Assembly (NCBI GenBank): GCA_025558095.1
Contig: JAIVFI010000014.1
Span: forward strand, 682,001-746,000
Reading direction: 5' to 3'
Source: Hyaloraphidium curvatum
Taxonomy: Eukaryota; Monoblepharomycota; Hyaloraphidiomycetes; Hyaloraphidiales; Hyaloraphidiaceae
DNA: 64,000 nucleotides
The translations under genes and the position numbers were made by a program. A model generated the notes under the pieces. The model had not been told where the DNA came from, ran no database searches, and worked only from the letters and a program-made list of their open reading frames with translations. This document shows positions 1 to 64,000 of the stretch, one piece after another. Positions within the stretch are counted from its first letter, which is position 1. Each line of letters opens with the position of its first letter.

Positions 1-582
1 CCCGACCCCGCCGACCCGACGGACGCCCCGGCGCTCGACCGCGCCGACACCCTCTCCCGCGGCTCCGAGTCCTCCTCCAAAGGCAAGGGCAAGAAATCCC
101 CCGACAAGGAAAAGGACCGCAAGGGGCGCAGGGTGGCGTTCCCACCGGGTCCGCTGGGGCACGACACCTACCTCGTCTTCCGGGACGGCAGGGTTCGCCC
201 TGAGCGGATGCTGTTCGACGCCGCCGGCACCCCGATCTTTGCGCCGGAGGACTTGGATCCCGCGGATCTGGACCGGCTGGATCTCGGGGACGCCGGCGGG
301 GACGGGGGGTGGGGGGGGGGAGGGGGGGCTGGGGACGGGGTGCTGCTGGTTGGGGGGCCACGGGTGCGGGCCGGGGTGCGGGGTGCAGTAGATGCGCGGT
401 GTTTGGGCGGTTTTGCGGTGCGGAATCGAGATCAAGGGGGATGGGAAGGGGATTGTTGGCTTTTTGACCGAGCGGTCCAACGCGCTGGTCGCGGTCCGAG
501 GACAAAAGCCTGCGCACGAAGCTGGCCGGCGACAGCTTTCCGCGCCTCGCGCACACGAAACACCCGGCGCCCGATATCATGA
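1..582 (+). CDS. Partial gene cut by the left edge, unrecognised
   Basis: An open frame runs in from the left edge without a start codon. It begins Asp/Pro-rich and then Lys-rich (about residues 25-45), followed by a more protein-like stretch (GHDTYLVFRDGRVRPE, then an Asp-Leu rich turn). After about base 300 it becomes Gly-rich low complexity with a run of G, so the real coding end is probably before base 330 and the rest may be intron or 3' UTR. No family is recognised. The call rests on an open frame with charged, non-random composition only. Confidence 0.3.
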   Translation, partial: PDPADPTDAPALDRADTLSRGSESSSKGKGKKSPDKEKDRKGRRVAFPPGPLGHDTYLVFRDGRVRPERMLFDAAGTPIFAPEDLDPADLDRLDLGDAGGDGGWGGGGGAGDGVLLVGGPRVRAGVRGAVDARCLGGFAVRNRDQGGWEGDCWLFDRAVQRAGRGPRTKACARSWPATAFRASRTRNTRRPIS

Positions 583-731
583 GCGACGACATCAACGCCG
601 CTGCCGCCGGTGAGGCCGGCTCCGGCTGGGAAGCCATGGACCGGCGGTTGTGCGTGACGTGTCCGAGCGGTTCGCGCTCGGCTGCGGCACGGACGCTTCC
701 ACGGATCTTCTGAACAGCGGAAGCTTTCTCT

Positions 732-869
732 GACAATTGCGACTACTGGGGGCTCCAAGGGAAGCTCAGCAAGTGCGACCGGTGCCGCGTTGCTCTTTAC
801 TGCGGGTCCGATTGCCAGCGCAAGCAGTAGGTCGCCCACAAGGCCAAGTGCTTCGAGGCAATGCCTTAG
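732..869 (+). pseudogene. Degenerate MYND-type zinc finger
   Basis: One frame encodes most of a MYND finger: one Cys of the first pair, C-x2-C (774-785), YC-x3-CQ (798-818), then HK-x2-C (837-851). Two key positions are broken. The second Cys of the first pair is Trp (TGG, 747-749), and the near-invariant Trp before the His is a TAG stop (828-830). The frame also opens just after a TGA at 711. MYND fingers are protein-interaction modules. This looks like a decayed remnant, though an unseen splice form cannot be excluded. Confidence 0.55.
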
Positions 870-1028
870 CGTGCCGTGACAGAGCGATGCTGATGTACTC
901 GGGCGGATGGGAATCTAATCGCACTGGCGACGGCCGCGTCCCTCGCGCGTCTCTTCTTTGTCCCCCATTGCAGTAGTCTCGTGCCTCGAAGGCGCAGCGT
1001 CGCTCCGTCCCACGCGGTGCCGCCACAA

Positions 1029-2624
1029 ATGGAAGACCCGAATACTGAATTTGGCGATCGGGACGACGGCCCGGCCGCCAAGGACGGCCTGAACGGCGCG
1101 CTGCCCGACTCCGGCGCGGCGCGCCTCACGGACCTCGAATGGCTGGCTCTGCTGCCCGCCCGACCTCCGCGCCCCCAGTCTCTGCCGTGGAAGGTCTCTC
1201 CCACGCCCGACCCGGCGGCGGAGGTCCGCCATGAGGACCCTCTGACGGCCGCGCGGCTGTTGGCCATTTTGTCTCCAGAACCCCTTCTCCGGCGCTGGGC
1301 AGGGCTCCAGCTCTGGTTTCAGCCCTACGTCCCCTTCTTCTTTGTGCACTGGCTCTCGGAAATCGTCCAACAATCTTCGTTGTTCATCGCCATACCGCTG
1401 GTTGCTACTGTCGAAGGCGTCACCTTCACGACGCGCCAAATGGTGACCGGACTCGTCGCTCATACACTGTGCAATGCCTTGTATGTCGCTGCTGTTATCC
1501 GTAGCGGCGTTTTCCAGCGCAAGCTGCTGCGGGAGGAAGCCGGCGATGCCGCAGGCCTTAAGGACTCTAATACCCTGGATCGGTCCGACATGGGCCACCT
1601 TGCACGCTGGCTCCAATTGACCTCGGAGGGGGACGCTTCGGAACGCGGCGGCGCCCTTCTGGCCCACCGCGAGGATGACGCTTGGTGCCCCTGCAGCAGA
1701 CCTTCCTGCGGTGGCAACGAAGCGAAAAGGGCGGGGCTGTTGGCGGTCGCGCACGCAACAGGATGGCCCGCCGTCCTGGGCGTGGCCTATGCCCTCTTCC
1801 AACCATACACTCAAATCGTCACCTTGGCCCCGTTCACGTGGACGCAGGCCTGGAGCGCGAGCACCGCAGCGCTGATGCTGGCTCTGCTCGTGACGCTCTT
1901 CTATGCCATACCGGTGGCCATATTCAGCCACGCAAAGAGCCTACCCACTCTTGGACTAGAAGGGCGCATGCAGCGGCGCTCTTTCTCGTTGGCATTGGCA
2001 TCCCTTGTCAATCGCTGTATCCTTGCCGTCGACCAGGCGATGGCAGACGGCCCAGCTGTAGCCAATCAGACAACGACCCTGGCCCCATCTTTGGACACGG
2101 AGCTTCATTTTGTTCTCTATCGCACAATGGGACCCGTCCTCCGGCACCGCTTCGCCATCTATCGCAGCTTCCGCTCGCAATACCTGGTTTCCATCACCAT
2201 CGACGCCGTCATCGCCTTCATCTACATCATCGGCAGCTCCTGCATCCCCGCGTACGTCCTCATGAGCATCGCCATCTGGTTCTACGAGCTGGGCACGGAG
2301 CTCGTGACCATCGCCCGGGCCAACTCCCACGTCGACGCCATCGTCTCGTTGCACCTCTCCGCGCGCTCAGAGCTCCGGATGCAGAACCTCCGCCTCGGAT
2401 CCGTGGCACCCGACCTGCGGGCGGAGCTCGCGTCCCGGGAAAAGGTGCTGGACTCAGTCCTCGCCGAGGCGCCCAAGCTGAGGGCAACGTTTGCGGACGT
2501 GCCCGTGACCACGGGTGTAGTCCGGACCGTGGCAGCGACCGTCTTCACCATCGGAGCGGGTTTATTTGGTATATTCCGGGGCAGCGGGGTCTACGTGACG
2601 GTGGAGAGCATTTGCAGGGGATGA
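1029..2624 (+). CDS. Polytopic membrane protein, possibly gustatory-receptor-like
   Basis: A single open frame of 531 codons from the first in-frame ATG; an upstream GTG at 981 is not a plausible start. The protein has a hydrophilic N-terminus of about 80 residues and then about seven hydrophobic segments. These include a Trp/Phe-rich one near FFFVHWLSEI, a pair around AVIAFIYIIGSSCIPAYVL, and a final one (VVRTVAATVFTIGAGLFGIF) reached after a long polar stretch. It ends with a short tail containing VYVTVES. A long polar loop before the last helix and a short aromatic tail recall insect gustatory-receptor-like proteins known from chytrids and plants, but sequence alone does not prove this. 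No other family is recognised. Confidence 0.5.
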   Translation: MEDPNTEFGDRDDGPAAKDGLNGALPDSGAARLTDLEWLALLPARPPRPQSLPWKVSPTPDPAAEVRHEDPLTAARLLAILSPEPLLRRWAGLQLWFQPYVPFFFVHWLSEIVQQSSLFIAIPLVATVEGVTFTTRQMVTGLVAHTLCNALYVAAVIRSGVFQRKLLREEAGDAAGLKDSNTLDRSDMGHLARWLQLTSEGDASERGGALLAHREDDAWCPCSRPSCGGNEAKRAGLLAVAHATGWPAVLGVAYALFQPYTQIVTLAPFTWTQAWSASTAALMLALLVTLFYAIPVAIFSHAKSLPTLGLEGRMQRRSFSLALASLVNRCILAVDQAMADGPAVANQTTTLAPSLDTELHFVLYRTMGPVLRHRFAIYRSFRSQYLVSITIDAVIAFIYIIGSSCIPAYVLMSIAIWFYELGTELVTIARANSHVDAIVSLHLSARSELRMQNLRLGSVAPDLRAELASREKVLDSVLAEAPKLRATFADVPVTTGVVRTVAATVFTIGAGLFGIFRGSGVYVTVESICRG

Positions 2625-2731
2625 TCCACATGCTCGGCTCGACGTAAGCGGGGTCTGCGCGAACAAGATCGATCATCTATGACAGCCCATGCCGACACCA
2701 AGACACAGTCCAGACCCAAGCGACTCCTTCC

Positions 2732-5336
2732 CTACTTGTAGTCCGCCTTCCACTCGTATGGGATCGGCGCCGTGCGGAACCCGTACCGCCCCACGAAATC
2801 GTCCAAACCCGACGGGCCCCGCGTCCCCGCCTTATACTGGTGCACCGGGATCGCCTTGCTGCCCTCGGGCGGCGCAACAACCTTGGGCGCCGCGTCGCCC
2901 TTCTGCTCCTTGGGCGGGTGCGCCGCGTCGATGGCGTGGAGCAGGGGCGTGAAGATGCGCCAGGCCTCCTCGAGCTCGTCGCTGCGCACAAAGTTGGCGT
3001 GGTCCCCGCGCAGGATGTCCACCATGAGGGTCTCGTACGCCTCGGGGATCCGGATGTCGGAGTAGCGGCGGGAGTAGGTGAGCTGGAGCTCGGAGATGCG
3101 GGGTTCGGAGAGGTAGCCGGGAGTCTTGGTCATCATCTTCATGTAGACCGCTGCGGTGACGAGCAGCCCATCAGCACCGTCGTGCGGCGTCGCGACCCGC
3201 CACGACACGTACCTTCATCCGGCTGGATGCGGACGACCAACTCGTTCCGAGCGATTTCCTTGAAGAGCGTGTTTCCAGGGACATCCTTGAACTGGATCCG
3301 AATCTCTGCCTTCTTGTCGTTGAGCGCCTTGCCGCACTTGAGGATGAACGGGACGCCTGGATGGACGACCGTTCAAGGAGCTGGCGCGAACGCCAAGACA
3401 GACAGCATACCGTCCCAGCGCTCGTTCTTGATGTAGAGCACGGACACGGCGAAGGTGGGCGTGTTGCTTCCTTTCGGAACCTGGAAATGCCATGAGTCGG
3501 TCAGAGGGCAACATCCTCAACATCAGCGTCATCGAATCACCGTCGGATCTTCCAGGTACCCCTCCATCTTGCCGTCCGCCGACGCCGCGTACTGTCCCAA
3601 CAGCGTGTCCTCGACCTGGATTGGCGGTATGTACTTGAGAACCTTGGTCTGCGAAGGGTTGGCATTGCTCAGCAGTCCCAAACGCTGCGGTCCAAAGAGG
3701 GACCGTACCTTTTCGTTCCGGATGTCCTCGCCCTCCATCGTCACGGGCTTCTCCATCGCCACGAGGCAAAGCACCTGCATCAGGTGGTTCTGCATGACAT
3801 CGCGAATGATCCCGAACTGTTACGTTACCGTAGGTAGTTAGTCAAGCCAGAGAGCGGCAAAGAGTCGATCTCACCTCGTCAAAGTAACCGCCGCGCCCCT
3901 CAGTGCCAATCATCTCCTTAAAGGTGATCTGGACGTTGTCGATGCAGTCCCGGTTCCAAAGCTCGTTGCCGAAGAAGCGATTGGCAAAACGGAGGACCAG
4001 AAGATTCTTGACCATGTCCTTCCCGAGGTAGTGATCAATGCTGTGAAGTGGCGCTACGTCAATGGCCACAGAACGAGGCAAACAAAGCCGGACGAACCGG
4101 TAAACCTCGTGCTCGCTCCAATACTTGCCCACGGCCTGGGCAAGCTCGTTGGAGCTCTGAAGGTCCATTCCGAAAGGCTTCTCGATGACGATCCGGTTCC
4201 AGCCTTCAGATTTCCCATAACAGTTCTCCTTGAGATTCTTGGAGACGTCCGCAAACACCGAGGGGGGGAGGGCGAGGTAGAACAGGCGGTTCTTTTTGTG
4301 GGCGTTGGGGAAAGAGGATTCGAAGGCTTCAATCTCGGATTCGAGCTTCTTGAAGGACTGCAGGGGACCCAATGAGAAACGAAGAGCAACAAATCGACAG
4401 GTAAAGGCAACCCACGTCGGCTTGGTCGTACTGGCCGGTGATGTACTTCATCGACTGTTTGAAGGAGGCCATGGCTGCTTCGGCGCCCGCCTCGACCTTG
4501 ATCTGGCTCGTGACGCGCTTCAAAAAGTCCTCGTGCTCAATCTTGCTCCGCGCGTAGCCCAGAATCTTGACGTTCTTGGGCATGAAACCCAAGGAGAGGA
4601 CGCCAAAGAGAGCGGGAAACGTCTTCTTGTACGCAAGATCGCCAGACGCGCCGAGGACTAGAAACAGAGGTGTCAGTCCAAGTTCCGCGTCAAGAAAGAC
4701 CAAGCAAGAACCGAACCAATTATGGTATAAACCTCATCGTCGCTGCCAATCCTCACGCCAGGATCAACCCTCTGAGCGACGCTCGGCCTCCTCAGCTGGT
4801 CCAGAAACTGCTCCACTCCTGAGATCTGCTTCTCCGGCTTTGCGGGCTGGTTGAAGAACTCGTCGGCCAGCGGAGTGTAGCGATAGAAGTTGAACTCGTC
4901 CGCGAAGGCGTGCTGCGGGTAGATGTAGTGCTGGAAGAGGCCCCTCCGGCGGAGCTGTTCGCCAATGAAAGTGGCGTCGCTCCGGGAGATGGTTTTGTCG
5001 GCAAAAGCTGCACCGCAAAGGAAGTCCACGGCCTCCGCGCCTGCCGCACGCGGATCAGCGCGGGTTCTGAACCTCCGAGGAGCCCACGCACCGACAAACA
5101 CGTCCTTCACAAGCTGACCCTGCAGTCCGGTAAAGCATCGTATCATGTGCCAGTCTTCGACGCGAAAGCGGGCCCCGCACCTTCCAGGTGATGTCCTTCT
5201 TCTCGACTCCCTGGACGAACCTCCGGCACAGCTCCCTGACGACACTCTCGTCTCCTGGCAAGGCAGGGCCTCCGGGCCCTGGCGACGGAGTGTGCTCAGG
5301 ATGCTGAGCGGCCGAAGCTTTCAGAGACGCCGCCAT
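2732..5336 (-). CDS. G6PD: DEP domain-glucose-6-phosphate dehydrogenase fusion
   Basis: Eleven exons join in phase to 674 aa: 5336-5181, 5119-5092, 5040-4717, 4657-4416, 4357-4098, 4040-3875, 3816-3709, 3648-3541, 3480-3411, 3356-3213 and 3150-2732. Residues from about 170 on are a full G6PD, the first oxidative pentose-phosphate step that makes NADPH. Visible are the NADP motif LGASGDLA, the substrate motif [29 protein letters not shown], and the C-terminal block ending in [19 protein letters not shown]. Residues about 41-118 match a DEP domain: KKDITWK, then KDVFVG, AVDFLC, the [17 protein letters not shown] helix, and FNFYRY. The start is the only ATG upstream in frame. A DEP domain is not part of normal G6PD. 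Both domains lie in one continuous set of exons; the linking exon (5040-4717) carries DEP sequence at one end and the lead-in to the NADP motif at the other. Confidence 0.9.
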
Positions 5337-5772
5337 CGTGACGATTCCAGCCCAAAATCCGGCCTGAGCGCTGAGCTGTTGACGGGGAGACTCGATGGGG
5401 CCTCCGGGAACGTCGTCCGCCGGTCGGCACGCGTCGTTCCTTCCGAGATGTTCGCGCAGAATACCCCGCTCGCACCGGGACGGTCCCGGAGCTTGTACGG
5501 CCGAACCGCGGAGGATCTTGGTTTGCAAAGCCGCGCCGATCAGCAGACCGGCAGACCGGCCGCCGCCATTTACCCGATCGACCTCGCTGGTCTGCACTGA
5601 CTTGCAGCTTTGAACGATGACGGATGGAAGAGATATACGACCGTGTAGCATGCTTCATGCCTGGGTGGATCACACGGGAGGAAAGGAAAGTGGGACCAGC
5701 CCGCGCTCGACGACCACAACCAGAAACGGCCAATACCCTCGACGGTTCCATACAAAGTGCCGCCACCATACG
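5337..5772. other. Intergenic, 436 bp
   Basis: Lies between the start of the G6PD gene and the end of the sideroflexin gene, both on the minus strand, so it should hold the G6PD promoter and the sideroflexin 3' end. No further gene is seen. Confidence 0.6.
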
Positions 5773-6973
5773 CTAGAGACCCCTGTTGAAGACCACAGTC
5801 TGATCCGGTCCCAATCCTCGCTCCTTCGCGACGACCTTGGCCGTGCAGCCATCCTCGAGCTCTGCCACCTTCAACGAGGCATCCTGAGGGAACAGCGCGA
5901 TCGCAGGCGGCATTGCTACCGCCAAGCTCGCAGCAATCAGTCCCAGTTCGGCCGCCATCAGGGCACCCGCTGGCCAGGTCGCCGGAAACAGGGGCATGAT
6001 CATCGGGGGCAAAGTCAGGCAGGGAAAGGGGATGAGCACCCTGGAGATGGCCGTCTGGGTGATGGCTCGCTTGGCGGCCTCGCGCGATTTGCCCAGGGCC
6101 TCACCCGAAGCCGCGTCGCGCACGTCGATCCCGACCTGAAGCTCCTTGCCGCGCATCAGGACCACGTTCGCCGTACCGGCCAGTGAAACAGCGGCAAAAG
6201 GCACCAGTCGCGATAGCATGAGCTTCACCGAAGGAGAGAAGGGCAACCGCGGCACCAGGCGGGAGAGGGAGAGTGCGGCGGTCACAGAAGTCGCCACGGC
6301 GGCAGAGTAGGCGACTGGTGAGCGGCACATTAGACACATTCCGAAGCACTTCACACGGGCAGAGTTCACCTGCTGTTTCCGACCAGTCCAACGGGGTCGT
6401 CTTGTTGGCGTTGAAGTAGTTGAAGCCCACGTTCACGGACTGGTTGATCCATTGCCACATAACGATCTTTGCCGGCTGTTTTAAGGACATCAGAGGGTTG
6501 AAAAGGTTGAAGCAAAGTAGCAGGCGCGTCGCGGCCAAAGTCGATGTGAGAAACGAGACGTTGTCTGGCCGCAGAACCGAACGCACCGACGACATCCCGC
6601 GCAGCATCCCCGCCACGACCAGCATGTTTGTCGGGACGAAGCATGCCATCCGAAAAGGCAGGAAAATGGGCGTCCCGGTGTCGGGATGCAGGGTCGAGTC
6701 CACGGCCATCTTGGCCTTCCATAGCCGCTCCTCCTCCGCGGGCGACGACACGGTCGCCAGGATTCCCGACTGCCCGGCGGATTTCGTTTTCGCCTCGTAC
6801 TGCTCAATGAGCTCCCGGCTCGCCTGCAACTGCGAGCCGGTCACGAGCAGGTTCCGCGGGTTCGTGAGGTCCGAAAAGTGCCGCAGGCGGCCATAGTAGG
6901 TCGACTGCGGGTACCGCGGCTGGGAAAGATCGATGACGCGCGGATATAGGGGCGATTCAGACCCCGATTCCAT
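5773..6973 (-). CDS. SFXN: Sideroflexin (mitochondrial serine/amino-acid carrier)
   Basis: Three exons (6973-6587, 6475-6370, 6314-5773) give 344 aa, close to the usual 320-330. Family signatures appear in order: PRYPQSTYYGR near the N-terminus, DPRN-like TNPRNLL, HPDTG, the WQWINQS motif, VPFAAV, LMRGKEL, the helix with AKRAITQTAISR, and a C-terminal FNRGL. Animal sideroflexin 1 carries serine into mitochondria for one-carbon metabolism. Intron 1 (6476-6586) is 111 bp and stop-free, so it could be retained. It is removed here because it begins GTGCGT, ends CAG and restores the normal spacing before WQWINQ. The gene diverges from the next one at 7086. Confidence 0.9.
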
Positions 6974-7085
6974 GTTTCGGGCAAGATCAAGGTCGGTTTC
7001 CAAGTCGCAAGACGGGCCGGGGTTTGTTTACAGGCATCCCGCTTTGCCGTACCGACTCGCAACAACGTGGCAGCCCTCCAATACG

Positions 7086-8294
7086 ATGGAGGTGCAAATG
7101 GACGAAAAGGGGTTCCTTTTGAAGGATAGTGAGGAGGCTGTACGCCGCTCGCTCATCGACCTCTGCGGAGCGACCGCGCGCGCCAAGCGCCAGGCTTCCG
7201 ACGGAACAGTCATCGTTATAGACGATTCTGAAGGCTGCTCGGACGGGGAACTTCCAGCTTCAGCAAGCAAGGCATTGACCTCAGAAGCCAAGAGAGCGCG
7301 CACGGAGGCCTCTGCCTCCTGCAAGGAGCAGCACCCGGTGCGCGACACCGTACCTGCCTGCAAGCACCAGCACTTGGTGCCAGACATCATCGAGCTCTCC
7401 GGTGGTTCGATCGACTCGCTGCTGCTGGACCTGGGAGCATTCGAAAGAAGCGCAGCCCGCGCAATCTCCGCCGGTTTTCGTTCGGTCGTTGTCCACGCGT
7501 TCCTGAAGGCCGGCGAGGGATCACAGCGGTTCTCCGAAGCCATTTTCCGACGCGAAAACACAGAGAATGCCAAGTACATTGCGGAGCACCCAATGACAGA
7601 GATGCCATCGACCGTTCTGCGCGATTTTGCTGCCCGTGCGTTCGCCATGACGGAGGGAGCCCTCCGCCCGCGCCTCGATGCAGTCAAGGATGCGCTTTCC
7701 GCCCGTCACGGGAACGCCTTCCGCAAGCTCAGGTGGCACGCTATACTCACCTTGCGGCGCGATCCCTTCGAGTCCTTTGCTGAAGACAACGACATCGACA
7801 CGGCGATCCACGCCGACTCGTACGACGGAACGATCGCGGCCTTTGCTCTGCTGAGCACAAAGATGCCGACGCCGATCTACCCGCAAGCGGTTTTCGAAAG
7901 GCCGCCCCTCGCGATGTTCACCGAGGAAAGCACGAGCGGACAGAGGCCTGCCGAGATCAGACTCGCGAGCAAGGACGGCGAGCGCCTCAGGAACGGCATC
8001 AGGGAATGGCGCGGCGGGACGGCGGTGATCATGCCCGCGGCCGTCGCGCACTCGGTCCCTCCGGGCTGGGTGGGGGACTTTGAGTCCCGAAGTTGCACGA
8101 GCGGCGTCCTCCTGGGGTCCAAGCAGGATCCGAGGTGGTTCGCGCGTGTGACGCTCGAGCTCGTTCCGGCGAGGGGCGGGAGGACCGACGGAAGCGCTTG
8201 GGAGCAGCATTACGGCTGGGAGAGCAGGGAGTTGAGGGCAGAAGCGGCGGCTCTGATGGCAGAGCACGTCTGGGGAGACGCCAAGTTCGCCTAG
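7086..8294 (+). CDS. Hypothetical protein, possible 2OG-Fe(II) oxygenase fold
   Basis: Single exon, 402 aa, with the start chosen at the first ATG after the divergent sideroflexin gene. The N-terminal third is polar with a hydrophobic-acidic patch, VIVIDDSE, that resembles a SUMO-interacting motif. The C-terminal half holds IHADSYDGT followed about 110 residues later by GGTAVIMPAAVAHSVPPG. An H-x-D and a distal His after a hydrophobic strand is the spacing seen in Fe(II)/2-oxoglutarate dioxygenases. No clear Arg for 2OG binding could be fixed, so the enzyme assignment is tentative. Confidence 0.5.
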   Translation: MEVQMDEKGFLLKDSEEAVRRSLIDLCGATARAKRQASDGTVIVIDDSEGCSDGELPASASKALTSEAKRARTEASASCKEQHPVRDTVPACKHQHLVPDIIELSGGSIDSLLLDLGAFERSAARAISAGFRSVVVHAFLKAGEGSQRFSEAIFRRENTENAKYIAEHPMTEMPSTVLRDFAARAFAMTEGALRPRLDAVKDALSARHGNAFRKLRWHAILTLRRDPFESFAEDNDIDTAIHADSYDGTIAAFALLSTKMPTPIYPQAVFERPPLAMFTEESTSGQRPAEIRLASKDGERLRNGIREWRGGTAVIMPAAVAHSVPPGWVGDFESRSCTSGVLLGSKQDPRWFARVTLELVPARGGRTDGSAWEQHYGWESRELRAEAAALMAEHVWGDAKFA

Positions 8295-8490
8295 GCGGCG
8301 AGGGTGGAGTTTAGGCGGTCGATGCCGAGGTTCGCAGCCTGAGTCGATTGCCTCATCTAGCCGACCAAGAACATTCGTCAATCTTACTCTCTTGCGGGTC
8401 TCGCTTCCCATGTAGCCATGTCGCAGCCTCCCCGGCTCAGGCGGCCGCTCGCCATGCCAGCCGCACCCAAACATGAGCGCGTCCGACGCG

Positions 8491-9020
8491 TCATGTCCCG
8501 CCCAGTCTTTCGGCAATGATCAACAGGGCGTTGATGATGACGCCGCCCACCATCGCCAGCACGATCACGGTCGGCCCGACGCGCGCCTCGTACGTGCCGC
8601 GGATCTGCCGCCGGAGGGAGATGGCACGCGAGAAGAAGAGAAATAGGGAGTAGAACAGGGTCAGGATCGTGAGCAGGGAAAATACGACGCCTGGATAGAG
8701 GATCGCGGTCAGCCGGCGTCCCTCTGGTCGCTGCGGCCCGTCCCACCAGCTGCTCGACCCGACGCGTTCCCAAAGTTGAGCAGGCCTATCGCGAGCCCGC
8801 CCAGCGTCACGGCGAACGAGCACCAGGAGAGAAATGTCCGTTCGTTCGACAGGAAGCTGGCCGGTTTGACCTCGAGCGCGTCCTCCTCCTCTTTGTCCGG
8901 CCGGAGGAGCGGCGGTCCGGGCCTCGGGGCGACATAGGGCGAGTCCGGAGGGTCCGTGGGGGAAAGCGGCGGGTCGACGTTGATGATCCGCCTCACGGGC
9001 GGTGATGCCGTGGCGGACAT
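8491..9020 (-). CDS. VTC1: VTC1-like DUF202 membrane protein
   Basis: Two exons (9020-8747, 8690-8491; 56-bp intron) give 157 aa. After an acidic, Pro-rich N-terminus comes the DUF202/VTC1 signature: [16 protein letters not shown], a first membrane helix ending LLNFG, then GRAAG, a second helix, the [15 protein letters not shown] loop and a third helix. VTC1 is the small membrane subunit of the vacuolar transporter chaperone complex that makes and translocates polyphosphate in fungi and protists. No SPX or catalytic tunnel domain is encoded here, so it would need VTC4-type partners elsewhere. Confidence 0.85.
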
Positions 9021-9288
9021 GCCGGCGCTATCGCGATGGAGCGCGGGACATCTCGATGAAAGTGTCGTTGTTGGTTTGGCGTGGCGGCCACGTGAGGTCG
9101 ACTTCGAAACACACTCGAAGAAACCCCAGCAGGGCGGTTTCGCTGTCGTAGACGATGAATGATTGGAGAAAGACAGTCTGCGGTTCTTGTTCAAGATGCG
9201 TCTTGGCGATGATGTCACTCGATCGCCTGTTCAACGTCTCAACTACATGTCCATGCCTCAAGCTCATCTCCGGCGGCCACGTTACAAA

Positions 9289-10457
9289 TCAGGGAAACTT
9301 GAATCCGTATTTCTTCGCTGCGAACGAGTCGATCGTCTCCGGGACGATGAGCTGCAGCAGTCGGGAAAAGTACGACCAGCCGGGCAGGTAGACGATACGG
9401 GAGCGGGTGTCGGCGCACTTGACGATCTGCGCCTATGTGAGGTGGATGCCGATTGCGCGTCACTCTCCGGCTCACCTTCTCTGCCACGTATTCGGGCGTC
9501 ATCTTGTTCTCCTTCTTGACGTTTGGCTGGGTGCTTTTGCCCTCGACCTTATCCGCGGCCTGGTTCCGCAGGTCCGTGGCCACGGTCATCGGGCACACGA
9601 GGCCGATGGTGATGCCGTACTGCGCCAGTTCGATCCGGACGGACTCGAAGAAGCCGTTGACGGCGAACTTGGAGGCGCAGTAGAGCGCTCGTGAGGGTGC
9701 CTTTGAGAATGGACCGCCGTCAGAATCGCCCTTCCATCGAAGAGACATCATGGGGCTCACTCCGGTGTGTCCAGCGGCAGATGAGGTCACGACAATCCGT
9801 CCACGGGATTCCTTCATGAGCGGAAGGAACCACTTCAGGGTGTAGATGGGGCCATAGGTGTTGATCTGAAATCAAACGGTCAGCTCGGCAGCCGGGCTCA
9901 GTGCGTCGCGTTCTACCTTCATGACGCGATCAATAGCCTTGCTCGAATGTCCCGGCGTCTTTGTGTCGGCGTCCAACAACTCCTCGAAGGTCAGCGTACT
10001 GCCAGCTCCGTCAGGGCCCAGGATTCCGAAGCGCCGACTTCAGGGCCACCTTATCGTCCCGGCATTGATCAGCAGCGTGTCGCAGCCGCCGAGCTTCTCC
10101 CTGACGAAAGCCACGGTCCTCTCCAGCGATGCCTCGTCCGTCATGTCCATCTGGAACGTGTAGCACTCCTTGCTGCCCAGGTCCTGGCACTCCTTCTGCA
10201 CCGTGTCCAGCTCCGCCTGCGCGAACGACGTAATCACGAGGCGGCATCCCGGCCGCTTGGCGTAGATGTGCGCGATGCATCGGCCGATGCCGCTGCGGGG
10301 GCGTGAGTGGACGTCCGGGGGGCGGCGCGGCGCGAACGCACGCGGAGCCTCCGATGACGACGACGCGCTCATTGGGCGGCGGGGGCGGCACAGACTTCTT
10401 CCTCGCAAAGTACAGCGCCGCAGCGCCGGCCACGGCGGCGGGGATGAGCCAGGACAT
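9289..10457 (-). CDS. Short-chain dehydrogenase, 11-beta-HSD-like, membrane-anchored
   Basis: Five exons in phase (10457-10342, 10292-10050, 9998-9917, 9865-9476, 9432-9289) give 324 aa. An N-terminal hydrophobic anchor (SWLIPAAVAGAAALYF) is followed by the Rossmann motif VVVIGGSAGIGR, which is completed across intron 1. Then come INAG, the catalytic YCASK with an upstream Ser pair in VTSSAAG, and a C-terminal tail rich in aromatic residues (LPGWSYFSRLLQ). The layout resembles ER-bound 11-beta-hydroxysteroid dehydrogenase-like and 3-ketosphinganine reductase-like SDRs. The substrate cannot be named from sequence. Confidence 0.85.
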
Positions 10458-10641
10458 CGCGTTCACTCCGGACCCTGACGGGGTGTCGCTGCTGTTTCAG
10501 GGTGATCGATCGGGAGCCGGAGACGCGAGGAGACGCCCCGTGCCTTCGACGCGGAAAGCAACTTGGTATCCAATCAGCTAAGCTACACAATGCGTGAAAC
10601 AGCTTTCGTCTCGGGGGCCAAATCAGTTACTCCGTCTCCCT

Positions 10642-13600
10642 TCAAGCGCCGCCCCTCCGTCCCCTTCCCCTAGGGCTCGCGCGGGCGCTGCTCGGCGTCG
10701 TCCCACCCCTTCCACGCGCAGGAGACCCTGCTAGCTGCATCCCCTGCGGTGACTGGCCGGACGGCGCGCCCTGCGGCGCCGCGGGCGTGGGAGTCGCCTG
10801 CGCGATCGCCTGGGAGAAGGTGCCGCGAGGCGTCGCGGCGCCCCGGCGAGCCATACCGGGAGTGCCGCCCCTCGCAACCGGGCGGGCTGGGAGAGAGGGA
10901 GGTGCCTCAAGGGCAGGAGGGGCCGACGGCGCAGGCGTCGTAGCCGGCGGCGTGTCGCGGGCGAGCCTCCGCTTCTGAGGTTGCGCTTTGGAAACGCGGC
11001 CCAATGAGAATGAATCGTGCCTATCCTGGTCGCTTCAACCAACCTGCAGGAGTTGCCGAGCCTTCCGGGGTCCCTTCCGCCTTCCGCTTGGCTCCGGCTC
11101 CGGTGGGGTTCCACTGGATCGGCTGGATCTTCTTCTGCTTCTCTTCCGCCGGCGTGGTCTCGGGGGCTTCCGATTTCGCCCGACCAGGCGTCTGGGGCGG
11201 CGCAGATTGCACCACGTCCCGGTTTCGCAGGCGCAGCACGTCCGGTTCATCCGAGGGAGCTGGCGTCTTGGCCCGTTCGGATGCTGCCTCTTTCGGCGCC
11301 TCCTCCGCGGGCTGCTCGGCCGGCGTCTGCACAATGGACCGCGAGCGCAACTGCAGCACGTCTTGCTCCGGAGTCCCGACGGCAGCCTCGGCAGAAACGG
11401 GCGCTTCGCCTTCCTCGTACTCGCCCTCCTCGACCTCGGCCTGCGCATCGGGCTCAGCGACTGCCTTTGTCTCGGCCTCCGTTGCTTCGAGCTCCTTCGT
11501 CGCGGAATCGGAAGTCTCGGGCTCCTTGACCGGCGATTCCAAGGAAGCAGGTTCCTTGGCAGCGTCTTCGGAGGCAGGCTCTTCGGCCTGCGGAGGCGCT
11601 TCCTCTGTCTTCGCAGGCTCGGGAGCGCTCGATTGGACGACGTCCCGACTTCGCAGAGAGAGCACGTCGGGCTCCTCGGCCACGGGTTCCGCCTGCTCGG
11701 CCGTCTGCTCGAGTCCCGGTTCGTGGTGCTCGTCCTCTTCCTCCTCGCCGAAATCGTGCGTCCTTCGGAGAGTTGATAAGAAACTGTCCCAACGAAATAG
11801 CGGGTGCGGAAACTCACTCGTCAAAGGCACCCTCCTCGCCGTCCTCCCCGTCATGCATCTCTTCCTCGAGCTCCCCAACTCCCTCTTCTGCTCCCTCTTC
11901 GCCTTCGCCATCTTCGTGATACTCCTCGCCTCCGTCTTGCTCCTCACCCTCGCCCTCGAAGTACTCCTCGCCACCCTCGTCCATTCCCGTCTCTTCCGCA
12001 GCCTGCTCCGGGGCTTCGCCCATGTCCACGTCCTTCGGCACGGGCGAAAGGGCGCGCGAGACCGACTCCTCCATCGGCTGTTCCGGCGTAGCAAGCTGGG
12101 GTTCGGGAGCTTTCTCGGCAGGCGCCGCGGGTTCCATAGCCGCGGGAACCGCACCCGGAGTTGCCACGGCGGCCGGGGCTGGCTCCTCCCGGGCCAATGC
12201 AGCGGATTCGGAGGCGTTGGAGTCGACGGCCGCCTTGGGAGCTGATTCCGTCGCAGGTTTCTGCTGATCCGCCTCGGGTGCCGAAGGAGCTTCCTCTGTC
12301 ACCTCCAGGGCAGGCGGTTCCGCCGCGCTCGGCCGGCGCGAGGGCACAAACTCGTCGGCATCGGCGCGAAGCTTCTTGAGCGGCGGCGCTTTGGTGGAAG
12401 GCGACGACTCGGTCGCGCCGGACGTGCCCGCTTCGGCCGGGGCCGGTGCAGCGGAAACTGGCGACACCTCGTCCCGTGTGCGCTTGATCCCGGCAGAGGC
12501 ATCGGCCGCCTGTTGAGCCGGGCTGACGGGGGAGGTTGCCGCCGGCTGGCGGTGAGTCCGTTCCAGCTCTTCGACGCGAGCCAGCAGTTTGTCCTTCTGC
12601 TGCGTCACGAGTTGATACCGGAGGTCGTTCTCCGCGCGGACCTGCTGCTCCTTGGCCGCGATCTGCTTGGCCAGAGATTCTTTCTCGGCCTGGAGCTGCT
12701 GCGACAGCTTAGTTTGCTGGACCTTGAGCTGCTCGTTCTCGCCCTCGACCGCCGCCTAGATGGGACTCAGAAACTGCCACTGCCGAATGCGGCCCAACAC
12801 GTACCAGTTTCTCCTTCAACTGCGCACCGCTTGTCTTGAACTGCTGGATCTGAGTCTGGTTGTTGAGGTTTTCCTGCTTTGCAGCCTCAAGGCTCTGGAG
12901 CAGCTTTGCCTTCTCAGCAGCCTTATCACGAGATGTCAGTGTCGCACATATTGCTGGAAGTAGAGGGAACCCACGTCGCTCTGCTGCTTCGGACCCTGGG
13001 CCTCCAGCTCCTGAACTCTCTGCTTCAATGTCGCGACCTGCTGGTCAAGCTGGGAACTGCGGCTCTCTGCGTTGGCGATCCGCTCATCCGCCTTCGCCTT
13101 AGCCTCCCTGGTCTTAAACACCTGCGCGAAATATGTGAGATCCGACATGCTCCAATCACACGACAGCTTACTCACGATCTCGTTGCTCCGCTGAGTGACG
13201 TTCTTGACCTTCGCCTCCAGCTCCTCAACCTTCTTCGACTTCTCGGCGAGCTCCGCGGTGAGCTGCTCCAACTGCATCTTCATCTCGTTCTCCCGTGTCT
13301 GGACCTGCTCGCGCGCCGCCGACAAGCCCTTGACCTCTTCCTGAAGCCTCTGGTACTCCACAGGGTCGATGCGCTAGGATGAGGAGCGTCAAGTCCGACA
13401 CGAAGACGAGCCAAAGGGCGGCGAAAGACCAACCTCGTACTTGGTCAAGAGACTGTTGTTCCGCTTCTTCCAGACGTCGACTTCGTTGAGCAGCTTCTCG
13501 ATCATCTCCTTGTTGGCGTCGCGCTCGGCCTGGAGCTCCCGCGACTGGCCGCGGAGGGGTTCCAGCTCCTTCTCCAGATCACGGAGCTTCCCCTCGGCTT

Positions 13601-16600
13601 CGGCAAGGTTCGCGGTCAGCTTCTCGACGTGAGCACGGAGCGTGTTGTTGCTCTCTTGGTAGAGGTTGCGCTCGTTGACCTTGGTCATGAGATCGGCGAT
13701 TTCCTGGGCACTGTGGCCAGGAGCAACGTTGCTCGCCCTCTCCTGTATGGATGGTAAGCAACAATCCTCAAGCAAGGGTTCCGGCGCCCCACCTCCTCGA
13801 GCATCTGCCGCAAGGCGCTGCGTTCCTGTTCGAGGGTTTCCGCTTGAACCTTCCAGCGGTTCGCTTCGGCGTCCTTGAGCTGAGCACTGGCCCGTTGCCT
13901 CTCCGTCTCCGACTTCAGGTGGCGGACCAGCTCCCGCAGTTCTGCCAACTCGGTCGAAGCCGCACTTCCTTCGGAGCCGCCTTCCGCGACGGCGCGAGCC
14001 TGGTAGCGCGCGACCTGCGCGGAGATGGTTTCGAACTGGGACATGAGCAGGTTGTTCTGCTGCTCCAGATCCGCGCACCGCGCCTCGACCTCCTGCAGGC
14101 TGCGATCCAAAGCCCGCTTCTGGTTGTTCCACGAGTCCTCCGCGGCGGCGAGCTTGGACTCGGCGGAGTTGGCCCTCAGCGAGAACGAATCGAGGGAAGC
14201 CTTGGCGTCCGCGAGCTCCTTCTTGATGGTGGACAGCTCAGCGATCGCTTGGGCATGATTGGTAACCTCGCGGTCGTAGTTAGCCTTGGTCGTCTCGAGC
14301 AGCGCAGCCTGGCGCTTGATGTCCGTTTCGTACGAAGCGCGCACCGACTCGACGCTCTGCTCGTAGCCAGCGAGCTGGGTGACCCGGTCGTTCAAAGCCT
14401 TCTTCTCCTCTTCCCAAGCCTTGGTGTCGGCCTCGGTCTTGGTCCGCAGCTCGGAAAGCATCGCAAGGGTTGCCTGCCGGGACTCGGCAGCCTGCTCGGC
14501 CTCCTTCGAGAGAGAAGCAACACGCTCCTGAGCCTCCGCGATCTTGGCCTCCATGTCCGTCCGGTAAGCCTCGTAGGAGCTGGTGAGGTCGGCGAGGGCC
14601 CGCTCGTTGGCCGCGCTGATCTCCTGGAACTCCTTCACGTGGTTGGTCTGCGACTTGAGCTCTTCGACCTTGGCGGCGAGCTGCGCCTTGACCTCATCGA
14701 GTTCCAGTTCCAACTCCTTGCGGCGGCGCGTCTGCTCGTCCGTCACATCGGAACGGGCATCCAGGGCCGCGCGGCGGGCCTCCTGCTCCTGGACCTTCTG
14801 GCGAAGCTGGTTCGCGGCCGCTTCGACCTCGGCAAGCTTCTGCTCGGCCTTGGCGACGTTGCTTTCGGCTGCGGCGAGCTTCTTCTTCAGGTCGTCACCC
14901 TCCTCGCGCTGCAGCACGGCGTCGTTTAGGGCGAACAGATCAAGAGCGGCCAAGTCCGAGACTCACGCTCTTGTCGAGCTTGATGTTGAGCTCGCGGGCC
15001 TCGCGATCCTTGGTGCCGACCATGAGCTTGAACTCGTCGACGCTCGCCGCCAGCTGCTTGCGGGCCTCGGCAAGCTCCTTCTCGAGATCGATGACGCGCC
15101 GCTCGGCTTGGCGCCGCAGCTCGCCCTCGGAGCGCTGCATCTCCGCCGACATGGCCTGGATCTGCTTCATGACCTCGGCGAGCTTGTTGCGCTCCACGCT
15201 GAGCGAGTTGGACTCCTGCATCAAGCGAGCTTCGGCAGCCTGAAGCCAACATGGGTCAGGCGTCGCGGACAGAACGCACGGGGCCTAGTCAACCCACCTT
15301 CGCCACCTCTTTCTCGCTCCGCAGCATCGCCACCTCGGCACGCAGGCGGTCCACGTTCTTCTTGGCGTCGAGGAGGTCCGCAGAGAGCTCCTGCACCTTT
15401 GCCTCCTGGGCCTGCGACGTGGCCACGGTCTGCGCAATGCGGGTCCGGAGCGAGACGACGTCCGACTGCTGAGTCTCGTACGACTTCTGGAGGAGGGAGA
15501 AGCGCTCTGCCAGTAATCCATTAGCCTCGGAAGAAGGCAACTAGACAATCGCCAACAAACCCTGAATGAAGTTGAGCTCGGCCTCCTTCTTCTTGGACTC
15601 AGAAACAAGCGAAAAGTTCTCGTTCCTCAGCGAGTCGATCTGCTGCTTCAAGATGCCCATGTCCTTGGAAGATTCCTCGCGTACGGCATCTAGCAGCTCC
15701 TGGATCTCGGCGAGCGACCGCTGCTCCTCCGAAGACCTCGCCGGCCCGGCGGGGGGCGCGGCGATCGCGGGCATGGTGGGGCTCGGCGGCGCCCGCGTCT
15801 GGGCGGCCGAACCCGTCCTGTTGTGCGCGAGCTGCTTGAGCATGTCCCGCTCGGTCTCGAGGGCGCGGTTCCTCTGCTCGTAGGCGGCGAGCTTGGCGTC
15901 CGCCTCCTCGAGCTTCCGCGCAGCGTTCTCGAGCGCCGAGCGCACCGTGTCGCTCACGCGCTCGTCGCGATCGCGTTCCTCGGCCTCGGCCTTGGCGGTC
16001 AGCTCGCGCACGGCGCGAAGGAGCTGCTGGTTGCGGGCCTGCAGGTCTCGCACGTTCCGGAAGCCGACGAGGTTGGAAGAGATGAGCTGGTCCGCAGTGC
16101 CCCCCTCGTCTGCCATCTCCGGAACGATGCCCTCAAAGTCCGCCGGGGAGCCGATGGCGCCGGTGGGCACCGACGGGTTGAGCGATTCGACCTCGCGAAG
16201 GAGGACCTGAATCTGCCGCTGAAGATCCCTGATTTCTGTAGGACATGGGCAGCATAAGTCAGTGTTCCTCAAGCGGCAAAAGGCGGAGACCACGAACCCT
16301 GCTGGTCAGCCTTGGCCGCGGCCTCGAGCCTCTCTGTCCGCTTGGCCATCTCGATCCGCTCGAGCTCGACCTGGTCCAGCCGGCGCGACCGCGAATCGAG
16401 CTCCTTCTGCAGCCTCGAGACGTCGGCAAGCGCCCGGTCGAGGTCCTCGCCCTGCTTCTGGTAGAACGACGCGCGCATCTCGACCTCGTCGAGGATGTGC
16501 TGGAGGTGGGCCTGCAGCCTGTTGTTGTCGAGCCGGATGGAGCCGACCTGTGACTGGAGCGCCACGTACTCCAAGTACTGGAAGGGCAGACGGCACGTCA

Positions 16601-19451
16601 GCGCCAGTCACAACAAGACAACGAAGGCAACCCACGATCTCGGTGAACGACTTGCCTCCCCTGCGCATGCTCTCGGCAATCTCCGCCGTCCGGCTCAGCG
16701 CGCCCAGCTCGCTTCTCTTGCCCCTGGTGCCGACCACCTCGCGCGAGACCTCGTCCCCCACGAGCCTGTCGACCTCGGCGAGCCGCGTGCGGAGCTCGGC
16801 CGACTCCTTCTCCTTCTCCTCCAGGCGACCCTGCAGCGCCTTGGTGCCTTCGGCGGCTTCGCGCGCTCTCCGCTCGGCGGCCTCGAGCGCGGCCTCCCGC
16901 TCGGCCTGCAGCCGCGCCGCCTCCGCCCCCGCCTCCTCGAACGCGCGCTGCAGCTCCGCCGCCCTCTCCTCGTTCAGCTTCGAAACCCTGCGCATGGCCT
17001 CCATCTCCCTTGCGAACGCGCCCTCCTGCACCGCCAAGCGCCCCTCTGCGTCGCGAAGCTGCCCCGCCAGCCTCTCGCACCTCGACCTGGCGTCCTCCGC
17101 CTCCCCGCGCGCCCTCGACGCCCGCGCTTCGGCGTCCTCCGCGGCGGCCTTGGCGCCCTCCACCTCCCCGCGCAGCCGCGCCGTCTCCTCGGCCCGCGCG
17201 CGGCGCCACTCTGCCCACCCTTCCCTCTCGCGGTCGTGCTCTCCCCTCAACCACTCGGCCGTGCCCTTAACCTCCTTGGCCTCGGCCGCCGCAGCCTCGG
17301 CGCGCCACCTCGCCGCTTCCTCGCCGGCCTTGGCCTCCGCGAGCGCGGTCTCGGCGTCAAGCAGCCTGGTGCGGAGCTCCCTCGCGGCCCCCGACGCCGC
17401 GTCGGCCTCGCCGCGCATCGACTCGGCCTCGCGCGCGCGGCGGTCCAGCGCGGATGCGAGCTCGCGGTTCTCGCTCTCGAGCACGGCGATGCGCTGCCGC
17501 AGGGGCGCCAGGGTGCCCTCGGCGGCGTCCGTGCCGGCGGCGGCGCGGGAGAGGTCGGCGCGGAGGCGGTTCATGTTCTCCTCTGCGGGCGATCGTATTG
17601 TCCGTCAGCCGATCCGAACTCTACCGACGGCCCGCAAAGCTGCACCCACCACGCTCAGCGGCGTTCCTCTCCGCCTCTTTCTTGGCCTCCTCCGCCTTGG
17701 CCAACCTCCCCTCCAATTCCCTCGCCCTCTCCTCCGCCGCATGCGCCCTGTGGCCCTCCTCCACCTCCCTGGCCTCCCTCGCCGCCCTGCGCCCTTCCTC
17801 GCCCATGGACACCCACCGGTCCAGGGCGGCCCAGAGCTCCGAAAAGCCGGCGTCGGGGTTGGCGGAGACGGCGGCAAAAAGGGAGCGTGCCAGGGCGGGG
17901 GGCAGGTCGAGGAGGGTGGAGAGGCGGAGCAGGGGGTGGTCCGCGGGAGGGTCGGTGGGCTGGGGGGGATGGATGTCGACGGGGGGTTGGGGGGCCACAG
18001 CGAGGGAGGCGGCCGGTCTCGGGGCCGGGATGGCAGGGGCTGGCGCTGCCGGTGCCGGTGCCGCGGCGCGGGGTGCCGGTGCAGGCGATGCGGGTGCGGG
18101 CGCGGGCGCAGGCGACGCGGGCGCCGGCGCGGCCGACCTCGTTCCCGCGGGCTTGCCCTTGCCCTTCCTCCCCTTTCCGGCCTTCTTCCACCACCCCCAG
18201 ATCACCTCCCCCGCCTCCTCCGGCGTCTTGGCCGCCCTCCCCCCGCTCACGGCCTTGGTCGTCAGTATCGTCGCGCCCTGCGTGCGCACCACGCCGATCT
18301 GCGGCGGGGGGCTCGCGGCCCTGGGCGGCGTCGGGAGCTGCGGCGGGGAAACGGCGCCGGTGAGCCCGAAGCCGACGGTGGCGGCGCGGGGGACGATGGA
18401 TGAGGGGGATGCGAAGGCGCCGAAGGTGAACTTGGGCAGGGAGCGCGAAGGCTGTGGCGGAGGGGGTTGGGTGGGTTGGTATATGGGCGCGGGCTGTTCG
18501 GTAGGCGTCTGCACGACGGCGCGCGAACGCAGCTGCAGCACGTCTTGCTCCGGCTCGGCCTGCGCTGCACTTGCGGGCTCCTCCGGCGCCGGGGCGGGCT
18601 CGGGCTCGGATGCCGGCTCGGGCTGCGGCGAGAGGCGGGGCGAGCGCCGCGGGGGCTGCGGCGAGGGCGAGCGGCCGCGCTTGGGGGTCTGCTGGCGCGC
18701 TCCCGGTTCGGTCGCGGGCGGTGGGGCGAGCTGCGCCGGTTCCGGGGTGGGCTCGCGGGCCGGTTGGGGAGAGGATGCGGGGGCGGGATCCTCCTCGGCG
18801 TGCTGCTCCTCGAAAGGCGTGCCTTCTGCACAGGGAAAGGAGAGGAATGGTCAGAGATCTGGCAAAATCCGCACCTGCACACAACGTACCCGACTCGTCC
18901 ATCGGCTGCGGCCCGTCTGTCGGCAGGTGCCCGTCGGAAAACTGCATCGCGTCGGACGAGTCCTGCAGCACGATGGGCCCCTCAAAGTCGAACTCGCCCT
19001 CGGCCACGTCGTCGTCCACCTCGTCGCCAAAGTCGACCAGCGCCTCCTCCTCGGCCGAGCCCTGCGCCGAGCGCGACAGCTGCGACGAGCCCTGCGGCGC
19101 GCCCTCCTCGTCCGAGTCGTCGATCACCACCGTCTCGACCACGCGCTCGCCGCCCTCCTCCTCGTCCTCCTCGTCCTCGTACTCGTCCTCCTCCACGCCG
19201 CCCGACGACAGCAGCTCCTGCGCGGGCCTGAACCCTCCGTATCCCTGCGCGAACGGGTCGCCCTCCTCTTCTTCCCCCTCGCCCTCCTCGTCGTCGTAGT
19301 ACCCCTCCTCGCCCTCCTCCTCCCCGCCGTCGTCCAGGCCGTCCTCGCTGTCGCGCTCGTCCAGCGCGTCGGGGTCGAAGTCCTCTGCGGCGTCGGCGTC
19401 GAGCTCGTCCTCCTCGTCGGGCGCGCCCGCGGGCGGGTCCCTCTCCGACAT
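10642..19451 (-). CDS. TPR: TPR/Mlp1-type nuclear pore basket protein
   Basis: Fifteen exons join in phase to 2669 aa: 19451-18890, 18825-17650, 17582-16636, 16577-16298, 16235-15561, 15506-15298, 15239-14967, 14908-13793, 13742-13434, 13373-13176, 13121-12975, 12921-12805, 12755-11818, 11762-11044 and 10985-10642. Most of it is coiled coil. TPR landmarks are EIRDLQRQIQVLLREVE, then LVGFRNVRDLQARNQQLL, and later WKKRNNSLLTKYE before a RIDPVEYQRL segment. The C-terminus is acidic and then Pro/Arg/Gly-rich, as in TPR. Unlike usual TPR, about 400 residues precede the coiled coil: a very acidic block (residues 1-190) and a Pro/Ala-rich block. A 12-residue motif, DVLxLRxRxVVQ, occurs once before the coiled coil and three times after it. 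Nuclear basket proteins tether mRNA export and spindle checkpoint factors. Confidence 0.9.
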
Positions 19452-19614
19452 CTCCGCCGGCTCCGCCCCGACCTGCGTGGACGTGGGCTTAAAGGCAACA
19501 GTTAGAACGAGCGGGGGACGCGTGCGCCGCGGCGTACCGGCGCGGGGGCGAACGTCGAATGAACGCGTTTCCTGGAATGCCCAATCCCTAGCCTTCCTCT
19601 CTGGCACTCCTCCG
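19452..19614. promoter_or_regulatory. Short divergent promoter region, TPR and LAMTOR1-like genes
   Basis: 163 bp separate the two head-to-head start codons. It must hold both promoters and 5' UTRs unless an upstream non-coding exon exists. No TATA box is evident. Confidence 0.45.
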
Positions 19615-20193
19615 ATGGGCTTCTGCTGCTCCAAACCCGCGCCGCCGCCGCCGGCAGACGACCGGCCCGATGAGGTGGCCCGCCTCCTGCACGCAGGGCG
19701 CCCCGTCTGACCCCCTCCGGGCGCAGCCCACCGAGACCACGCGCCTCCTCCCGCCGGCGCCGCAGCCCCCCGCCGCGCCGCCGCTGACCCCGCAGGAGCG
19801 GCTGGCGTTGGAGCGGCGGGACGAGTGGAACAGGATCGTGGCGAGGACGTCCGAGTGGGTTTTTTTCGGGGCGTGGGAGGTGTTCTTGCCGGCTGACGAG
19901 CGGACAGGGCGTTCCTGGACATTTCGGCCGCGCGGTCGGCGGGCAGGCCGCCCGCTGGTGTGCCGGTGCAGGAGAGGGAGGCAAGGGAGGCGCGATACAG
20001 GTCCGTCACCCCCTTGTTTCCGCGTCTCGAGCGGCACGCGTTGACCTCCTCCCAACACCATAGGACAAAGCTCCTCTCGACCACGCCTCCGGACCTCTCC
20101 ATGCTCGACTCGGACGATGGCCGGAGCGTCGTTCGCCCGGCACCGCTGTGGGAGGTGGAGGAGGTGCCCGGAGGCGTGCTCCAACCACTCTGA
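19615..20193 (+). CDS. LAMTOR1: LAMTOR1/Ego1-like lipid-anchored scaffold
   Basis: Three exons (19615-19674, 19727-19854, 19908-20193) give 157 aa. The N-terminus MGFCCSKP has Gly2 for myristoylation and two Cys for palmitoylation. It is followed by TTRLL, then ERRDEWNRIVARTSE and AFLDISAARS. That order matches LAMTOR1 and fungal Ego1/Meh1, which anchor the Ragulator/EGO complex and Rag GTPases to the lysosome or vacuole. The last 55 residues (LERHALTSS to the stop) do not resemble the family and may contain an unrecognised intron near 20025-20065, so the C-terminus is uncertain. Confidence 0.65.
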
Positions 20194-20802
20194 GGGGCGA
20201 ATCGCGGCCTGGGGCTGTTGGAGGAGCGCTTGGCGGGACTGCGAGTGGAGTGGCGCGGCACGGGACCGCGGGATGGGGGAGAGGAGTATGGGAACTATCG
20301 CGCTTGGATGTGCCCGCGGGTCGGGCCGGTTGGAGAAGGGAATCGAGATGGCGTTTCCCCGATTCGATTCGTGGCGGGGTCGCTCGCTTCCATGGCGCGA
20401 TCTGGAGTCCGTTCGGCCTGCGGTGTTGCCGCCTGCTTTCCAGTGCCCTACGGCCGCTCCGGGAAATGAGCGGATGCCCTCGGATGCGGTCCCGGGGAAC
20501 GGGACGAGCGAGTGAGCGGGCTTCCCGGGGTTTGGCGCGGGGCCGCGCCACGAGCCCGAACACGAGGCGCATCGGATCGATGCCCCGCGAACCGACGGCC
20601 ATCCGTCGAATGCTGCTTTTGCCGCACCTCTGCCCGCGATCGGATGGGCGATCCGCGTCCAGGGAGCATCTGCGGCCTTGCGCGCGTTTGGGCGTGCGGT
20701 CGAGACCCTGCCTTGCGGCGCTGTCTCCCGCACCGAACTCGCTCGAAAACCCCCGCCCAAGGCGCCCTCCCCACCGACCGCCGCTCCGCAACCGGCGCCG
20801 AA
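20194..20802. other. Intergenic, 609 bp
   Basis: Between the LAMTOR1-like gene and the P450, both on the plus strand. Long open frames here have no domain and look like GC-driven noise. No promoter element is evident. Confidence 0.5.
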
Positions 20803-23152
20803 ATGGCAGTCGACCTCGTCCTCGTATTGGGCGTGGGGGCCGTGGTGTTCCTGGCCTACGTCGTCTACCTCGCCGTGCGCTACCCGAACCGCCCTCCGGG
20901 GACGCCCGACATGCCGGTGCCCGTGCCGGACGGCGGCTTGCCCATCATCGGACACGCCCTGCACCTCCCGAAAATGACCCCCGTCATCCACGACTGGGTG
21001 TGGGTGCCGCCGCCCCTCTCCCCCGGATCGCCGCTGACACTGCTTGCCGCCCCCGCCCTCCCCCCCTCGGACCGCCACCACTCACCCCTCCAACCCCGCA
21101 GCTTCGAAATGGCTCACAAGTATGGCGACGTCGTCCGCTTCGGCGCCTACATCCCGGGCATCGTGTACGCCGACCGCGTCCTCACCTTCAACGTCAAGGA
21201 CGTCGAGGCCATCCTCCGCGACCCGTACCTGTTCCCCAAGGGCCCACAGCTGTTCGAGGAGGCCACGGATTTCTTCGGGCACGGGATATTCGTGTCGGAC
21301 GGGGACCTGTGGAAGGTGCAGCGCAAGGTCACCTCGAACGTGTTCAACGTGGGTTCGCTGCTCTTCCGCGGAGAGCCCAGTCGCTCACGATCGGACGCAG
21401 GTCAAGTCGTTCCGCGACATATACAACCCCATCTTCAACGCCGATGCGCAGCGGCTGCGGGACCACCTCGGCTACGTCGCCGAGCGGTGCAAGACCGACC
21501 CGACCGCGCACCTCGACATCCAGGACATGCTGCTCCGGTCGACCATGGACAGCTTCGTCAGGCTGGCGCTGGGTGCCGACATCGGGAACCTGGCGGGCAA
21601 GGGCACCTTTGGCCCCGACGGCAAATACGTGGGCACTCCGCCCGGCCGCGCGCAGACGGCCCGCTGATCGCCTCCGTCCAAAGAAACTCCACGACATCCC
21701 CTTTGCCACCGCCTTCGACTCGCTCAACCTCGCCGTGGCGAAGCGTACCGCCAACCCGCTGTGGAAGATCACGGAGCTGCTCGACGGCACCAACGCGCGG
21801 GTCACGGCGTACCAGAAGCTCATGGACGACTTCGCATTGAAGATCATCAACCAGAAGCGCGACAAGAGGCGCAAGGGCGGCGCGGGGGAGCCGTCGGGGC
21901 CGTCGGGTGGGGAGAGCAAGGATCTGATTGACCGTGGGTCGCGCCGTGCACCTGGGATGTGTGGTGCTGATCGCCAGCCGCGAAGTGTTCCTGGACCTCA
22001 AGAACGACGACGGGAGCGAGGTCAGCGACCGGCAGCTGCAAGACATGGTGCGCAACATGATCATCGGTGGGCTGCCATCTTGTTTCAGCGCTGGTTCCAG
22101 ATGCTGAGCTTTCGGTGATTGCAGCCGGAAGGGACACAACCGCCCAGACCACATCGGTGAGCACAAATCTCGGAACCATTCGCATTATATGTTGCTGACG
22201 TTCGCGTCGAAGTGGGTCGTGTACAGGATGGCCCGTTGGTTCAGCCTTCCGCCTCGGCTGCCTGCTATCCTCGCTCACCCGCCGGCCGAACGTAGAGCAT
22301 CCCGACGTCGCCGCCAAGATGCGCGAGGAGATGGATCGAGTGCTTGGCCCCGACAAGGACGCGCTTCCCGACTACGCGCAGATGCAGCAGCTCAAGTACA
22401 GTGGGTTGCTTTCTCACCCGGTCGGGATGAGATGGGGCTGATGCGGCGTCGAAGCCATGGCCGTGTTCCTCGAGACGCTCAGGCTGCACAGCAACGTGCC
22501 GCTCAACCAGAAGTGGGATTTGCCCGCCGCGCTGCCTTCATCGGGTTCGTGCTCACGCTGTTCCATCGACAGAGAGATCGCCGAGGACACCGTCTTGCCC
22601 GGCACCGGCACCAAGGTTTACAAGGGCCAGCGGATCATGTGGGCGACGTACACCATGGGACGGTGGGATTTGCGCAATGGAGAGCCCGCTGCGGGCGCTC
22701 ACCATCGATGTCAATGGAATCACACAGGCTGGACAGGATCTGGGGCAAGGACGCGCTCGAGTTCAAGCCCGAGCGTTGGATTGACGAGAAGGGCTCGGTG
22801 AGGAAGGAGGACGCGTACAAGTACCCGATGTTCCACGCCGGACCGCGCATCTGTTGGTCCACTGGCTTCGAATCGGGAAACGGAAGTGCTGATCTCCGTG
22901 CGCGCAGGCCTCGGGATGGACATGGCCAAGCAGGAAGCCATGGTCCTCATGTCGGCCCTGTTCCGCAAGTACCGCCTCGAGCCGTACAACGAGGAGGACC
23001 CCGCCAAGTGGGGGGACTTTGCGACCAAGAGGGCGCGGTACGACAACCGTGGGTTCGTCCGGCGCGTCCGCGGGAGGGGCCTGACGTCTGTGGCAGAGAT
23101 CACGCTGGCGCTCAGGAAGTCGCTGGACGTCAGGGTTTATCCCGTTGCATGA
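20803..23152 (+). CDS. Cytochrome P450, fatty-acid hydroxylase-like
   Basis: Thirteen exons join in phase to 543 aa: 20803-20999, 21102-21348, 21401-21628, 21684-21933, 21986-22066, 22125-22156, 22213-22234, 22296-22400, 22455-22512, 22573-22662, 22728-22852, 22908-23048 and 23097-23152. An N-terminal membrane anchor leads to a Pro-rich hinge. The I-helix AGRDTTAQT is rebuilt across introns 5 and 6, the K-helix is ETLR, the PERW motif is FKPERW, and the haem-binding [10 protein letters not shown] is completed across intron 11. Overall look is of the CYP52/CYP86/CYP704 type that omega-hydroxylates alkanes and fatty acids. Exons 6 and 7 are only 32 and 22 nt. Confidence 0.9.
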
Positions 23153-23317
23153 GGAGACGATCTTTGTTTTTGGACAGGTCTCGTGGACTTTGCGCGTGTG
23201 GTGGGACATAAATCTTTGTGCCCGTGTTTGAGTACACACCGTTGACCCCTTTGAACATTGACCGAAAGGATGAAGGAGTCCAAAGCCAACGCAAGCACCT
23301 GTCCACCCCGAAAGCCA

Positions 23318-24050
23318 TCATCGGCAGCACCTCCTCGTCGTCGAGCACCAGTTCCAGAAGCACCACGACGGCCTGCTCACGATGCAGTTCTGCCAGGTGC
23401 ACGTGCATTCGCAGAACTGGTTCTGCGACGGGCAAAAGAACCAGGTCGTCGCGCTGACGGCGTTGTAGTACAAGTTGGCCGTGTTCCGGCACCTGTTCCG
23501 TTCGTTCGCGGGAACCGTGCGGGAGTTGCACACGTTCAACATGTTCGAGTAGAAGCTCCAGTCGCATGAACCCTGGCTGGCACCGCATGTCTCTGTGGTC
23601 GGGCGATTGATTAACCCATGCCCCTGCAGCACAACCACGATGAGAGCGCTCACGGTAGCAAACATCGTGCTGGTTGCAAACGTTCTTGAAATAGTAATCG
23701 GGGGAGAAGCTGCACCCGTTGGTGGTGATCCGCCTCGACGACTGACGACGGCCCCCGCCGCCGCAGCTCCCACAGCTCTCGGCAGCGGCGTTAGCCGCCA
23801 GTGCTGCGGGAACTGCTGCATTGGCCGCCAGTGAAGACCCGTTCCCTGCCTGCGATGGGCCGAAGGGAATGTTGCGGGCCTTGTAGTACGCCAGGGTGTA
23901 GTCGTAAAGCTCCTTCGGAGTCTTCAGGTTGGCCGGGAAGTCGATTGGCGGAAGGGTGGGCATCTTCCAGCCCGCCGGAACGGCAGGGGCCGAAAGGACT
24001 CCACTGGGGAGCAGGGCAATGACGAGGCAGGCCGCGAGGAGGGCGCGCAT
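23318..24050 (-). CDS. Secreted phospholipase A2-like protein, copy 1
   Basis: Two exons (24050-23654, 23592-23318; 61-bp intron) give 223 aa. A signal peptide (LLAACLVIALLPSGVLSA) is followed by a linker and NGCSFSPDYYFK, then CNQHDVCY, the His-Asp catalytic dyad motif of phospholipase A2. The second exon is very Cys-rich (CDWSFY, CRNTANLYYNAV, CECTCTWQNC) and probably disulfide-bonded. PLA2 releases fatty acids from the sn-2 position of phospholipids. The gene is a tandem paralogue of the one at 24415-25119, with the same intron position and a second exon of identical length (275 nt). Confidence 0.75.
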
Positions 24051-24131
24051 GGTTGTTCCGTTGCGGAAGGACGTTCGGTGTCTTCGGTGGCCGAGCGAAA
24101 GATGATGGCCCTCGACGGCCACGACCGCTCT

Positions 24132-24139
24132 GATATATA
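24132..24139 (-). promoter_or_regulatory. TATA-like box upstream of PLA2 copy 1
   Basis: TATATATC on the minus strand, about 82 bp before the start codon; one of few AT runs in this GC-rich window. Confidence 0.45.
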
Positions 24140-24414
24140 TGCGACCATGGCGACTGCGCCGCGTCAGCCTGTGGGGAGGTGCAGTCGGGAGTCGCAGCGC
24201 CCCGAACGCGTGGTAGCGGAGTCGGGAAGTGGCGCAGCTGCACCACAGCGCCCAAGCCCCGAACCCCCGACTGTCGGGCATTGTTATGGAGCGCCAAGAC
24301 AAACTCTACTGAAACTAGCCCGTCGAATGATTGACGTCCCAATGCAGGAGATCCAGGAAGCGGCCTCCTCCTACCCACCGCCGCGCGCAGTCTGTGACCC
24401 GCCCCCCGAAGCCG

Positions 24415-25119
24415 TCACTTGCAGCATCTGCTGCTCGCGGGTGTGCACCAGTTCCAGTAGCACCACCACGGTCTGGAGCCGCAGTTCTGCCAGGTGCACG
24501 AGCATTCGCAGAACTGGTTTTGGGAGGGGCAGAAGAACCACGTCGTGGCACCGACGGCGGAGTAGTACGTGTTGGCGACGTTCCGGCACTCGTTCTTCCG
24601 GCTGGAAGGAACGGTCCTGGAACTGCACACGGTCAGCATTCTCCTGTAGAAGGTCCAGTCGCAGTTGCCTTGGACAACACCGCACGTCTCTAATGGAAGG
24701 GCGGTTGATCAACAACTAAGATAGCAGACCGCGGCCGAAACACGCTCACGGTAGCAAACATCGTGTTGGTTACAGACGCTCTTGAAGTAGTAGTCGGGGG
24801 AGAAGCTGCACCCGTTGGTCGTGATCCGCCTCGAGGACTGCCGGCGGCGGCCCCCGCCGCAACCGCCGCACCCTTCGGCCGCACCATTCGGGCTGATCGA
24901 AGAGCCATTCTTGGCCGGCACAGGGCCGAAGGTGATGTTGCGGGCCCGATAGTAATCGCGGCTGTAGTTGAAGAACTCTTCGGGTGTTTTCAGGCGGGCA
25001 GGGAAGTCGATGGTCGGGAGCGCCGGCAGCTTCCATCCCGGCGGAGTTGGGGACGCTGATAGAGCGCTGCTCGGGATCAGCGCAAGCACGAGGCAGGCGA
25101 AGGCAACGGGGGTGCGCAT
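24415..25119 (-). CDS. Secreted phospholipase A2-like protein, copy 2
   Basis: Two exons (25119-24750, 24689-24415; 60-bp intron) give 214 aa. It has a signal peptide (FACLVLALIPSSALSA), the same SSRRITTNGCSFSPDYYF block, the CNQHDVCY dyad motif and a Cys-rich second exon with conserved Cys and Trp (TTWFFCPSQNQFCEC). It differs from copy 1 mainly in the linker after the signal peptide, which here has a Gly/Cys/Arg-rich run. A tandem duplication with recent sequence exchange in exon 2 is possible. Confidence 0.75.
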
Positions 25120-25173
25120 TGTGTGTTCGATGCGGCGGAAGGATTTTGAGGATCGGAGGGCACGCAGGGTCTC

Positions 25174-25179
25174 CTTATA
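25174..25179 (-). promoter_or_regulatory. TATA-like box upstream of PLA2 copy 2
   Basis: TATAAG on the minus strand, 55-60 bp before the start codon. Confidence 0.45.
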
Positions 25180-25366
25180 CGCAAGAGGTCATAGATCTAG
25201 CGTGACTAATCCGTTTGAAATTCGCTTGACTCATCTGCCTCCGAAACGTCATTGTCGGCCTCGGGGATCTTGAGAAAGCCAATGTTGAGAGAACTCTAAT
25301 CTAGTTCATGCCGCTGCTACAGACACCGACCATCGCGAACTGTAGGGAAAGCCATCACACAACCGA

Positions 25367-26615
25367 CTATCCCGGAAAGAACCTCGTCAGGAACTGCCTG
25401 CCCGCCGCGACCCACCCGCCCAACCCGCTCCCGCCCTCCTCCGGCCGCCCGTACGAGCTCCCCGACGACGACGACGTCCCGACTGAGCTCCCAGACCCCG
25501 CCGACCCCGGGTCCTCGTCCTCCCTTCCGACCGGCACGATCTGCACCCCGTCGATCCACACGTGCGACTTCCAGTGCCCCGTGTGGCTCCACGCGCGCAC
25601 CTCGATCCCGGCGTAGCGCCGCGACCCCTCCCACGCTTCCGAATTCGACGGCACCCGCAGCGTGCCGACGTGCAGCGCGCGCCACACCGGCCCGCCGGGC
25701 TCCATCCGCATCCCGTACAGGCGCGAGCGCGGCGCGGGCGCCTTTAGCCGCGAGATGGTGGGCGGGTCCAGGACCACCGAGATCTCCTGCTCTGTGGCCG
25801 CGCCGGGGAGCTCGTCCCGCGGCTCGGAGGGGTCCACGGCGCGGGCGGTGAAGCGCAGGCCGTCCAGGGCGCCCGAGGGCGCGTTGAAGCCTAGGGCGAT
25901 CCGCCAGGTGACGCTGTACTCGCGGTTCGTGGGGATCGAGGGGACCGTGGCGCCGACGTCGAACCAGCACACGGCATTGAGGTAGGCGACTCGGTCGCTT
26001 CGGCTGTGGGGTTGAGGTGCGTCAGCTACCCAACGGCAGTCGTCCAGCGCCCCTTGACCCACCTGTCTTCGGCCTCCACCATCCTCCAGTAGTGCCCGTT
26101 CATGTGCGCAATATCCATGTTCTCGGCCGAGAAGAACGGGTCGGCTGCCGGCAAGAGCGGGTCAGAACAGGGTCGCACTGCCACGCCATCGCAGACCCAC
26201 AGAGGTCCCTGTAGACGCGCTTCCACACCGGTCCCTGCTCCTCCTCGCCCTCTTCTCCCTCCTCAGCACCATCGCCGGGCTCGTCCTCGTCGGGATAGTA
26301 CTCCGTCTTGTAACCTTCCGCCCGCTGCTGTAGGACCACCATTGGCTCCGGCCGCGCCCTTTGCCCGACGGGCCCACCTTGCCGAACCGGAGCACCGCCA
26401 GCCGATGCCACACATAGCTCTCGTCCACCAGCGGTTCCAGCGCGCCGCACGTCTTCGGGTTGGGCGGGGAGGGTCACTCTTGCGCGCGAGCGGAGTTGCG
26501 CTTCCGGCCTCACCAGCGACAGCCGGACGAGCTCGCGCGGCTCGAGCTCGACGGCGATGCGGTGGAGGAGCTCCGTCGGGAGCGTGGAGAGGGTGGGAGG
26601 CGGGGGGAGGTCCAT
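25367..26615 (-). CDS. F-box protein with PP2-like C-terminal domain
   Basis: Five exons (26615-26514, 26452-26378, 26327-26201, 26144-26030, 25997-25367) give 349 aa. An N-terminal F-box (LPTELLHRIAVELEPRELVRLSL, then TCGALEPLVDE) is followed by an acidic insert and WVKGRWTTAVG. A region with NAVCWFDV, REYSVTWRI and HWKSHVWIDGVQIVP matches the phloem-protein-2-like (PP2) sugar-binding fold linked to F-boxes. Such proteins are SCF ubiquitin-ligase substrate adaptors, with PP2 binding glycans. The tail is Ser/Gly-rich. The last intron as drawn is only 32 nt, which is unusually short and needs transcript support. Confidence 0.75.
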
Positions 26616-27119
26616 CTTTGCCGGCGCGGGAGGCGGATCAGCAGCGGCGAGTCGGTGGATCGACGTGTTTTACAGACGACGTGGCGGAGTCCAGCGGCCG
26701 TGACGCAGGTTTCCGACACGGACAGCGGGTGATCAGCTAGTTTCCAGCCGAATTGTCCCCCTCCAGCTCGTCTTCATGATACCTTCATCCGCGGCTCTGC
26801 CTGGATTCAGCTTGAGCAGGTCAACTTCGAGCCGGCGCGGATCTCTGCGGCGACGCACGAACTCGCCTCTGGCCCCAAATGGATGCGGATCAGCCTGCTT
26901 GATCGGAAGTCACTTCCGCAGCACGGGTCGCACGCAAAGAGGGAATCGTCCGCCTCACATCCATGACAATTCGAGGACCTGTTGGGGACTTCGGATCCAG
27001 GCCTGGCCCAGGATCCTCGGGCCGAGGGTCTAGCGAGCTCAGAAGTCGGGGCCCACCCCGGCCCGAACGAAAACCCCCAGGAAACCTTCCATCATCCAAC
27101 GAGTCTGCCAGAAAACGCG
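26616..27119. other. Intergenic, 504 bp, between divergent genes
   Basis: Separates the F-box gene and the secreted Cys-rich gene, which diverge. No gene is seen. Confidence 0.5.
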
Positions 27120-27847
27120 ATGCGCACCGCCGTCATCCTCGTCCTTTTCGCGCTCGTGGCGTCCGCCGCCGCCTCGTGGGCCCCGATCTTGCCCTGCCTC
27201 TGCCTTCCGCGGCGCTAACTCCCGTCGCGTCGTCGGCGCCACCTTTCGCCGCAGGCCCGCCCCCGTCGCGCTGCACGCCGTGTTCAAGCGCACCTGCGCG
27301 GATTGCGACGTAACCACATTCTGGTATCCGAAAGGCGCTCCCCGCGTCCCCACCTCGGCAGCTGATCACCGCCCCCCCACGCGCAGCGAGTTCGGGTACC
27401 CCGGCGCTCCCGAGGACCACGTCGCCTGCGTCGGCGCGACCGCCGCCCGCGCCTCCCTCTACAAGCGCTACGCGGTCGAGTGCAACCAGGGCGAGACAAA
27501 CTGCGGTACCTACTGCGTGCTGGACCTCAACACCGAGTCCAACGACTGCGGCTCCTGCGGGAACCGTAAGCCGGCATCTGCGCTGCCTTGTAACGCCGCC
27601 GACCGATCCGCATCCCAGAGTGCACCAACGGCAAGCTCTGCGTCGGCGGGACCTGCAAATGCATTGAAGGGGAACAGCTCTGTAGCGGTTACTGCAAGGA
27701 CACCAGCAGCGACAGCAGCCATTGCGGGACATGCGGGCACGGTCGGTCTGCGCGGCCGGCAGGCGAGGTGTTCGGTCGCTGACGATCGCCGCCGCAGTTT
27801 GCGCGACCGGCTACTACTGCTCGAACGGAGGATGCGTCCAGGAATAG
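27120..27847 (+). CDS. Secreted Cys-rich protein with Stig1-like repeats
   Basis: Five exons (27120-27175, 27255-27323, 27387-27565, 27619-27741, 27798-27847) give 158 aa. A signal peptide (VILVLFALVASAAAS) precedes a short module, CADCDVTTFCEFGYPGAP then HVAC and YKRYAVEC. Two Cys-rich repeats follow, of the form NDCGSCGNQC...CVGGTCKC and SSHCGTCGHVC...C, as in Stig1-type extracellular proteins. The first module is shared with the gene at 32763 with an intron at the same codon and phase. Function unknown; an extracellular role is inferred. Confidence 0.7.
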
Positions 27848-28030
27848 ATCCCATTGTCTGAGGACGGCCGCTTCCTTTGAGTGCGGAACGACCAAGTAAA
27901 GGGAGGAACACTTCAGTGTACGAGCTGCATGCGAGCACGTGCGTTGACGATGAGCTTCAGATCTTGCTCTCCCCGCCCGATACCCCGTAGACTCAGTTCC
28001 ACGCCGCCAGCTCCTCCGTTCCACAGGTCC

Positions 28031-28906
28031 CTACAGAGGCACTCCCCCCGCGGGCAGCGGTATGAACTCCGTCTCGCCAGGGACGGGATCGAACCGCCCC
28101 TGCGCCCAGTCGTCTGCGGCCTTGATGATCCGCTCGCGCCGGGACGAAACGAAGTTCCACCAAAGGAACCGGTGGCCCAGCGGGGCTCCGCCGACCAGTA
28201 CCGCGCGCGCGTCCCCGTCGACGGCAGACAGCGTGGGCGAGGAGCCGGGGGCGAGGACGAACATGGAGAAGGGGGGGATCTCCTTGCCGTCGATTGCTGC
28301 TTTCCCTTGCACGACGTAGACCGCGCGCTCCTCGGCTTGGGGGAGCGTGATACCTTGTCCGTCCGGCAGCGCCATGTCGAGGTAGATGATGGGCGAGCGA
28401 ACGGGCACCGGCGACGTTTCGCCGAACGCGCTGCCGAGAAGCACCCGCACCGTGGCACCGCCGACCTTGACTTCGGGCAACGCGCCCGCGGGGGCATGAT
28501 GGAACGACGGCGCCTCCTCCTCCGCCTCGTCCGGCAGCCCGACCCACAGCTGCAGACCGTGGCTGCGGCGGCCGTCGACGCCCTTCAAATCCTCGGGCGT
28601 GCGCTCCGAGTGCACCACGCCGCGCCCGGAGATCATCCAGTTGATTGCGCCCGGCTCGACGCGCTGCACGGCGCCGGTCGAGTCGCGGTGCATCATGGCG
28701 CCCTCATAGACGTAGGTCACCGTGGCGAGCCCGATGTGCGGGTGCGGCCGCACGTCGTGGTTGTCGCCGGGCGCGGCTTCGACGGGGCCGAAGTGATCGA
28801 AAAAGACGTACGGACCCACGGCCTTGCGCGATACGGATGGCAGCAGGCGGCGCACGGTGAAGCCGCCGCCGAGGTCCTTCAGCACAGGCGAGAGGAGCTC
28901 CGCCAT
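28031..28906 (-). CDS. PIR: Pirin family protein
   Basis: Intronless, 291 aa, near the usual 290. The bicupin signatures are clear: VGPYVFFDHFGP, then RPHPHIGLATVTYVYEG with the metal-binding His residues, INWMISGRGVVHSER, and GLQLWVGLP. The C-terminal cupin ends with FLWWNFVSSR. Pirins are iron-binding; some act as quercetin dioxygenases or as redox-sensitive transcription cofactors. The start is the ATG directly before the conserved region; an upstream GTG is not used. Confidence 0.92.
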   Translation of the reverse strand: MAELLSPVLKDLGGGFTVRRLLPSVSRKAVGPYVFFDHFGPVEAAPGDNHDVRPHPHIGLATVTYVYEGAMMHRDSTGAVQRVEPGAINWMISGRGVVHSERTPEDLKGVDGRRSHGLQLWVGLPDEAEEEAPSFHHAPAGALPEVKVGGATVRVLLGSAFGETSPVPVRSPIIYLDMALPDGQGITLPQAEERAVYVVQGKAAIDGKEIPPFSMFVLAPGSSPTLSAVDGDARAVLVGGAPLGHRFLWWNFVSSRRERIIKAADDWAQGRFDPVPGETEFIPLPAGGVPL

Positions 28907-29247
28907 CGGATCGCCGCGGATCTGCTTTGGCGGACTATTTTCGGCGCGTGCGGTCGACCCCACGATGCTGTGGGAGACGTTCTGTGCGATGGGAGTGGGT
29001 GGCGCACCGAGCAGGCGGCGCTCGCCAAAGTTTGGACCCGTTTGAAAGCCGGCCGCGGCTCTCCCATATCACCGACTCCTCCTTCTCCTTCAGCGCCAAT
29101 CTGATAGTGATTGCTTTCGATACATTGGGCGCCATCTCGGAGAGCTTCTCGCGCTGGATTGCCAGCTCGATCACGGCAACCGATGGTCGGCAGGGTGGAC
29201 AATCGTCACCCTTCACCTGGGCAGTCTTCCATAGTTTCGTTTGGCGA
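28907..29247. other. Intergenic, 341 bp
   Basis: Between pirin and the DusA-like gene, both on the minus strand. No further gene is seen. Confidence 0.5.
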
Positions 29248-30480
29248 TCAGCCCGCGTACACCTTGACCACGTCGGGCCGAGCTAGATCCTCCATCACGC
29301 CGTCCATCACCCTCCCGCGGCCTTCCTTCCGGGGTGCTGTGGCGGCGGAGCAATCGTCCGGCTCCTCATCGACGACGTCCATCTCCCAGTACCTGTCCAC
29401 GTGGCCCCACTCCGCAAACGGCGGCGTCTCGGCGATGGGCGCTTCGGCCAGCTTGAGCACCTCCGGGTCCGAGCGCAGGTACGAAAACAGGGAATCGAAG
29501 GGCCGCTCGGCGCCCCGCGCACCGTTGACGACCTCTTTGTAGCGCTTGCTGAAGAACGTGTGGGAAAAGAGGTGGAACACGGGCTCGAGGACGGCGTTGG
29601 CGACCCGCTTCCTGCGCTGCGGGTCGGCGGCGGCGATATCCGGTGCGAAGCGGGCCGCGTAGCCTTCCAGCACGCCCATCCGCGACGGTTCCTCGGCGGG
29701 AGGGTCGTCGAAAAAGAGGCGGTCCACGCCGGCGAGGAAGATCGGGCTGCGCCAGAGCGCGCGGCCGACCATGACTCCCGACAGGCGCGGATTCCGGGCG
29801 AGGTGGGTCCGCGCGTCCTCCAGGGTGGAGATGCCGCCGTTGAGCTCAAAGTCAATGGATGGAAAGTCGTCGATCAGGCGGTCGACGACGGCGTAGTCCA
29901 GCGGGGGCACGGTGCGGTTCTGCCTCGCGCTGAGGCCGTCCAACCACCCCTTCCGGGCGTGAACGATGACTCTCCGCGCCCCAGCATCCACGACGCCCTG
30001 CACGAACTCGACCAGGTGCTCGTACGAGTCCCTGTCGTCCACGCCCGTGCGGCACTTGACCGTCACCGGCAGCCCCGTCACCTCGCACGCCGCCCTGACG
30101 ATCCCTGCCGCCTCGCCGGGCCGCTTCATCAGCGACAGGCCATGGGCGCCCGAGGTGGCCGATTTGGCGGGGCAGCCGCAGTTCAGGTTGATCTCGCCGA
30201 AGCCGTGGCGTGGGTCGCGGGCCGAGAACTCGTCCACGGTCCGGCAGGCCGCGCGCATGCGGTCCGCGGAGCTCGAGCCGATTTGGAGCACCACGGGGCC
30301 GTCGGCGCCGGCGTCCAGAAGCTCCGAGACGGTCCTTTCCTTGCCGAAGGCGAGCACGCCGTCGACGGTCATTTCGCTGTAGAGGGTGGCGTGCCGCGAG
30401 AGCTGCCGGGACAGGAACCGGTGCTCGCGCGTGGTCACGCCGACCATCGGCGCCACGGAGAAGCGCGGCGCGGCGGCCAT
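29248..30480 (-). CDS. dusA: DusA-like tRNA-dihydrouridine synthase
   Basis: Intronless, 410 aa. FMN enzyme signatures run in order: FSVAPMVGVTTREHR, LQIGSS, INLNCGCPAKSATSG with the catalytic Cys, SLMKRPG, VTVKCRTGVDD, VIVHARKGWLDGLS, ELNGGI and MVGRALWRSP. This is the DusA (tRNA U20/U20a) subfamily of bacteria and plant or algal lineages rather than the Dus1-4 types usual in fungi. Compared with bacterial DusA it carries about 70 extra C-terminal residues, Asp/Glu-rich. Lack of introns in an intron-rich neighbourhood fits transfer or a retained organellar-type gene, but is not proof. Confidence 0.88.
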   Translation of the reverse strand: MAAAPRFSVAPMVGVTTREHRFLSRQLSRHATLYSEMTVDGVLAFGKERTVSELLDAGADGPVVLQIGSSSADRMRAACRTVDEFSARDPRHGFGEINLNCGCPAKSATSGAHGLSLMKRPGEAAGIVRAACEVTGLPVTVKCRTGVDDRDSYEHLVEFVQGVVDAGARRVIVHARKGWLDGLSARQNRTVPPLDYAVVDRLIDDFPSIDFELNGGISTLEDARTHLARNPRLSGVMVGRALWRSPIFLAGVDRLFFDDPPAEEPSRMGVLEGYAARFAPDIAAADPQRRKRVANAVLEPVFHLFSHTFFSKRYKEVVNGARGAERPFDSLFSYLRSDPEVLKLAEAPIAETPPFAEWGHVDRYWEMDVVDEEPDDCSAATAPRKEGRGRVMDGVMEDLARPDVVKVYAG

Positions 30481-30741
30481 GCCGGGAGGCGCCGAAGCTG
30501 TTTGTTGTCGATTGTTTGACCCCGCCTGGACAAGGCGATGTGCCCATAGAAGCAAGACTATGCCGAACATCCACGGTCTGACAGCAACGAGAGCATCTAA
30601 TGTCTTGCTTTCGGGGCCGTATTGACTGCCAGGAGAGCGTACTTGGGCTTCGGGACAACACGTGACGGCCTTGTCGGCAGGCGGCCCGACCAATCCCGCC
30701 GAGCTCCGCAAACCACCCCTTCCCCCACAACGACCGCGGTC

Positions 30742-31874
30742 ATGGGTGATGGAGTGGACCAAATCAACGGCCTGGCGGTGCCCTCGCTGTTTGATGTCGC
30801 CGGCAAAGTCGTCGTCGGTGGGCCTACGGCGCCTGAAGCGATGTCGGCGACGTGCTGACCTGGTCTCCTTCGTTCCTACTCGTGGACCACCTTTCCTTCG
30901 CCAGTCACCGGGTAGGCGCAAAGACCACGTCCGTGTCGTTGGCTTAGTTGACCATTCCTTCACTCCCCCGTCGCCGATATCGTCTTTGTCGCGTCGGACC
31001 TCCCTGGCCTCTATCAGCGGCTCCCGCGGCATCGGCCTCATGATCGCCTCGGGCTTCGTCGCCAACGGCGCCGAGGTCTACATCACCGCCCGCTCCGCGG
31101 GCGACTGCGACGCCGCCGCGGCGCAGCTCAACAAGCTCGGGCCGGGCAAGTGCGCGTCGATCCCCGCGGACCTGAGCAAGGAGTCCGAGTGCAAGCGGTT
31201 CACGGAGGAGGTCAAGAAGAGGGCCGGGCGGTGCGATGTGCTCATTTGCAACGCGGGGGCGAACTGGGCGGCCAACTTGGACACCTTCCCCATGGACGCC
31301 TGGGACAAGGTGCTCGCGGCCTTCACCTCTTGCTCTTTCGCCTCACTGAACTGTCTTCCTCCATCCCAGGTCCAAAACCTCAACCTCCGCTCCGTCTTCC
31401 ACCTCACCCAGCTCTTCATCCCCCTCCTCCTCGTCCGCGGCACCCCGTCCTCCCCCTCCCGCGTGATCAACATCGGCTCCATCGACGGCCTGACCTCCCC
31501 CTCCCTCGAGACCTTTGCCTACTCCTCTTCCAAGGCCGCGCTGCACCACCTCACGCACCACCTCGCCGCGCACCTCGGGCCGAGGGGGATCACGATCAAC
31601 GCGGTCGCGCCGGGGCCGTTCCAGAGCAAGATGATGAAGGCGACGCTGGAGAGGATGGGGGACCAGATCGCAAAGAGGGCGCCGATGAAGAGGATCGGGA
31701 GGCCGGGGGACATGGCGGGCGTGTGCCTGTTCCTGGCCAGCGAGGCGGGGTCCTACGTGGTGGGCACCATCGGTAGCTGGTTGATTGCCGGGTTCGCTGA
31801 CCGCCGGCTTTGCTCCGCAGAACGGCGTCGTGCTGCCCGTCGACGGCGGCATCTGCATCTCCGCAAACCTCTAG
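30742..31874 (+). CDS. Short-chain dehydrogenase with a 7-nt microexon
   Basis: Five exons (30742-30817, 30905-30911, 31018-31309, 31370-31759, 31821-31874) give 272 aa. The NAD(P) motif VTGGSRGIG appears only if the 7-nt exon TCACCGG is spliced between two introns. Then follow CNAG (ICNAGAN), the catalytic Ser in INIGSIDG, YSSSK, and the C-terminal NGVVLPVDGG, again rebuilt across an intron. Size and motifs fit a classical 250-280 aa SDR, closest in look to the Gox2253/RhlG-like group. Substrate unknown. Confidence 0.85.
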
Positions 31875-31977
31875 ACGACTAGATTCCAGAGCTGCTTTGC
31901 CTGATTGCCGTACATTACCAAGATTGGAATACAAGGCAGCGCAAAATCCCATCGTTCCTTTATCCTCCTCCTCGCCA

Positions 31978-32584
31978 TCAAGAGCCCAGGTCCTCAAATC
32001 CGCCTTGCAGCCGATGATTCCACGGAATCACACCATCAGGTGCCGCCGAGACGAGGTATCGAAACCGCCCGACGCGGTACATTCTCATCTCATTATCGCG
32101 GCGGAAGCGGAGCAGCATGTCCCACATCCCCGTCACGTTGTTCGGGTAATCGTACTCGTAGGGCGGCCAGAGGCCGTCGTCGCGCAGGCGGTCCAGCATC
32201 GCGGGAGCATCCCAGAAGGTGTCCTGGTCGGCGTCCAGCACCCTCTCTACGGCGCGGCAGATGTTGCGTGGGGACCGCTGCGACCGGGCGCGGTGGGCCT
32301 CCCGCTCGGCGGCCTCCTGCAGGCGCTGGCGCTCGGCTTCGGCCTCGCGTTCCGCGCCGCCGTTCCTCGGCCCTCTCCCTGCGGCGCCGCTCCTCGCGCT
32401 CGCGCTCGCGCTCCGCCTCTTCCTCGGCGTACTTGCCCCGCGCCCACTCCAGAGGCCCACGCAGGGATTCGAGCTGGGCGGTCAGAAGTGCAGTCAGAGG
32501 TGAATTGATTGGAGTGAGTGCCACGTCTGCTTCTTCATCCCAAACAATAGAAGAGCATCCGTTCAGTCTTCGTCCATGCAACAA
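31978..32584 (-). pseudogene. Frameshifted or mis-assembled coiled-coil gene
   Basis: The upstream frame (about 32584-32360) encodes a Glu/Arg helix (YAEEEAEREREREERRRR). The same kind of helix continues in a different frame (EREAEAERQRLQEAAERE) from about 32365 down to the stop at 31978, which includes NICRAVERVLDADQDTFW and PPYEYDYPNNVTGMWDML. No GT-AG intron fits at the switch point in a GC-rich repeat, so a one-base indel is likely. No ATG starts the upstream frame, so a 5' exon may be missing. The family is not recognised. Confidence 0.4.
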
Positions 32585-32762
32585 GCTCGATCGTTATCCT
32601 TTGATCGCCAGCTCGATGGGTGGGATTCCCCCGCCACCCCGGCCGAGGGCTGGTGGGGCTGGTGCACATCCCCTCGGACCGAAGACCAGACACTTATGGC
32701 CCTTTCTCCTCAACGATCCCTAAAAAAACATTCCGCCAAACCGCACACCGCACACGCACGTC

Positions 32763-33381
32763 ATGCCCGCTGCCCGCTCGTTCCTGCTCCTCGCGCTCGC
32801 TGCGTTGCTCCTCGTGAGCACGCCGACCTCGGCCATGTTGGAGGAGCGAGCAGGCGTGTGCTTGGCGGAGGCTGACTGCCACCGACCCCGCCAGGCCGAC
32901 CAAAGACAGTTCCCACGTCCTGTTTGCCAGGAGCTGCGCCGAGTGCGCCGAGAACTCCTTCTGGTACGAAAGCTCTCCTCCCTTCGGCCCCTGGCCGCCT
33001 TCCTGATCGCCCCGCACCTTCAGCGAATTCGGCTACCCTGATGCCCCGGCCTCCCACGTCGCCTGCGTCACCTACACCGTGTCGTCGCCCCACTCTCTGT
33101 ACCGCCGCTACGAATACACGGGTTCTTACGTCAACTGCATCACCTCCCGGACCTGCTGCGGCGCGGCCGGCTACGTCACCGGCGACGCCTTCTTGAACGC
33201 CGGAAACGCCGCGGAGTGCAAGGCCGCCTGCAACGCGGACCCCCAGTGCAAGGTGTACGACTTCTTCGAGGGTTCGTGCAGCGGCTACACCAAGTGCAAC
33301 ACCTATGACGGAGAGAACCTGCACACCGGGGCGGTGTTCCAAGCCCAGGACAGCTCATACTGCCCGACCAGCGCGTGCTAG
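32763..33381 (+). CDS. Secreted Cys-rich protein with PAN/Apple-like module
   Basis: Three exons (32763-32857, 32910-32963, 33024-33381) give 168 aa. A signal peptide (FLLLALAALLLVSTPTSA) leads to the module CAECAENSFCEFGYPDAP, then HVAC and YRRYEYTG, also found in the gene at 27120. The C-terminal part, AAECKAACNADPQCKVYDF then GSCSGYTKC, resembles a PAN/Apple domain, which binds proteins or carbohydrates outside the cell. The paired use of one N-terminal module with two different C-terminal modules is no known family that I recognise. Confidence 0.7.
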
Positions 33382-33616
33382 GCCCGCGATGAATAAGGGA
33401 AATCCGGTGGGTGAGCTCGATAACAGCGCACCGACGTCGCTCACTCTGGTCAGGGTAGTGCTTCGAGTCGCAGCAGTTCCGCTATATTGAGATGTACATC
33501 CTAGAGCCCAAATCCACGCCGCCGTTTGTTAAAGTTTCGCCTTGCGGCTCGCGTTGAGGATCTTCCAGTCCGCTGCCCGTATCGCTTCCCAGGCAGAAGC
33601 CGGTACGCACCGTCCG

Positions 33617-36073
33617 TCAGAGCTTGGCCTTGCCCGCGTTGAGGATCTTCCACTCCGCCTGCCCGTACGGCAGGTACGCCTGCTCCCCAGGGGGCATCCA
33701 ATACTGGCGGTCCTTGATCTTGTTGGGGTCGCAACCGTCGTTCTGAAGGTCGACCTTGCGATGCTTGTGCGTGCCCGTCACCTCGAGCTCTCCGTCCTGC
33801 ACGCGGAGGAATCTCGGGACGGCTGCGCGCAGTCAGTCGCTCAGCACTGCTCGTCGGCTCGCGATCCGAATGACCCACCGTAGTGCGGCAGCCGCTCCGA
33901 GACCCACTTGCCCAACTCCTTCATGGCCGCCTTCTCCTTGGGCCCGCCCAGGTCCGCGACCGAGGCGTCCAGCCGCACCACGGCCGCGCCGATCCGGCCG
34001 TCCGACTGTGGAGGGGGGAGCTTGATGCCGTAGACATTGCATTCGCTGATGGCCGGGTGCGTCATGACAAATGTGCCGACTTCAGTCGTCTGTGACGCGA
34101 AAGACGGGTGAGCTCGCAAAAGACAGATCGCGATGCCGGGCAGCTCACCGAGACGTTTTCGCCCTTCCAGCGGAAGGTGTCGCCTATCCGGTCCTGGAAA
34201 AACACAGGAATCAGGGATCAACTCGAGCAATAGATAGATGCTGCTACTCACGACGAAGAAGAGCCATCCGGGATACTCTCTGCGCAGCAAGTCGCCTTGC
34301 CGGAGCCACCTGTCGCCCTTTTCGAAGCAGTCCGTGAGAACCTGTTGGAAGGATGACAGTCCCCAACGTTACGGAAAGCACCTATCATGACCACGCCCCG
34401 ACCAACCTTCTTGTTCGTGGCCGCGACGTTGCCGTAGTACCCGCTCCAGTTGTCCACCCCGAGTTTGCTCTTCTCCGGCGGGTCGATCCTCCCGATCATC
34501 TCGCCCGGCTCGCCCCAGTCCGCGGGGATGCAGAACCCGTCCGCGTCCCGCACCGGCAGCTCCGTGTCCGCGTCCCACTTGACAAGCCGCGCGCTGCCGG
34601 CCATGCTGTCGAACAGCGGGCCGATGAAGCCGCACGAGCCCAGGGCGCCGGGAGGGGAGTCGGGGCCGTGGTTCTGGAAGGTGAGGATGTTGCCGTCCGT
34701 GGCGCCGTCTGGGGACGGAAGCACGGGTCAGGAGGGGGAAGGGCAATCATGACGGCGGAACCCACAGAACTCAAAGAGGTGCGGGATTCCGAACCGGTTC
34801 TTGAACTCCATCCAGATGTCGGCGCGCATGCCGTTGCCGAGGCCTCCGCGTATCTGGTGGGCGCGGTCGTACTGCGAGGGAGGGGTACCGACGAGGTAGC
34901 GACCGAGCTGTGGACAAAAAGAACCAGTAATCAGCGCAGTGCCACTGGCAGATTGCTGGTCTCCCTGCCCACCTCGCCAATGTACTGGAAGACGGTCGCT
35001 TTGCTCTCCGCCGCCTCCTTGAAGAAGTTCCGCGCCGAGAACTTGCGCCCGACTTCGACCGCAAGATCAGCTCCGAGCACCCCGCAGACGCTGCGGGCCA
35101 CCCACGGACGAGCGGGATCCCCAGCATCCAGGCCAGCGTGACGCCGATCTGCCCGCTGGAGTGGAAGAGCGGCAGTGTCTGGTAGAACCTGTCCTGCTCG
35201 TTGAACAGGCCGGCGCAGACCCAGGAAAGGTGCGCCGAGCCGGCGCGGGAGAACGGGATGTTGGTCGCCTTGGGCAATCCGGTCGTGCCAGAAGTGTCTG
35301 GTCGGGTTCGAATGAGCGATCCGAAGGCGAAAAGCGACCAGTGCTCCCACAGATCAGGCACATGGTGTCCTCCTTCTTGGTCCCCTCCCGCCTGATCGCC
35401 GGATCCGGCTCCGCGTCGCTGTAGCCGAGCAGGATCTTCTCCGTGATCACCTCCACCTTGCCGCCCCGCTTGGTGATCTCCGACACAACCCTGTCCGCGC
35501 CGCCTTCGTTGTCAAACAGGACGAGCTTGACGGGCTTGGGCCGGTCCAGCAGTTTGTCGAGCGTCTCGAGGACGTGGTCCGCCATGGCCGTCTCGAAGAC
35601 GAGGAGCTCGGGGCCAGCGATGTCGAGGCATCCAAGGAAGCTAGCACCGCGGAGGTTGTAATCTGGTCCGAAGCGACGTGGTCAGCATCAAGACCGCGAA
35701 GGACCCCGTGCCACCCACTCATCCACGCCTGCGCGACCTTGAGCTTGGCCAGCCCGATCTGCACCATGAGGAACTCGGGGCAGTTCTGGAGCAGCATCCC
35801 GGCCATCGCCCCCGGCTTGAGACCCATCCGCTCGCTCATGAAGTGGTAAACGCGGTTCGAGATGGAGTTGAGCTCGCGGTAGCTGAAGACCCGGTGCTGG
35901 TACCACAGGCATTCGGCGTCGGGCTTGACCGCGGCCCAATCGCAGAAGTACTCGATGATGTGGAACTTCTTCTGCTCCCAGCGCCTGAGGATGTGCTCCG
36001 CGAGCTGCTCCGCGCCCTTGAGCGTCCTGAAATCACGCATCTCCGCGTCTATGAGTTCGACCATGTTGTGCAT
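33617..36073 (-). CDS. FAT1: FATP/FAT1-type very-long-chain acyl-CoA synthetase
   Basis: Ten exons join in phase to 644 aa: 36073-35719, 35662-35351, 35297-35106, 35052-34973, 34907-34766, 34708-34407, 34341-34252, 34193-34149, 34089-33879 and 33822-33617. Signatures: WMNYNLRGAS, the AMP-binding YTSGTTGLPKA, LPLFHSSG, KFSARNFF, FQYIGEL, EFYGATDGN, DRIGDTFRWKGENVS with TTEV, and LPHYAVPRFLRV then EVTGTHKHRKVDL. This family activates long or very long fatty acids with CoA and can couple this to uptake. Unlike yeast Fat1 no N-terminal membrane helix is visible, so the start may lie further upstream or the protein is soluble. Confidence 0.92.
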
Positions 36074-36647
36074 CGCCTACGGGGATCGACAGTGACGTCG
36101 CGCGGCACAGAGCGCGGGGCAGAGCGTGGGGCGGATCAAGGCGAGGTGGGAGACGCGCGTTGGTGCGGTGCGGTGTGGGCGGGCGCGTCGGCGTGGGATG
36201 TGCGGGGCGTCAACGCGGAACCGGGACGCACGTCGGAGCGGGGCGAACCTGCGGACCGGCGACGGTTTGGTCGACCGACTTGTTCGAAGGCAGCTTCGGA
36301 GGCCAGGCCGGTGGCATTTTGGCGCGCTCGGAGCAGGCGGACGCGTGGGGGAGGGGACGGAGTTTGCCGCTGGGAGACAGAGGGAGGCGCGACGCCAGCG
36401 CCAACGCCGCGCCAGTCTCCGACCCGACCGAACAGAACACGGACAATTATGCTTGGGCGACATTCTTCTGCGTTCCAGGAGGCCGCAGGGGAACGGATTT
36501 GGCATTTGCGCTCCCAGTTTCGCCTTCGACAAGACGCAGGAAAAGATCATCGTATTGCAAGGCAGTGCACAGGGGCACGCTGCGTACAGAAGACCAAGGT
36601 CAAGATGAACTTCCCGAGAAGCCGCCGCGACGATCGCCATCGGCAGG
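36074..36647. other. Intergenic, 574 bp
   Basis: Between the start of the FATP-type gene and the end of the methyltransferase gene, both on the minus strand. Open frames here lack domains. Confidence 0.5.
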
Positions 36648-37657
36648 TCACGGCTTCACCGCGACAACCTCGAGGAACTCGGCGTCGACGCGGACCTTCC
36701 CTTCCTCCCCGGCCACGTTGTGCCTAGCCCAGTGCTCCACCAGCTCGGCCTTGAGCTCCCCGCCCTTCTCGCCCAGAGCCTCGAAAGCCTTGACCGTGGG
36801 CCCGTAGTACCGCGCGAAGAAGGCCACGACGTCGGCCGCGGGGAACGGATACTCAAACGGGTAAGGCAGGCGTTCGGTCTTGACCTCCATGCCCGCGAAG
36901 CGGCGCCCGACGGTGGCTTCGTCGCCCCAGAGCACGGGCGACTGCATCATCGGCGAGGGCGGGGCGTGCTTGCCGACGATCTTGAACATCTGGCCGATGA
37001 AACCCTGCGGCGTCCTGCGAGAAGACGGCGATCAGCTGGCGATCCGTGTCCGCAAGGGCGATCGCCTCACCAGTTGCACATGATGATCCTCCCGCCGGGC
37101 TTGCAGACCCTGGCCAGCTCCATGGCGACCTTGTCCCCCCTCGGCGCGAACATGGCCCCGAACATGCTGAAGACCACGTCGAACTCCCCGTCGCCGAAGG
37201 GCAGCTCCTCCGCGTCGCCCTCGACGAACTCGGCCGTGGCGCCCTCCTCCCTGGCCCGCTCACGCGCGCGGGCGACGAGGTTGGGGGCGATGTCGACACC
37301 GGTGACGTCGCAGCTCATCTTGGCGAGGGGAATGGCTGTCTGTCCGGCGCCGCACGCGACGTCGAGCACCTTCGTCCCCGCGGGGAACGAGTGCCGCGAG
37401 AGGTAGGCGATCGCGGCCGGGCGCATGTACTCGGCGAAGACGGCGTAGTTGCCCGAGGACCAAGTGGCCTTGAGCTTGGTCTGTGCGGGCCGGGAGGGCG
37501 GGATCAGTGAGAAAAGCTCGCTCGGGCGAGAAGCCACCACCTTGAGCATCGCGAACTCGGGGCTGGCGGAGACGTCCTGCTGCCCCAGCGACGGAGCTGC
37601 CTTTTCCATGGTGGCGGTGACGGGCTCGGGAACGGGGGGGACCTCGACGGGGGCCAT
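36648..37657 (-). CDS. SAM-dependent methyltransferase (class I)
   Basis: Two exons (37657-37071, 37014-36648; 56-bp intron) give 317 aa. The SAM fold is clear: VLDVACGAGQTAIPLA (motif I), VTGVDIAP (motif post I), FVEGDAEELPFGDGEFDVVFSMFGAMF (motif II) and CKPGGRIIMCNW (motif III). The last lies at the exon junction. It resembles UbiE/Methyltransf_11 proteins; the substrate is unknown. An N-terminal tail of about 60 residues is polar and not conserved. Confidence 0.85.
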
Positions 37658-38041
37658 GGCGTGGTTGCGGCGCGGGGGGGTAGTGCGGTGCGGTGCGGTG
37701 GAGCTCGGCGCTGACGGGGGGCGGTCAATTCTGGCGCTGCTGGCGGCGGAAGAGCTGCTTTTGCACAGTTTCCCGAGGAAGCCAAGAAGGTGGAGCAGCG
37801 TTCCGTGCAGCGCTGTGGTCGAGAATAGGAGCCGTCGAGTCACCCGAATCATCCGCAACCGCGCAGTGCTGTGCTCCCATCCCCTGGCGGGAAGCCCTGC
37901 CCGACGGCACCTGCTTACCAATCGACGTCTGCGTATTTATGCAGGCGACGACGAAAACTACGGACCGGTGCGGATGGATGGGTGGTCAAGATGGAGATGA
38001 GGGAGTCGGCAGCGCCATCGGTCTGTCGCAGTTCGTCCAAA
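37658..38041. other. Intergenic flank left of the transposon
   Basis: 384 bp between the methyltransferase start and the left TA of the transposon. Before insertion this DNA continued into 43,584 and served the ankyrin-kinase gene at 43,639. Confidence 0.55.
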
Positions 38042-38043
38042 TA

Positions 38044-38070
38044 GTGTTAACGGCTCGGAGATTGGCACTA
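38044..38070 (+). repeat. Left terminal inverted repeat
   Basis: Begins GTGTTAACGGCTCGGAG and ends GGCACTA, directly after TA at 38042-38043. It differs from the right repeat only at positions 3 (G/A) and 19 (T/G). Confidence 0.92.
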
Positions 38071-38169
38071 GTTGTTGGGGAAATAGGCAAAATGCAACTA
38101 GAGAAATCCCCCTCGCCGAGTCCCTTCCCCGCCCGCCGTTCCCAGATCAACTTTGACGTGCCCGCAAAC

Positions 38170-39359
38170 ATGGAGAACACCCAGGCGAGCACCGCAATCA
38201 CGTCATCGCCGCTCGGGAAGCTCCAAAAGTCACGCCTGCGGAAGTGGAGAGACGAGAGCACCCGCATGGCCGCGCTACGCATGCTCCGGGACGGCAGCCC
38301 CATGTCCGCAATCCGACGCACCCTCAAAGTCAGCAAGTCCTGCGTCTACCGCTGGTACAGGCAGTGGGAACAGGAACGCACCCTCAGCTGCAAGAAGCCC
38401 CCAGGACCGGCCCGCAAGTTCACGGACGCGGTGGCAGAGCTCGTCGTCGAGCACCTCGCTCAGCACCCCTCGTCGACTGCCAGGCAGCTCATCGCCGCGA
38501 CGGGCGCCCCGGTGAAAGAGAACGCCATCTACCGGAACCTCCGCCGCCTCGGGATCACCCACAAGAAAGCTGAGGACATGCCTGTCAACTGGCCCACCGC
38601 CGAACACATCGAGGACATCCGCACCTACCTGGAAACCATCGCCACCGTGCCCAAGGAGAAGCGCGTCTACATGGACGAGTCGTTCAGTCACCTCAACGCC
38701 GCCCCTACGCGCGGGTGGGCACGTCGCGGCCGCAAAGTCCGTCGCCACCGCGAGCGCCAGGCCCAGCGCTACATGTTCGCAATCGCAATCCGGCTTGATG
38801 GCCTGGTCCACCCGCCTGCCATATCGCGGGAGAACATGAGCGACGACGTGTTCATGCGGTACGTGCGCGCTCACCTGGTCCCCAACCTGCGGGAGGGAGA
38901 TGTTGTGATCTGGGATCGTCTCGGAAAGGTTCGGGCTCACTCTGGCAGAGAAACGCCTGACTGACTCGGCGATAGGCCGGGCGGGCGAAGAACCCATCCA
39001 AGCAGCACTACAACCCCGAAGCAAAGGCTCTGATCGAGGCAAAGGGCGCGCGCGTGGTGTTCTTGCCACCGAAGGGGAAGCAGTGAGCCCACGGAACATG
39101 CTCAGCGGTAGGGCGTGCTCACCATGCCCTCAGCTTCAACCCGATCGAGTTGTTCTTCGGCAAGGCAAAGAAGCACATTGAGCAGAGCTTTGTGGGCTCC
39201 CTTGCTGATCGGGAAGGGCGCCACCGGCGCGACGGCGAGCTGATCCGTGCCATCATGGAAGGTTGCGCGTCGGTGACCCCCAAGGACATCGCCGGATACT
39301 TCCGTGAGCGCTCAGACGACAGGGCGTTCAAAAAGGAGTATCCCTCCGTCGAATTGTAG
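38170..39359 (+). CDS. IS630/mariner-type DDE transposase, spliced
   Basis: Three exons (38170-38928, 38991-39082, 39134-39359) give 358 aa. An N-terminal helix-turn-helix (MAALRMLRDGSPMSAIRRTL, then SKSCVYRWYRQW) binds the ends. The DDE catalytic triad is D in VYMDESFSHL, D in VIWDRLGK and E in FNPIELFFGKAK. The last Asp-to-Glu block is rebuilt across both introns, which supports real splicing. Introns are 62 and 51 bp and fit host style. The ATG at 38170 lies 100 bp inside the left TIR. All three catalytic residues are present, so the enzyme may be active. Confidence 0.88.
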
Positions 39360-39373
39360 CTAAAACACTTGCA

Positions 39374-40069
39374 CTAGAAACGCTCCCTGGGTCCGTTGTG
39401 CCTCTGGCAGCGCGTCGAATCGCAGCAGTGGTAGCACTTCTGCTGCCGGCAGGCGATGGCTGCCAACTCTCCGCAATCGCACACAGGCCCATCCTGATCG
39501 CTGTCGTCGTCGTCCGAGTTGTAGCCACGGGCCTCCCTTTCGCGTTGCGCCGCCTCGCGCTCGGCCTTCCTTTCCTCGTCTCGCCAGCACTTCTCGCACC
39601 TGCCATCGTCCATGCAGAAAGAACACCTATCGCACGTCGCACACTGAACGTCCGAGATACAGTTCTCGCAACCCCAGTCACAGCAGTCGTCGTAGCAGAA
39701 GATCCGGAAGTCCTCCCACACCGGCTCGCCGCATTCGCAACGATGGATCTCCTCCAAAGTATCGTTTATGACGTCCTCAGTCCTTTCCGTGGAGGGCTTG
39801 CTCAACCAGGCGCCGCGAGACGCTTCCAGGATGGCCTTGTTTGAAAAGGAGAAGCGAGCCGCTGCGACGGTATCCGCCGCGTCGCGCGACCGCAAAAGGG
39901 CACGAACGATGGCCTCCAGCACCTCCAGGGGCATGGAGGTGAGCGTGGGCGCGGCGGGAGCGGCGGGCGCGGAGCTCTGGTCAGGCGCAGGGTCCGTGTT
40001 GTCCGGCATGGTGGGCGCCACAGGCAAGCCCTCCACAGTGTTTGCGCGCTCAATTCCGCTCAATTCCAT
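39374..40069 (-). CDS. Transposon cargo: F-box-like and Cys-rich protein
   Basis: Intronless, 231 aa, within the transposon. Residues about 45-90 read as an F-box-like helix set (MPLEVLEAIVRALL, then FSFSNKAILEASRGAW). The middle holds a dense Cys array: CECGEP, FCYDDCCDWGCENC, QCATCDRCSFCMDDGRCEKC. An Arg/Glu helix and an Asp run follow, then a second Cys/His cluster (CDCGELAAIACRQQKCYHCC). The array is probably zinc-binding, RING- or B-box-like, but the spacing fits no family I can name. Role in transposition or in evading host control is inference only. Confidence 0.6.
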   Translation of the reverse strand: MELSGIERANTVEGLPVAPTMPDNTDPAPDQSSAPAAPAAPTLTSMPLEVLEAIVRALLRSRDAADTVAAARFSFSNKAILEASRGAWLSKPSTERTEDVINDTLEEIHRCECGEPVWEDFRIFCYDDCCDWGCENCISDVQCATCDRCSFCMDDGRCEKCWRDEERKAEREAAQREREARGYNSDDDDSDQDGPVCDCGELAAIACRQQKCYHCCDSTRCQRHNGPRERF

Positions 40070-40314
40070 TACAGACAGGCGGCGGAAAAGGCTTTATGGC
40101 TTTCTGGCGTGTTTCGTAATCGAACGGAGGAGAATGTTCGATCAGTTTCCATCAGATTCCGCTTGCGCAAGCGCGGCCTATTTGAGGGCGCGCACCCCCG
40201 GTCTTCCCCTCATCACTGCCACACCCCCGGCGCCCGCGGTGAGTCCCGGCGCCCGTCCGCCGCGCCTGGATAAGTTTCGGTGCTGATACTCATAGCAGGG
40301 CGCGCGGCGAGGCC
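40070..40314. promoter_or_regulatory. Divergent internal promoter of the transposon
   Basis: 245 bp between the start codons of the cargo gene and Fanzor. It contains several short AT runs but no clear TATA box. It must drive both genes. Confidence 0.4.
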
Positions 40315-43300
40315 ATGGCAGGGCGCAAGCGACCAGGTTTTGCCGGGCCTTCCGGCGGCCCCGGTCCCCCCGGCGACTACGACGACGAGCACGACCCCGG
40401 CGAGGGCTCCTCCACCAACCCACCGCCGCCCAAGAAACGCAAACCGCGCGCGGACCTCGTCGTCGGCCCCGACGGCGCGCTCCTGCCGTTCCCCATCGCC
40501 ACCAAGGGGCCATGCGACCAGCTCATCTGCACCAACGCGGACCACTGGCGCGACGCCAAGCTCCACGACGGCGACACCTGCGAGCTAGAGATCTGCGGCT
40601 CAACCACCCACCATCCCGGCCACCATTTCGTGATCAGCGACCCCCGACTGCCTGTCACGTGCGAGAAGTGCGGCGGAGACCACCACACCGCCGTGCACGA
40701 CGAGCTCCAGCGCAAAGATGGCAAGGATCTCGTCGATTGTGACGTCTGCGGCGGCCAGGGGCACCTTCCCGTCGCGCATGAGCATCCCTGCCGACACATC
40801 CTCTGTCTCGGACACTTCGATCCAACGCACCAGCACGACTACATCGACGCGGACAACCCAAAGAGCTGCGGCCCCCTTCTCGCCCTCTGTGGAAGCGTCA
40901 ATCACTCCGACGGCGCGCACCTCACCAACGACGTGCGGCCCTTGTTCTGCACGGTCTGCGGCTCCAGCGACCACGCCTCCAAGCAGCACGACGCCGCCAT
41001 CACGTTCATGCACAACAGCGGCGACAATGCATGTGGACACGTCGGGCACAATCGCATTGGCGAAAAGTGCCTGTTTAGGTCCAATGATCTGAGGCAGCTG
41101 ACGCCGAAGCAGACCTTGGAGAGGGAACTTGGACCTGACGCCGAGAACGCAACGGTGGTGATGGCCCTACAGGCGTTCACGCGCTTGCCGTCGCGGCGGA
41201 AGCACGATCCCGTCCCCGCCGAAGGGTCGCAGGAGGATCTGGATGAGGACTTTGCCATTGAGCTCCTGGCAACGATCGACGATGCCGAGCGCAGGACCAC
41301 GCGCCTCATGGCGACCGCTTCCCTCTTCCTGGACCTGCTCTTCAAGCACTGCCGTGATTCCGCCCTACCGTTTCCGGAAGTGAACCAGACACTGCTCTGG
41401 CAGATCTTCATTGCGGTATCGGCGGACAGCGGCGGCGTTTCCCACGCCACAGTGCGCTACGTCAAGGAGAAGATCTGGGACCCCCTCGTTGCCGCTCTCC
41501 CTGCGGGAACCTACCAGCGCACGTCTCGGGACGGCTTGACGCAGATTCTCCAGATTACGGCCCTTCAGCATGACACCATTGCCCTGAACCATGTGAACAC
41601 CAACCTGCGAACGCGGGTGCGGAACTACGTGCTCACCCACATCCGCCTGGCGCTCCACGCGGCCGGGCGCTACGGGCGCAATGGCTACGGCCGAAAGGAT
41701 ACGCAGATCATGGCCAGCTACATCACCAACAGCTTGGCGGACTGGGATCCGAGGGAGCACGGAGGTGGTGGTCAGCCGACGTTCACCATTCAGGGCACAG
41801 GGGACTTTGCGGCGGAGCTACGCCTGGACCTCCCCGTTGTCGCCCTCTGCAACGCCACCTTTGAGCACGTGCGCGACGAGATCATCGGCGAAGGGCGCTA
41901 CCTCCACCCCTACTGGGTCAAGAGCAACTGGCAGAAGTGGTGGAGCCCGCTTTTCCGGATCCAGTGTGCGTTCGAGACCTGGCGTGCCCAACTCGCGACG
42001 GACTTGCGCGCTGCCAACCCCACCAACAAAGCCGAGCGCAGGGCATTCTACGATGCGCACCCCATTCGGCCCAAGCAGGTCAAAGCGTTCAACATCCTCC
42101 CCATCTACACGACGGAGGCCAAGTTCATCACCATCGAACGCCAGTCGCTGCACCACATGATCAGCCTCACGCGCAGACGGCTAGGCATGCCCCCGCTGAC
42201 CGAGGCCGCCTACAAGGCAGCGGAGAAAGCGAACCCGCTCGCCTGGTGGGGCCGCTACTTCCGCCCTGAGCTCGTCACCACGTTCCAGCAAGGGCCTTTG
42301 CCGAAGGAGGCCACGAACCGGTTCCCGACGCTGGTTCAGCGCGCGTTCTACTACTCCTTTGCCACCAACGGCATCCAGGCATCCGTTCACGTGCTTACTC
42401 GTCCGCGGGAGAGGGAGCCGGAGCCGCGCTATCCAACTGCACAGGAGCTCATCGACAAGACCATCGTGGCGGGAGACCCGGGCCGCGACGTGATCGTGGA
42501 CGCCTCCTGCGGCGCCATCGACGACACGATCACCAAGAGCCATGTCGTCACCATCACGAACGCCGAATACTACCATGAAGCCGGCTACACGGAGCAGACG
42601 CGCAAGCTCAACGTGCGCAAGAAGCGGGACCGGATCATCAGGGAGATCGAGAGCCAGGCGCCTCTGGCCAAGCCGTTCTCTTTCATGGACACCATCGTTC
42701 ACCTCCGCTACTCGCTCATTCACCTTGCGCGCGTGACTGCTTTCTATGGGACACGCGTTCACCGCAGGTCGCGGCTCTCCCGCTACATCGGCAAGCACCG
42801 CGCGCAGGAGGTGCTCGGCGCCAAGTTCCTGAAGGCGACGGGCGTGCGCGACGCGCGGGACTTGGTTGTGGGGTTCGGGGCAGCCAAGTTCCGGCACAAC
42901 AGCAGGGGGAGCGCGACCGGCCCCAGCTCGTCGCTCCCATGGCTCAAGCGGTTCCTGCGCCGCTACGGCGCCTGGATCACTCCGGACGTCGACGAACACA
43001 ACACGTCGCAAACCTGCCCGTCGTGCACGGGCAAGGTTGCCAAGAGGACACACCGAGGAGGGCACTACCGGGTCAAGGTGAGCCGAACGCGTCTCCCGTG
43101 CCGCGCAGCTTCCAATCTAATCGCCGTGCCTTACAGGATTGCAAAAATCCGAATTGTTTGACCAAGTGCTGGAACCGGGACGTCATGGCAGCGACGAACA
43201 TCCGCACCCTCATCATCTGGATGTCCTGCCACGGGCGGCGGCCTTCCCAGTTCCGCCCGCGGAACGACGGCGGTCCGCAAGACGATCCCGCGTTTGTGGC

Positions 43301-43364
43301 AGAGACCGCGCGCGCCGGGTTCATCAACGCGCACGTGGACCAGATCATGGCGGAGGCGAACTGA
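40315..43364 (+). CDS. Fanzor RNA-guided nuclease (eukaryotic TnpB)
   Basis: Two exons (40315-43077, 43137-43364; 59-bp intron) give 996 aa. The RuvC active site is complete: Asp721 in AGDPGRDVIVD, Glu894 in DVDEHNTSQTC, and Asp936 in CWNRDVMAATNI, which lies in exon 2. A zinc finger between them uses Cys901, Cys904, Cys923 and Cys928. The canonical RuvC-II site (VVGFGAAKF) has no Glu, so the catalytic Glu is the relocated one typical of Fanzors. Residues about 67-252 form an unusual Cys/His-rich region with repeats such as CGGDHHTAVHD and CGSSDHASKQHD. Fanzors cut DNA guided by an omega-RNA made from the element's right end. The intron splits the zinc finger from RuvC-III and must be removed for activity. 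Confidence 0.92.
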
Positions 43365-43581
43365 AACGGGTCCGTGTGACCCTCCCATTGTCTCGGCGCG
43401 CAGAACACCTTCGGAGCACGGGAGGCTGGGCTGTGTTATTGCCGCCGGGACGCTCGGTCAAGCTTAGGCTGTCGAGTATGGTAAACGGTATCGGGAGTTT
43501 AAAGAGCACAGCTCTTAGCATTTTTGGTTAGCCGGGGTGCTTAGACGCGATTGTTAGTGCCACTCTCCGAGCCGTTAATAC
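43365..43581 (+). ncRNA. Candidate omega-RNA region at the right end
   Basis: 217 bp between the Fanzor stop and the right end have no gene. Fanzor guide RNAs typically span this interval and end at the transposon edge so that flanking DNA supplies the guide. A perfect 6-bp hairpin with a 3-nt loop lies at 43502-43516 (AAGAGC, ACA, GCTCTT), followed by a T run. Position supports the call; no transcript evidence is available. Confidence 0.45.
43555..43581 (-). repeat. Right terminal inverted repeat
   Basis: Reads TAGTGCC...CGTTAATAC on the plus strand, the inverse of the left repeat with 25 of 27 matches. It is followed directly by TA at 43582-43583. Confidence 0.92.
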
Positions 43582-43638
43582 TATAGGCCAATCCCCCACC
43601 GCATCCCACGCACCGGCCCCCACCCCGCCTCCTCCGCG

Positions 43639-45354
43639 ATGGCGGACCTCTCGGTGTGGTTCCGAGCGTGCAAGGACGGCGCCATCCCCGCGGCCGAGCC
43701 GTTCCTCGCTTCGCCGACGTTCGACCCCGACGCGCTCGACTCCAACGGCTTCACAGGGTTCGCGCTGGCGTGCCACAACGGGCGCCACGAAATGGCCGCG
43801 AGACTGTTGAAGGAGCCGCGGATGAACCCGAACAGGGTCGTCAAGGGCGGCTACACCGCGATGCACCTCGCGTGCCGGTCGGGCCGCGGCAGGGTCGCCA
43901 AGCTGCTCGCCGACGACCCGCGCGTCGACCTGAACGCGGAAAAGGACGACGGCCTGACGCCGCTGATGCTCGCCGCCCGCGAGGGCCACGCCAAGATCGC
44001 GGAGATGCTGCTGAAGCTCGGCAGGGAGCGCAACGTGCGGCCCGACGCGGCGGACGTCAAGGGCAACACGGCCTTCATCTACGCGTGCTCGACGTCGTCG
44101 CTCGAGTGCATCGACGTGTTCCTCAGGCACCACCGGCGGGTGGCGGTCAACGTTCAGAACAAAGACGGGGAGACGGGGCTCATTGTCGCGTGCGTCATGG
44201 GCAACTCGCAGGTGGCCAACGACCTGCTGCACTACCCGGACCTGCTGGATCTGTCCTTGGCCGACAACGCCGGCAACACGGCCTTCCACCACGTGTGCAA
44301 GAACAACGACCTGGAGCTCGCGCGGTCCTTCCTGAAGCACCTGGACCAGGTTCCCGTCAACGCCGCCAACCGGGCCGGCAAGACCCCGCGCGACCTCGCG
44401 ACCGGGGAGCGGTTGCGCGCGCTAATCGACCGCGAAGTGATGCTTTACGAACGGAGCCCGAGCAAGCTTCGTGTCGACAGCTCGCGCGTCTCGTACGACC
44501 GCACGAAGGTCCTTGGGAAGGGGGGCTTCGGCGCCGTTTACAGGGGCACCTTCAAGGAGGAAGTCTCCCCCGGTCGGTTCCGTGACGTCGAGGTTGCCGT
44601 CAAGGAATCGCTTCAGGGCTTTGCGGACGCCAAGATCAGGGCGCTGTTCGACAAGGAGGTCCGCGTGTGGACTGCCCTTGGCAGGGGCCACGACAACGTG
44701 CTCAAGCTCCTGTCTTACTCGGAGGACCCCCTGGTGATGGTTTGTCAGTACGCCAACGCGGGTAACTTGCAGGAGTACCTGTTGCGGATCGCCGGGGAGC
44801 AGGACTACTACCGCCGCGCGCTCCAGCTGCTCCTCGGCGTTGCCAAGGGGATGGCCTTCATCCACGCGTCGCACGTAGTGCACGGGGACCTCAAGGCGCT
44901 CAACGTGCTCGTCGACGCGCGCCCCGGGGGCGGGCCGGTGCCGCTCATCGCGGACTTTGGCATGTCGCGCGTGCGCATGCAGGTGTCCATCACCATGGGG
45001 CAGGCCGACGCGGTCGAGGGCACGCTGGGGTTCCTGGCGCCGGAGCTGCTGCAGGGCGCTCTGGATGATTTCCCGACGCCGCGCAAGGCCAAGAAGGCCG
45101 ACGTGTTTGCCTTTGCGATGGTGGCGTACATGGTCTCGAGCAGGGGCAAGGAACCCTTCCACGACGCCAGGTTCAGGAGCGACAAGGAGCGCATGGGCGC
45201 GATCCTGGCGGGGCAGAGACCGCGGCCGCCGGCGGATGCCCCCAAGGGGCTGGTGGAGCTGATGGCGCGGTGCTGGGCGGCGGATCCCGAGAAGAGGCCC
45301 GAGTTTGCCGAGGTCGTGCGCGACCTGGACGCCGTGATTGCCGCCGCTCCGTGA
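43639..45354 (+). CDS. Ankyrin-repeat TKL-type kinase 1
   Basis: Intronless, 571 aa. Residues about 1-270 are seven or so ankyrin repeats (GYTAMHLAC, GLTPLMLAAREGH, GNTAFIYAC, GNTAFHHVC). A protein kinase follows: GKGGFGAVYRG (about 294), VAVKE, the catalytic loop HGDLKALN (415-422), DFG (439) and APELL. The HRD motif reads HGD, so it lacks the Arg that senses activation-loop phosphorylation, but Asp, Lys and Asn needed for catalysis are there. The gene sits 57 bp right of the Fanzor transposon and is a tandem paralogue of the next gene. Confidence 0.9.
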   Translation: MADLSVWFRACKDGAIPAAEPFLASPTFDPDALDSNGFTGFALACHNGRHEMAARLLKEPRMNPNRVVKGGYTAMHLACRSGRGRVAKLLADDPRVDLNAEKDDGLTPLMLAAREGHAKIAEMLLKLGRERNVRPDAADVKGNTAFIYACSTSSLECIDVFLRHHRRVAVNVQNKDGETGLIVACVMGNSQVANDLLHYPDLLDLSLADNAGNTAFHHVCKNNDLELARSFLKHLDQVPVNAANRAGKTPRDLATGERLRALIDREVMLYERSPSKLRVDSSRVSYDRTKVLGKGGFGAVYRGTFKEEVSPGRFRDVEVAVKESLQGFADAKIRALFDKEVRVWTALGRGHDNVLKLLSYSEDPLVMVCQYANAGNLQEYLLRIAGEQDYYRRALQLLLGVAKGMAFIHASHVVHGDLKALNVLVDARPGGGPVPLIADFGMSRVRMQVSITMGQADAVEGTLGFLAPELLQGALDDFPTPRKAKKADVFAFAMVAYMVSSRGKEPFHDARFRSDKERMGAILAGQRPRPPADAPKGLVELMARCWAADPEKRPEFAEVVRDLDAVIAAAP

Positions 45355-45552
45355 TCTTCAGGAGTACTCGTGTCTTTGTAGCATCCGTTGTGGTAGTGTC
45401 CCCTGGCTCTTCAGCGATCGACATGTGCGATGTCAGCGCCGGCTGTCCGGGGCTGCGACGCGTCCTCGGGTTCCGCCGCATTCCGTCCCCAACCACACGC
45501 CACACCTCCGCCGTCAGCGCCCTCCATATCCGGCCATCGCCACTCTCCTCCG

Positions 45553-47377
45553 ATGGGGGCGCCCGCGGCGTGGGTGCGCGCGTGCAAGGACGGCGATGCG
45601 GCCGTCGTGGCCATGTTCCTCTCGAAGGCGGACTTCGACCCCGACGCGGCCGACGAGGCCACGGGATTCCCCGCGCTGGTGCTCGCGGCGCACAATGGCC
45701 GCTCGGCGATCGTGGCGACGCTGCTCGGCGACGCGCGCGTCGCCCCGAACCGCGCGGGCAAGGGCGGCTACACGGCCGTCCACGCCTCGTGCAAGATGGA
45801 CAAGATGGAGGTCCTGAAGGTGCTGATCGCAGACAAGCGCGTCGATCTGAACGCCGCAAAGGCCGACGGTATGACCGGCCTCATGGTCGCCGCCCGCGAG
45901 GGCTTCCACAAGCTGTGCGAGGCGCTCCTGGCGACCCCGAAATCACGCGGCCTCGCGTCCGACGCCGTCGACGCCGCGGGCAACACAGCGTTCCACTACG
46001 CCTGCATGAGCAAGAAGGGCCGCATGCCGGTGCTCGACGCCTTCCTGCACGCCGACCGGCCCAAGCGGGTCGGCGTCAACCGCCCAAACAACCTGGGCCT
46101 CACGGCGCTCGCGGCCGCCTGCGCCGCGGGCAACGTCAACGTGGCCGAGGACCTGCTGCACCACGTGGACCTCCTGGATCTGCGCGTGCCCGACCGCGAG
46201 GGCGACACGGCATTCCACCACGTGTGCAGGGGCGGCAGCCTCGCCCTCGCCCGCGCCTTCTTCCGGCACCCGGGCTCGTTCGACCCCGAGGCGCGCAACA
46301 ATGCCGGGCAGACCCCGGCGGACGTGGCGACCAGCGAGGTCGTGCGGATGCTCATTTCGCGGGAGGTCATGGTCATCCGGGCCAACCCACCCAGCCTCGA
46401 GGTGCCCGCGTCGCGCCTCCACTTCGACCGGAACAACGCCAACATGCTCGGCGAAGGAGGTCAGGCGAGGGTGTACCGGGGCCTGTTCGTCGAGCAGATC
46501 GGCGAGGACAGCTTCAAGGAGACGATAGTGGCGGTCAAGTGTCCGAGGCAGGAGATCGACGACCCGGCCGTGATGAGGACGTTCGAGAAGGAGATCAAGA
46601 TGTGGGCCCTCGTGGGCCGCAACCACCGCAACGTGCTCCCCCTCCTCGGCTTCTGCACCCAACCCTTCGCCATCATCTGCCCCATCGTCGAGGGCACCAA
46701 CCTCCAGCTGTACCTGTGGGAGAACCGCGACTCGCCGCGGTACTGGTCCATCGCCCTGCGGCTCCTCCTCGGGGTCGCCGAGGGCATGCAGTACATCCAC
46801 GACTCGCACGTGGTCCACGGGGACCTCAAGCCGCCCAACGTGCTCGTCGACGTGCGCGCGAAGGGCGGGCCGATCCCTCTCATCGCGGATTTCGGCATGT
46901 CCCGCGTGCGGCTGGAACACAGCGTCACGCATGGCAACGAGAACAACGTGATGCCCGAGGGCACGCTGCCCTTCATGGCGCCGGAGCTGCTGGACCTCGT
47001 TTTCGACAGGACGCTGCCCCCCAGGGCGAGGAAGAAGGCGGACGTGTACTCCTTTGGGATGGTGTGCTTCATGGCGGCCACGAGGGGCTGGGAACCGTAC
47101 CACGGGGACATCGGCCCGGGCAAGAAGTTCAGGGAGACCTACGAGGTGGGGATTGAGCCGCCGGGTCCTGCAAGGGCCTTTGCTGACCCCTTTTCTCTAC
47201 CTTCGCCTACAGCTCATCAAGAACGTCACCCAGGGCTACCGCCCCGACATCCCGCCGCACACACCAGTCGCGCTGAGCGCCCTGATGAAGAAGTGCTGGG
47301 CGCGCGAGCCCGAGAAGAGGCCCGACTTTGCCCAGATCGTGCAGGACCTGAAGAGGCAGATCGAGGACTTTGAGTAG
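45553..47377 (+). CDS. Ankyrin-repeat TKL-type kinase 2
   Basis: Two exons (45553-47145, 47213-47377; 67-bp intron) give 585 aa. Same plan as its neighbour: ankyrin repeats (GYTAVHASC, GMTGLMVAAREGF, GNTAFHYAC, GDTAFHHVC) and a kinase with GEGGQARVYRG, VAVK, HGDLKPPN (from about 422), DFG (446) and APELL. HRD again reads HGD. The glycine loop has Gln-Ala in place of Phe-Gly. The C-terminal helix block (MKKCWAREPEKRPDFAQIV) lies in exon 2; the paralogue has no intron there. Confidence 0.9.
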
Positions 47378-47469
47378 GCGCCGGCAAGGGCGGTCTAGAT
47401 TCTAGATTGTGTGTTCAGGAAGCAGATACACGGGGATGTCTAGGTGTCAGATGGTACGCCACCCGGCCG

Positions 47470-49496
47470 TCACCGCCCCTTGTGCATGCCGAGGATGCAC
47501 GAGTCATGGACCGCCTGTAGCGCCTCCGAGGCCGTCTTGTGCTCGATCACGCACGAGATGTTGATCTCGCTGTCGCCGCCCTCTCCATCAGCGATCCAAC
47601 CCCGCAGAACAGGCCGCAAAGACATACCTGGCACCCTGGCTGATCATCTCGATGTTGACCCCGACGCTCGACAGCGCCGTGAACATCCTCCCGCTGATGC
47701 CCACCGCGTTCTTCATCCCCTCCCCGACCAGCGACAGGATGGCCATGTTGGGGAGCACGTCCACCGTGCCCGTCTTGCGGAGCTCCCCGAGCGCGAGCTC
47801 CAGCGAGCGCTCGCTGATGTTGGGCCCGAGCGCCATCGAGACGTGCACCTCCGAGGTGGAGATGAGGTCCACGACGATGCCGAAGCGGTCCAGAACCCTG
47901 AAGATGTGCGCCAGGAAGCCGTGCGAGACCGACTTGCGGTTCGAGTGCACGTTGAGCACCGTCACGGGGTGCTTGATGGTGACGGCCGTGGCGTGCCCCG
48001 GGAGCCGGGAAAAGTAGGGCTGCGGGGTGAGCGAGTCCTCGAGCTCCTCGGGCGGGGAGTCGGGGTCGTCCTCGCGGAAGCTGGGCGGGGCGACGACGGT
48101 ACCCCGGCCCTGGGGGTTGAAGGTGTTCTTGATCCGGATGGGGATGGCGGCGCGGATGACCTGCTCCATGGTGAAGGGGTGGATGACCTCGGAGCCGTAG
48201 TAGGTCAGCTCGGCGGCCTCGTCGGGGGTGATGTAGGGGAGCAGGCGGGCGAGGGGTGCCTTGCGGGGGTCGGCGGTGAAGATGCCGTCGACCTCCTTGA
48301 AGATGTGGAGCTCAGAGGCCGAGAGGGCGACGGAGCAGAGGGCGGCGGTGAGGTCCGTGTAGCCGCGGCCGATGGTGGTGATGATCGAGCCCGGAACGGG
48401 TCCGAGATAGCCTGGAACATCGTTCGAAGATGAGACCAAGAGATTGGAGAACAGAGCGCAGCAATCTCACCGGTGACAACGGGCACGACCCATCCCTCCG
48501 TCCCCGTGGACGATCCCGTCGTCAAGGCCAGGTCGACCTTCGAGTCGTCCCAGCACACTGCCTCGAGCACCTCCTTCAACCGCCCCGCCAGGTAGTCGTA
48601 GAACCCCTGCCCGACCTCCGATTCGCCGAAATGCCGGTCCACGATCCTCTCCAGGTTGACGTACGCCGAGGGCACCCCGCGCGACGCCAGCACGGCGGCA
48701 AAGATCATCGCCGACAGCTTCTCGCCGACGGAAATGACAATGTCACGCGACCGTGGCGACATCTCCTCGATGGTCGCGCACGCGTCCAGGAAGCTCCGCA
48801 GCCTGGCGCATTCGGCCGAGATGCCGCGCAGGCACTCGCCGCGGAGGCCCTCGAGCTCCTCGTCGTCCCCGCCCAGCGCCTCGTAAGCGTGCCGTCGGTG
48901 CTCCTCTTCGATTTTGGTCACAATTTCGGCGTGCTCCGCCGAACCGGAGAGGCAGGATTCGGCGGCGAGGAGGAGGCGAGAGGTCGTGCCTTCGGCCTTG
49001 ACGTACGAGGACATGGCCGAGAGCACGACGACGGGGCGAGTGGCCGGGCTGGAGCCAGAGTGGAGCGTATTTCTGGAAAAGCGACCAAAGGTCAGCCAAT
49101 GAAGCCGATGGAAGGAGCAGGCGAGCCCGGATTCCTTGACGAGGTTGGACCAACGCACCTCACGATATCGGCCACCATCCCCATTCTTTCGGCAGTTCCC
49201 ACCGAAGTGCCTCCAAATTTCTGCACGACTAGGGGTACGCGGGCCTTGTGCCTCTGCGCTGCGCCCGCCGGCGACCTCGCCCTGCCGTGGGCTGCCTCCG
49301 GCGGGTGGGCCCGCCCGTTCGCGTGCAGCGAGCCCGAAGGCAACCGCTGCGCCGCGAAGCCGTCGAGGTACGACGAGCCCGACGAGTTGGCCGGCATCGA
49401 CGCCGATTTGCCGAGCGACGACGAGTAAAACAGCTCGTCGTCCGGCGTGTCCGTCGTGCGCGGCGGGATGGGCAGCGCCGTCGTTGGCTGCGTCAT
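47470..49496 (-). CDS. HOM3: Aspartate kinase (Hom3 type)
   Basis: Four exons (49496-49159, 49072-48471, 48411-47628, 47569-47470) give 607 aa. The substrate motif VVQKFGGTSVGTAERM comes after a polar N-terminal extension of about 75 residues. Then follow AEGTTSRLL, ISVGEKLSA, GRGYTDLTAALCSVAL, KEVDGIFTADPR, and ELTYYGSEVIHPFTMEQ. Two ACT domains (HSNRKSVSHGFLAHIF, and MISQGASEINISCV, joined across intron 3) mediate feedback control by threonine in yeast Hom3. The enzyme phosphorylates aspartate to open Thr/Met/homoserine synthesis. No fused homoserine dehydrogenase is present. Confidence 0.93.
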
Positions 49497-50518
49497 CGCA
49501 CCGAGCGACCACAAAAAGGCAGAGTCCAGGAGACCGGCACACGGCCCTCGAGCAGGTTACGAGGCCAGAGGGGGTGGCGCAAAGATGTGGTGCGGTCGGC
49601 GGTAAACAAGTCAACAGAGCGCCAGCGGGCCTATGACTCGGCGCTCGATGCTCTGCCTGCACACAGCCAGCACGGCGGCAAGACGCACATCGGGTGCTTC
49701 CAAGGCTTCCTGGAGGCGCCGCTTGGCATTCTCTGGCCGACCTGAGGGTCGCTTGGACCATCGACGACCTGCACTGTGTGCTTCTCGCGGGCTTCGCCCC
49801 GATCCCCTGGGATTCCAGAACCGCTTGCTGGCCCCGGAGACGTGGAACGATCAGCTTTGAGGCACAGCGATATGCTGGAGCCAAACTTGTGGGCCTCCAG
49901 TGCGAGTTGAGCTCGGCCGCGCTCGGCCGAAGCGGCCAGACGTAGCCCCTCCGACTCCTTCGATTCTCGGTTTCGGAATCTTAAGAGCTCAATTTGCTCG
50001 ATTGAGCCCTTCATTGTCACGCGGACGACCCATGGCGGTGCTGCGATCCCTGATTCCGGTGCCTGAACTGGAGACCAGGCTCACGACGCCCGCTCAGGCG
50101 ACATTCAGGACTCTCAATCGTTGGATCGATCATATCGCTTGCGCGTGTCTCGAATTTTGGGAGCTGTGCGCTGCGCCGCGTTGCGAGGCCGCATGGCATG
50201 GGCACTTCGGGTGATGTTGCTGCCCCCTCGCGATCACAGGCCCTGAGCATGCTGCAACCCGGATGGCCGGTGCCGCCGCACGCCTGTGCTGCCGAGGGGC
50301 TTAGATGCTGCGTAACCGCGGGGGATCGCGCTGATTCCCCCGGGCCCGAGGCGCAGCAGGCTGGTGGCCTGCGGCAGGGTCCTTTGCGCTGGCGGTGTTG
50401 CGTGCCCAACCCAAAGCGGACGACTCGGGACGCCAGCGTTCTGCTGCACTCAGACGGGCGCATCGCGGGCCGGAAACTCGGGAACTCGCAGATCTCGGTC
50501 GGAAGCAACGTCTCCGCC
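49497..50518. other. Intergenic, 1.0 kb, between divergent genes
   Basis: Between the aspartate kinase and LPMO starts. A weak minus frame around 49850-49990 (LRLAASAERGRAQLALEAHK) may be a coiled-coil relict, but it has no start or domain. Otherwise no gene is seen. Confidence 0.45.
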
Positions 50519-51687
50519 ATGCGCGCCGCCGCCGCCGCCCTCCTGCTCGCCGCCCTCGCGGCCATCGGCACCGCCGATGCGCACATCCAGATGACGAACC
50601 CCATTCCCCGAGGCTCGCCGCAGGGCCCCTGGCCCGAGAGCCAGCGCGACTACTCGCTCATGTCGCCCCTCGACAACGGCGGGATCGGCCGGACGTACCC
50701 CTGCCAGGGCAAGGTGCGCTTCTCAACCCGCGATGCTGAGGCGGCCACGGATCGCTCACCAATGCCCATCGCAGCCCAAGGGCGTCAACACGGCGACCCT
50801 CTATGCCGGCAGGACCGTCAACGTGACCTGGGCCGGCTCGGCGATCCACGGGGGCGGCCACTGCCAGCTCGCGGTTTCTTACGACGGCGGCTCCACCTTT
50901 GTCGTCCTGGACACGATCCTGGGCGACTGCCTCGTCCGCGGCATGTCGTACCCCCTGACTCTGCCCGCGGACCTGCCGCGCGCCACCTCGGCCATCTTTG
51001 CCTGGACCTGGGTGAGTCGATCGATGCCCACCACCAGGATGAGCTGACGGACGAGAACAATCACGCCAGATGAACCGAATCGGCAACCGTGAATACTACA
51101 TGAACTGCGCGGACGTCGAGATCGTGTCCAACACCTGCGGGCCCTTCACCGCCCCGCGCCTGTTCGTCGCCCAGGTCGTGCCGCCTTCGACGCAGGTGTT
51201 CCCCGAGTGGGGCACCACGGGCAACGACTACAGGAACGAGCTGCTCAACGGGCGGCCGGCGACGACTGTTGTTGGGGACGGGTGCGCTGGGGCAACGCCG
51301 CCTTCTCCCGCTCCGGCGCCCGCTCCTGCGCCTGCGCCTGCGCCCGCCCCCGCTCCTGCTCCTGCTCCTGCTCCTGCTCCCGCTCCGGCCCCGGCCCCGG
51401 CCCCGGCTCCCGCTCCCGCTCCGGCGCCGGCCCCGCCGCCGCCTCCTCCGGTACGTTCACCATCGCCAATCGCGGCCACATTTTTGCCTACCGCGGCTCC
51501 CCTCCAGACCGGCGTCCTCCCCGCCTGCACCTCGGCCAACAACGGCCAGCAGATCTGCCCCTCGGCCGCGCACCCCGGCTTCTCATGGTGCGTCAACGGC
51601 GTCTGGATCCAGCAGGCCTGCCCCGCAGGCACGGTGTGCAGGGCCCTGAGCGCCACGCAGGTCGTCTGCGACTGGCCCCAGGCCTAG
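50519..51687 (+). CDS. Secreted LPMO with Pro-Ala linker and CBM19-like domain
   Basis: Three exons (50519-50713, 50775-51011, 51070-51687) give 349 aa. Signal peptide cleavage after TADA would expose His at the mature N-terminus (HIQMTNPIPRG), the copper histidine-brace residue of lytic polysaccharide monooxygenases. Other LPMO features are HGGGHCQLAVSYDGG with the second His, AIFAWTW, and NREYYMNCADVEI. The overall look is AA11-like, acting on chitin. A Pro-Ala linker (about 51300-51445) leads to a C-terminal Cys module (FSWCVNGVWIQQACPAGTVC) typical of chitin-binding CBM19. Together these suggest oxidative cleavage of chitin outside the cell. Confidence 0.85.
51300..51445 (+). repeat. Pro-Ala dipeptide repeat (CCNGCN hexamer tract)
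   Basis: About 22 tandem Ala-Pro dipeptides built from imperfect 6-bp units form the LPMO linker. Such tracts often vary in length between strains. Confidence 0.85.
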
Positions 51688-52224
51688 TCAAAGGGAAGGG
51701 GGAAGGACGCTTCGGGTGGACGGAGCAAGGGTGGAGGGGGAAAGCACATTGTCTAGTAGCACGAAAGGCGCGCCTGGCCGCGCCGGATATCTGTTGTCTG
51801 TGTCACCTCTGACGCAACACGAGCCGGTTCTCGCACCACATCGATCGCCTACGTCCATCGCAGAGAGCAAGCGAGCCCGAGAACTAGGAGCAACAAGCGA
51901 TTCGGGATCAATCGAGCGGCGCAGGGGACCTACCTGACGCTGGGGATGGCGTGCGGGTTGTGGCAGACCCAGACCAGGTCTGCCGAGGACACACTACTCC
52001 CCGGTCTGGGTCTGTCACAGGGTGAGCGGCCGTGGGGCGGGGACGCGGGCGGCGGGATCCGGCGGGGCTCGTGCCGGGCGTCGGGATCGGATGATCGGGG
52101 CATCGCACGGGAGGAGCTTCGACGTGGGGTCCATTGTCGGATCTTGTGACAACAATGCATGGGTCCGTCCGGCGGTGACGCGTCGCGTCATGCATTGCCC
52201 CTCATCCACTCCCTAACCTCCGCC
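51688..52224. other. Intergenic, 537 bp, with a 12-bp inverted repeat
   Basis: Between two plus-strand genes. A perfect inverted repeat CAGACCCAGACC (51964-51975) and GGTCTGGGTCTG (52003-52014) encloses a 27-nt loop. No gene is seen. Confidence 0.55.
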
Positions 52225-52641
52225 ATGTCGCTCTCCGCGCCCCTCTCGACCACCCTCCTCCTCCGCGCGCCGCTCGCGTTCGGCGCGTACCTCTCCGCGT
52301 GGTCGCGCCTGCTCTCCCCGCTGTTCCTCGCGCCGCTCCCTTCCGCCGCGGCCCCGACGCTGCGGGCGACCGGCGCGCTGTCGTGCGCCGCGCTCGCGGG
52401 GGTGCTCTTCGGTTTCGGGCACTTCCAGGTGGCGGTGGGTTGCGGGGTGGGCTACTTCCTCGGCCGCGCGGCGGACGCGGGCGGGTCGGCGTGGGCGCGG
52501 GCCGCGGACGCGTTCGGCGCGCTGGACGGGCGCGACAAAGAGCTGCTGACGCGGGGGACGATCACGGTGGTGAACATCGTGGGGGCGGTGCTGGCGCTGA
52601 GGGGGGAGGCGGGCGCGCTGGCCGCGCTGGCGGGCAAGTGA
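52225..52641 (+). CDS. Small Ala-rich membrane protein, unrecognised
   Basis: Intronless, 138 aa. About three hydrophobic segments are visible: residues 8-35, a central GALSCAALAGVLFGFGHF to CGVGYFLGRAAD stretch, and ITVVNIVGAVLALRG. Glycine-spaced helices suggest tight packing. No family is recognised. The ATG has A at -3, and the frame is the only one here with this hydrophobic pattern. Confidence 0.5.
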   Translation: MSLSAPLSTTLLLRAPLAFGAYLSAWSRLLSPLFLAPLPSAAAPTLRATGALSCAALAGVLFGFGHFQVAVGCGVGYFLGRAADAGGSAWARAADAFGALDGRDKELLTRGTITVVNIVGAVLALRGEAGALAALAGK

Positions 52642-52830
52642 GGCCGCGGGAGGGGGAGCGCGTTCCAGGCCGTGGGAGGTCATTCATGGCGATGCGTTCC
52701 TTGATCGAGTAAGGTATACGGTGTAGATGTGATGATGCCTAGATGGTCAGAGAGTGTCGGTATCTTCCATGTCCAAGAAGGCATCCCGGCGCCGTTCCGG
52801 GTCCCCTCCCCTTGAGTCCCGCGCCCCCTC

Positions 52831-53937
52831 CTACGCCGCAACGCACACCACCACGCTCCGCCACAGCACCGCCGCCCCGCCCCCTTCGACGACCCACCCC
52901 TGCTGCCCCCCCGGCTCCGCCACCGCGAGGGCGGTGAACCTGTCGAAGGAGACGGTGGCGTTGCGGTTCCACTGCACCGTCTGCCCCGCCGGCACGCTTA
53001 TCTCGGCGCGGAGGAAGCCGTCGCGGTCCGAGTAGAGCACCGCGGTGCCCTGCGCACGGAGGGCGAGGGAGAGGAAGGTGACGGCCGCCGGGGGTGCCTG
53101 CGGCGACGAGAGCGAGATCGACAGGAGGGAGAGCGAGGACGAGGAGAGGTCGAGACTGAGCGGGCCGAGCGGGATGGCGGCGTTGGGGGTGGCCGGGTCC
53201 GCCAGGCAGGGGATCAGGTCGACGCAGGTGCGGCCGTCCACGGGGAACGGGGCGCAGACGGGCTGCCATGCGCCGTCGGGGGAGGGCGGGGCGCAGGCGG
53301 GGAGGGTGGTGGTGACGGTGATGACGGAGGTCGAGGTGGTGAGGGTGGTGGAGGTGGTGACCGAGGTCGAGGGGACCACGGTCGTCGACGTGGCCAGGCG
53401 GGTGGAGGTGGTGGTCGCGACCGAGGTGAGCCACTGCGTCGCCTGCACCCAGGCGGTCTGCGTCTTCCGCACGGTCGAGGTGGCGAAGCGGGTCGATGTG
53501 CGCAGGCACAGCGTCGCGGTGGTGCGGAGGGTGGTCGTGCGGGCGACCCAGCGCACCGATGTCCGCGTGGAGGTGCGCCAGGCGGTGCGCGTGATCGTCG
53601 GAGTCCGCGTGATGGTCCGCGTGACGGTGCGGAGGACGAGCTGGCGGGCGCGCAGCCGCCCGGCTCCCGCAGCCGAGTCCGCGTGCGGGTCCGCGGGGGC
53701 GCCCTCCCGCCCGGCATCGGCGGGCACCGCGGCGCCCATCGCGGTCACCGCCGCGGCGAGCAGCAGCGCCGCCAGCAGCAGCAGCGCCCACCGGGGCCGG
53801 CCCGGCCCGCGCACGGTTTCCCCCGCGCCGACCCGCCGGCGCCCCCTCCCGCCCCCCGCCGGCTCCCCGCCCTCCGCCGGCCGGGGATCCCGGTGCCCAG
53901 ATTCAATATAGGTATGTGTCCGCCTCGGAGGGCCCAT
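52831..53937 (-). CDS. Single-pass membrane protein with Thr/Arg repeat stalk
   Basis: Intronless, 368 aa from the ATG at 53937. A charged cytoplasmic-type N-terminus (about 45 residues) precedes one helix (WALLLLAALLLAAAVTAM). Then comes a long Thr-rich stretch with irregular TRT, TST and TTT triplets (RTVTRTITRTPTITRTAW, onward to TTSTSVITVTTTL). A C-terminal domain carries CAPPSPDGAWQPVC and a beta-rich region. Type II topology with an O-glycosylated stalk is inferred. No family is recognised. Confidence 0.6.
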   Translation of the reverse strand: MGPPRRTHTYIESGHRDPRPAEGGEPAGGGRGRRRVGAGETVRGPGRPRWALLLLAALLLAAAVTAMGAAVPADAGREGAPADPHADSAAGAGRLRARQLVLRTVTRTITRTPTITRTAWRTSTRTSVRWVARTTTLRTTATLCLRTSTRFATSTVRKTQTAWVQATQWLTSVATTTSTRLATSTTVVPSTSVTTSTTLTTSTSVITVTTTLPACAPPSPDGAWQPVCAPFPVDGRTCVDLIPCLADPATPNAAIPLGPLSLDLSSSSLSLLSISLSSPQAPPAAVTFLSLALRAQGTAVLYSDRDGFLRAEISVPAGQTVQWNRNATVSFDRFTALAVAEPGGQQGWVVEGGGAAVLWRSVVVCVAA

Positions 53938-54323
53938 CAGGGGCCCGCGAGGGCGTGGAGGTGCCATTGTGTGTCCGATGATTGCGGCGCGCGGGGCTGA
54001 GCCCGCTCCGCCGCGGCGGCATCCCCAGCCGGGCCCAGCGCGCAAGGTTCGGCAACGCCGCCCGAGACCGCGCCGAAGGGACGGGATCCGCCATCCGACA
54101 GACAGTCGGCGGTCCGGGGGCCGCTTTGGTCGCCCGCTGTTCCGGCCGCTCTCGGGCACGGAGGGCGGGCCCCGCATCGGAGGGCCGGCGGCGATCTGCG
54201 CCGATCGCGGACGCGGGGTGGGACGGTGGATGCGGGGAAGATGCTACGATTACCCAACACGGGCAGCGCACGGTCTCGCTCCCCTCTTCCTCCCTCCCCG
54301 CCGCGATCCCGTCCCCGGCTCCC
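53938..54323. other. Intergenic, 386 bp
   Basis: Between the stalk-protein start and the dienelactone hydrolase stop, both on the minus strand. No gene is seen. Confidence 0.5.
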
Positions 54324-55456
54324 TCAGAGGTTCTTGCCGAGGAAGTCCGCCGCGTCCTCCACCGCCTTCTCCACCGCGGCCTTGACCTCGGGGCTGGCCA
54401 TGTTGCCGATGTCGGCGCGGTTGACGAAGCCGTGCTTGACGCCCTTGAAGGCGATCACCTCCGTCGCGGGCTGCACGGCCTTGAGGGCCTTGTAGTACGG
54501 GCCGTCCTCGCTGCAACGGGGCGGCGGCGTCAGTCCGCGGTATCGCGAGGGGGGAGGCGGCGCCGCACGCACAGGTAGACGGGGGGGTCGTTCTCGGCGG
54601 GGCAGAAGAGCATGGGCGCCGACGACTTGCCCAGCAGCTCCGCGGCGTTGCCCCCAAACACAAAGTCCTCCAGGTGGATCGACGGGTGGAAGATGGCCGC
54701 GGCATTGACGTGCGGCTTGAGGTCGGCGTCGCCGGCGGTGTGGGCAATGACCCAGCCTCCCCTGCAAAGCGCGCGGGGCGGTGAGCCGGCGGCGGCGGCG
54801 GGGAACGCGGCGGGGGACAGACCAGCAGTACCCGACCATGCCGATCTTCTCGGCGCCGCCGGCCTTGAGCGCCTCGAGGCACGCCTTGATCTTGGCCTTG
54901 AGCTCGGGGAACTTGAAGTTCTGCAGGTAGCCGACCAGGTCGTTCATCCTGTTCTCGATGTCGAAGTCCGGGGGCAGGGCTGCCGCGCGGCGGAGCGTCA
55001 GCGACGGGCGGCACGGGCAACGCGGGCGCAGGACGCACCGTCGCCGTCGGTGCCGCCCTCGAAGGGCGGGGTGAGCAGCTTGGGCACCATGACGCGGTAC
55101 CCGCCGTCGCCGTAGTTGTCCGCGATCCCGCGGAGCCGGCCCGAGTTCCAGCCCCACACGTCGGGGATCATGAGGATCTGCGGTTGCGGCGATGCGGCGG
55201 GGGGCACCGGCGGGAGGCAGTCAGCGGCGCGGACGGCGGGAGGGGACGGCGACCCATACGGCCTTCTTGGCGTCGGCGGGGCCGGTGGTGTACACCTCGA
55301 GGCCGGAGGGCAGCGTGCCGGTCTTGCCCTTGGTCGCGTAGTCGGCCTTGAGGTAGCTGGTGCGGCGGGCGGGCGGGGGTGAGCGCCCGCGCGGCGGGGG
55401 CGGCGGCGCACGCACGGCTCCGAGTTGGGCGGGCAGCACGGCGCGGTGGACGACAT
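54324..55456 (-). CDS. Dienelactone hydrolase family protein, copy A
   Basis: About six exons from ATG 55456 to stop 54324. Blocks in order: CCPPNSEP, YLKADYATKGKTGTLPSG, ILMIPDVWGWNSGRLRGIAD, FDIENRMNDLVGYL, IGMVGYCW with the catalytic Cys, GWVIAHT, IFHPSIH, APMLFCPAENDPPVY with Asp, and KGVKHGFVNR with the catalytic His. The Cys-His-Asp triad of dienelactone hydrolases is complete. In fungi such proteins often act on lactones or unknown esters. Exon ends were placed by motif continuity; exact borders inside the gene are approximate. Confidence 0.82.
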
Positions 55457-56896
55457 GGCGGCGGCGGGGATGCGGGGCGGCGGCCGGTGGGGCGGATGGA
55501 AGGGGGGAGACGGTTTGGCGGACGCGTCGGCACGCGCGCCGATCCCGCGGGCGCGGGGTGGGCCCCGGCGATCGGGGGCCGAAGGAGGGCCGGATGCCTT
55601 CTCCGGACCGGTGCAACCGATCAAGAAGATGGAGTTGAAGGTGGATGGACGGGCGATCCGCTTCGGGAGGACCGCTCGCGGCGGATTGCACGCCGGAACG
55701 TGGTGGAATTCGCACTTCGAACGGCAAGAGATTGTGGACCGACGGCACAGAAGGGTCCGCATCGTCAACCATAGTGTTTCTTAATCAGTTCCACGAACTG
55801 CTGGTTTTTATTCACCTCGAGGCTGGCCGGCCCCAACTGTACGCGGCACGGCAAGCCAAACCTCCGGTTCAGTTCGTGCAGGTGCGTGCGGAGGCGACGT
55901 GGAGGCGGTAACCGCGCGGTGGTTCATGAAGAGGGATCCTTGCGTGGAGTCTGGAGTCTGGAGCCGTTGTTCACATTTATCCACAGCCAAAACAGGCTCA
56001 CAACCCCGCTTTCTCCGGGCCCGTCGAAGCTCAGTCCAGACTCTTTGTGCCCGCCACGGCTGCCGGCACCTGCAATCAGCCTGCGGCGACCGCGACAGCA
56101 AACCGCAGCACCTACCCCGCTCTCACGACTACACGATTGGATCGGGCGCACGCCCAGACCCGCCCAAGGACCCTGCTATCCACTGCCAGGCGCAAACAGA
56201 ATGCATTCGGGAGGACTCCGGGCGCAGGACAGGCCTGCAAAAGCGTTCCGAAGATGCCATCCGCCATGGGTGCGCTGCGTCGTGCGGGACGGACAGGGCG
56301 GCGGGGGAGCCTGATGCCGAGCCGACTCGGGCCGCCCCCGCTCCAGACCAGCGCGCTCGCTTGGCGGCGCCCGTTCCGCGCGGCGCAAGGCCATCGGCAG
56401 GAGACATCGGCCACAGAAGATGTGCATGCTGCTGTTCTCGGAGGAGGCATGGTGCTCGATAGTAGAACGTCCAAACGGTTGGGGGTACGCGACAAGGTCG
56501 AGGGCCCTCTACATGTGCTCTGCACGCCAGGGGCTTACGGAGGCCCCGGTACGCGGCACGGCACCGATCGGCAACGCGGGATCATGCTTTGCGTCCGCGG
56601 CAACGGCGGCGGCTCTGCTTGGAGGCTTTTGGGACGGCCAGGACTAGGAATCGGGCTCGCCGCAGGGTGCGGCCACGCGGCCGGCCGGTCTGCCGGTCGG
56701 GTATGTGGTCTGGTGGAGGCGGCGGCTCAGAGGCGCGACGAGATGGAAGCGTAGCCCTTGGATTCTTCGAGAGCTGCGATCCAACTGCTACCTCAGCTCC
56801 AAAGAACTAGCCATCTCAATGGACCAATATAGCGGTGCGGTCTTGGGCCCTGACTGCAAGCAATCCTTGCGCATGTTCCGCACTTTCCTTTGAACG
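55457..56896. other. Intergenic, 1.4 kb, between divergent genes
   Basis: Between copy A of the hydrolase and the P-domain gene. Several open frames run through but show no domains, signal peptides or codon pattern. Nothing else is seen. Confidence 0.5.
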
Positions 56897-57733
56897 ATGC
56901 GCACCTTCCCGCCGCTGCTGGCGATTGCCGCCCTCACCGTGCTCGCGCTTCTCGCGTGGCCGATGCCGTCCGCGGTTGCCGCGCCCGCCGCGCGCGCGCC
57001 CTCCGCGCCCGGCGACGCCGCCCGCCTCGCGCCGCGGCAGCCGCGCACCTCCGCGCGGCGCCGCACGACATCGCGCCGCGCGACGCCCCGCGCATCCACG
57101 ACGCAGCGCCGCTCGTCGACCGCTCGCCGCTCGTCGACCGCTCGCCGCTCGTCGACCCGCGCGGTGGGCGGCCGCCGCACATCACGCCGCGCCGCTAACT
57201 CGTACCGCTAATTCGCACCGCCAACCCGCACCGCTAATTCGCACCGCCAACTCGCCCCGCAGACCACCGCACGCCCGCCCACGCCGTCCGTCTACTGCCG
57301 CCGCCCGGCGCTCGCGATCCCCGACCCCGGCAACGCAACCGACGCCGTGCTGGTGCCCGCCATCGGCACCGTGCGCGACCTCGACCTCGTGCTCGACGTC
57401 CTGCACCCGTACGCCCCCGACGTGTTCATTTGGCTGCGCAGGCAGGACGGCCGCACCGCCTTCGTCTTCCGCACCTACCCCGACTCGCGCAGGCGAAACG
57501 CACGGCGCGCCGTGGCCCCCGCAGCTTGCCTTCAGGTGCGGCGCAACATCACGCTGGACGACGCCGCCACGGTGGGCCTGCCGACCTGCGCTCCACCACG
57601 GATGCGGCCAACGGAGGGCCTGGACAGGTTCAACGGCGGGCCAGCAGGGGGCCTGTGGAGGCTTACGTTGCGCGATGCGGTCGCCCAGGACAGGGGGACC
57701 CTTTACGGCTGGTGCCTGGTCATCCGCGTGTGA
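56897..57733 (+). CDS. Secreted P-domain (proprotein convertase-like) protein
   Basis: Two exons (56897-57163, 57263-57733) give 245 aa. A signal peptide (LLAIAALTVLALLAWPMPSAVA) and an Arg/Ser-rich stretch with 18-bp repeats (RRSSTA) precede a P domain. P-domain features are VYCRRPALAIPD, VRDLDLVLDVLHPYAPDVFIWL, LDRFNGGPAGGLWRLTLRD and GTLYGWCLVI. P domains normally follow subtilisin-type proteases; here no protease is present. The basic stretch could be a processing site. The middle of the P domain (ARRAVAPAACLQ) is irregular and may hide a small intron. Confidence 0.7.
57164..57262 (+). repeat. 13-bp minisatellite inside the P-domain gene intron
   Basis: Four units of about 13 bp (CGCACCGCTAATT and CGCACCGCCAACY alternating) lie at about 57207-57255, within the putative 99-bp intron. 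Half of them carry CTAAT, close to a branch-site consensus. Confidence 0.6.
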
Positions 57734-58003
57734 GCGGGGGACTGCTCATCATAAGGCGCAGGGGTTCGGTGTGCCGCGCAGGCGGGATATGTAGACGACC
57801 CACTAAGAATACCGCGCAAGCCCAGACCCGCGCAGGGCCGCTTTCTCTTGTGACTGGCGTGCGGGATGCTCTGTTGAGAAACTCGGACGCAGGGCACGGT
57901 TTTCATAAGCCCTCGAAGGTGCCCTAGTGCACCATGTGGAGCGGACGGAGGGGTTGGGGAGGCGTTGATGCGACATGCATTTGCTGACCCGTGTGGCTGC
58001 GCG

Positions 58004-59659
58004 CTACATCCCTGCCAGCACTGCTGCGAGTTCGTCCCTGACCTCTGCCGCCGTCGGCCGGTGCCTCCAATCCCGCCTGCAGCACATCCTGTAGACGCGC
58101 TCGAGCTCCCGCTCCGGCGCGCCACCCTGCCAGTCGGGCGGCCTCCCCTGCCCGAGGTAATCCCTGACGATCTGCGACAAGGAGCGTCAACCGCCGACAC
58201 GGGTGCGGGACCGCCAAGCGCGTCGCAGCCCACCTGATCCCCCGCCATCCTCCCGAACGGCCTCCGCATCCGCGCCGCCGCGCACCAGCACATGACCCCG
58301 AGCGCCCACACGTCACCCGCCCTCCTCCCCTCGGGCGTCGCCCACCCCGCGCGGTCGATCCACAGCTCGGGCGCGGCAAAGTGCACCGAGCCGTGGGGAT
58401 GCCGCGCGTCGCGGCAGGAATACACGCCCAGGCCGATCCGGGAGAGGCCGAAATCCGCCACGGCGGCGCGCGACGGGAAGAGGAGCACGTTGGCGGGCTT
58501 GAGGTCCGCGTGGACGAGGGAGCACGCGTGCAAGAAGGCGACGCCGGCGGCGGCGTCGCGGAGGTGGGAGACGGCGAGGCGGAGGTAATCAGGGCCCTGC
58601 GCGCCGGCGAGGAAGGCGTCGAGGGAGGAGTCGGCGCGGGGGGAGACGGTGCGCCGGGGGCGGGTGCCGAAGGCGATGAGCTCCAGGACTGCAAGCGCGG
58701 TACAGGGTGGAGGCGGTGAGGGGCGGCACCGGGTTGTGCCGATGGGGCCCACCGTGGTCGCGGCCGTCGTTCCCCGCGAGGTCCGCGTTGGCCGGGTCGG
58801 TCGCTTGGCGCGAGAGGAAAGTCCAGTAGATGACCTCCTTCCTGAAGGCTTCCATGGCCTCAAAGTGGATGGGAACGTCGCCGGCATTCCTGCGGGGATC
58901 GACGGCGTACTTGACCGCGACGGGCCGGCCGCGGTAGCTGCCCCCGAACACGACGCCCTGGCCGCCGCTTCCCAGCACGTCGTTGAAATCGACCGCCAGC
59001 TGATCGTCGTCGATCTGCGCCGTGGCCATGGTGGCCTCGTGCTGCGCGGCCCGAAGGTCCACCAGGTCCCGCGTCGAGCCCGCGGCCAGCTCGCGCGGGG
59101 CCTGCCCGGCCCGGTTGCGAGCCGAAAGGTCGATCGCCCAGGGGTGCTTGAAGAACTCGCTGATCAGCGGGTCGGATGCGTTGCGGCACGCGTGGTGGAA
59201 CGGCGTGTTGCCGTCCCGATCGACGCGGAGCGGGTCGACGGCGAACGCGTCGGTGAGGGAGAGGAGGTACCGCACCAGGGCGACCCCGCGGTCCGGGAAG
59301 GACGCCGAGCTGGCGCAAATGGCACCGAGGCCGGTCTGTCCCGCCTGTGTGCCCGCCCACTTGGGGCCGTGGACGTCGCCGAACGTGTCGACGAGCACCC
59401 TCACGGCATCGACGTGGTTGTGCCTGCACGCGAGCGTGAACGGCACCTCGCCTTCGATGTCGACTTGGTGGTTCTCTGCTCCGCCTTCCTGCAGCGCCAG
59501 CATCACGTCCGCGTGGCCGTTGCGCGCGGCCCACATGAGCCCCGTGCGGCCGCGCGGGTCGCGCACGTTCGGGTCGAAGCCGGGCGATTCGAGGAAACCC
59601 CGCACGGCATCGACGTCTCCATTTTGGCAGGCAGCGAACCACCTGCGGAGGTCCGCCAT
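58004..59659 (-). CDS. Ankyrin-repeat TKL-type kinase 3
   Basis: About three exons from ATG 59659 to stop 58004, with introns near 58690-58750 and 58150-58215. Ankyrin repeats (GRTGLMWAARNGH, PFTLACRHNH, GNTPFHHAC) precede a kinase with GSGGQGVVFGGSYRG, VAVKYAVD, HADLKPAN, DFGLSR and APELW. HRD reads HAD. It shares the Gln in the glycine loop with kinase 2. It is head-to-head with hydrolase copy B, with 74 bp between starts. Confidence 0.82.
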
Positions 59660-59733
59660 CCGCGTCCAATGCAGGAGAAGGGAGGGCGGCCCGTTGACGC
59701 GATCGCGTTGTCGGCCAAGGGCAAGGGCTTGCC

Positions 59734-61019
59734 ATGCCGATCTTCCGCGCCATCCTCGCCCCGGCCATCGCGGCGTCCTCAGCCCCTCTGCGCCTCCTAT
59801 CCGCCGCAAAGATGTCGTCCGGCTGCTGCCCGCCCAACTCAGAGCCGTACCTCAAGGCCGACTACGCGACGAAGGGCGCCACGACCACCTTGCCGTCGGG
59901 CGTCGAGGCCTACGTCGTCGGTGGGCGGATCGGCCGCCGGACGCGTGGAATCCCGCTCATCGTGCCCGTCCGTGTGCGATGCAGGCCCCAAGGATGCCAA
60001 GAAGGCGGTCGGTCCCGCTGCCTTGGCCCCGCGCGTGGCCCCCGCTCACCCGACCGTCCCCCACGCCCTCCCTTCCCGCTCCCCAGATCCTCGTGATCCC
60101 CGACGTGTGGGGCTGGAACTCGGGCCGTGTCCGCGCCATTGCCGACAACTTTGGCGACGGCGGCTACCGCGTCGTGGTGCCGAAGCTGCTGACCCCCCCG
60201 CTCGAGGGCGGCACCGACGGCGACGGTGGGTCCGGTTGCCCATCACGTGTGGCGACCGGGGAGCTGATATCGCCCGCCACCCACGTCCAGCGCTGCCCCC
60301 GGACTTTGACATCGAGAAGCGGATGATGGACCTCGTCGGGTACCTCAAGAAGTTCCCCTTCGCCTCGAGCCTGAAGCCCAAGGTCGCCTCGTGCCTCAAG
60401 GACATCAAGGCCGGCGGCGCGGACAAGATCGGCATGATCGGATACTGCTGGTTTGCCCCCGCTCCGTCAGGGCTGTCGGGATCACGGCTGATCCCGGTCC
60501 CGCCCGCCTGCCAGGGGAGGCTGGGTCATCGCCCACACCGCCGCCGACCCCGCGGCCGGCCCGCTCGTCAACGCCGCGGCCATCTTCCACCCCTCGATCC
60601 ACCTCGAGGACGGCGTGTGGGGCGGCAAGGCCGCGGAGCTGCTCGGGAAGTCGTCCGCGCCGATGCTCTTCTGCCCCGCCGAAAACGACCCGCCGGTCTA
60701 CATGTGGGTCCGCCGCCGCCGATGCTTGCGTTGGTTCCGGTGCTGATGGGCGAAACACGGCAGTCCGGGCGGCCCGTACTACGACTCGCTCAAGAAGGTC
60801 CAGCCCGCCACGGCCTCGGTCCCTTTCAAGGGCGTGCAGCACGGCTTCGTGAACCGCGGGGACTTGGCCGCGCCCGGCGTGAAGGAGGCCGTCGGGAAGG
60901 CGATCGACGACGCCGCGGCGTTCTTCTCGACCACCCTGTGGGTTGGCCCGTCGCTAGGCGGACGGATGCGGGGTTGTGCTGACCGTACGTTCGGCAGGGG
61001 ATCGGGACAGAAGCTCTAA
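59734..61019 (+). CDS. Dienelactone hydrolase family protein, copy B
   Basis: About six exons from ATG 59734. The same blocks as copy A appear: CCPPNSEPYLKADYATKG, ILVIPDVWGWNSGRVRAIADN, FDIEKRMMDLVGYLKKF, IGMIGYCW with Cys, IFHPSIHLEDGVWGG, APMLFCPAENDPPVY, and VQHGFVNRGDLA with His. Unlike copy A, it begins with a 25-residue Ala/Arg/Leu stretch (FRAILAPAIAASSAPLRLL) that looks like a mitochondrial presequence. The C-terminus after FFSTTL runs on about 26 residues that copy A lacks, so the true end may differ. Confidence 0.8.
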
Positions 61020-61136
61020 AGGGCGGCAATATCATGGCAGCCACCTTGTTCTCCGAGCGATTACAAGTAAACCGACGCCCCGCGGTCGAAGCTGATTCAT
61101 GTCCCCCCCGGGTCATTCCGCCCCAACCCCGATCCA

Positions 61137-61870
61137 TCACTCGACCGGATCCCCGTACTTGTTCCGCTTGGGACCCTCCGGCGCGCCCTCGGTCTGCGGC
61201 TTCGGTCCGCGAGCGGCCGCCGGCGGTGGGGGCGGTATGTACAGCGTCGTCCCCGGCGGCGGGCCCTGCGGCCAAGGCCCCATATCCTTCGGGAACCTTC
61301 ACCTCCGTCAGCCTTACCATAAAGCGATCGCGGTTCACCCACGGCCAGTTCGGGTTGTACTCCTCCTCCCCCAGCCCCCTCGCCTCGCGGTCCCTCCGGA
61401 TCTCGTCCCGCACGAGCTCCACCAGCGCCGAGCCCTCGAGGTCCCGGCCCAGCCGCGTTAGCGCGGCCTGGCCGCCGAGCATGGATCCGAACACGAGGCC
61501 GACGATCGAGAACACTTCCACCGGGGGGCGATGAGCGCGTTTCGGGGGGGGAAACGCGTCGGGGCCCACCGCCGTACGCGACCGCCGCCCTCCCGCCCTT
61601 GAGTTCCCGCCTGACCGTGACCACCCTGCCCAACCCCAGCCCGACCGCCGTGCCCGCGGCCGCCGACCCGCGGAGGGTGGCCCACGCGCGCCTCACTGCG
61701 CGGTCCTCGTCCGGGGACAGGGTGTACCGCGAGGTGCGCTCGGCGAGGTGCCTGAAGAAGGCCTGGTCGGGCTGGTACGTCTGGTGCTCGGGGGAGTGCG
61801 CGGGGGAGTCGACGGGGAAGAGGGAGGAGGACGAGGATGGCGAGGAGGAGGGGGGATCGGGGGAGGACAT
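61137..61870 (-). CDS. Glycine-zipper membrane protein, unrecognised
   Basis: Three exons (61870-61570, 61514-61318, 61265-61137) give 208 aa. Two glycine-rich helices are present (GSAAAGTAVGLGLG, and FSIVGLVFGSMLGGQAAL). A charged segment with NPNWPWVNRDRFM and a Pro-rich tail (PPPGTTLYIPPPP) follow. Two small-residue helices around a basic loop recall small mitochondrial inner-membrane assembly proteins, but no family can be named. The introns are 55 and 52 bp, phase-consistent. Confidence 0.6.
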
Positions 61871-61974
61871 GGTGCGCGGAGTTGGATCGGATGGCGCGGG
61901 GGGCAAGGGATTCAAACAGACACGCGTTCGCGTTCTCCCAGGTGTGAATTCAATCCAGAAACCCCGGCCATCGA

Positions 61975-62670
61975 TCAACTTGCACCGGAGTGTGCTTCAT
62001 CATCCGCGGGTCCCTCGGCACACCAGCGTTCCGCCTCACGCAGCGTCCGCGCAGCGTACACGTGGTCCGTGCGCGCCGCCAGCCTACCCCGCATCCTCGG
62101 GTCGTCCAGCGACACCGTGGGACGGTGCGGCCGCAACCACGGCGGACCCCAATAATGCTCCGGACCGGCGCTCTGCGCCGGGTCCAACAGCCCGATCGGG
62201 CGGCGGTACCAATGCGACCGCGGCGCGAACGAGACCGCCACGCACTCGAGTACCGGTTTCGGCCCCGCTGCGGGGGCAGCTACGGGCTGTGGCCTCTCCC
62301 CGGGATGTGACTCGACTTCCGGCGGGCGAGACTCCCCGCCGAGTGCCACGACCGTGGTCGCAGCCGCCTCCGCCGGCCACGGTGGTTCGCGGTGCCTCCG
62401 CTCCTTCGCCTGCCAGAGGTACCCGACCGCCCCCGCCACCGCGTCGCGCAGCCGCTGCACGCTCATCGGGGGCCCGCAGAGCGCGTCCAGCAGGCGCCCC
62501 GTCACCAGCGGCGGCAGCCAGTGCGGCACGACGGCCGGCGCACGCAGCCGCCGCCCGAACTCGCGCGCCGCCGCCGCGTCGTCCCTGTCGACGATGATGC
62601 GCCCGGCGCCCGGGTTCGGTTCGAGCGCGAGGTGACCCGGGCCTCCGTCGGGGTCCCTGCCGCCCCACAT
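61975..62670 (-). CDS. Hypothetical protein, possible BRCT-like N-terminus
   Basis: Intronless, 231 aa. Residues 14-60 (HLALEPNPGAGRIIVDRD, then AAREFGRRLRAPAVVPHWL) have the strand-helix-Trp pattern of the second half of a BRCT domain. The remainder is Pro/Arg-rich with SHWYRRPIGLLDP and HYWGPPWLRP. The BRCT start would need an upstream exon that I could not find. Tentative. Confidence 0.45.
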   Translation of the reverse strand: MWGGRDPDGGPGHLALEPNPGAGRIIVDRDDAAAAREFGRRLRAPAVVPHWLPPLVTGRLLDALCGPPMSVQRLRDAVAGAVGYLWQAKERRHREPPWPAEAAATTVVALGGESRPPEVESHPGERPQPVAAPAAGPKPVLECVAVSFAPRSHWYRRPIGLLDPAQSAGPEHYWGPPWLRPHRPTVSLDDPRMRGRLAARTDHVYAARTLREAERWCAEGPADDEAHSGAS

Positions 62671-63140
62671 CGCTGCGGCGAGTTCAAATCAGACGGCGGC
62701 AATGTGGGGGTCCCCCGTCAAACCCGTGGCTGACGCGGGGCTCGCTGGCGCTCGCAGAGCCGCTCCGCGGCAAAGCTACATGGCAGACCGCGGTCGGGAT
62801 GCGGTTGGATTCATAGCGACGGTAACGCATCGCCCTTCCGCCGCAAAAGGTAGAATCAGTGTCCGTTCGCGCACCGGTGTAGAGTCACAGCGGTGCCAGC
62901 GACACGAGGATATCCTGAGTCGGCACATCCCGGCGGCGTGATGGATACGTTCCTTCAATACTACAGAAACCCGCTGGAGGGTTCGACCTCGACCCGGCTT
63001 GCGTGCGGCTTGACCTCGCCGGACCGCTGGCTGCGGCGGCGAACCAGCATCCGTCCGCGCGGGGCACTCCTTCCCGATCGTCCGTCCTGGTTCGGCACCG
63101 CTTAGAGCGGGCTCGCTCGGGGCCGACCGGGGCGTCCCGC
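62671..63140. other. Intergenic, 470 bp
   Basis: Between the BRCT-like gene start and the stop of the last gene, both on the minus strand. No gene is seen. Confidence 0.5.
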
Positions 63141-64000
63141 TCACCCCTCTCCTTCGCCCCCGCACCCGTCCGGCAGCCCCACGTCCTCCCCCCTCAGCAT
63201 CGCCTCCACCACCGCCACGTTCCTCCGGATCAGGCACTCCCTGTTCTCCGCCAACCTCCGCAGCATCGCGCCGTACTCTTCTTCCCCCACCCCGGACATC
63301 GCCTCGTGCGCCGCGCGCACGCTCCCGTCGCGCGCAGCAAAGTGCGCCCGCGGGTCCAGGAACGGGAACCTCCGCAGCACCCCGGCTTCGATGCAGAGCG
63401 GCGCGAGCGCGACGAGGGAGTTGAAGAGCACCGAGGAGGTCGTGTGCAGGCCGTACCCCGCCGCGGGGGCAAAGGCGGGGAGCAGCGCGCGCGCGGCGGA
63501 AAAGTGGGAAAAGTACTCCCCGAACGGCACCCTGCGCCCGCCGCCGGGGAAGGCGACCAGCCCGCGTTCCAGGAGGGCGGGCGGGATGCTGGCGTTGGCG
63601 TGCGGGGGCCCGGAGGAGCCCAGCAGGCGGACGGGGAGGGCGGGGGAGCCTGGCGGCGGGGGCGAGGTTTCGAGCTCGCGGAAGACGGAGGCGTAGTCCC
63701 GGCGCGTGGTGTCGAGCTGCCCGACGATGCCGAGGCCGCGGCGGGAGGTGGAGTTCCAGCCCGCGGGGAAGAGGGGGTAGATGGTGGTGAGGTAGTCGAC
63801 CCTGCCCCTGCCGAAGGGGCGCAGCAGTTCGGTGTTGTGCGGTGCGGTGCCGAGGACGTACGACGGCTCGAGCCAGGCGAGGTGCCGCCGGGCCGTCTCG
63901 GTCGCGAAGAGGTCCGCGGCGTGCACGATCACGGCGATGCGGGGCCGCGTCCCGCCGTGTGGGCACGCCAGCCCGGCTCGCGCTGCGGTCTCGTTGATCG
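63141..64000 (-). CDS. Gene cut by the right edge, unrecognised
   Basis: An open frame of at least 286 codons runs in from the right edge to the stop at 63141; the start lies outside. Near the edge is IAVIVHAADLF, a strand followed by His as in many glycosyltransferase-like or Rossmann folds. Then come EPSYVLGTAPHNTELLRPFG, TTIYPLFPAGWNST, RRDYASVF and FSHFSAARALLPAFAPAAGYGLHTTSSV. Composition is protein-like throughout. A glycosyltransferase-type fold is only a guess. Confidence 0.5.
   Translation of the reverse strand, partial: INETAARAGLACPHGGTRPRIAVIVHAADLFATETARRHLAWLEPSYVLGTAPHNTELLRPFGRGRVDYLTTIYPLFPAGWNSTSRRGLGIVGQLDTTRRDYASVFRELETSPPPPGSPALPVRLLGSSGPPHANASIPPALLERGLVAFPGGGRRVPFGEYFSHFSAARALLPAFAPAAGYGLHTTSSVLFNSLVALAPLCIEAGVLRRFPFLDPRAHFAARDGSVRAAHEAMSGVGEEEYGAMLRRLAENRECLIRRNVAVVEAMLRGEDVGLPDGCGGEGEG

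Follow-up and report, generated by a model that had tools for sequence, protein, structure and literature searches.

Single-copy, TA-flanked mariner elements that carry a transposase, a second gene and a Fanzor1 nuclease were published in 2013 (Bao and Jurka, PMC3627910). Three of these elements encode a transposase plus two further proteins, and the third protein of PGv-1 is a Fanzor1. The other closely comparable system is Spu-1 of Spizellomyces punctatus (PMC10432273), whose nuclease SpuFz1 has the published catalytic residues E541 and D606. The omega-RNA of Spu-1 spans the right repeat and extends 14-15 nt into the flank, where it supplies the guide; the left repeat is preceded by a conserved CA, and CATA serves as the TAM.

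The window analysed here, a stretch of 64,000 nucleotides from Hyaloraphidium curvatum, contains an element that, by its sequence, is most likely an IS630/Tc1-mariner transposon, structurally complete and present once, which sits at a TA between a methyltransferase-domain gene and an ankyrin-kinase gene. That it represents a mariner element with a Fanzor1 is close to certain. The features of the element and its surroundings are as follows (window coordinates).

37067-37852, minus strand: methyltransferase-domain gene, left neighbour of the element
38042-38043: left TA target-site duplication, flank CCAAA-TA
38044-38070, plus strand: left terminal inverted repeat (TIR), GTGTTAACGGCTCGGAGATTGGCACTA
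38170-39359, plus strand: IS630/Tc1-mariner-type transposase, 363 aa (exons 38170-38928, 38976-39082 and 39134-39359)
39374-40069, minus strand: cysteine-rich protein, 231 aa, intronless
40315-43364, plus strand: Fanzor1 nuclease, 996 aa (exons 40315-43077 and 43137-43364)
43478-43583, plus strand: predicted omega-RNA scaffold, a hairpin with the right terminus and the TA paired (z -2.9)
43555-43581, minus strand: right TIR, GTATTAACGGCTCGGAGAGTGGCACTA
43582-43583: right TA target-site duplication
43584-43599, plus strand: predicted guide in the right flank, with a length taken from SpuFz1 by analogy
43639-45354, plus strand: ankyrin-kinase gene, right neighbour of the element

Element ends and coding content

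The TIRs (38044-38070 and 43555-43581) are 27 bp long, identical at 25 of 27 positions and flanked by a TA duplication as in IS630/Tc1-mariner elements; repeats and outer TAs were recovered at the same coordinates as in an earlier, sequence-only reading of this locus. None of eight Markov-resampled windows contains a 25/27 inverted pair at a spacing of 1-10 kb. The same scan of the real window returns the TIR pair of the element and others, and the other pairs listed belong to genes duplicated in inverted orientation at 54.4-60.9 kb. This large duplication (54411-60863) has arms that are 76-88% complementary, includes an ORF with a weak dienelactone hydrolase match, and reads like inverted paralogous genes, not like a transposon.

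The transposase frame is continuous after removal of two introns inferred from the sequence (38929-38975 and 39083-39133), and an in-frame ATG at 38092 would lengthen the protein by 26 aa. By motif reading, the catalytic D, D and E of the spliced protein are D169, D249 and E294. Under the inferred introns the second D and the E are 44 residues apart, which exceeds the spacing of 34 in Tc1/mariner. The first transposase intron shares the donor GTTCG with the Fanzor intron of a second Fanzor family in this genome (family 2, below), which makes the splice sites of these two introns more believable. The protein matches the IS630 model NF033545 (NCBIfam) with 109.1 bits (cutoff 100) and DDE_3 with 30.7 bits (cutoff 28.6), besides HTH_23, and thus belongs to the IS630/Tc1-family DDE transposases. 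HTH and DDE_3 domains, the TA target and short TIRs are common to the IS630 family (NF033545) and Tc1-mariner; the IS630 match, the DDE motifs and the TIRs bear out the earlier assignment to an IS630/Tc1/mariner element at a TA. The nearest relative of the transposase in the genome (L036, C2:554254-554768) is 48% identical over 54 aa and interrupted by in-frame stops, and none of the genome's Fanzor matches lies there.

The Fanzor gene possesses a single inferred intron (43078-43136). Its product displays D721 (DPG), E894 (DEHNTSQ), a zinc ribbon and D936 (NRDVMAATNI), and the complete Fanzor1 motif set D...[TS][TS]..C4 zinc finger...RD is found as DPG at 721, DEHNTSQTCPSC, CKNPNC and NRDVMAATN. 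Searched alone, the protein is weakly visible (GtFz1, E 0.0088); a profile built from it and a relative in the same genome reaches GtFz1 with 1e-5 and SpuFz1 with 0.0016, which relates it to solved Fanzor1 proteins. In the profile alignment E894 and D936 fall in the SpuFz1 segments taken to hold E541 and D606, and the matches and aligned catalytic positions together uphold the Fanzor identity first proposed from the sequence. The N-terminal regions of both Fanzors are rich in Cys and His with conserved C..CG....H....H motifs, and this pattern likely marks a zinc-binding array. All three genes that had been described as intact are present, but the transposase (two introns) and the Fanzor (one) are open only once spliced.

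The Cys-rich gene runs towards the transposase, with 14 bp between the two stops, and away from the Fanzor, whose start is 245 bp distant. Its product has no match worth the name in Pfam, NCBIfam or the PDB, and the F-box-like character ascribed to it earlier finds no support in that result. The residues PLEVLEAIVRALL look by eye like the start of an F-box, and the Cys-rich half could bind zinc, features that would suit an F-box/ubiquitin-ligase adaptor with a protective or regulatory role towards the transposon proteins; this identity is nevertheless very improbable, for a Pfam search including the F-box profile returns nothing up to E 10 (HMMER filters drop most weak matches), the PDB search yields no relative, and the single-sequence AlphaFold model is uninformative (pLDDT 48). 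The gene is probably an accessory or passenger gene.

Copy number and other Fanzor families

The genome searched comprises 31.9 Mb in 55 contigs. Throughout it, the TIR is absent outside the two ends of the element at up to 3 mismatches (0 control matches), and neither solo TIRs nor deletion derivatives occur at this threshold. The genome likewise lacks a second full-length copy of the transposase or the Cys-rich gene, and a paralogous empty site, as the joined flanks match only both flanks of the element's own locus. Further copies or movement, which are usual for such transposons and not required by their definition, are not in evidence, and mobility and exact ends cannot be checked by copy comparison because the element is single-copy. 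The recent mobility supposed in the sequence-only reading, which had looked to further copies with the same TIR start and had staked its proposal on their existence, is not supported by this result. Without other copies, recent mobility loses its evidence, whereas the case for a transposon stands, as the published relatives likewise occur as single copies.

A lone copy, with neither solo TIRs nor deletion derivatives within 3 mismatches, is also what an immobile relic or a one-off arrival, e.g. via a virus, would leave behind, with a dead transposase and the Fanzor as a passenger without a retention role. The TIRs differ at 2 of 27 positions, the sole close transposase relative in the genome is a decayed fragment with in-frame stops (C2:554 kb), and viral transfer of such elements has been proposed (Bao and Jurka, PMC3627910). 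Such an origin is nonetheless rather unlikely: all three frames are open after removal of short introns, with catalytic motifs kept, and GC3 values of 0.78-0.83 lie inside the range of the host genes in the window. Viral contigs queried with the Fanzor, the transposase, the transposase core, the Cys-rich protein and the two-Fanzor profile likewise contain no relative, in short-pattern scans that are insensitive to diverged proteins.

Family 2 is a repeat of ~5.1 kb with TA at its ends and a Fanzor ~41% identical to that of the window. It is present in six copies with end sequence (L029:2530-7653 on C31, and L030-L034), 0.6-5.5% divergent, and a decayed one (L035); in the C1 copy the right terminus is missing. 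The Fanzor is 1088 aa long in the C31 copy, and its dN/dS of about 0.27 between copies indicates that it is under selection. An antisense ORF of 204 aa, confined to the family 2 copies in a genome search, is conserved as well, with 14 synonymous and 7 non-synonymous changes (about 0.15). It occupies the same divergent position as the Cys-rich gene of the window and is, by eye, unlike it in sequence. Neither a search with the window transposase nor Pfam on the family 2 ORFs finds a transposase in this family.

Family 3, with a Fanzor1 (L055-L062, L069, L070 (C3:624800 to about 633600)), comprises at least eight copies with 99.7-99.95% identity over 2.2 kb and was probably active recently. A long open frame that precedes the Fanzor in the left part of one copy has motifs, recognised by eye, of an IS630-type transposase. 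The left dinucleotide (left ends, L070-L079) is TC in five and TA in three of eight copies, the right one always TA; the left ends do not fit a plain TA duplication. Three more matches exceed the cutoff of PF07282 (TnpB/Cas12f zinc-ribbon), namely L051 (C2:397554), L052 (C5:336026) and L053 (C2:426655), and point to more TnpB/Fanzor lineages in the genome. Among the several Fanzor elements of the genome, that of the window does not look the most active; family 3 provides the better test bed.

Candidate retention mechanism

Our preferred explanation is a cut-and-paste element whose Fanzor favours recopying at the emptied site, with a probability of roughly 0.6 for the explanation as a whole. 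The transposase would excise the element and reinsert it elsewhere at a TA. The Fanzor would bind an RNA read from the 3' end of the element through the right TA into the flank, and would recognise the emptied site by a TAM of about ATA followed by the right flank as target, the predicted sequence being CCAAATA joined to TAGGCCAATCCC. Cutting of this site and repair of the break from a sister or homologous copy would restore the element, so that excision could proceed without its loss. By analogy, the omega-RNA and TAM design of Spu-1 would also fit the window element. A retention role after excision is plausible, and the chances that the Fanzor serves in element retention are about even.

The base before the left TA is A in the window element. 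The six copies of family 2 whose left end can be read all have A there as well (C31 GCAGA, C2b ATCGA, C1 AAAGA, C34 TTGAA, C2a GCTA, C7 CAAAA; five calls are clear, that of C7 is less certain). With 0.17 expected per site, seven of seven has a probability of about 4e-6. After the right TA, the base is T in 3/6. The asymmetry of the flanks leans to a TAM, since a site preference of the transposase by itself would be expected on both sides; the left/right contrast is not significant (Fisher p 0.07 for 7 copies, 0.18 for 6 copies). By comparison with Spu-1, the A before the left TA in the window element and family 2 leans towards a TAM trace and is suggestive; against this reading, family 3 lacks an A at the position before the left dinucleotide, which itself is TC in most of its compared copies (5 of 8).

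In the window element the 3'-terminal 106 nt (z -2.9), and in family 2 the 3'-terminal 104 nt (z -2.4), are each predicted to form a hairpin that pairs the right terminus and the TA. Their sequences are unlike each other, and covariation is absent, the family 2 copies varying mostly in the loop without compensatory changes. As modelled, these 3'-end hairpins are suggestive of an omega-RNA scaffold. A ten-base motif, GTAAACGGTA, is located at the base of the window 3' hairpin (43478-43500) and at the extreme end of family 2 (L029:7640-7653), and could be a common RNA feature or chance.

Several distinct Fanzor/TnpB families reside side by side in this genome, as might also be seen if the Fanzor had been co-opted for another use, e.g. 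cutting competing transposons or other DNA, and not for retention of its own element. Its role is left open in the literature, where ghost loci suggest action in trans (PMC10432273). Co-option is improbable here, since the gene is still within the TIRs and the predicted scaffold ends at the right TA, an arrangement in which the guide would target the site vacated by the element itself. A combined reading, in which the Cys-rich gene acts together with the Fanzor as a divergently transcribed accessory partner, and retention explains persistence only at ATA sites, is a long shot. If the partner reading were true, pairing of the nuclease with an accessory protein may be a regular trait of Fanzor1 transposons in this lineage.

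Comparison with known systems

Retention through recopying, as preferred above, would be testable within one organism, since the genome holds at least three different Fanzor element families, of which two include an IS630-type transposase and one hardly varies among the copies compared. Spu-1 (PMC10432273) resembles the window element in its TIRs, TA duplication and Fanzor1. Its 3' omega-RNA reaching into the right flank and its TAM (CATA), covering the TA and the preceding bases, have counterparts in the window element that are only predicted. Spu-1 exists in multiple copies, and its repeats enclose no transposase, whereas the window element is single-copy with the transposase inside.

The elements of Bao and Jurka (PMC3627910) are, like the window element, single-copy and TA-flanked, and the latter is of the PGv-1 type by gene content, since its TA-flanked TIRs enclose a transposase, a further gene and a Fanzor1. 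The middle gene differs: it encodes a GIY-YIG or restriction-type endonuclease in the published elements and an antisense Cys-rich protein of no known domain here. Neither this third gene nor the N-terminal zinc-rich Fanzor array was found in the literature searched (open-licence papers). The gene combination had seemed unfamiliar from the sequence, which holds for the third gene but not for three-gene mariner elements with Fanzor1, known since 2013 (PMC3627910). Taken alone, the window element is mainly another mariner-Fanzor combination with an undescribed third gene; its novelty lies in this gene and, as observed in this genome, in the zinc-rich array at the Fanzor N-terminus, while the mariner-Fanzor1 combination was already known.
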